A stretch of 30,031 bases of DNA, from the IMG/VR virus record IMGVR_UViG_3300021335_000063, positions 1 to 30,031 of that record. One strand, 5' to 3'. A program made the translations under genes and the position numbers. The notes beneath the pieces were generated by a model. The model had not been told where the DNA came from. It made no database searches and saw nothing but the letters and a program-made list of their open reading frames with translations. This document shows, in pieces, positions 1 to 30,031 of this stretch. Within the stretch, counting starts at the first letter, position 1. Each line of letters begins with the position of its first letter. Origin of the DNA: a virus.

Positions 1-1
1 A

Positions 2-1024
2 GCAGAAGCAGCAGAATTGCTTAAACCAAAGAAAGTTGGATTTTTCCAAAAAATAAAGAATGTTGCAGGAAATATTGGTAGCGGAATATCTAGTCTCGCA
101 AAGAAAGGTGCGGGTGCAATTAAAGCAGGATTTTCAAAATTAGTGGGACCAATTATTGCACCATTTTTGAATAAAGCAAAAAGCCTTGGAAACAAAGTTC
201 TTGCCACGATACAAAAAATTCCTGGATATTCTAAAATTGCATCTTTCTTGAAAAAAGAAGGTCTTGGAACAGTTAAAAATGTTGCTGGTGGTGGTAAAAG
301 ACTTGGAGCAAAAGCACTGCCTGTTATTGGTGGAATTGCAAACCTTCTTTTTGCATATGATAGATTGGCAAATGGTGATAGTATTGGTGCTGCTTTAGAA
401 ACAATATCCGCCATATTAGATTTTAGTGGTGGTGGTTGGCCTTTGTCCTTGGGACTTGATGCTTTCCTATTTGCTAGAGATTTTGTTCCAGGAATTAAAG
501 GTGGAGAAGATGCACTCCTTGGTAAACTTGGATTGACTGGAATGGTTGAAACATTGAATACTCTTGGTGGAAAACTGCCAAACCTTGGAGAATTGGTTGG
601 TCCATTATTTGGCAAAAAACCCGAACAACCAGAACCAACAAAAGAGTTGACTTCCGAACAAGTTGCTTATAAAAAGTGGTTGGATGGCAGACCAGATGAA
701 TTTGAAAATCAATTGGAATGGGAAACACTGAAGCAAAATGGTAAAGCACCAGGATTTTCTCCTCCATCAGGACCAGCACCAAAACCACCAGCAGCACCTT
801 CTATTGCTTCTCCATCTTCACCACAAATGCAAGCTCCAGGACCAGTTTCTAGTTCTGGAAATACGACTGTGATTTATAAAAAAGTAGGCAGTGGTGGTGG
901 AGGACAATCTCAACAACAATCAATGAAGAGTGGAAGTGCTACTGATGTTCCATTAATTTCTTCATCGAATCCAGATAATTTCTACACTATGTATTCGCAA
1001 TTAATCTATAATGTGGTGAACTAA
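2..1024 (+). CDS. C-terminal part of a tape-measure-like tail tip protein (5' partial)
   Basis: The reading frame is open to the left edge of the window (A-E-A-A-E before the first TTG at 17), so this is the 3' end of a longer gene. The visible 341 residues begin lysine/glycine/alanine-rich with amphipathic helices, continue into a hydrophobic segment (around LPVIGGIANLLFAYDRL), then a Pro/Ser/Ala-rich linker, and end in a Gly/Gln-rich stretch followed by a short tail (NPDNFYTMYSQLIYNVVN). Its place directly before a wall hydrolase and the hub genes, and its long helical composition, fit a tail tape-measure or hub-associated protein, where the C-terminus sits in the baseplate. Its C-terminal design (NTTVIYKK, Gly-rich stretch, short ordered tail) resembles that of the next gene, suggesting related docking ends. 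The function is inferred from position and composition. I see no diagnostic motif. Confidence 0.55.
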   Translation, partial: AEAAELLKPKKVGFFQKIKNVAGNIGSGISSLAKKGAGAIKAGFSKLVGPIIAPFLNKAKSLGNKVLATIQKIPGYSKIASFLKKEGLGTVKNVAGGGKRLGAKALPVIGGIANLLFAYDRLANGDSIGAALETISAILDFSGGGWPLSLGLDAFLFARDFVPGIKGGEDALLGKLGLTGMVETLNTLGGKLPNLGELVGPLFGKKPEQPEPTKELTSEQVAYKKWLDGRPDEFENQLEWETLKQNGKAPGFSPPSGPAPKPPAAPSIASPSSPQMQAPGPVSSSGNTTVIYKKVGSGGGGQSQQQSMKSGSATDVPLISSSNPDNFYTMYSQLIYNVVN

Positions 1025-1025
1025 A

Positions 1026-2657
1026 ATGGCCATAGCAGCAGTAGCAGCAGGAGCGATGAGAATAGGTTCTATGTTTGCCAGAGGAGCGGGCAAAGGTGGT
1101 GGAATGCTGCGAAAAGCAATTCTCAAAAGAACAAAGGTTAAAAGAGAAAATATTGCAAGAAACAAACAACTGAATAAAAAATTGATGGAGAAGCAAAGAA
1201 GAAGAGAAAAAGCATCTCTATTGAAAGCATTTAAAACTAGAGGAAAGTCTGGTATAAGTGATGTTGAAGTTCCTGGTAAAAGTTTTCTTGATAGAGTATT
1301 GGAGTTTTTTGGTGTATTGTTGATTGGATGGTTGGCGGATAAACTCCCACAAATTATTGCATGGGTACAAGATTTGATAAAGAGGATAAAACTTCTTGTA
1401 GATAGTTTAAAACGTTTTATTGATAATCTTGGTAAATGGATTCAGTCTCTAGGTAAAGTAGCCCTTGCTAATGTACAGAGTTGGTTAAGATTTGATTTTA
1501 GTGGAAAATCAAATGAAATTACTTCTGCAATGAAAGATTTTGAAAATGCATTTATGGGAATAGAGAGTGCATTTGATGATGCTAAGAGTGCAGTTAGTGG
1601 AGACATCAGTACTGTGGAGGAGAAAGATATTGGTCCAGTTGGTCCGGCAGTAACTGGAACCAAGGAAGAGAAATGGAAAGAGTTTTATAAAATGGCAGAA
1701 GAGTCTGGAGCAAAATATCCAGAGTTGGTTGCTGCACAATTTGCACATGAATCAAATTGGGGAACTGCTACTGGAGGAACTCACAACTATTTTGGTCTGA
1801 AAGCTACTGGTAGTGAATCTGGAAGCACTGCAAGTACTACAGAATATTATGGTGGTGTGAAGACTGGAACTAGTGCTAAATTTATGAACTTTAATAGTCC
1901 CAGGGGTGCGGTAGATACTCTTGTCAAAAGATGGTATAAAGATTATAAGGGTTATCGTGGAGTAAACAATGCAACTTCTGCATATTCTGCTGCCGATCAA
2001 TTGAAGCAACAAGGATATGCTACCGATCCAAACTATTCGGCAAAACTGAAAAGAATGATGAAACAAAATGCTTCTATAACTGCCAGTATGAAATCCGGTG
2101 CTGGTGATGGAAGACAAGCAAGAGGAGCAAATCAAACTCCTGCATATCAAAGAGCAGTTAATGTTGGTCGTGCATTAGAAGGACAAGGATATAGAGCATG
2201 GCAACACCCAGACTTCAATGTTCATTCTGGATATACTGGATCTGGTAAAGAGCGTGTGATGAGAAGAAGTTATAACTCTTATCACAATTATGGTGAGGCA
2301 CTTGATTATCCACTGTCTCACAATAGTGAGGCACAACTTGATAAACTTGCTTCTTATTTCAGACAAAATAAAGCAGCACTTGGTGTCGCTGAAGTAATAT
2401 GGAGAAGTGCAGGACATTATGATCACCTCCACGTATCATTTAAAGGTGGTGGAAGTGTAGATAGAATGCCAATAGCAGGTAATGTAGATATGGGTGCTAG
2501 TGTGGGGCAACCACAAAATACAGTTATAATTATTGAAGAAGAGGCACCACCAATGGCAAGTGGTGGATCTAAAGGAGGATCGTCACCAATCATTATGGGT
2601 GCTTCGTTAAATAGTATTATAAAGAAACACCTTTTAACATCTTTAGCATATAATTAA
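1026..2657 (+). CDS. baseplate/tail-tip peptidoglycan hydrolase, GH73-like glucosaminidase plus M15-like peptidase
   Basis: This 543-aa protein carries two wall-degrading domains. Residues 1-70 are strongly basic. Residues 85-150 contain a hydrophobic helical segment (FFGVLLIGWLADKLPQIIAW). Residues ~220-350 match the GH73/FlgJ-type glucosaminidase pattern, with FAHESNWG (E242 the likely catalytic Glu) and HNYFGLKA. Residues ~375-475 resemble M15-type D,D- or L,D-carboxypeptidases, with HNYGEALDY (H420, D427) and HYDHLHVS (H464, H467, H469) as candidate metal ligands. The C-terminus has a Gly-rich linker and a tail ending in SLAYN. In T4 the tail lysozyme is fused to gp5. Here the gp5-like gene lacks a lysozyme, so this protein probably supplies local cell-wall digestion during injection. 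It starts one base after the upstream stop with no clear Shine-Dalgarno sequence, so translational coupling is likely. Confidence 0.8.
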   Translation: MAIAAVAAGAMRIGSMFARGAGKGGGMLRKAILKRTKVKRENIARNKQLNKKLMEKQRRREKASLLKAFKTRGKSGISDVEVPGKSFLDRVLEFFGVLLIGWLADKLPQIIAWVQDLIKRIKLLVDSLKRFIDNLGKWIQSLGKVALANVQSWLRFDFSGKSNEITSAMKDFENAFMGIESAFDDAKSAVSGDISTVEEKDIGPVGPAVTGTKEEKWKEFYKMAEESGAKYPELVAAQFAHESNWGTATGGTHNYFGLKATGSESGSTASTTEYYGGVKTGTSAKFMNFNSPRGAVDTLVKRWYKDYKGYRGVNNATSAYSAADQLKQQGYATDPNYSAKLKRMMKQNASITASMKSGAGDGRQARGANQTPAYQRAVNVGRALEGQGYRAWQHPDFNVHSGYTGSGKERVMRRSYNSYHNYGEALDYPLSHNSEAQLDKLASYFRQNKAALGVAEVIWRSAGHYDHLHVSFKGGGSVDRMPIAGNVDMGASVGQPQNTVIIIEEEAPPMASGGSKGGSSPIIMGASLNSIIKKHLLTSLAYN

Positions 2658-3983
2658 ATGTCAGCATCGGGTTCTTCTCTCTACGAAACTCTAATACTAG
2701 AATCTAATGATCAACAGAGAACTGTTGATTTAAAATTAGGTGCTGTTTCGGTCGATTATTATGAGGACATATTCTCACCAACAATTACAGCAAAAATAAG
2801 AGTTGTCAACACTGGTGATTCTATTGCTGGTAAAAATGATAAGTTGCAGTCAATTTATAATGGTCTTCCATTAAGAGGTGGAGAAAGATTGCGTATGAAA
2901 GTATTGGATCGTGGAGAAGGTAAGAAAGGTTTGGATTTTTCTTCAAAACCAGAAAAATACCTTTATGTATCAAGTATTAGTGATGTTATTTCAGAGTCTC
3001 AAACGGAAAGTTTCTTACTTAATCTTGTATCGAAGGAAGCAATTTCTAATGAGACTACCAGGGTTTCGAGAAAATATACTGGAACAATTGATGATTCTGT
3101 AAAAAAAATTTTAAAGGATGTTTTATCGACTACGAGATATAATGATAGTGATATAGAAAAATCGCAGAACAAATATTCTTTTATTGGAAATCTCAAAAAA
3201 CCTTTTACAACTTTGGTGTGGTTAGCATCAAAAGCAGTTCCAGTTTCTTCTGGTGATGCAACGGCTGGTTTTGTATTTTACCAAACGAAAGATGGTTTTC
3301 AGTTTAAATCGATTGATGAACTAATTAAACAAGAATCAAAGGCAACATATTATTATAGTGAAGTTAGTAAGAATGAAAATGAAACCAATAATGATTTCAA
3401 AATCTTAAACTATATTACTGATAAGAATCAAAATTTGATTGAGAAATTGAGACTCGGAGCATATGCTAGTCAAAGGATGTTTTTTAATCCATTAGACTTT
3501 AACTTTACTCCTTGGGAGGATGGTAAATTTCAGTTTGCAAAGTATAAAGATAGGTTAGAAAACCTTGGTGGTAGAGGAAAGATTTCTTTACCAACACTGG
3601 GTGAAGGAATTGATACTTCTCTTGGAGATGTTCCTTCGAGAATTTTATGTGGTATTGTAGATGTCGGAACACTTGATAAAGATGTATCGACAGAAACTAA
3701 TGCCGATCCAGAAAAGTATCAGGCACAGTCTATTATGAGATATAATCTTCTTCTTACACAATCTGTGAGTATGATGATTCCTTGCAATACCGACTTGAGA
3801 GCAGGAGACATCATAAAGTGCGAATTCCCCAAAATATCATCTCAAGATGCTGATGAATTAGATACTGAAACAAGCGGTCTATATATGATAAAGGAATTGT
3901 GTCATCATTTTGAACCAAATAGTTCATATACTTCATTGAAGTTGGTAAGAGATAATTTTGGTATCCGTAAAGAACAGAACTAA
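2658..3983 (+). CDS. gp27-like baseplate central hub protein
   Basis: This 441-aa protein is probably the hub subunit that joins the tail tube to the spike. Near the N-terminus it has a hub-like beta segment (VDYYEDIFSPTITAKIRVVN). Near the C-terminus it has the arrangement typical of gp27/gpD-type hub proteins: LRAGDIIKCEFPK, then SGLYMIKELCHHF, then SLKLVRDNFG. The size is close to T4 gp27 (391 aa). It begins immediately after the upstream TAA and is followed by the gp5-like gene with a two-base gap, the expected hub-then-spike order of contractile tails. No transmembrane or enzymatic motif is visible. The gp27 assignment rests on the C-terminal pattern and gene order rather than on overall similarity, which I cannot measure here. 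Confidence 0.65.
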   Translation: MSASGSSLYETLILESNDQQRTVDLKLGAVSVDYYEDIFSPTITAKIRVVNTGDSIAGKNDKLQSIYNGLPLRGGERLRMKVLDRGEGKKGLDFSSKPEKYLYVSSISDVISESQTESFLLNLVSKEAISNETTRVSRKYTGTIDDSVKKILKDVLSTTRYNDSDIEKSQNKYSFIGNLKKPFTTLVWLASKAVPVSSGDATAGFVFYQTKDGFQFKSIDELIKQESKATYYYSEVSKNENETNNDFKILNYITDKNQNLIEKLRLGAYASQRMFFNPLDFNFTPWEDGKFQFAKYKDRLENLGGRGKISLPTLGEGIDTSLGDVPSRILCGIVDVGTLDKDVSTETNADPEKYQAQSIMRYNLLLTQSVSMMIPCNTDLRAGDIIKCEFPKISSQDADELDTETSGLYMIKELCHHFEPNSSYTSLKLVRDNFGIRKEQN

Positions 3984-3985
3984 AA

Positions 3986-5962
3986 ATGATAGAAGAGTCG
4001 TTAATTAAAAGTAATTTTATTGGTAGGGACGGATTTCGTTGGTGGATCGGTCAGGTTGCACCAACTTCTGCATGGCAGGCTCAAGCAGATGGTAAAGGGT
4101 GGGGACACAGATATAAAGTAAGAATACTTGGTTATCATCCTTACAATACTTCCGAACTTTCTGATGATGATTTACCGTGGGCAGGAGTTTTAATGCCTAC
4201 AACTGCCGGTAGTGGAGGTGGACATTTTTCTCAAAGTGCTGCCATTGCTCAGGGAGATGTTGTAATTGGATTTTTCCTTGATGGAGACAATGCACAGATT
4301 CCTATGATTATGGGATCTTTTGGAAAAACTCCATATGTTCCTTCAATGGAACCTTCAAATCCATTCATGCCTTTTACTGGATTTACATCAAATATAAAAA
4401 GTCCAGAAGGAGCACGAGATACTAAAGAGTCTTCAGGTCAGAATAGAGATGATCAAAAATTACAGAGAAATTTAAGTGAAGATCAAATAAAAAAAGTCAA
4501 TGCACAAAAGAAGGAGGAAGAACCGAAAGAAATACCAGCATCAAAGGCAACTGGACAAACCGTAACACACGCAGATGCTTGTGAAGATAATTTTGTAAAT
4601 GAGATTACCAATATCTTAGACAATCTTATAAAGATTACAAGCGAGGCAACTAATTTTCTTGGAGATGTGCAAAGTGCAATAAAGAAAATACAGGTACTTG
4701 CAAACGGATTCGTTGGTAATTTATTTGATTCTCTATACAAAAAACTAATACCACTTATGCAAAGTGGATTGAAAGCACTTTATGATTCCACCTTTGCAAC
4801 TGTTTTAGCATCTACTGCAAATCCTTTCATTGCACACTTAGCTGGAGTTGCCGCACAAGAGGGAATGGTTGCACCAGTTGGAGCACTTCAAAAAGCAATG
4901 GCTTGTGTTTCTGCAAAAATTATCAATGGACTTGGAGATACGATTAAGGGACTTGTAGAATCTACATTATTAGAAGTTGTCAATTTTGGAGTTTGTGCTG
5001 CAGAACAGTTTGTTGGATCTCTTTTAAATGGCATTATCGATCAAATATCTTCCGGTCTAGAATCTGCATTGGGTGCTGTATCTAGCATCTTGGGTCCAGC
5101 GTTCAAAATCTTAGATTTCCTAACAGGTGCTGCCGATATACTCAAATCAATTAAGGGATTTTTCACCTGCGAACAAACAAAATCTTGTGCTAGTGTGAAG
5201 GAATGGACAATTGGATATGGTCCAAAAAATAGAGCAGCAGCGAATAAAGCTCTTGATAAGGCACTGGAAAATGCAAATATAGCAAGGTTACTACCAAAAG
5301 TTCCTGGGGAAGAAAATTCACCATATACAAAACCAGATTGTGGAGAACCTTCAAGTTGTGGTGGTCCAACCGTATCATTCTTCGGTGGAAATGGCATTGG
5401 TGGTGCTGGTAAGGCAATTCTTGGTGGAATTGTAAATAATACCAGTGGTCTAAGTGATATTACTTCTTCCGTTACAAGAACTGCAAGCATTATTGGTGTA
5501 GAAATAACGGATCCTGGAAGTGGTTATTCTTATGCCCCACCAATGGTAACTTTTGAAGACTCTTGTGGTCTTGGATATGGTGCAGTTGGAAGATGTATTA
5601 TTGATTATGATTCGGACTCTCCAACTTATGGTCAAATTACAGGTGTCTATATCGTATCTGAAGGAGAAAACTATCCAGTAGAAGATGATGAAGAAAATGC
5701 AGTTACTGATACTTTCATTATTAATTCTGGGAACGGATATACACCTGGCGATACTGCAATAGATGAAAATGGAACTGAGTATAGTTTGACCATTGATAAT
5801 GGTAAGATTATTAAAGCAACACCAATAAATAGTGATATTACAGATTACTTACCAAGAATCACGGTTAATAGTGAAACTGGTACTGGTGCTCTTATTAGAC
5901 CATTGATCGGTCCATATAATCCACAGAAAGAAGTTGTAAGTGTAATCGATTGCGTATCTTAA
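3986..5962 (+). CDS. gp5: gp5-like baseplate hub protein, OB-fold, no lysozyme domain
   Basis: Residues ~15-115 resemble the T4 gp5 OB-fold: an opening FRWWIGQVAP, a VRILGYHPYN strand, DLPWAGVLMPTTAGSGGG (T4 gp5 has a closely similar LPWMSVIQP segment), then GDVVIGFFLDGDNAQIPMIMGSFG. T4 gp5 then carries a lysozyme and a triple beta-helix, whereas this 658-aa protein does not. Residues ~120-190 are charged and Lys/Glu-rich. Residues ~190-450 are hydrophobic and helix-prone with several cysteines. Residues ~500-658 contain beta modules with the GSGY/GNGY pattern (PGSGYSYAPPMVTF, NSGNGYTPG) that recur in other fibre proteins of this window. The spike beta-helix is on the next gene and the lytic activity two genes upstream, so the T4 gp5 functions appear divided among three proteins. 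Confidence 0.8.
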   Translation: MIEESLIKSNFIGRDGFRWWIGQVAPTSAWQAQADGKGWGHRYKVRILGYHPYNTSELSDDDLPWAGVLMPTTAGSGGGHFSQSAAIAQGDVVIGFFLDGDNAQIPMIMGSFGKTPYVPSMEPSNPFMPFTGFTSNIKSPEGARDTKESSGQNRDDQKLQRNLSEDQIKKVNAQKKEEEPKEIPASKATGQTVTHADACEDNFVNEITNILDNLIKITSEATNFLGDVQSAIKKIQVLANGFVGNLFDSLYKKLIPLMQSGLKALYDSTFATVLASTANPFIAHLAGVAAQEGMVAPVGALQKAMACVSAKIINGLGDTIKGLVESTLLEVVNFGVCAAEQFVGSLLNGIIDQISSGLESALGAVSSILGPAFKILDFLTGAADILKSIKGFFTCEQTKSCASVKEWTIGYGPKNRAAANKALDKALENANIARLLPKVPGEENSPYTKPDCGEPSSCGGPTVSFFGGNGIGGAGKAILGGIVNNTSGLSDITSSVTRTASIIGVEITDPGSGYSYAPPMVTFEDSCGLGYGAVGRCIIDYDSDSPTYGQITGVYIVSEGENYPVEDDEENAVTDTFIINSGNGYTPGDTAIDENGTEYSLTIDNGKIIKATPINSDITDYLPRITVNSETGTGALIRPLIGPYNPQKEVVSVIDCVS

Positions 5963-5963
5963 T

Positions 5964-6539
5964 ATGGCAGAAAGACCGGTACAAAATACAGAAGCAAGAA
6001 AGTATATAAGTTGGGGTCCAAAAGTTAGAATGGACTTCTGCAATTCCCAAATGAACGGGGATGGAACGAATGTTTATACTCTTTATGGATTTACTGATGA
6101 CCAGGACGTTCATTTGCAGATGTTTAATGAGAGTGGAATCTTTCATATGCACAATGATAGAGCAATTGAACTTGTTGCTGGTTCTAAAAATGCTCCTGGT
6201 GACGTAGATTTTGAAATTATTGGTATGAATGGTGATATCAACATCACTTGTTTGAAAAATGGTGCTGTTAGAATCAAAGCACAAAGCATTGAGCTGCAGG
6301 CAGATGAGGATATTAATATAGAAGCAGGTAGAAATCTAAATCTCACAGGAAAAAATGGAAGATGTTTAGTTAAAAGTAAAGATGTGAGTGTTGATGGCAA
6401 TGAAGGAAACTTGGTTGCGGCAACTATTGGAGATTTTAGTCAAAAAGTATTTGAGGGAAGTTTTGTTGGCACAGACTTGTTTAAGTTTGCGCTTAAACAA
6501 GTTCCAATTGTTGGCGAACCAGTAGCATCGCTTTTCTAA
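5964..6539 (+). CDS. beta-helical tail spike/needle protein (gp5 C-terminal-domain-like)
   Basis: This 191-aa protein has a central run of short alternating beta repeats (residues ~70-140), for example GDVDFEIIGMNGDINITC, GAVRIKAQSIELQADEDI, NIEAGRNLNLTGKNGR and KSKDVSVDG. They have the hydrophobic/polar alternation and regular Gly/Asn/Asp turns of the trimeric beta-helix at the end of T4 gp5 and of VgrG/gpV spikes. Its position directly after the gp5-like OB-fold gene, one base from that stop, supports a role as the membrane-piercing needle attached to the hub. It contains no PAAR-type tip that I can recognise. It may trimerise on the hub, but that is inference from the fold. Confidence 0.65.
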   Translation: MAERPVQNTEARKYISWGPKVRMDFCNSQMNGDGTNVYTLYGFTDDQDVHLQMFNESGIFHMHNDRAIELVAGSKNAPGDVDFEIIGMNGDINITCLKNGAVRIKAQSIELQADEDINIEAGRNLNLTGKNGRCLVKSKDVSVDGNEGNLVAATIGDFSQKVFEGSFVGTDLFKFALKQVPIVGEPVASLF

Positions 6540-6540
6540 A

Positions 6541-9426
6541 ATGGCAGACCTTAATAATTTTAGTCTAGAAACTAATTTTAATAACAACGTAACATTTTAT
6601 AGAGATGTAAACATTGGTGAGGATATTTACGTAAATGCAACATCTGCTTTCAAAGGTGATGCTGAATTTGGTGGAGATGTTAATATTGCTGGAGATCTGT
6701 TTGTTGGTGGACTATTAGATGTTAATTTTTTATTAGTAAGAACTAGATTTGATGTTGGTGTTGGTGGAACTGCACTGAATATTGACACAAGAACAGAACA
6801 GATTGGTATATTCACTGCAACGCCACAGCAAAAGTTTCAGTTTAATAGTGAAGAAGAGAATACATTTGTAATCACTGGTCTTGGAACTGTTGGTATAGGA
6901 ACTACACAACCTGGAGTTGGAATCAGTTCTCTCAATGATTCTACTCAAGGTAAATTGAGTTTAGAAGTAGAAACGATAGGAATTAAAAGAAATATCTATG
7001 ACTCTGTTGGATATCACGGAGCGAATGGTGGTTATCTACAAAGAGATGAATTTGGAATCAGATGGACTGAAGTAACCCCAGCATTTACGGAAGGGATCTA
7101 TGTTCAAGATGAGGGTGTTTACATTCCAACTGTTGGTGCGGCACAATCCTTTACCGTATTGAACTTTACTCAGATCAATAGTCTTGGTGTTGGAAGTGAT
7201 ACTATTATTCCTATACCAAATCCAAGTAATCCTGGATTTATTGCTGATATCCAATCTCAGGATTTATGGGGATATACTGATTCTGGTGACATCTATAGAA
7301 TGACTAATGTTGGAATCAACCAGAATTCTCCAGCATTTACATTGGATGTTGACGGAACATTGAACGTAAATGGTGCAACTACACTAAACAATACTTTAGA
7401 TGTTGATGGTGCTACCACGCTCAATAATACTCTTGATGTTACCAGTGCTACTACACTCAATGATACATTAGATGTTACCAGTGCTACCACGCTTAACGAT
7501 ACTCTTGATGTTGCTAGTGCTACTACACTTAGTGATACTTTAGATGTTACTGGTGCCACTACACTCAATGATACATTGGATGTTGATGGACTAACAACTT
7601 TTAACGATGTTACAGAAGCAACCAGTATTAATAGTGCATCTGTACAGATTGATGGTGGTGTTGGAATTGTTAAAAAACTATTTGTTGGTGGGGATACTAA
7701 ATTAGAATCAACATTAGAACTTGAATCTTCTTTAATTGATGTTAACAATTTGACTGGTGTTGCTGGGAAAGATTATCGATTAGCATCTGTTGGAACTGGG
7801 GTGTCTTGGAGACCTTCTGGAGTAGAAACACAGAATACTATTTGGGTTTCTAAGAATGGGGATGATGCTAATAGTGGATTATTAGAGGGTGATGCAAAAG
7901 CTACCATTGGTGCAGCAGCGGCAATAGCACAAGAGGGTGACACAATTAAAATTCGTCCTGGTCGTTATATAGAAAACAATCCCATTGGATTAAGAACAGA
8001 TGTATCTGTAACTGGAGAAGATCTCAGACTTGTCACAGTTCAACCTCAAAATTTAGACAAAGATGTATTTCATGTAAGAAGGGGATGTTTAATTGAAAAT
8101 TTGAATTTTGCCGGAGAAACTGTTGGTGTAGTTCATTATGGTATTGGTGCAGTGGCATTTCCACCAACAGATCCTGTATATCAAGCAAATACTGGATATA
8201 TTGCTCTGGGTCCAGCAAATGAAGGTTCTAGTGGAAGATGGAGATCACCATATATTCGTAACTGTACCAACTTCATGAGTGGAAGTATTGGTATGAAGAT
8301 CAATGGTGATCATGCATCAGCAGATTTCACAGGAACAAACATTCCTGGCGCTGATTTAAAATGTATGGTGTGTGATTCATTTACACAATATAATGAGAAC
8401 GGTATTGGCGTTTCTATTACAAATAATGGATATGCACAATTGGTTTCCATTTTCACCATTAACTGTAATATAGCAATCTATGCGGATACTGGTGGTCAAT
8501 GCGATCTCACAAACTCCAACTCATCATTTGGTAATTTTGGATTATATGCAGTTGGACTTGGAAGAACAGAATATACTGGAACAGTACTAAACGATGTAAT
8601 ACCGGGTGATGATTCCGACACCATTGTTGGAACTGGAGTTACTGATGTAAATAATATTCCACAGAGACCTTTTGATGGTCAGGCATTGTTCTTTAAGATC
8701 AATAATGTTGGTCAAGTAAATTACCCAGATGCAGTTGAATTCACTGAACTCACAGAACCATTAGAACAACTTGATAGTATCACCGTAATAGGTTCTCCTA
8801 GTGGATATTCTGCTATAAATCCACCATCTGTAGTTATTAGAGATGCTGACGGAACAGTTCAACCAAAAGGACCACAAGGTATTGTCGCAGAAGCTTCAGT
8901 AACAGTAGATGCTGATGGGGTTATTACTGAGATTGATGTTATTAATTCTGGTAGGAATTACTTACCATCTCAAAATATTGTTGTTGATATTGATGGTAAT
9001 ACTAGTCTTGCGACAGCAAAAATGTCTCCGATTTATTTTACTGTTTCTGAGGCAACAGAAGTAACTCCAACTGGCATTACAACCATCACATTTAATGAAT
9101 TTGTTCCTTATGAATTATTCTCCGGAGATCCTTTTGTTCTGAAAAGAATTAGTCGTATTCTTACAAGTTCACATTCTTTTGAGTACGTCGGCACGGGTAC
9201 GAGTATAAATACTGCGTTACCCTTTAGGGGTGCTCTTCCAATTAAAGAGAATGAAGTTGTTGCTCTTGACGGCGCACAAGTTCCATTCACATCAACAGAT
9301 CAAAAAGGTAATTTTGATATTGGTGTTGGAATTCAAGTCGATCAAACAACATCGACAGTTCGAGGAAGAGATTTTAGTAAGGCAATACAAGCAGAAGTCA
9401 CACCACTCATACTTGCGTTGAGATAA
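6541..9426 (+). CDS. large baseplate/fibre structural protein with 12-residue tandem repeats and beta-helix segment
   Basis: This 961-aa protein is built from modules. The N-terminal ~275 residues are beta-rich with VGIGTTQP and VGINQNSP motifs common in phage fibres. Residues 279-350 are six tandem 12-residue repeats of the type ATTLNDTLDVTS. Next comes SASVQIDGGVGIVKKLFVGGDT, a module also present in the 1496- and 1724-aa proteins. Residues ~435-520 (IWVSKNGDDANSG, GDTIKIRPGRYIENNP) look like the first coils of a pectate-lyase-type right-handed beta-helix, continuing to about residue 680. Residues ~740-830 carry SPSGYSAINPPSVVI and SGRNYLPSQNIVV modules. A virion role is very likely. Which baseplate or fibre part it forms (for example a gp10-like pin) cannot be decided from sequence alone. 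It begins one base after the spike stop. Confidence 0.7.
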   Translation: MADLNNFSLETNFNNNVTFYRDVNIGEDIYVNATSAFKGDAEFGGDVNIAGDLFVGGLLDVNFLLVRTRFDVGVGGTALNIDTRTEQIGIFTATPQQKFQFNSEEENTFVITGLGTVGIGTTQPGVGISSLNDSTQGKLSLEVETIGIKRNIYDSVGYHGANGGYLQRDEFGIRWTEVTPAFTEGIYVQDEGVYIPTVGAAQSFTVLNFTQINSLGVGSDTIIPIPNPSNPGFIADIQSQDLWGYTDSGDIYRMTNVGINQNSPAFTLDVDGTLNVNGATTLNNTLDVDGATTLNNTLDVTSATTLNDTLDVTSATTLNDTLDVASATTLSDTLDVTGATTLNDTLDVDGLTTFNDVTEATSINSASVQIDGGVGIVKKLFVGGDTKLESTLELESSLIDVNNLTGVAGKDYRLASVGTGVSWRPSGVETQNTIWVSKNGDDANSGLLEGDAKATIGAAAAIAQEGDTIKIRPGRYIENNPIGLRTDVSVTGEDLRLVTVQPQNLDKDVFHVRRGCLIENLNFAGETVGVVHYGIGAVAFPPTDPVYQANTGYIALGPANEGSSGRWRSPYIRNCTNFMSGSIGMKINGDHASADFTGTNIPGADLKCMVCDSFTQYNENGIGVSITNNGYAQLVSIFTINCNIAIYADTGGQCDLTNSNSSFGNFGLYAVGLGRTEYTGTVLNDVIPGDDSDTIVGTGVTDVNNIPQRPFDGQALFFKINNVGQVNYPDAVEFTELTEPLEQLDSITVIGSPSGYSAINPPSVVIRDADGTVQPKGPQGIVAEASVTVDADGVITEIDVINSGRNYLPSQNIVVDIDGNTSLATAKMSPIYFTVSEATEVTPTGITTITFNEFVPYELFSGDPFVLKRISRILTSSHSFEYVGTGTSINTALPFRGALPIKENEVVALDGAQVPFTSTDQKGNFDIGVGIQVDQTTSTVRGRDFSKAIQAEVTPLILALR
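7375..7590 (+). repeat. six in-frame tandem 36-bp repeats (12-aa units)
   Basis: Six contiguous 36-bp units encode ATTLNNTLDVDG and close variants. A seventh unit from 7591 (LTTFNDV) is degenerate. Synonymous differences between units show they are not very recent copies. The repeat is coding, probably adding turns to a beta-solenoid or fibre shaft in which copy number sets length. Confidence 0.9.
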
Positions 9427-9427
9427 T

Positions 9428-10102
9428 ATGGCAGTCGCACCACTTAATAAATTTATCACTATCGCAGTTCCAGTAGCACCGGGGGAACAAACTGTTTATA
9501 CCGCCCCTACTGGTGTTTCTTCCATTGTTCTTTATGCTTCTGTAGCAAATGTTGGGATAGGAAATACATACCCAACCGTAACTTTCACTCACAGAAGAAA
9601 GAGTACAGCATCTAAAACTTCCGGAAATACGAGAAATATAAGAGTTATCAAAGACGCAGAAATTCCTCCAAATGATTCTTTAGTAATTATTGACGGCAGA
9701 TTGGTATTGGAAAGATCTGCACTTATTCAAGATTCTGTTATTATTCAAGGAACTCAAAGTGGAATAGTTGCTGTAAGCACAGCACAATATGACAATGTTA
9801 CCGGTATCACAACTATAGAAACAGCATCACCTCATGGATTTGATGTTGGTGATGAGGTAACTATGAGTGGATTAGCATTTACCTGTGGTTCATACACGGG
9901 TGGTCTTACAACGTCAATATTTCCAGCACCACAGCAATCATTCGTTGTTGACAGTATAGATGGTCCTGTAGGAACATCTCTCACATTTACCACCAATTCT
10001 GGTGTAGTTGCAGGTATTGCACACACTTACATAGGTGGAGGACAAGTTGCTCCATTACAAATGGAGTTAATTATGAGTATCTTGGAAAATAGCACGACAT
10101 AA
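9428..10102 (+). CDS. small virion structural protein (unknown fold)
   Basis: This 224-aa protein starts one base after the previous stop and ends three bases before the next gene, inside the tail structural operon. Its N-terminal half is beta-rich and hydrophobic (APGEQTVYTAPTGVSSIVLYA, then PTVTFTHRRKS), resembling a capping or adhesion beta-sandwich. Residues ~125-150 contain SPHGFDVGDEVTMSGL, one example of the PHG(L/F)-xx-G module that recurs in the 1724-aa fibre. No catalytic motif, signal peptide or membrane segment is visible. A baseplate or fibre-connector role is inferred from its neighbours only. Confidence 0.6.
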   Translation: MAVAPLNKFITIAVPVAPGEQTVYTAPTGVSSIVLYASVANVGIGNTYPTVTFTHRRKSTASKTSGNTRNIRVIKDAEIPPNDSLVIIDGRLVLERSALIQDSVIIQGTQSGIVAVSTAQYDNVTGITTIETASPHGFDVGDEVTMSGLAFTCGSYTGGLTTSIFPAPQQSFVVDSIDGPVGTSLTFTTNSGVVAGIAHTYIGGGQVAPLQMELIMSILENSTT

Positions 10103-10105
10103 TTT

Positions 10106-13100
10106 ATGGCTAAGTATATTTCTGGTCGTTCTAAACTGACCGCACAAACGGGATTAACGTCGGATAGATATAGGTACTTATCAGTTAGTGAATCTGAACC
10201 AAACCTTGGTGATCCATTAGTTGGACCTTCTTCATATTTGGGAAATCCACCACCACCAGGTAATCAATATATTGTTATTGGTGTTGATGGATATCCCGGA
10301 GAAAGATATTGGATTCCAAATCAAGGTGGAATTATTCCAGGTTCTATCACTATTTTTGATGAAGGTGTGCAGGTAGGAGGTTTAAGTAGCACAACTCAAC
10401 TAGATTTTATTGGCAATTCTGTAGTTGCAGAAGGTATTGGAGGAATAAATCCTGGATATGCAGTAACTATTACCATCAGTCCTCCTGGAAATGATAAGGA
10501 AGTCTTATTTAAGAATTCTGGAGACTTTGCGACAGATACGAGATTTACATTTGATGATGGATTACTTGCTGCTGGAGATAGAATCACCGTAGGTACTGGC
10601 GGTACAGTAATTACTACTACTCTAGGAATAGGATCGGTTGGCATAGGAACAACAGATCCAACGGCAAAATTACATTTACAGGGTGATCTTAGACTTACTG
10701 GTACAATTTATGATTCCAATAATCAACCAGGAAATACTGGAAATTTGTTGATAAAAACAGCAACTGATGGAATCCTTTGGGTAACACCTAATTCAGTTCA
10801 AGCAGGTGCTGGTGGAACTATAGGGCAAATGCAGTATCATAACACTGCTGGTTTAGTAGATGGTGCAGACAATTTCTATTTTGATTATATAAACAGTCGT
10901 GTTGGTATTGGAAGCACACAACCAACACAGTTACTTGATGTCTTAGGAGTTTCTACATTCATTGGTGGAGTCTTTATTGATAGACTCAATGTAAGTGGTA
11001 TAACTACACTCAATAGTCTTAACATCAATACGCAAGGAATAGGTGAAGGTGATCTTGGAAGTAATGGTGGTGGAGATGGTGTATTTGGAATTTATAATAC
11101 CACAAACAATGGAACAGTAACATTCAATGTTAAGTCTCTTGGGGGAGTATATAATGATATCCTTACTCTAATAAGTGACACTGCAACAGTTGATGGAAAA
11201 TTAGATGTAACTGACGATGCAACTTTCGATAAGAAAATTACTACGGCAGATTTAGAAGTAACTGGAATTGCCACATTAAGCACTCTTGATTTGGATGAAC
11301 TGCAACTTCTAAATTTAGAAGTTAGCGGAATATCAACTCTTGCTAGTATTAAAATAGAAGGAAGTACTATTTTCACAAATAGTGGTACTTTATTCCTTGA
11401 TAGTCAGGGAAATTCTGTTCAGGTCGCATCAAGTGACAGATTGGTTATCAATAATGTAACAGAATCAACATCAAAAGATAATGGGGCTTTAACAGTAGAG
11501 GGTGGAGTAGGAATAGAGAAAAAATTATATGTTGGAGGTGAAACTTCTTTAGCAACCCAAGGAGGAATTACCACCACTGGTGGAGATTTATATGTTGGTG
11601 GAGATTTATACGTATTCGATGACATTGTTTTTGATGATTTGACGGCAAACACTGGCGATTTTGCCGAATATTTAGAAACACAAGATTTTAATGCTCTTGG
11701 AATTTCGACACTGAATAAACTAAATGTAACTGGTATTTCAACATTTGGTTCTGATTTAGACATTAATGCATCAGTTGATATTTCTTCTACATTAACTATT
11801 GGTGGATTACTATCTGCTAATGGGGATGTAAATCTTGGAAACGCAGCAACAGATACGGTCACATTTACCGCTAGAGTTGATAGCAATTTATTACCATCAA
11901 CGAATGGAACACTGGATTTAGGTGGTACATCAAATAGATGGAATAATGTATATGCAAATACATTTAATGGATCTTTTGTTGGTAATGCTGATACAGCCAC
12001 CGCACTAGAGACCGCTAGAGATTTTAGTATTTCTGGGGACGGAACTGCTGGTCCAGTATCTTTTGATGGAACTGCTGATGTAGATCTAGCACTAACTCTT
12101 GCAAATACTGGTGTTGTTGCAGGTTCTTATGGATCTTCTACACAAGTAGCAACATTTACTGTTGATTCTAAAGGAAGATTGACTGCTGCATCTAATACAA
12201 GTATAGATTTTGGAAATGCAACTGTTCTCAATGCAGACAATATACTAACTCAGTCATCATCTAGTTCTTCTACACATTACCTAACATTTGTTGACTCGAA
12301 TAACTCACCAGCAGCATATGAGACTGTCTATACTGATTCTTCAATATCATTTACACCATCATCAGATTTATTGAGTCTGACTGGTGGAATTACTATTGGT
12401 GGGTTACTGTCTGCTAATGGAAATGTAGATCTTGGTAATCAAATAACGGATACTATATCATTTATTGGTAGGGTAGACACTAACTTATTACCATCAACGA
12501 ATGGAACACTAGATTTAGGTGGTTCATCAAACAAATGGGATAATGTGTATGCAAATACTTTCGTAGGTGCAATTACTGGTAATGCTGATACAGCCACCGC
12601 ACTAGAGACTGCTAGAGATTTTAGTATTTCTGGGGACGGAAGTGCTGGTCCAGTATCTTTTGATGGAACTGCTGATGTAGATCTAGCACTAACTCTGGCG
12701 AGTACTGGTGTCACCGCTGGATCATATGGATCTTCTACACAAGTAGCAACATTTACTGTTGATTCTAAAGGAAGATTGACTGCTGCATCTAATACTTCAA
12801 TTAATTTCTCTACCGCTACTGTAGCACAAGCAGATGCAGTTAGAACTCAATCATCATCCACTAATGCTACGCATTACCTAACATTTGTTGACTCGAATAA
12901 CTCACCAGCAGCATATGAAAATGTGTATACTGATGCTGGAATCATATACAACCCATCTACAAATTCATTGACTATTGGTGGAAATTTGACAGTTAATGGT
13001 AACACAGACTTGGGAAATGCAACAACAGATACGGTTACATTTACCGCTAGAGTTGATAGCAATTTATTACCATCAACGAATGGAACACTGGATTTAGGTG

Positions 13101-14596
13101 GTTCATCAAACAAATGGGATAATGTGTATGCAAATACTTTCGTAGGTGCAATTATTGGTAATGCTGACACAGCCACGAATCTTGCGGGTGGTGCAGCGGG
13201 AAGTATTCCTTATCAAACGGCAGCAAATACAACAACTTTCTTAGCAGAGCCAAATGTAACCGGTCGTGTTCTTACTTACAACAATACCACAAATGCTCCA
13301 CAATGGAGCGATCTTACAAATCTGCCTGGTGCTGGATATACTTTACAAGCAATAGACAGTGGAACTAATGCTATTCTAAGATTGAGCGATGGTAGCACGA
13401 ATGATGATGTCACAATCACCGCAGGTTCTAATATTCAAATTGATCCAGTATCATCTAGTGGATTTACTATTTCTGCTGTTGCTGGTGCTGGATTAGCACC
13501 AGACTCCACTATCTCAGATTTAATTAATGTAAGTGGTGGAACTATTTCTGCTGATGATGCTGGTGCAGATAGAATATGGTTCTGGGATGATAGCGCGTCA
13601 AAAGCCACTCATCTGGCAGTAGGCACTGGATTACAAATTTCTGGAACTACATTAAGTGCTACCAGTACGGCAGGTAAAACCTATGAATTTACTGCATCTC
13701 AATCTGGTGGAACTAATGATAATCCATTTTTGAGATTGAGAGATACTACCACTCCCCTAAATGATGACGTTCAACTTGTTGGTGGATCTAATGTTACCAT
13801 AACACGAAATAGTAATTCACAGATTACTATTGATGTTGCTGGCGATGGCGGCGGCGGAATCTTATCGGATGTAGATGTTGTACAAGAGAACTATGGATGT
13901 ACAAATCCAATAACTACTAATGTTAATGCTGGAACTGCAACAATTACAATTGGTGAAGATAGTAATGCTTATGGTACTCGTTATGTGCAAGCGACTGAAC
14001 CAACGGGTATTTGTGACGGTGATATTTGGTATGATACTTCTGATGCAGCAGGAGGTGGAGGAGGAAGTGGTAATCCAGCAGGAACTGTAATTTATAGTGC
14101 TTCTAGTACCGTTCCTGATGGATATATCAAGGCAAATGGCGCTTCTTTAAATACAACAACGTATGCCGATTTATTTGCCGCCATTGGGTATACTTATGGT
14201 GGTTCTGGATCTTCATTTAACGTTCCTGATCTTCGTGGTGAGTTTATTAGAGGTTGGGATGATGGTCGCGGAGCTGACTTGAACCAAACATATAGTGCAG
14301 ATGGCGGAGGAAGCAACGTTAACGTCACTGTTAGTTCTTCTACAAGATCTATTGGTTCATTTCAAAGTTGGTCAGTTCAGAATATGACTGGTAGAGCAGT
14401 CAGATTTAATTACAATCTTGGAGTTATTTCGCCAACTCCAAGTGTATTTGGTGTTTGGAACTCTAATGGAAGTGAAAGAACTGATGGTGGTGGAAACAAT
14501 GCATTTGGACTTTCCTTTAACTCTGCTCGTCAAGTAAACTCTTCTAATGAGACTCGTCCCCGCAACGTAGCACTTCTTGCACTCATTAAATATTAA
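10106..14596 (+). CDS. giant tail fibre protein with repeated shaft modules and C-terminal tail-collar domain
   Basis: This 1496-aa protein looks like a host-recognition fibre. The N-terminal ~560 residues alternate VGIGTTDPTAKLHLQGD-type motifs, GVSTF/GISTL strands and a GALTVEGGVGIEKKLYVGG module. Residues ~566-1024 hold three long repeats (see the repeat feature at 11801). Residues ~1120-1290 are beta-rich (ILRLSDGSTNDDVTI, PFLRLRDTTTPLNDDV). Residues ~1321-1393 match a phage tail collar domain: AGTVIYSASSTVPDGYIKAN, FAAIGYTYGG, FNVPDLRGEFIRGWDDGRG. The protein ends ETRPRNVALLALIKY, the usual end of collar fibres. It is followed by a Tfa-like gene and a second collar protein, as expected for a fibre locus. 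Binding to the cyanobacterial surface is inferred. Confidence 0.8.
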   Translation: MAKYISGRSKLTAQTGLTSDRYRYLSVSESEPNLGDPLVGPSSYLGNPPPPGNQYIVIGVDGYPGERYWIPNQGGIIPGSITIFDEGVQVGGLSSTTQLDFIGNSVVAEGIGGINPGYAVTITISPPGNDKEVLFKNSGDFATDTRFTFDDGLLAAGDRITVGTGGTVITTTLGIGSVGIGTTDPTAKLHLQGDLRLTGTIYDSNNQPGNTGNLLIKTATDGILWVTPNSVQAGAGGTIGQMQYHNTAGLVDGADNFYFDYINSRVGIGSTQPTQLLDVLGVSTFIGGVFIDRLNVSGITTLNSLNINTQGIGEGDLGSNGGGDGVFGIYNTTNNGTVTFNVKSLGGVYNDILTLISDTATVDGKLDVTDDATFDKKITTADLEVTGIATLSTLDLDELQLLNLEVSGISTLASIKIEGSTIFTNSGTLFLDSQGNSVQVASSDRLVINNVTESTSKDNGALTVEGGVGIEKKLYVGGETSLATQGGITTTGGDLYVGGDLYVFDDIVFDDLTANTGDFAEYLETQDFNALGISTLNKLNVTGISTFGSDLDINASVDISSTLTIGGLLSANGDVNLGNAATDTVTFTARVDSNLLPSTNGTLDLGGTSNRWNNVYANTFNGSFVGNADTATALETARDFSISGDGTAGPVSFDGTADVDLALTLANTGVVAGSYGSSTQVATFTVDSKGRLTAASNTSIDFGNATVLNADNILTQSSSSSSTHYLTFVDSNNSPAAYETVYTDSSISFTPSSDLLSLTGGITIGGLLSANGNVDLGNQITDTISFIGRVDTNLLPSTNGTLDLGGSSNKWDNVYANTFVGAITGNADTATALETARDFSISGDGSAGPVSFDGTADVDLALTLASTGVTAGSYGSSTQVATFTVDSKGRLTAASNTSINFSTATVAQADAVRTQSSSTNATHYLTFVDSNNSPAAYENVYTDAGIIYNPSTNSLTIGGNLTVNGNTDLGNATTDTVTFTARVDSNLLPSTNGTLDLGGSSNKWDNVYANTFVGAIIGNADTATNLAGGAAGSIPYQTAANTTTFLAEPNVTGRVLTYNNTTNAPQWSDLTNLPGAGYTLQAIDSGTNAILRLSDGSTNDDVTITAGSNIQIDPVSSSGFTISAVAGAGLAPDSTISDLINVSGGTISADDAGADRIWFWDDSASKATHLAVGTGLQISGTTLSATSTAGKTYEFTASQSGGTNDNPFLRLRDTTTPLNDDVQLVGGSNVTITRNSNSQITIDVAGDGGGGILSDVDVVQENYGCTNPITTNVNAGTATITIGEDSNAYGTRYVQATEPTGICDGDIWYDTSDAAGGGGGSGNPAGTVIYSASSTVPDGYIKANGASLNTTTYADLFAAIGYTYGGSGSSFNVPDLRGEFIRGWDDGRGADLNQTYSADGGGSNVNVTVSSSTRSIGSFQSWSVQNMTGRAVRFNYNLGVISPTPSVFGVWNSNGSERTDGGGNNAFGLSFNSARQVNSSNETRPRNVALLALIKY
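11801..13176 (+). repeat. three long coding repeats in the 1496-aa fibre (third one partial)
   Basis: Unit 1 covers 11801-12397 (199 codons), unit 2 covers 12398-12976 (193 codons), and a partial unit 3 covers 12977-13176. Each contains LLPSTNGTLDLGG, NNVYANTF or DNVYANTF, and GNADTAT. Units 1 and 2 also share ARDFSISGDG, STQVATFTVDSKGRLTAAS and HYLTFVDSNNSPAAYE. Long stretches are identical or nearly so at the DNA level, for example around 12007-12090 and 12604-12690. Unit 3 starts like unit 1 and then switches to the unit 2 version. Confidence 0.9.
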
Positions 14597-14598
14597 AC

Positions 14599-14606
14599 CA
14601 TAAATA
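14599..14606 (+). promoter_or_regulatory. putative T4-type late promoter (CATAAATA)
   Basis: CATAAATA lies 22 bases upstream of the ATG at 14629 in an A/T-rich gap after the long fibre gene. It matches the NATAAATA late motif of T4-like phages, read by polymerase carrying the phage late sigma factor. A motif this short and A/T-rich can arise by chance, and one also occurs inside coding sequence at 5824, so the intergenic position is the main support. Confidence 0.5.
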
Positions 14607-14628
14607 AAAAAAATGTATTTTATTAATA

Positions 14629-15054
14629 ATGAAAATTTATAACTACCATCCAGATTATTCTTATTTTATTTCTGAAGATGTTGCAGATCCATCTCCATTG
14701 GAACCAGGTGCCTGGTTGATTCCTGCACACGCAACTACTGTAGAACCACCAACTGTAAATAATGGTGAAATTACGATATTTGATGGAACTTCATGGAGTG
14801 TTATTGAAGATAAACGAGGAGTTTATTATCCTTATGAATTCCCAGAACCAGAAGTTAATAATAATCCATTAGAAGCACCCTTAAATTCTACCAGAGAAGT
14901 ACCACCAATAATTACAGAAAATCAAACTTTATCTTGGAATGATGGTTGGGTTGTTGAGGATCTTCCCCCTCAACCAGAATTGACACCAGAAGAAAAATTG
15001 GCAAATGCAGGTTTAAGCATTGAAGAACTTAAATTACTTTTAGGAATTAGTTAG
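14629..15054 (+). CDS. tail fibre assembly (Tfa-like) protein
   Basis: This 141-aa protein has the layout of phage tail fibre assembly/attachment proteins. The N-terminal part (YNYHPDYSYFISEDVADPSP, then LEPGAWLIPAHATTVEPP) resembles the substrate-facing part of Tfa-type chaperones. A middle W-containing part (ITIFDGTSWSVIEDKRG) follows. The end, LTPEEKLANAGLSIEELKLLLG, is the small helical signature common in these proteins. Its location just after the 1496-aa collar fibre and before a second collar protein fits a helper that folds or caps a fibre. It may stay on the fibre tip rather than act only as a chaperone. A late promoter motif lies upstream. Confidence 0.6.
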   Translation: MKIYNYHPDYSYFISEDVADPSPLEPGAWLIPAHATTVEPPTVNNGEITIFDGTSWSVIEDKRGVYYPYEFPEPEVNNNPLEAPLNSTREVPPIITENQTLSWNDGWVVEDLPPQPELTPEEKLANAGLSIEELKLLLGIS

Positions 15055-15062
15055 TATATCTT

Positions 15063-15533
15063 ATGGCAATAAAAATAAGAGATGGCGGTGCTTGGGTAGA
15101 TGTTGGTGGTGGTGGTGGTGATGGAATCGTACCTTCTGGCGGCATTATTATGTGGTCTGGTGCTGTTTCAGCAATTCCATCTGGCTGGGTTCTTTGTAAT
15201 GGTAGCAATGGCACCCCAGATTTAAGAAGTAGGTTTGTTGTTGGTGCTAGTGGTGATGGTTCTAATAATGTAACATTTGACGCAAATACTGGTGCCGTTA
15301 GTAGCAATTATTCAGTTGGTGCTACTGGTGGTTCAGTTGCTCACCAGTTGACTGAGGAAGAAATGCCATCTCACAGTCACCCATATGCTGCTAACAGAGG
15401 TGGATCTGACTATGGATGCTGTAATCCGGCAAACGGTTCTCCAAGTAATGGTACAACAAGTGCAACAGGTGGAGATGACTACCACGAAAACAGACCTCCA
15501 TACTATGCTCTTGCATTTATCATGAAAACTTGA
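15063..15533 (+). CDS. short tail-collar fibre protein (gp12-like C-terminal module)
   Basis: This 156-aa protein has a short Gly-rich N-terminus (WVDVGGGGGDG), then a collar motif at residues ~24-62: PSGGIIMWSGAVSAIPSGWV, LCNGSNGTPDLRSRFVVGA. MPSHSHPY follows at residues 101-108, and the protein ends NRPPYYALAFIMKT. In T4 gp12 an H-x-H pair from each of three chains binds a central metal ion. H104 and H106 here could do the same. T4 gp12 is 527 aa, so this is a much smaller protein and may be a fibre tip that caps another fibre. The CysCys pair near residues 119-120 is unusual for this family. Confidence 0.7.
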   Translation: MAIKIRDGGAWVDVGGGGGDGIVPSGGIIMWSGAVSAIPSGWVLCNGSNGTPDLRSRFVVGASGDGSNNVTFDANTGAVSSNYSVGATGGSVAHQLTEEEMPSHSHPYAANRGGSDYGCCNPANGSPSNGTTSATGGDDYHENRPPYYALAFIMKT

Positions 15534-15548
15534 TATAATTGACTTTTT

Positions 15549-16178
15549 ATGGCAGGACTTTGTTGTTGGCAAGTAACTAAATTGCCTGTTGGTATGATAA
15601 AAATTTTAGAAGATGATATAAGTATATTTGATTATAATATGCAAGATTCTGAAGTACCTACGAATGACAGAACTAAAGGAATTAATAGATCTTTAAGAAA
15701 TAGTAAGAATGCTTGGATACCAACAGAACATTGGATTTCTGGATGGTTGTGGTATTATATTTCTAAGGTTAATAGGGAAAATTTTCGTTATAACATAACT
15801 GATATTGATAATGGGCAAATTCAATACACACACTACATTGAAGGAGATTATTATCATTGGCACCAAGATGGTGATATAAATTCTTTTTATAGTCCAAGAC
15901 AAGTTGTATCATCTACTACTAACTCTTATAATGATCAAGTTATGTTAGATGGTGAATATGTGAGAAAACTATCATTTACTCTTCAACTTTCTGAGGAATC
16001 GGACTATGAGGGTGGAGATGTACAATTTTTAGATAATAGTGGAGGGACATTTTTTGCACCAAAGCAAAGGGGAACATTAATAGTTTTTGATTCTAGAGTT
16101 AGACATAGAGTTAGAAAAATTAAGAGTGGAGTAAGAAAAAGTCTTGTTGGATGGATAGTTGGTCCGAGATGGAACTAA
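15549..16178 (+). CDS. 2-oxoglutarate/Fe(II)-dependent oxygenase (prolyl-hydroxylase-like)
   Basis: This 209-aa protein carries the iron-binding facial triad of 2OG-Fe(II) oxygenases. HxD is at H105-D107 (YYHWHQDGD), the distal His is H186 (VFDSRVRHRVRKI), and R196 in GVRKSLVGWIVGP is the likely 2-oxoglutarate-binding Arg. The region GGDVQFL and GTLIVFDSRV between them is the usual beta-strand context. Enzymes of this group hydroxylate proteins, nucleic acids or small molecules. The substrate cannot be read from sequence. Its place inside the tail fibre operon, rather than among metabolic genes, suggests a virion protein substrate, but this is inference. A sigma70-like match (TTGCAT, 17 bases, TATAAT at 15511-15539) overlaps the end of the previous gene. 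I do not accept it as a promoter. Confidence 0.85.
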   Translation: MAGLCCWQVTKLPVGMIKILEDDISIFDYNMQDSEVPTNDRTKGINRSLRNSKNAWIPTEHWISGWLWYYISKVNRENFRYNITDIDNGQIQYTHYIEGDYYHWHQDGDINSFYSPRQVVSSTTNSYNDQVMLDGEYVRKLSFTLQLSEESDYEGGDVQFLDNSGGTFFAPKQRGTLIVFDSRVRHRVRKIKSGVRKSLVGWIVGPRWN

Positions 16179-16181
16179 ATA
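16174..16181 (+). promoter_or_regulatory. possible degenerate late promoter (ACTAAATA)
   Basis: ACTAAATA overlaps the stop codon of the oxygenase and lies 20 bases before the ATG at 16202. It differs from the NATAAATA late motif by one base. Support is positional only. Confidence 0.3.
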
Positions 16182-16201
16182 CAAAAAATACTTGATTTGA
16201 A

Positions 16202-16633
16202 ATGGACTATACAGTTTTAGAAGTTTCTGCTGGTTGTATACAGGTACAATATTCGGATGGTACAAAACAGCTAGTTTATATTCCTAACGGATCGACATTA
16301 GAAGATATTGATGACTGTGTATCTTGGCATGATCCAGATTTCACTTCACCACAAGGTGAAGTTCCAAATATTGATGTGGGTGTTACACGAACTTCTGTTA
16401 GAAAAGATATAGTTACTCAAGGAAATTACTCAACTACTTTTCCAAGATATGTTGATATTTCTGCAATTGCAACTTATTATTCTCAGAGGGGAGATGATCG
16501 TATCAAAGATGCATTAGACGCAAGAATAGAAAGTTTTGTTTCAGATGTGGATTTTTCTATTGATACAATATTAAATGATATTGAGTTTCATTCTGTTGAT
16601 ATTGTAAATCAAGCAGAATCCGAATTGAGTTGA
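16202..16633 (+). CDS. hypothetical protein, possibly virion-associated
   Basis: I do not recognise this 143-aa protein. Its first 45 residues are beta-prone (YTVLEVSAGCIQVQYSDGTK, QLVYIPNGSTLEDID) and look like a small barrel. The second half is acidic and helix-prone (DDRIKDALDARIESFVSD), then IDTILNDIEFHSVDIVNQAE. No catalytic motif, signal peptide or membrane helix is seen. It follows the oxygenase with a 23-base gap and is the last gene before the early-type island at 16674, so it probably belongs to the late cluster. It is too acidic and small for a fibre itself. A connector or oxygenase-partner role is only a guess. Confidence 0.6.
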   Translation: MDYTVLEVSAGCIQVQYSDGTKQLVYIPNGSTLEDIDDCVSWHDPDFTSPQGEVPNIDVGVTRTSVRKDIVTQGNYSTTFPRYVDISAIATYYSQRGDDRIKDALDARIESFVSDVDFSIDTILNDIEFHSVDIVNQAESELS

Positions 16634-16673
16634 GATATCTGACGATAAAGATGTTTAATTCCGTATTGTCTCC

Positions 16674-16702
16674 TTGACACCTGACCCCAGATGCCCTATA
16701 AT
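16674..16702 (+). promoter_or_regulatory. consensus sigma70 promoter (TTGACA-17-TATAAT)
   Basis: A perfect -35 TTGACA (16674-16679), a 17-base spacer and a perfect -10 TATAAT (16697-16702) lie 25 bases before the ATG at 16728. This is the strongest promoter match in the window and is of the host sigma70 type. It sits between late fibre genes and presumably drives the small ORF, the antitoxin-like gene and perhaps the tRNAs early in infection. Confidence 0.85.
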
Positions 16703-16709
16703 ACTGGGG
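16685..16709. promoter_or_regulatory. inverted repeat CCCCAG/CTGGGG spanning the -10 box
   Basis: CCCCAG (16685-16690) and CTGGGG (16704-16709) form a perfect 6-bp inverted repeat separated by 13 bases. It is centred on the first base of TATAAT, and the right arm reaches the expected start of transcription. A dyad in this place is typical of a repressor operator, possibly recognised by the antitoxin-like protein of the same operon. That link is inference. Confidence 0.4.
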
Positions 16710-16727
16710 TAATCAACGGAACACCCA

Positions 16728-16934
16728 ATGGGCACCGCACAAGAATCTGTTCTCGGCATCGTTATTGACGTTTGCACCCGCTCCTTCCTTCTGCTCAGCG
16801 ATGAGGGTAATGAAAAGATGGTAAACTGTGATACCGTCCAAGAGTTTATGAATGTCCTGGAAGTTGTGACTGCTAACCTTAATGAAGACCAGATTGAGTA
16901 TGCTGACCTTGCTATTCAGGGAGAAGAGTATTGA
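16728..16934 (+). CDS. hypothetical small acidic early protein
   Basis: I do not recognise this 68-aa protein. It is acidic (pattern LSDEGNEKMVNCDTVQEF, then LNEDQIEYADLAIQGEEY) with a beta-prone N-terminal third and a helix-prone remainder. The start is supported by GGAA (16718-16721) six bases before ATG and by the consensus promoter just upstream. Its stop TGA overlaps the ATG of the following Phd/YefM-like gene by one base, so the two are translationally coupled. The coupled pair recalls toxin-antitoxin operons, but the protein has no RelE, Doc or PIN-like motif and is acidic, so I do not call it a toxin. Its G/C content is visibly higher than that of the fibre genes around it. Confidence 0.65.
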   Translation: MGTAQESVLGIVIDVCTRSFLLLSDEGNEKMVNCDTVQEFMNVLEVVTANLNEDQIEYADLAIQGEEY

Positions 16935-17107
16935 TGGAAGTATTTACGATTAAGGAATGGGAAGACAACTTTGATTCCCTCCTTGAGAGGGTAGAAAATG
17001 GAGAGCATATAGGTATTATGGGAGATGATGGTAAAGCAGCAGTTATGATACCAGCAGATGATGAACTTCTCCGAATATACACGGAGAATAATAACGAAGC
17101 ATCGTAG
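16934..17107 (+). CDS. Phd/YefM-like antitoxin family protein (orphan)
   Basis: This is a 57-aa ORF running from the ATG at 16934 to the TAG at 17105. The sequence VFTIKEWEDNFDSLLERVEN, GEHIGIMGDDGKAAVMIPAD follows the Phd/YefM N-terminal pattern of a short strand, a helix ending in E-R-V-E-N-G, a strand, and G-K-A-A-V. Phd/YefM proteins bind operator DNA and neutralise a partner toxin through a C-terminal segment. This one is short (usual length about 75-90 aa), so the toxin-binding tail is reduced to about 15 residues. No toxin gene follows, because tRNA-Ile starts 11 bases later. It overlaps the previous stop by one base (TGATG). It may act as a decoy antitoxin or as an autoregulator of this operon; both are inference. 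Confidence 0.65.
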   Translation: MEVFTIKEWEDNFDSLLERVENGEHIGIMGDDGKAAVMIPADDELLRIYTENNNEAS

Positions 17108-17118
17108 TTCATCATCAC

Positions 17119-17190
17119 GGGAGTATAGCTTAATGGTTAGAGCGCCCTGCTTATAACGGGGTAGTCTGGGTTCAACTCCCAGTACTCCTA
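17119..17190 (+). tRNA. trnI: tRNA-Ile (anticodon TAT)
   Basis: The cloverleaf is complete: acceptor GGGAGTA/TACTCCT (pair 1-72 is G-U), D-stem GCTT/GAGC, anticodon stem CCCTG/CGGGG (one T-G pair) with loop CTTATAA, and T-stem CTGGG/CCCAG with loop TTCAACT. Discriminator A is at 17190 and CCA is not encoded. The anticodon TAT reads ATA directly. Bacteria usually read ATA with a lysidine-modified CAT tRNA, so this phage tRNA would support its A/T-rich codon use. Confidence 0.9.
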
Positions 17191-17194
17191 TCGT

Positions 17195-17268
17195 GCTGGT
17201 TTAGCTCTCTGGTTGAAAGCAGCGAACTCATAATTCGCCTAAGGTGGGTTCGATCCCCACAACCAGCA
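17195..17268 (+). tRNA. tRNA-Met or tRNA-Ile2 (anticodon CAT)
   Basis: The acceptor is GCTGGTT/AACCAGC with discriminator A at 17268 and no encoded CCA. The D-stem has three pairs (GCT/AGC). Anticodon stem GCGAA/TTCGC carries loop CTCATAA, and T-stem GTGGG/CCCAC has loop TTCGATC. The CAT anticodon fits elongator Met, or Ile2 if lysidine-modified. It is not an initiator tRNA by its ordinary acceptor pairing and anticodon stem without G-C triplets. It begins four bases after tRNA-Ile. Confidence 0.88.
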
Positions 17269-17277
17269 CTACAATTT

Positions 17278-17362
17278 GGGAGCGTGGCGGAATCGGTAGA
17301 CGCACCTGACTTAAAATCAGTTGGGCATTGTGCCCGTGGGAGTTCAAGTCTCCCCGTTCCTA
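17278..17362 (+). tRNA. trnL: tRNA-Leu (anticodon TAA)
   Basis: This is an 85-base class II tRNA with a long variable arm (TTGGGCATTGTGCCCGT, itself a GGGC/GCCC hairpin). The acceptor is GGGAGCG/CGTTCCT, the anticodon loop is CTTAAAA (anticodon TAA, reading TTA) on a CTGA/TCAG core stem, the T-stem is GGGAG/CTCCC with loop TTCAAGT, and discriminator A is at 17362. CCA is not encoded. TTA is frequent in the fibre genes. Confidence 0.92.
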
Positions 17363-17365
17363 TAA

Positions 17366-17373
17366 AATAAATA
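17366..17373 (+). promoter_or_regulatory. putative late promoter (AATAAATA)
   Basis: AATAAATA begins four bases after tRNA-Leu and ends 17 bases before the ATG at 17391. It fits the NATAAATA late motif and could restart late transcription after the early-type island. The leader would be very short, which lowers confidence. Confidence 0.4.
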
Positions 17374-17390
17374 AGACAAAAGCATCCACT

Positions 17391-17696
17391 ATGTCTTATA
17401 AGATTGATACTGCATACTGCTGGTATTTGGACCACAGTATGATAGTGAAGATGTATTTCATTAATCAGGTTCCATTCACCTTTGATGAACTTCCTGATGG
17501 ACACTTGGAAGACAAAGAATTAGTAGCACTTGCAGATAAAGAAACATCCTTTGAACCAGAAGACTTGTACAAGAGTTCTTTCTATCTTATAGATGAGGAA
17601 GTGCATCCTTGTTTATTTCCTGTTGACTTAGAGAACCCAGAAGATATGCCAGATGATGAAGTCTATTACTATGACGAGGAGGATTTGATGGGATAA
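17391..17696 (+). CDS. hypothetical acidic protein
   Basis: This is a 101-aa protein from the ATG at 17391. The frame is open further upstream, but only through tRNA-Leu sequence, so I reject an earlier start. It is beta-prone at the start (YCWYLDHSMIVKMYFINQVP), then strongly acidic to the end (LPDGHLEDKELVALAD, ENPEDMPDDEVYYYDEEDLM). The acidic tail, with no basic patch, would suit a DNA mimic or an acidic chaperone, but nothing proves either. It stands alone between tRNA-Leu and the giant fibre gene, flanked on both sides by NATAAATA motifs. I do not recognise a family. Confidence 0.6.
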   Translation: MSYKIDTAYCWYLDHSMIVKMYFINQVPFTFDELPDGHLEDKELVALADKETSFEPEDLYKSSFYLIDEEVHPCLFPVDLENPEDMPDDEVYYYDEEDLMG

Positions 17697-17699
17697 ATA
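17692..17699 (+). promoter_or_regulatory. putative late promoter (GATAAATA)
   Basis: GATAAATA overlaps the stop codon of the preceding ORF and ends 32 bases before the ATG of the 1724-aa fibre. It matches NATAAATA and its distance leaves a normal leader, making it the best-placed late promoter in the window. Confidence 0.55.
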
Positions 17700-17731
17700 A
17701 AACATAGAAATGTCCCAGGAATCATAATAAG

Positions 17732-20700
17732 ATGCCACTTAACAAGCTTGATAACTTTATTAAGAATACAGAGGGTCGCATATTATATGTCAGTCCATCA
17801 GATTTAGACTCAACAGATAGTATCACAAACACTGGTAACTCACTTGCCAGACCCTTCAAGACTATTCAGAGAGCACTTCTTGAGGCTGCAAGATTCTCTT
17901 ATGTGAAGGGAAAGAATAATGATGAGACGGAGAAGACTACTATTCTCCTGATGCCTGGTGAGCATATTGTTGATAATAGACCTGGGTGGTCTATGATTGA
18001 TGATAATGGAACACCAAAAGTTATTAGACCAGATAGTGGAGCATCGGAAATAGTTCCAGCAGATTTCTACTTGTCATTAGAATCTAATTTTGATTTAACA
18101 CAATTTCAAAATCATCTCTATAGATTTAACAGTATCTATGGCGGTGCAATAGTTCCTAGAGGTGTTTCAATTGTTGGTCTTGATCTTAGAAAGACAAAGG
18201 TCAGACCAAAATATGTCCCAAACCCAACGGATGATACACCAACTTCTGCAATTTTTAGAATCACTGGTGCCTGTTATTTTTGGCAGTTCTCTCTCTTTGA
18301 TGCAGATGAACTCGGTATTGTTTATACCAAGAATGATAATTTCACAGTAACAAATCAAGCGGTTCCAACATTTTCACACCACAAATTAACTTGCTTTGAA
18401 TATGCTGATGGTGTAAATGAAGTATCAAATTATGGACTTTCAGATCTTGATATGTACTATGCGAAACTTTCAATCGCATATGGTACAGGATCTTCTAGAG
18501 ATATTGATGATAAATTCCCAATAGATCCAAATGGGTTTGCAGCACAAAGAGCAGAATATGAAATCGTTGGCGCATTTGCAAGCGATCCAGTTAAAATTAC
18601 TAGTATTCAAGCTGGATTTGGTGGAGTAGTAAGTAATAGAGTCACTGTAGTAACAGAAACCCCACACGGTCTTTCTGCAGGAACGCCAATTCGTATTAGT
18701 GGCGTCACTCCAGTTGATGGTGACACAAATTATAACGTATCAACAAAAGTAACTGAAGTTGATTTAGATAATCCAAATATATTCTATTTCAATCTTCTTT
18801 ATGCCCCATCGACGATGACAACTCCTGGTGTCATCTCTGGTAATGAATTTGTAACTGTAGAAACAGATACTGTATCTGGTGCTTCTCCTTATATCTTTAA
18901 CTGCTCCTTACGTTCTGTATGGGGTATGAACGGAATGCACGCCGATGGAAGCAAGGCAACTGGTTTCCGTTCAATGGTTGTTGCACAATTCACTGGTGTT
19001 TCACTCCAAAAAGATGACAGGGCATTTGTAAAATATGATGAATCAACAAGAGCATATAGTGACAATATTGCCATTACTCCTCAATATGGTGGAGCTTTAT
19101 CTGGTCAATCATCCTCTAGTGGAACAGTATATCATTTAGACTCAGAGGCAATTTACAGAAGTGGATGGGAAGGAACACACATTAAAGTATCTAATGATGC
19201 TTTTATTCAAATTGTTTCCGTTTTTGCGATTGGATTTAACAAGCACTTTGAAGCACTGAGTGGTGGTGACGCTTCTATTACAAACTCAAACTCCAACTTT
19301 GGACAAATATCATTGTCTGCTGATGGGTTTAAAAAAGAAGCATTTACAAAAGACGATAAAGCATTTATTACTCATATCATTCCACCAAGAGCGATTACTG
19401 GATCAGAAGCACAAATTGATTGGTTAACACTTGATATTGATAAAACAAAACTCGTAGGTGTTTCTACAAACTTATATCTTTCTGGTTTCGATACTGAGGA
19501 TAATGTTCCACCTTCTCTTACTCAAGGATATAGGATTGGTGCAAAAGTAAATGATAAATTATTCTTAAAGATTGGGTCTTTAGAATATTCTGCGGACATC
19601 TTTATGTCTGATGGTATCACGAGTTCTGTTAAAGAATATTCTGTAGGAACTCCATCCTCAAATATATTTACACTTTCTTCTGGAACACATAGATTAGAAA
19701 CTGCTGAAAAGGTAATTATTATTAGTGATGATGGCGATCTTCCAGAAAATTTGGAAGAAGGTGTTACTTATTATGCGATTGTTCCAAATAACACAACATT
19801 AAAGTTAGCAGCCTCAGAATCGGATGCTAGAAACGATAATCCAATTACAGTATATGGTGGAACAAATTTAACCATTCTCAGCAGAGTATCCGATAAAGAG
19901 TCTGGTGATGAGGGTCATCCAATACAATGGAGTTCAGCAAATAGTGGTTGGTATATTATAACAAATGCTAGTGACATTTATACCAATATTGCACCATTAA
20001 CTGGAACAAGTGAGGCAACATACATCAAGAGAGTAGAAGACACAAGAAGTCTTGATGAAAAGATTTATAAGGTAAGAGTAGTAATTCCAAAAGAGTTGGA
20101 GAACTCTAAGACTCCAGAAAGTGGATTTATTCTTCAGGAATCATCATCTACTGGTTATCGTGGACTTGATGATACAGATTTTAATAAGACCACAATTACT
20201 GCTGCAGATGATTATGATTACAACAGAAACCCAAGATTTATTAGTACCTGCTCATTTAGCAATCCAACCGCAACCATAAGGGCAGAACTTCCACACAACC
20301 TTAAGACTGGTGACAGTGTTATTATTCGTAACGTAACTGACGATCTTGTCAACACTGGTGTCGGAACATTTAACAAAGGATATAATGGAACATTTAATGT
20401 TACTGTTGTTGATGATATGACCTTCAGTTATAATACTGGAGGACAACTACCTGGAGGATTTACAAATAATACTGGCATTAGAACTGATGTATCTCCTAGA
20501 TTTGAAAGAAATGATTTGCAATCAAATCTCTATCTCTACAGAAATGAAGTAATTCAAGAGTATGAAGAAGGAAAGCGTGATGGTATTTACCACATTTATG
20601 TTGCAAATTCTGATAACACAGTTTCTTCGGAATTTACGTCATTAAAATATAGTCAGAACATTGTAGATCTCTATCCACAATTGGACAGAGATAATTATGA

Positions 20701-22906
20701 GGACAACCCCCCATCTGCAAGAAGTTATGCAAAAGTTTCACCTCTTGGAGAGGTTGTAACAAATGACCGCAAGAAGAGTATTACAAGAGAAACAGCGGAC
20801 AAATTAAGCACAGATTTTGGAATTGGACTTGCAATTTCTTCAGTTGCTGATGGTACAACAACAACACCTGATATTACATTTGATAGAAGACATGGATTAA
20901 ATGGTATTGTTTATGGAGAACTTGGAGTATCTGGTACAGGATATAGAACAGGAACTCACTTCAATGTTAGACTTTTAAATGGATCTGCCGTTGGAACATG
21001 GAATGGTGCAACTGCTACCGTAACTGTTAATGGAAGTGGTTCTGTTACTGGAGCAACAATTGCCGCATCTGGATCTGGATATAGTTCTGGAACTCTATAT
21101 TTCAGTAGTGAAGATATTGGTGGTGATGGTACAGCAACATTCATCTATACCAGTGCTGGAGTATCTGTGAATGTTGGTGATGTAGTTCAATTTACTGGTG
21201 CAGGAACAACATCCGATACTTATCATCGTATTACTGCTATTGGAACTCCTACTCAAGTTTCAGTTGCAAGAACAACTGGAGATCCAGTAATTACTTCTAA
21301 TCACTATGCACTTATAACTGGAAAATCATTAGCATTCACTGCAAGTGGAAACACTATTACTTCTGCCGGTCACGGATTAGTTTCTGGAAATAAGATTAGA
21401 ATTATTGATGGAAGTAATAATAATGTTGGCGATTTTATTGTCAATACTAGAGTTGATGTTAATACATTTACAGTTTCTAATCTTTCAGTTTCTTCTGGTT
21501 ATATTTTAAAACACGGTTATTCTTCGAATGCTGGATCTTCTGATAGATCTGCAGAAAATCTTGGTGCAAGAGCAATTTCTTTCTATGATGGGGAAACTTT
21601 AACTCTAAACTCCTCAATTACAAATACGACAACACAATTTGCAGTTACTGTTCCAAACTCTGGAGTTGGAACAATGACGAGATTCCCTCTCGGATCTTAT
21701 ATTCAGATTGATGAAGAGATTATGAGAGTTGCAAATAGCTCTTTGCAGGGTGTTGGCAACAATGAACTGGTTGTCATTCGTGGTGCTTTAGCTACAAGAC
21801 AAGTCGCACACGATAGTGGTTCTACAATTAAGAAAATAAAACCAAGATCCATTGAATTCCGCAGACCATCAATCATTCGTGCTTCTGGTCACACATTTGA
21901 ATATCTTGGTTATGGTCCAGGAAACTATTCTACTGGTTTACCACAAGTCCAGATTAGATCGTTGACAGAACGAGAGGAATTCTTAGTTCAATCCCAAGAA
22001 AGATCTGCTGGTATTGTTGTCTATACTGGTATGAACAACCGTGGTGATTTCTACATTGGAAACCAGAAGAAATCATCTGCTACTGGTGAGGAAGCAACAT
22101 TTGATACGCCAATTCCAAGTATAACTGGAGAAGATTCTGCTAGATTGAGTGGTGTATTTGATGAGATTACCGTTAAGGAGAGAATAGTTGTAGAAGGTGG
22201 AGAATCAAATAGAATCCTATCGCAATTTGATGGTCCAGTAACGTTTAATAAATCTGTTAGATTTACTGATACTAATAAAATTACTAATGAGACAGACTCT
22301 ACTAGTACATCATCTGGAGCACTTGTAGTTTCTGGTGGTGTTGGAATAGCAAAGACTCTCAATGTTGGTGGAGACCTTAATGTTGATGGAGACATCAATG
22401 TTGATGGAGATCTTATTATTGCATCCACATCAACTCTTGTTTCTTCTGCTGGTAGTTTTGGTAATATACAACTAGCAGTAACAGATGACAATACTATTGA
22501 TACATTATCTGGTGATCTCAAACTCTCAACAGTCGCAGGAAATATAGTTGCGATTCAGAGAAATACCACTATCACCGGTATTCTGAGTGTAACCGATGAC
22601 ATCACCGCATTCTGGTCTTCTGACGAAAGACTGAAAGACAACATTACACCTATTGATGATCCTCTTGCGAAGGTTCTCTCAATCAGTGGTAATACATTTG
22701 ATTGGAACGAAAAGTCTAATAAGTCTGGGCACGATGTTGGTCTGATTGCACAAGAGATTGAGAAAGTATTGCCAGAGGCAGTTACAACAAGGGATAATGG
22801 ATATCTTGCGGTTGACTATCATAAGGTCGTTCCACTTCTTGTAGAGGCAATTAAAGACCTTTCAGATAAGGTGGAAGCATTGGAGCAAAAACTATCTGAT
22901 AAATAA
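17732..22906 (+). CDS. giant tail fibre/spike protein with C-terminal S74 self-cleaving chaperone
   Basis: This 1724-aa protein opens with a beta-helix start (ILYVSPSDLDSTDSITNTGN, LARPFKTIQRALLEAARF, TTILLMPGEHIVDNRP), like the pectate-lyase-type segment of the 961-aa protein. The middle has several (H)G/NL-xx-G modules (TPHGLSAGTPIRISGV, LPHNLKTGDSVIIRNV, AGHGLVSGNKIRII) and GTGY/GSGY modules. Residues ~1525-1575 have GALVVSGGVGIAKTLNVGG and VDGD repeats. The end is a peptidase S74 intramolecular chaperone: SSDERLKDNI, VGLIAQEIEKVLPEAV, DYHKVVPLLVEAIKDL and a final coiled coil. By comparison with endosialidase, S1630 and K1635 form the cleavage dyad, which would release residues 1630-1724 after trimer folding. 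A fibre or spike role is strongly supported. The receptor is unknown. Confidence 0.85.
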   Translation: MPLNKLDNFIKNTEGRILYVSPSDLDSTDSITNTGNSLARPFKTIQRALLEAARFSYVKGKNNDETEKTTILLMPGEHIVDNRPGWSMIDDNGTPKVIRPDSGASEIVPADFYLSLESNFDLTQFQNHLYRFNSIYGGAIVPRGVSIVGLDLRKTKVRPKYVPNPTDDTPTSAIFRITGACYFWQFSLFDADELGIVYTKNDNFTVTNQAVPTFSHHKLTCFEYADGVNEVSNYGLSDLDMYYAKLSIAYGTGSSRDIDDKFPIDPNGFAAQRAEYEIVGAFASDPVKITSIQAGFGGVVSNRVTVVTETPHGLSAGTPIRISGVTPVDGDTNYNVSTKVTEVDLDNPNIFYFNLLYAPSTMTTPGVISGNEFVTVETDTVSGASPYIFNCSLRSVWGMNGMHADGSKATGFRSMVVAQFTGVSLQKDDRAFVKYDESTRAYSDNIAITPQYGGALSGQSSSSGTVYHLDSEAIYRSGWEGTHIKVSNDAFIQIVSVFAIGFNKHFEALSGGDASITNSNSNFGQISLSADGFKKEAFTKDDKAFITHIIPPRAITGSEAQIDWLTLDIDKTKLVGVSTNLYLSGFDTEDNVPPSLTQGYRIGAKVNDKLFLKIGSLEYSADIFMSDGITSSVKEYSVGTPSSNIFTLSSGTHRLETAEKVIIISDDGDLPENLEEGVTYYAIVPNNTTLKLAASESDARNDNPITVYGGTNLTILSRVSDKESGDEGHPIQWSSANSGWYIITNASDIYTNIAPLTGTSEATYIKRVEDTRSLDEKIYKVRVVIPKELENSKTPESGFILQESSSTGYRGLDDTDFNKTTITAADDYDYNRNPRFISTCSFSNPTATIRAELPHNLKTGDSVIIRNVTDDLVNTGVGTFNKGYNGTFNVTVVDDMTFSYNTGGQLPGGFTNNTGIRTDVSPRFERNDLQSNLYLYRNEVIQEYEEGKRDGIYHIYVANSDNTVSSEFTSLKYSQNIVDLYPQLDRDNYEDNPPSARSYAKVSPLGEVVTNDRKKSITRETADKLSTDFGIGLAISSVADGTTTTPDITFDRRHGLNGIVYGELGVSGTGYRTGTHFNVRLLNGSAVGTWNGATATVTVNGSGSVTGATIAASGSGYSSGTLYFSSEDIGGDGTATFIYTSAGVSVNVGDVVQFTGAGTTSDTYHRITAIGTPTQVSVARTTGDPVITSNHYALITGKSLAFTASGNTITSAGHGLVSGNKIRIIDGSNNNVGDFIVNTRVDVNTFTVSNLSVSSGYILKHGYSSNAGSSDRSAENLGARAISFYDGETLTLNSSITNTTTQFAVTVPNSGVGTMTRFPLGSYIQIDEEIMRVANSSLQGVGNNELVVIRGALATRQVAHDSGSTIKKIKPRSIEFRRPSIIRASGHTFEYLGYGPGNYSTGLPQVQIRSLTEREEFLVQSQERSAGIVVYTGMNNRGDFYIGNQKKSSATGEEATFDTPIPSITGEDSARLSGVFDEITVKERIVVEGGESNRILSQFDGPVTFNKSVRFTDTNKITNETDSTSTSSGALVVSGGVGIAKTLNVGGDLNVDGDINVDGDLIIASTSTLVSSAGSFGNIQLAVTDDNTIDTLSGDLKLSTVAGNIVAIQRNTTITGILSVTDDITAFWSSDERLKDNITPIDDPLAKVLSISGNTFDWNEKSNKSGHDVGLIAQEIEKVLPEAVTTRDNGYLAVDYHKVVPLLVEAIKDLSDKVEALEQKLSDK

Positions 22907-22920
22907 CTAAAAAGACTATA

Positions 22921-24516
22921 ATGGCAAATATTCGTAAGTCATTTAATTTCAGAACTGGTCTTCAGGTTGATAATGACAACTTTGTAGTAAATGCAAATGG
23001 TCTTGTGGGAATTGGAACTTCCATCCCACAAGGTTATTTGTTAAATGTTCATGGAGATACTAGAGTTACTGGATTGGTAACCACTGGCGAATTATATGCA
23101 GGTATTGGAACCGTAGGAGTTCTGAGTGCAACAAGTGCCGATGTTTCTGGTATTCTTACCGTAGGACAATTTAAGGTAGGAAGTTCTGAAATAGTTGATA
23201 ATTTAATTGGATATGCTCGCACAACATTTATTACTGATAATGCTGGCGTAGGATTTCACACCACATCAAAACTTGGTATCAATACAACAACAAGCCCTGG
23301 TGTATCTGATTCCAATTTTAATGTTTATGGTGATGTATCAATAAAGGATAACCTTACAGTTACTGAAGGTGATTTAATTTTGACGAGTGGAGATATTAAC
23401 GCTTCGTCTGGAATTATAACCGCATCAAGTTTTGATGGTAATCTAAACGCTACAGATTTAACATCTGGTACTGTTAATAATTCTAGACTTCCTGCAACAA
23501 TATCAGTTACTAATGTAAATGCAGCATTTACTGGTAATTTAACTGGAACAGCAACAACGGCATCATCGTTAACTGGAAGTCCCAGTATTACTGTTACTGA
23601 TATATCAGCATCCGATATATCGGCATCTAATGTATCTTCTGGTGTTATTACTGCAACCACAGAGTTGAATGTAGGGTCTGATGGCACTGCACTAACAGCA
23701 TTATCAACTGGAAGACTTGGTATCGGTACAGCACTTCCAACATCAGAAATTCAGGTCAGAAAAGCATCTGGTTCTCTTGTAGAGGTTGTTTCTGATAGTG
23801 GAGAGGCAAGAATTAGTATTGGAAATTCTGTCGGTGTTGGAAATAGTTCAGCCCTTTTAAGATTTGGTAATAGCAGTAATGATTTTGATATCATCAACTA
23901 TGATATTGGTGATATCAGAAATATTTTGGGATCTTCAACAAATCCAAGTACAGGAAGTTTTAAGTGGATTGATGGTGATGTAAATGCAGAGAGAATGACT
24001 CTCACTTATGATGGAAATCTTGGAATTAATGAGACAAGTCCATCCCAAAAATTACACGTTGGTGGTGGAGCAACAGTCGATGGTGCAGCATATATTCAGA
24101 ACGACTTAACTGTTGGTGGAATTATTTACGGTGATATTGATTATCCACCAGTAATTAACTCAGTTAATCTTAATACTATCAGTGGAGTTACTACTTTATC
24201 GTCGTTAGAAGTAACGCAAACGGTTAATTTTGATACAGCATCTACTGTTTCATTGGGAAATACTGTTGCTATTGGTACAGATATTACGAGTGCATCTTAT
24301 GCTCTTAGAGTTGATAATGGATTGACTGCTGACGCTATAAATTCTGATGATACCATTGATGCTACTGGAACAATAACTGGAAATATTGTTAGAGCATCTG
24401 CTGGATTTTTGAGTAACATATCAGGATCACCAATCCAAATTGATTATCAATCTGGTCCAGACAGAATAGTATTTACAGTAAATGGTATAGGTTCAACTTC
24501 TCTTCTTTTAAGTTAA
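22921..24516 (+). CDS. tail fibre/baseplate structural protein
   Basis: This 531-aa protein opens with ANIRKSFNFRTGLQVDNDNF, VVNANGLVGIGTSIPQG, a start typical of phage fibres that attach through a conserved N-terminus. The VGIGT/LGIGT/LGINETSP module occurs at three places (residues ~30, ~270 and ~365), each followed by a short beta repeat such as KLHVGGGATVDG. Residues ~215-245 have a Ser/Ile-rich ladder (TDISASDISASNVSSG). There is no S74 or collar domain, so the C-terminus (QIDYQSGPDRIVFTVNGIGS) probably ends in a simple beta fold or meets the adhesin encoded next. It starts 14 bases after the S74 fibre and ends one base before the next ATG. Confidence 0.7.
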   Translation: MANIRKSFNFRTGLQVDNDNFVVNANGLVGIGTSIPQGYLLNVHGDTRVTGLVTTGELYAGIGTVGVLSATSADVSGILTVGQFKVGSSEIVDNLIGYARTTFITDNAGVGFHTTSKLGINTTTSPGVSDSNFNVYGDVSIKDNLTVTEGDLILTSGDINASSGIITASSFDGNLNATDLTSGTVNNSRLPATISVTNVNAAFTGNLTGTATTASSLTGSPSITVTDISASDISASNVSSGVITATTELNVGSDGTALTALSTGRLGIGTALPTSEIQVRKASGSLVEVVSDSGEARISIGNSVGVGNSSALLRFGNSSNDFDIINYDIGDIRNILGSSTNPSTGSFKWIDGDVNAERMTLTYDGNLGINETSPSQKLHVGGGATVDGAAYIQNDLTVGGIIYGDIDYPPVINSVNLNTISGVTTLSSLEVTQTVNFDTASTVSLGNTVAIGTDITSASYALRVDNGLTADAINSDDTIDATGTITGNIVRASAGFLSNISGSPIQIDYQSGPDRIVFTVNGIGSTSLLLS

Positions 24517-24517
24517 T

Positions 24518-25747
24518 ATGGCACTTACAGTTTCTACGGTTCCAGCAACACCATTTTTTGCTTCTGGATCAATATCTTTTAGTGAGTTAAGAACTAACTT
24601 TAAGGAACTTGCGTCTGGAACGATTAGTGCATCGGAATTATTAAGAAACACTGATTTAACTAATGATGATCCAATAGTTCCTGATGCTGTAGAAAATGAA
24701 TCTATATCAGATTCATCTAATCTTAGTTTATCACAGTTTAGAAATACTATCAAATCATATCAAGTAGATCAAGGATCTGGAGATACTGATTTAAATCTGG
24801 ATATTTCTAATTCTAGTTTATGGAATGGAAATCTTGAAAAATCAATAAGAAAAGTAGTAAATCTTGCAGGAACATGTGGATCTACAAATTCATCTGCCGC
24901 AGCAATCGTTAATGCAGCAGCAGCAAATCTTTTCTTACAAATTAGTGGAAATATTTTAGGAAAAGGTGGATCTTCTAACGGAGGAAATGGTGGAAATGCT
25001 ATTTCTATTAATAACACATCATCAACTGGAAAGGTTTATATAAAAACCATTGGATCTGCCCAGGTTTATGCTGGAGGTGGTGGAGGAGCAGGTGGTGGAA
25101 AAGGTGGTAAGGGTGGAAATGGACAGTATCTAGTAAGTGGATCTAATAATGTCTTTAAAGGAAATTCTGGAGTTAGATATAGTAGTGGACAATATTTTCA
25201 ATTATGTCAAAATGCTTGTTCTATATCTTTTGGTTCTGGTGCATATTGTTCAGTAGGATGTTATTTAATACCAGGTCAGGGTGGTTGCGGATGCCCTTGT
25301 TGGACTATCGAAGCATCAGGGTATGGTGAATGTAATTGTTGCTATAAAAATGAATCTTACTCATATTATGTTGCAACTACTGGAGGTGCTGGTGGTGCAG
25401 CAACTACTGGAGGATTGGGTCAAGGATATGGTCAGAATAAAACAAATTCCAACCCTGCAACTAATCCAGGAGCAGCTGGAGGAACTAATGCAGGAACTGG
25501 TGGAAACAGTGGAACTGCTGGAAATGGTGGTAACTGGGGACAGTCGGGAACAAGTGGAACTGCTGGAAGTCCAGGATCTAATGGTAAAAGGGGTACTGAT
25601 GGAAATGTTACAACTGCTCCAGACTTTGGCGAAACCGATGGTCCAACTACTGGTGGTGAACCAGGACTTCCTGGTGCAGCAGTTGTGGGAACTGGATATG
25701 AAATTGACATAGAAGGAGTAGATTCCGCATATATTGGAAGCAAGTAA
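24518..25747 (+). CDS. glycine- and cysteine-rich tail adhesin candidate
   Basis: This is a 409-aa protein. Residues 1-80 look like a fibre-binding start (ISFSELRTNFKELASGTISA, SELLRNTDLT). Residues ~95-150 form an Ala-rich segment. Two glycine-rich blocks follow (residues ~155-210, for example GGGGGAGGGKGGKGGNG, and ~288-370, for example GGTNAGTGGNSGTAGNGG). They flank a block at residues 230-275 with ten cysteines (CQNAC, YCSVGC, GGCGCPC, GECNCC). The C-terminus (PGLPGAAVVGTGYEIDIE) closes the second block. Polyglycine sandwiches of this style are known from gp38-type tip adhesins of T-even phages. The Cys-rich insert between them is unusual and could form a metal- or disulphide-stabilised receptor-binding tip. 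The role is inferred from composition and position. Confidence 0.6.
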   Translation: MALTVSTVPATPFFASGSISFSELRTNFKELASGTISASELLRNTDLTNDDPIVPDAVENESISDSSNLSLSQFRNTIKSYQVDQGSGDTDLNLDISNSSLWNGNLEKSIRKVVNLAGTCGSTNSSAAAIVNAAAANLFLQISGNILGKGGSSNGGNGGNAISINNTSSTGKVYIKTIGSAQVYAGGGGGAGGGKGGKGGNGQYLVSGSNNVFKGNSGVRYSSGQYFQLCQNACSISFGSGAYCSVGCYLIPGQGGCGCPCWTIEASGYGECNCCYKNESYSYYVATTGGAGGAATTGGLGQGYGQNKTNSNPATNPGAAGGTNAGTGGNSGTAGNGGNWGQSGTSGTAGSPGSNGKRGTDGNVTTAPDFGETDGPTTGGEPGLPGAAVVGTGYEIDIEGVDSAYIGSK

Positions 25748-25778
25748 TTGTTATACATAAAATAGTTGATTAGTTATT

Positions 25779-26222
25779 ATGGAAAACGAGTATCCATCTA
25801 TTCCAGAACAAGGAAAAAATCTAGGTAAATTTGCATTTGAAATTGTAAAGAGAGCACTTGCAAATGGTGGTGCATCTTTAATAGTTTCTGAAGAAGTACA
25901 ACGAGAAAGAATTGAGATTTGTAAAAAATGTCCAAGATATGATGATCTACAACACAGATGCAAAGAATGTGGATGTCATGTTGGTGCTAAAGTTAGATTT
26001 GCTTTAGATTCGTGTCCTCTAAACAAATGGAAAGAATCTGATAGAGATTGGATGGGTGAAGAATATGAACATATATTGAAAAATCTTGATAAAGAAGTTC
26101 CTAAAGATATTCCTACAGAACCTATATTCCCAGAACCTCAAGAGATAGGGCACAGATATGAATGGAATTACAAACAATGGGAATGGAATGGTTCTGAATG
26201 GGTTCGCTTGACAGACTCATAA
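25779..26222 (+). CDS. small zinc-binding protein of unknown function
   Basis: This 147-aa protein carries six cysteines spaced C48-x2-C51, C61-x2-C64-x-C66 and C79 (ICKKCPRYDD, HRCKECGCHVGAKVRF, DSCPLNKW), a clear zinc-ribbon or zinc-knuckle pattern. The N-terminal 45 residues form a helix with a basic/hydrophobic face (LGKFAFEIVKRALANGG). The C-terminus is aromatic and Trp-rich (YEWNYKQWEWNGSEWVRL). It follows the adhesin by 31 bases and closes the late structural cluster. It could help fold or load the Cys-rich adhesin encoded upstream, since both are Cys-rich neighbours, but that is speculation. A degenerate late motif (CATAAAATA) lies in the gap before it. Confidence 0.65.
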   Translation: MENEYPSIPEQGKNLGKFAFEIVKRALANGGASLIVSEEVQRERIEICKKCPRYDDLQHRCKECGCHVGAKVRFALDSCPLNKWKESDRDWMGEEYEHILKNLDKEVPKDIPTEPIFPEPQEIGHRYEWNYKQWEWNGSEWVRLTDS

Positions 26223-26225
26223 AAT

Positions 26226-26290
26226 CCCTGTAGACTACCTTTGTCCCGGTTGAAGATGAGACTCTAAGATCTTACCGGAACCAGTTAGGG
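26226..26290 (+). other. long imperfect hairpin between late cluster and helicase
   Basis: The core hairpin is 26246-26278: CCGGT/ACCGG and AAGAT/ATCTT with a two-base bulge and an 11-base loop. Outer complementarity exists between CCCT (26226-26229) and AGGG (26287-26290), and between ACT and AGT inside it. There is no U-tract, so it is not a standard terminator. It may end late transcripts by another means, protect a 3' end, or be part of an RNA element. Confidence 0.4.
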
Positions 26291-26334
26291 AACTGTCACA
26301 GAGCCCATCGGTAGGGGCCCCATCGTGCTATAAT
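26291..26334 (+). promoter_or_regulatory. extended -10 promoter with upstream AACTGTCACA box (helicase)
   Basis: TGCTATAAT (26326-26334) is a perfect extended -10. There is no good -35 at the usual 17 bases. AACTGTCACA (26291-26300) lies 25 bases before the TG, the same spacing as at 29896. The spacer contains a GGGGCCCC palindrome (26314-26321) and direct repeats CCCATCG at 26304 and 26319, fifteen bases apart. Transcription would start near 26341. Confidence 0.6.
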
Positions 26335-26359
26335 AGTCCTATACGCGATGAGGACTGTG

Positions 26360-27547
26360 ATGCAACTCCGACCCCACCAGCAAGACGCTCTGGATTCTAT
26401 GCTGGCATTTGACAAGGGTCAGATTGTCATCCCCACTGGGGGTGGTAAGACTCCTGTTATGTTCCACGATTTGATTGTCAATTGTCAGTATATCGACAAT
26501 GGTATGACTACCGTTGTTGTTGCTCCTCGTATTCTTCTTGCTGAGCAACTGTGCTCTGAGTTTCTGGAGCACATTGACACTACTAACACTCATATTCTTC
26601 ACGTTCACAGTGGTGAGACTCATCACTTTTCTACTACTAACCCTAGTAAGATTAACCTGTTCGTCAACACTGCACGGACTGCTGGTGAGAATGTAATTAT
26701 CTTTACCACCTATCATTCTCTGCATCGTCTGCAACAGGCAGATGTTGAGGTCAATACCATTTACTTTGATGAAGCGCACAATTCGGTCCAACGTAACTTC
26801 TTCCCTGCTACGGAGCACTTCTCTGCTACTGCTGACCGCTGCTATTTCTTCACTGCTACTCCTAAGCATTCTCTTACTGTTTCCAAACCTGGGATGAATG
26901 ACCCTGAGGTCTATGGTCAGGTAATCTGTAACGTCCCTGCTCCTAAGTTGGTAGAAGAAGGTTATATCCTTCCTCCTAAGGTTGTTGTGAAGCAACTGGA
27001 TATGGTACAGGACAAGCAGATGATTGCTGACCGTGATAGTCAGAATCTGCTGGATACTATTGATGAGAATGCTCTGGATAAGATTCTCATTTGTGCTCGT
27101 TCTACCAAGCAGATTGTCAAACTTCTGGCAGAATCTGACTTCCGCAAAGAGTTGTCCGAGCGTGGTTATTCGGTGATGTATATTACTTCCAAGACTGGTG
27201 CTATTATTGATGGTCAGAAGGTCAACCGTGAGGTATTCTTTGACACTCTGAATGCTTGGGGCAAGGATTCTAACAAGAAGTTTGTTGTTCTTCACCACAG
27301 CATCCTGTCCGAGGGCATCAACGTCAGCGGTCTGGAAGCAGTCCTGTTTATGCGTAATATGGACTACATTGGAATCTCTCAGTCCATCGGGCGTGTCATC
27401 CGTCTGGGAGGCGCTCAGAAGACCTTTGGACTGGTCTGTGTGCCTGTCTATGATAAAGTGGGTATCAGCACCGCCAAGAGCGTTCAGGCGGTCGTTGACA
27501 CCGTTTTCAATCAGGGTCTCCCTGCCGTTTCTGTCATCCGTCGTTGA
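26360..27547 (+). CDS. SF2 DEAH-box DNA/RNA helicase
   Basis: This compact superfamily 2 helicase (395 aa) has motif Q-like LRPHQQDAL, Walker A PTGGGKT (residues 25-31), motif Ia VVVAPRILLAEQL, motif II DEAH (137-140), motif III FTATP (164-168) and motif VI QSIGRVIRLG (341-350). ATP-driven unwinding is well supported. Substrate and pathway are not, although UvsW-type recombination/repair is a reasonable guess in a T4-like phage. I chose the ATG at 26360 over 26348: GAGG sits six bases before it, and the predicted transcript starts near 26341, leaving almost no leader for 26348. Codon use is richer in C/G (ctg, gtc, cct) than in the fibre genes, consistent with early genes of different history. 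It forms an operon with the next two genes. Confidence 0.9.
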   Translation: MQLRPHQQDALDSMLAFDKGQIVIPTGGGKTPVMFHDLIVNCQYIDNGMTTVVVAPRILLAEQLCSEFLEHIDTTNTHILHVHSGETHHFSTTNPSKINLFVNTARTAGENVIIFTTYHSLHRLQQADVEVNTIYFDEAHNSVQRNFFPATEHFSATADRCYFFTATPKHSLTVSKPGMNDPEVYGQVICNVPAPKLVEEGYILPPKVVVKQLDMVQDKQMIADRDSQNLLDTIDENALDKILICARSTKQIVKLLAESDFRKELSERGYSVMYITSKTGAIIDGQKVNREVFFDTLNAWGKDSNKKFVVLHHSILSEGINVSGLEAVLFMRNMDYIGISQSIGRVIRLGGAQKTFGLVCVPVYDKVGISTAKSVQAVVDTVFNQGLPAVSVIRR

Positions 27548-27550
27548 ATC

Positions 27551-28114
27551 ATGAACAACAAAAAACTTCGCAAACTCGAAATCTACTGCCAAGCTACATT
27601 CAATGCACTAAAATCTAATCTAGAACTGTGGGATCCTACTGATGAAGACATTGTTCGTGTTGTCACTCGATTCTATTATGAAGGAATCTTCAGTTGTCAG
27701 TATGGTGATACTGGACTGATTAGTGAGGAAGCATCTAAGGCAGTATCAACAGATCGAACAGATGATCACTGCTGGAGTCCTCAATTTGTCGGTCGTTATG
27801 TGATGGACAATGCTCACATTTATCTGGAAGATTATGATGAGTTTCGCAATCTGTTTCAGTCTGCTTGTACTAAAATTAAAGTTCTGAAGTCTGAGAATCG
27901 TAAACTGTCACAACTTACCAGTAACAAGCAAGGAGAATCTTACAAAGTCTTTGTTCCTACTGATAAAAAATACCAGCATCTTGGTATTAATTTGTTTAAG
28001 AGACCTGATGGTAAGGTACGTTGGGATTCTGCACAACCCACTGATGAGACTATTAAATATCACAAAGGTCTGCTAGAATATGAGAAGCAATTCATCGTCA
28101 ATGAAAACGGTTGA
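27551..28114 (+). CDS. hypothetical protein, possible weak HNH-like pattern
   Basis: This 187-aa protein starts three bases after the helicase stop, so it is co-transcribed. The N-terminal 45 residues are helical. TDDHCWSPQFVGRYVMDN (D72-H73) is followed forty residues later by KSENRKLSQL (E115-N116). A D-H then E-N-x-x-L arrangement recalls the outline of some HNH-type or phage endonuclease-like proteins, but the final His is not obvious, so I do not assign nuclease function. The C-terminal third (YKVFVPTDKKYQHLGINLFK, RPDGKVRWDSAQP) is beta-prone. It overlaps the next gene by 14 bases. Treat as unknown. Confidence 0.65.
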   Translation: MNNKKLRKLEIYCQATFNALKSNLELWDPTDEDIVRVVTRFYYEGIFSCQYGDTGLISEEASKAVSTDRTDDHCWSPQFVGRYVMDNAHIYLEDYDEFRNLFQSACTKIKVLKSENRKLSQLTSNKQGESYKVFVPTDKKYQHLGINLFKRPDGKVRWDSAQPTDETIKYHKGLLEYEKQFIVNENG

Positions 28115-28592
28115 GAGACACAGATATAGAGATAAAGTAATATTTCAGACTCGGACATTGGTCTTTGAACCATATCCGATGTCTGAAATTTTTGCTGTTA
28201 TGGAGTCAATTAGGAAAAACCTGTCTCCAGATCTGCTGAAGGGACGGAAGTCCTTGATGTACCCACAGGATTTGCAGAAAAATCATTTTTATGGTCATTG
28301 CTACCATTCTTCTCAAGCACTGTACTACTTAATGGACACAGATGCACTGGTTCCGATGAGTGCAACTGATTATCGTGGTGAAAAACACTGGTGGTTGCAA
28401 GATGGGGACACTATCTATGACATAACTGCTGAACAATATACCTCTGTTGGTCAAGAACCGCCATATGTTGACGGAAAGAAAACACCGTGGTATGGTTGGA
28501 AGCAGCGTCCACAGCAGGTTTCTCTGAACCTGGCGGTTCGCGTTCTTGGAGACAGACTGGCTCTTGACAAGATCACAGACAAGTCTGTATAA
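28101..28592 (+). CDS. conserved-type phage protein with Cys-His-Asp arrangement, unknown function
   Basis: This 163-aa protein is counted from the ATG at 28101. An in-frame ATG at 28080 would add seven residues and enlarge the overlap with the previous gene. The central part, HFYGHCYHSSQALYYLM, then EKHWWLQDGDTIYDITAEQY, has a form seen in many phage hypothetical proteins: a GHC Cys (C67) before a helix, an HW (H96) and a D-x-T-A-E-Q segment (D107). The order Cys-His-Asp matches papain/transglutaminase-like triads, but this is a resemblance only. The last gene of the helicase operon, it also contains the promoter of the following gene at its 3' end. Confidence 0.65.
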   Translation: MKTVERHRYRDKVIFQTRTLVFEPYPMSEIFAVMESIRKNLSPDLLKGRKSLMYPQDLQKNHFYGHCYHSSQALYYLMDTDALVPMSATDYRGEKHWWLQDGDTIYDITAEQYTSVGQEPPYVDGKKTPWYGWKQRPQQVSLNLAVRVLGDRLALDKITDKSV

Positions 28593-28593
28593 T
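28564..28593 (+). promoter_or_regulatory. consensus sigma70 promoter (TTGACA-18-TATAAT)
   Basis: A perfect TTGACA (28564-28569) and TATAAT (28588-28593) are separated by 18 bases, inside the last codons of the preceding gene. The predicted start near 28600 gives a 78-base leader to the ATG at 28678. Confidence 0.75.
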
Positions 28594-28600
28594 AACCACA

Positions 28601-28640
28601 TCGGATTCGTCCGAGTCAACCTAACTCCATAACGGTTGAT
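28601..28640 (+). promoter_or_regulatory. structured 5' leader: UUCG-loop hairpin plus second stem-loop
   Basis: TCGGA-TTCG-TCCGA (28601-28614) is a 5-bp hairpin with a UUCG tetraloop at the very 5' end of the predicted transcript. GTCAACC (28615-28621) can pair with GGTTGAT (28634-28640) as a second 7-bp stem. The ribosome site AAGGAAGG follows unpaired. 5'-terminal hairpins of this kind often slow mRNA decay. That role is inference. Confidence 0.5.
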
Positions 28641-28677
28641 CTTACACAACTTACCGAAACCAAAGGAAGGTAAAACA

Positions 28678-29886
28678 ATGGTACAAACGTTACTAAATCT
28701 TTGCGAACTTTTTCGTAACAAAGTTCCTGAAGTCGTTAAAGTACTTCTCCAACAATTGCCAGTTCTGGATAAAGCACCTCAAGGACTGCCATTATTGGAA
28801 GATGTAATAGAAGCACACTCCAGAGGAGAGTATGAGGGCATTGATTCTGTCCACGTCTCTGCCAGAATTGGAGACATTATGACTGATCCTGAGTACAATC
28901 GTGGAGATAATCTGCGATATGGTAATCAGGAGAGAGATCTTAATAGAATGGGAGGTTTTTCTCATCGAGCAGCAGGAACTCTTGTCGGATTTCTTCGTCC
29001 TGGTGGTGTGGTAGTTGCCACTCAAGGTAACAATCGCATCTCTATGCTTTATGGTGTGACTCAAAATGAGTCAGAGCGAATTTCATTTCTTCTCAATTTC
29101 CATAAATCTGGAATTTCTCTTGTAGAAATGAAGCGCGTAGAAGCAGAGAATCACAATGCAGACTGTAACTTCCGTTCCAATCAAAGCACGGATGAAAAGT
29201 TTAAGTCCGCATACTTCTCTAAGCAACCTTGGGCTCTTGAAATCTTCGATTTTCTAAAACCATTTAATATTGGAGTTGCTGGAACACTTGAGGGTGCTGT
29301 TTTCAACTGCACTTCACATTCTTACATTGATAAAGCACGAAATGAAGCTGGCGAGGATTTTGTCAAACGCTTTCTTGAGACGCACGTCAATGTGTTCTCC
29401 GCAGATAACTGTGACAAAGAAGTCTATGGTAATTTTGTGAGAGGAGGATCATCTTTCCTATCTGTTTTTTCTGCTCACATCGCTGAAGTGGATGAAAAAA
29501 ATGGAGGAATTAACTCTTTCCGCGATATGATGCGTCATTATTTCGCTGATAGAGAAAAGGAAGCACTTGCTACTAGAAAGATTCTTGAAAAGTCTGGTGC
29601 TTCTAAATCAGCTATTGCATCTGTTCCTGTTAAAAAGTGTTTGACACAGGCAGACATTACTCAAGGTAATCGAGTAATCAAAGGATATACTTTGTTTGTT
29701 TGCCGTTTCGTAAGTCTTTACAATGATTATTGTGAAGAGCAAGAACTTGATTATAACAAAACTTATGCAACTGCTATTCCTGTTGTTGATGGAAAGACCT
29801 TTGCAAACTTTATCAAGAAAGAAGATCCTATTCTTCGACCTTCATTCATTGACGTTGCAAAGAATCCAGTTGTTCATAAAGACTGA
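28678..29886 (+). CDS. hypothetical protein with a weak ParB-like segment
   Basis: I do not recognise this 402-aa protein. The ATG at 28678 is chosen because AAGGAAGG stands just before it; an upstream TTG in frame lacks a site. Residues ~55-127 (VHVSARIGDIMTDPEYNRG, then FSHRAAGTLVGFLRPGGVVV, ATQGNNRISMLYGV) faintly resemble ParB/DGQHR-type domains, in which a G-(N/H)-x-R motif follows two strands. Residues ~205-245 contain FKPFNIGVAGTLEGAVFNC. Residues ~250-330 are charged and helical. It has no signal peptide or membrane segment. Its own consensus promoter and structured leader suggest high early expression. Confidence 0.65.
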   Translation: MVQTLLNLCELFRNKVPEVVKVLLQQLPVLDKAPQGLPLLEDVIEAHSRGEYEGIDSVHVSARIGDIMTDPEYNRGDNLRYGNQERDLNRMGGFSHRAAGTLVGFLRPGGVVVATQGNNRISMLYGVTQNESERISFLLNFHKSGISLVEMKRVEAENHNADCNFRSNQSTDEKFKSAYFSKQPWALEIFDFLKPFNIGVAGTLEGAVFNCTSHSYIDKARNEAGEDFVKRFLETHVNVFSADNCDKEVYGNFVRGGSSFLSVFSAHIAEVDEKNGGINSFRDMMRHYFADREKEALATRKILEKSGASKSAIASVPVKKCLTQADITQGNRVIKGYTLFVCRFVSLYNDYCEEQELDYNKTYATAIPVVDGKTFANFIKKEDPILRPSFIDVAKNPVVHKD

Positions 29887-29895
29887 CAATTGATC

Positions 29896-29939
29896 AACTG
29901 TCACAAGGGGGGTTCAAAGACCCCCCTTTCTGCTATAAT
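29896..29939 (+). promoter_or_regulatory. extended -10 promoter with AACTGTCACA box (right-edge gene)
   Basis: AACTGTCACA (29896-29905), 25 bases, then TGCTATAAT (29931-29939), the same layout as at 26291. The spacer holds the G-run/C-run hairpin. The ATG at 29965 follows the -10 by 25 bases. Confidence 0.6.
29905..29930 (+). terminator. rho-independent-like terminator
   Basis: AAGGGGGG (29905-29912) pairs perfectly with CCCCCCTT (29921-29928) around the 8-base loop TTCAAAGA, 18 bases after the stop of the 402-aa gene. The following T-run is only TTTC, so termination may be partial. Confidence 0.65.
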
Positions 29940-29964
29940 ACTTAAGTAATCAAAGGAAACCGCC

Positions 29965-30031
29965 ATGAAGTGCAAAGTCACTCTCTATGATGCTGGAACC
30001 GTTTTTGAGGAGATTGTTATTGCCCGCGACT
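29965..30031 (+). CDS. small phage protein, 3' partial
   Basis: An ATG at 29965 is preceded by AAAGGAA (29952-29958) and by a promoter with a 25-base gap from the -10. The visible 22 residues (MKCKVTLYDAG, TVFEEIVIARD) look like the two-strand start of a short cytoplasmic phage protein. The frame is open to the right edge. I cannot assign a function. Its promoter leader is nearly the same as that of the 68-aa gene at 16728, so both may belong to one early expression class. Confidence 0.65.
   Translation, partial: MKCKVTLYDAGTVFEEIVIARD

Follow-up and report, generated by a model that had tools for sequence, protein, structure and literature searches.

The window, by which we mean the whole stretch of 30,031 nt analyzed here (IMG/VR record IMGVR_UViG_3300021335_000063), is the 30-kb record of a T4-like cyanophage. 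Its nearest named relative over the region of interest is the Synechococcus phage S-SKS1, with about 80% identity across 31% of a 4.3-kb query, and in both, tail genes, the helicase and small ORFs follow one another in the same way. The 10-mer AACTGTCACA occurs at three places in the window, in each case on the plus strand (26291-26300, 27903-27912 and 29896-29905). A preliminary description had pointed out that the copies at 26291 and 29896 are followed by exactly 25 bases and then by TGCTATAATA, that the two spacers are unlike in sequence, and that neither promoter has a good -35. We confirm this arrangement at both positions, and a search for TTGACA 16-18 bp before the -10 likewise found no good match, so that neither promoter has the -35 of a plain sigma70 early promoter.

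The first of these promoters begins with operator 1 (26277..26300, plus strand), a 24-bp imperfect palindrome of the form GGAACCAGTT-AGGG-AACTGTCACA, whose left arm occupies 26277-26286 and whose right half (26291-26300) is the box that had been noticed at the outset. With the weight matrix described below, it has the best total in the window (35.3), and the columns of its left half are conserved across independent sites. The 25-bp spacer (26301..26325, plus strand) lacks a -35 and contains a weak hairpin (GCCC/GGGC; fold of -6.9 kcal/mol). It is followed by the extended -10 TGCTATAATA (26326..26335, plus strand), with TATAAT at 26329-26334 and a predicted +1 near 26341. Behind it lies the gene for a UvsW-type DNA helicase (26360..27547, plus strand; Pfam ResIII/DEAD/Helicase_C; PHROG 16, DNA helicase), which probably starts at the ATG at 26360 (MQLRPHQ...), 19 nt past the predicted +1, rather than at the upstream ATG at 26348.

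Operator 2 (29882..29905, plus strand) has the form ACTGACAATT-GATC-AACTGTCACA, with its left arm at 29882-29891 and the previously described box as its right half (29896-29905), and it overlaps the stop codon of the upstream ORF (29884-29886). Its weight-matrix total of 33.4 is the second best in the window, and apart from these two operators no site in the window scores above 15. The 25-bp spacer (29906..29930, plus strand) holds the terminator-like hairpin AGGGGGGTTCAAAGACCCCCCTTTC, which has a 9-bp stem and a fold of -16.3 kcal/mol; coming after the stop codon of the upstream ORF, it is probably the terminator of that gene. The extended -10 TGCTATAATA is found at 29931..29940 (plus strand), with TATAAT at 29934-29939 and a predicted +1 at about 29945-29946. 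The gene behind this promoter (MKCKVTLYDAG...; 29966..30031, plus strand) is cut by the end of the window, and its position is syntenic with S-SKS1, where its counterpart, SWZG_00242, matches PHROG 685, a family of unknown function.

Could such an arrangement arise by chance? First-order Markov shuffles of the window (n = 300) contained a mean of 0.17 exact 10-mers and in no case three copies, a single shuffle had even one 10-mer with TATAAT 10-44 bp downstream, and the reversed-pattern control gave no match in the window. The 10-mer on its own is not unusual (6 occurrences in the window at up to one mismatch versus 4.0 expected), and significance rests on its pairing with a -10. The paired observation is thus real and not fortuitous, the copy at 27903 excepted. 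This third AACTGTCACA (27903..27912, plus strand), left at first as either a weak member or a chance occurrence, lies inside coding sequence and is to be read as chance, because it has neither a left half-site nor a -10 at 24-28 bp and is missed by the weight-matrix scan even at the low threshold of 14.

The Upstream Box Is One Arm of a 24-bp Palindrome

A scan of IMG/VR with the pattern AACTGTCACA-N25-TGNTATAAT recovered at least 119 stretches in 96 distinct versions, located before different genes and amounting to 60 sites after dereplication. Among these 60 sites, several columns that the pattern had not selected are conserved and correspond to an inverted left arm, CANTT, with C in 97% of sites at -59, A in 85% at -58, T in 85% at -56 and T in 68% at -55. 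Because this conservation falls outside the search pattern, the box is recognized as the right-hand arm of a longer, degenerate palindrome of 24 bp, TGTG(A/C)CAGTT-N4-AACTG(G/T)CACA, which spans about -64 to -41 and has its centre near -52.5. An iterative weight matrix derived from seven cyanomyovirus genomes has the consensus TGTG(A/C)CA(G/C/A)TT-N4-AACTG(G/T)CACA. The 60 sites also display a Y-A(+1)-T initiator 7 nt past TATAAT, with A in 83% and the next T in 73% of them. The initial reading of the box as the site of a regulator therefore holds insofar as the element is an upstream one of regulator type and not a -35, but what had been taken for the whole site is only half of it, and a dimeric protein is accordingly to be expected. 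The two arms pair no better than shuffled arms do (902 paired cells versus 885 +/- 11.6); given this absence of compensatory change, the palindrome is shown to be conserved in the manner of DNA rather than of RNA.

A Promoter Class of T4-like Cyanophages

Scanning with the weight matrix at gaps of 24-28 identified 20 sites in S-SKS1, 13 in S-CAM9, 23 in P-SSM2, 11 in Syn9, 25 in S-PM2, 2 in S-SM2 and 26 in S-T4, where the terminal repeat causes some sites to be counted twice. Those of Syn9 include sites at 43113, 49078, 51002, 51211, 127492, 130353 and 148742. Two genomes that had been held out of training, freshwater S-CRM01 and S-TIM5, have 22 and 8 sites, respectively, at the same gaps, and altogether seven Kyanoviridae genomes carry 11-26 sites each. 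The same scan found none in either T4 or Ma-LMM01 and 0-1 in shuffled genomes. A search for the strict palindrome with up to three mismatches gave a similar picture, with 54 places in eight cyanomyovirus genomes versus none for the reversed control. Hence, the search of related genomes that the preliminary description had called for shows the element recurring upstream of genes at near-fixed spacing and far above controls, in nine cyanophage genomes as well as in IMG/VR contigs, and the promoter class belongs to T4-like cyanophages.

The spacing itself is narrow. When gaps of 10-44 to an extended -10 were scanned in the last matrix round, 34, 61 and 33 sites had gaps of 25, 26 and 27, compared with 1, 1 and 4 in shuffles. 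Because retraining of the matrix was confined to gaps of 24-29, independent checks carry more weight here; the 25-27 peak was present already before retraining, and 181 further distinct IMG/VR sites, taken from flanks with the selected sites excluded, again gave 30, 91 and 26 sites at these three gaps. The spacing of exactly 25 is thus a property of both window promoters and not a fixed rule, since the class has its mode at 26 and a range of 25-28. The distribution has one sharp maximum and no second one displaced by a helical turn, which is compatible with a factor that touches polymerase directly.

What lies behind these promoters? At 69% of 119 strong sites, an ORF starting with ATG is found 8-40 nt past the predicted +1, as opposed to 12.7% at random positions; the mode is 15-19 nt, and across the class the ATG usually follows the predicted +1 by 15-20 nt. 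Boxes lie about 80 bp before the starts of the helicase and of small ORFs in Syn9 and before those of many small ORFs in P-SSM2, and in both genomes they also precede a peptidase-like gene and cobS. Within the tRNA/small-ORF region of S-CRM01 they are located before cobS, a peptidase homologue and many small ORFs, and the boxes of S-PM2 have a small-ORF context likewise. Clustering of the genes downstream of 479 sites yielded 103 UvsW-type helicases, 42 members of the MKCKV family, 21 of DUF7717, 10 peptidase-like genes and more than 100 singletons, the IMG/VR share of these counts being biased toward the helicase by the search pattern.

The spacers, too, have common features. Among the 141 distinct sites used for their analysis, a folding energy below -9 kcal/mol was obtained for 31% of the spacers, compared with 3% of shuffled ones. 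At least five of the six bases of TTGACA are present at 16-18 bp in 28 of the 141 (1.7 expected), sometimes in the loop of the hairpin. The strength of the box and the quality of the -35 are uncorrelated (rho of -0.015), and a stronger box compensating for an absent -35 is therefore not visible in this statistic.

Discussion

How might the palindrome act on transcription? We consider it probable that the two sites in the window are members of a cyanophage-specific, activator-dependent class of sigma70-type promoters, with a dimeric and most likely phage-encoded protein acting on the palindrome. In the scenario that we envision, this protein would bind the 24 bp between about -64 and -41 in such a way that the bound dimer adjoins the -35 region and helps host RNA polymerase to open promoters that have a good, often extended -10 and usually no -35. 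The activator would take the place of the -35 contact or add to it and might thus free the spacer for a terminator, there being little need for a -35. The spacer may accordingly often double as the terminator of the preceding gene, so that terminator and promoter are packed into one short unit in a genome densely filled with genes. The class would drive the UvsW-type helicase, CobS, the peptidase-like gene and many small genes of early type. We infer that a dimer binds and that it activates rather than represses. More tentatively, and with somewhat less than even confidence, we propose a palindromic operator common to the whole lineage (marine and freshwater Kyanoviridae as well as S-TIM5) and bound by a hitherto undescribed dimeric activator of phage origin, either delivered with the virion or made as an immediate-early product, that would redirect host polymerase to about 10-25 promoters per genome, many of them with the terminator of the upstream gene inside the -35 region.

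Alternatively, the phage might rely on a transcription factor of its host to occupy the operator as infection starts. Such a factor would be available at once, without delivery by the virion, if these genes are the first to be transcribed, and a few host genomes do contain near-perfect palindromes (G083, G007 and G019) or a small excess of them (e.g., four in G019). We nevertheless regard this possibility as unlikely. The density of palindromes in hosts is near background: the strict form was found 8 times in 11 cyanobacterial genomes, compared with 4 for the control, and 6 of 121 host-family genomes have any match at up to two mismatches. In a 1.2-Mb stretch of Synechococcus RCC307, the weight-matrix scan detected no promoter-like site, and strong boxes were below the shuffle (3 versus 22). 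The host palindromes that we inspected (L296-L299, in G019 and G083) have no -10 at the spacing of the class and thus lack the promoter layout. One of the inspected palindromes precedes an antitoxin-like HTH/PIN pair. Moreover, the operator is common to freshwater S-CRM01 and the marine phages, which also speaks against a borrowed host factor. Neither the two pattern searches nor the weight-matrix scan detected the operator in several host promoters, which makes a host regulon unlikely. For this reason, the activator that had initially been described as of phage or host origin is now better sought on the phage side, and the binding protein would be phage-encoded.

Conceivably, a phage protein could also use the palindrome as a repressor operator upstream of sigma70 promoters and shut these genes down at a later stage of infection. 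Repressors typically have operators of palindromic form, and the roughly 20% of sites with a -35-like hexamer could function unaided. Yet the core promoter is left uncovered by a site at -64 to -41, the tight spacing suggests contact with polymerase, and most sites have no -35. We regard repression as still less probable than a host factor. That the palindrome is instead a terminator or processing hairpin ending the upstream transcript is highly improbable, even though it can fold as a 10-bp stem and the annotation of S-CRM01 calls two boxes 'Rho independent terminator' (125862-125891 and 154634-154661), because it is not followed by a T run, its arms do not covary, its near-fixed distance to a downstream -10 is nothing that a terminator needs, and a separate terminator-like hairpin is often present in the spacer.

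If a phage-encoded activator is indeed at work, which protein is it? A phylogenetic profile over 11 genomes revealed no gene whose distribution closely follows that of the operator, with S-SM2 sharing most of the conserved genes but carrying just two sites, and Pfam and PHROG searches of the candidates named no regulator. The strongest of the small HTH-like candidates (PHROG 1920/1308) directly follows a box in S-T4, S-CAM9 and contig L033 alone; the family is missing from S-TIM5, and no solved relative of it was found. PSSM2_151, a 'DNA binding protein', was rejected as the regulator, being missing from Syn9 and S-PM2.

From a mechanistic perspective, promoters of the proposed kind would resemble the late promoters served by P2 Ogr and P4 Delta, where a small dimeric phage activator recognizes a palindrome near -55 and acts on host polymerase at promoters with a weak -35. 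The resemblance is one of working, whereas operator sequence, arm spacing and gene class differ from those of the cyanophage palindrome. The middle promoters of T4, which depend on a MotA box and AsiA, are likewise phage-directed and combine a good -10 with the lack of a -35. The MotA box, however, is a single box near -30, whereas the palindrome lies at -64 to -41, and T4 itself has no sites of the class. Cyanophages have been reported to lack motA and asiA (PMC5780444). Sites of NtcA (GTA-N8-TAC), which have been reported in cyanophages (PMC3037559), and those of CRP-type proteins (TGTGA-N6-TCACA) are also palindromes at which an activator binds ahead of a sigma70 -10 promoter. The conserved columns of the cyanophage palindrome fit neither spacing, and in contrast to these host sites it is not carried by hosts as a regulon.

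A novel regulatory element that controls early genes in Syn9 and P-TIM40, is conserved in T4-like cyanophages and differs from that of T4 is said to have been described by Doron et al. 2016. Quite probably the palindrome class is this very element, because Syn9 carries 11 sites of the class; phage group and kind of gene are alike. The palindrome, the layout with a terminator in the spacer, the members in S-TIM5 and S-CRM01 and the test for absence from hosts may or may not already be part of that work; in the other literature searched, we did not find the operator sequence in a phage context. Judging by gene content, by position and by the Syn9 study, the targets of the class would be early genes.

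The T4-like cyanophages, which abound in the sea, lack the MotA/AsiA system of T4, and this raises the question of how they turn on their first genes. A 24-bp operator, a spacing rule, a list of targets and a host-negative control together open the search for the activator to direct testing, and the operator offers a signature for finding this class of genes in metagenomes. A corollary of the terminator-inside-promoter layout is that annotated terminators in cyanophage genomes can be operators or promoter spacers.

The UvsW-type helicase gene in the window more likely starts at the ATG at 26360 (MQLRPHQ) than at the one at 26348, judging from the position of its promoter and from relatives. 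In the cyanophage S-SM2 (NC_015279), the helicase promoter is a canonical TTGACA/TATACT element in place of the palindrome and the genome holds only two sites of the class, which suggests that the operator has been lost or altered there. In freshwater S-CRM01 (HQ615693), two annotated 'Rho-independent terminators' (125862-125891 and 154634-154661) are here palindromic operators, and further annotated terminators (e.g., 137087-137103, 146122-146137 and 150748-150767) are spacer hairpins of the palindrome promoter class.

Elsewhere in the window, a glucosaminidase domain (PF01832) lies within a large tail-region ORF (1026-2657), and a small ORF (16931-17107) with sub-threshold similarity to Phd/YefM antitoxins is directly followed by three tRNA genes (Ile-TAT, Met-CAT and Leu-TAA; 17119-17363).

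A weak candidate for the protein that binds the box is a small, strongly conserved HTH-like protein (PHROG 1920/1308), encoded at 138979-139191 in P-SSM2, with counterparts in seven other Kyanoviridae. A box promoter lies immediately upstream of its gene in S-T4, S-CAM9 and the IMG/VR contig L033 (gene at 5896-6069).

Four near-perfect palindromes similar in sequence to the operator occur in G019, a host-family genome, and two of them (C28, 17475 and 18747; stretch L298) flank a gene pair encoding an excisionase-like HTH protein and a PIN-type protein.
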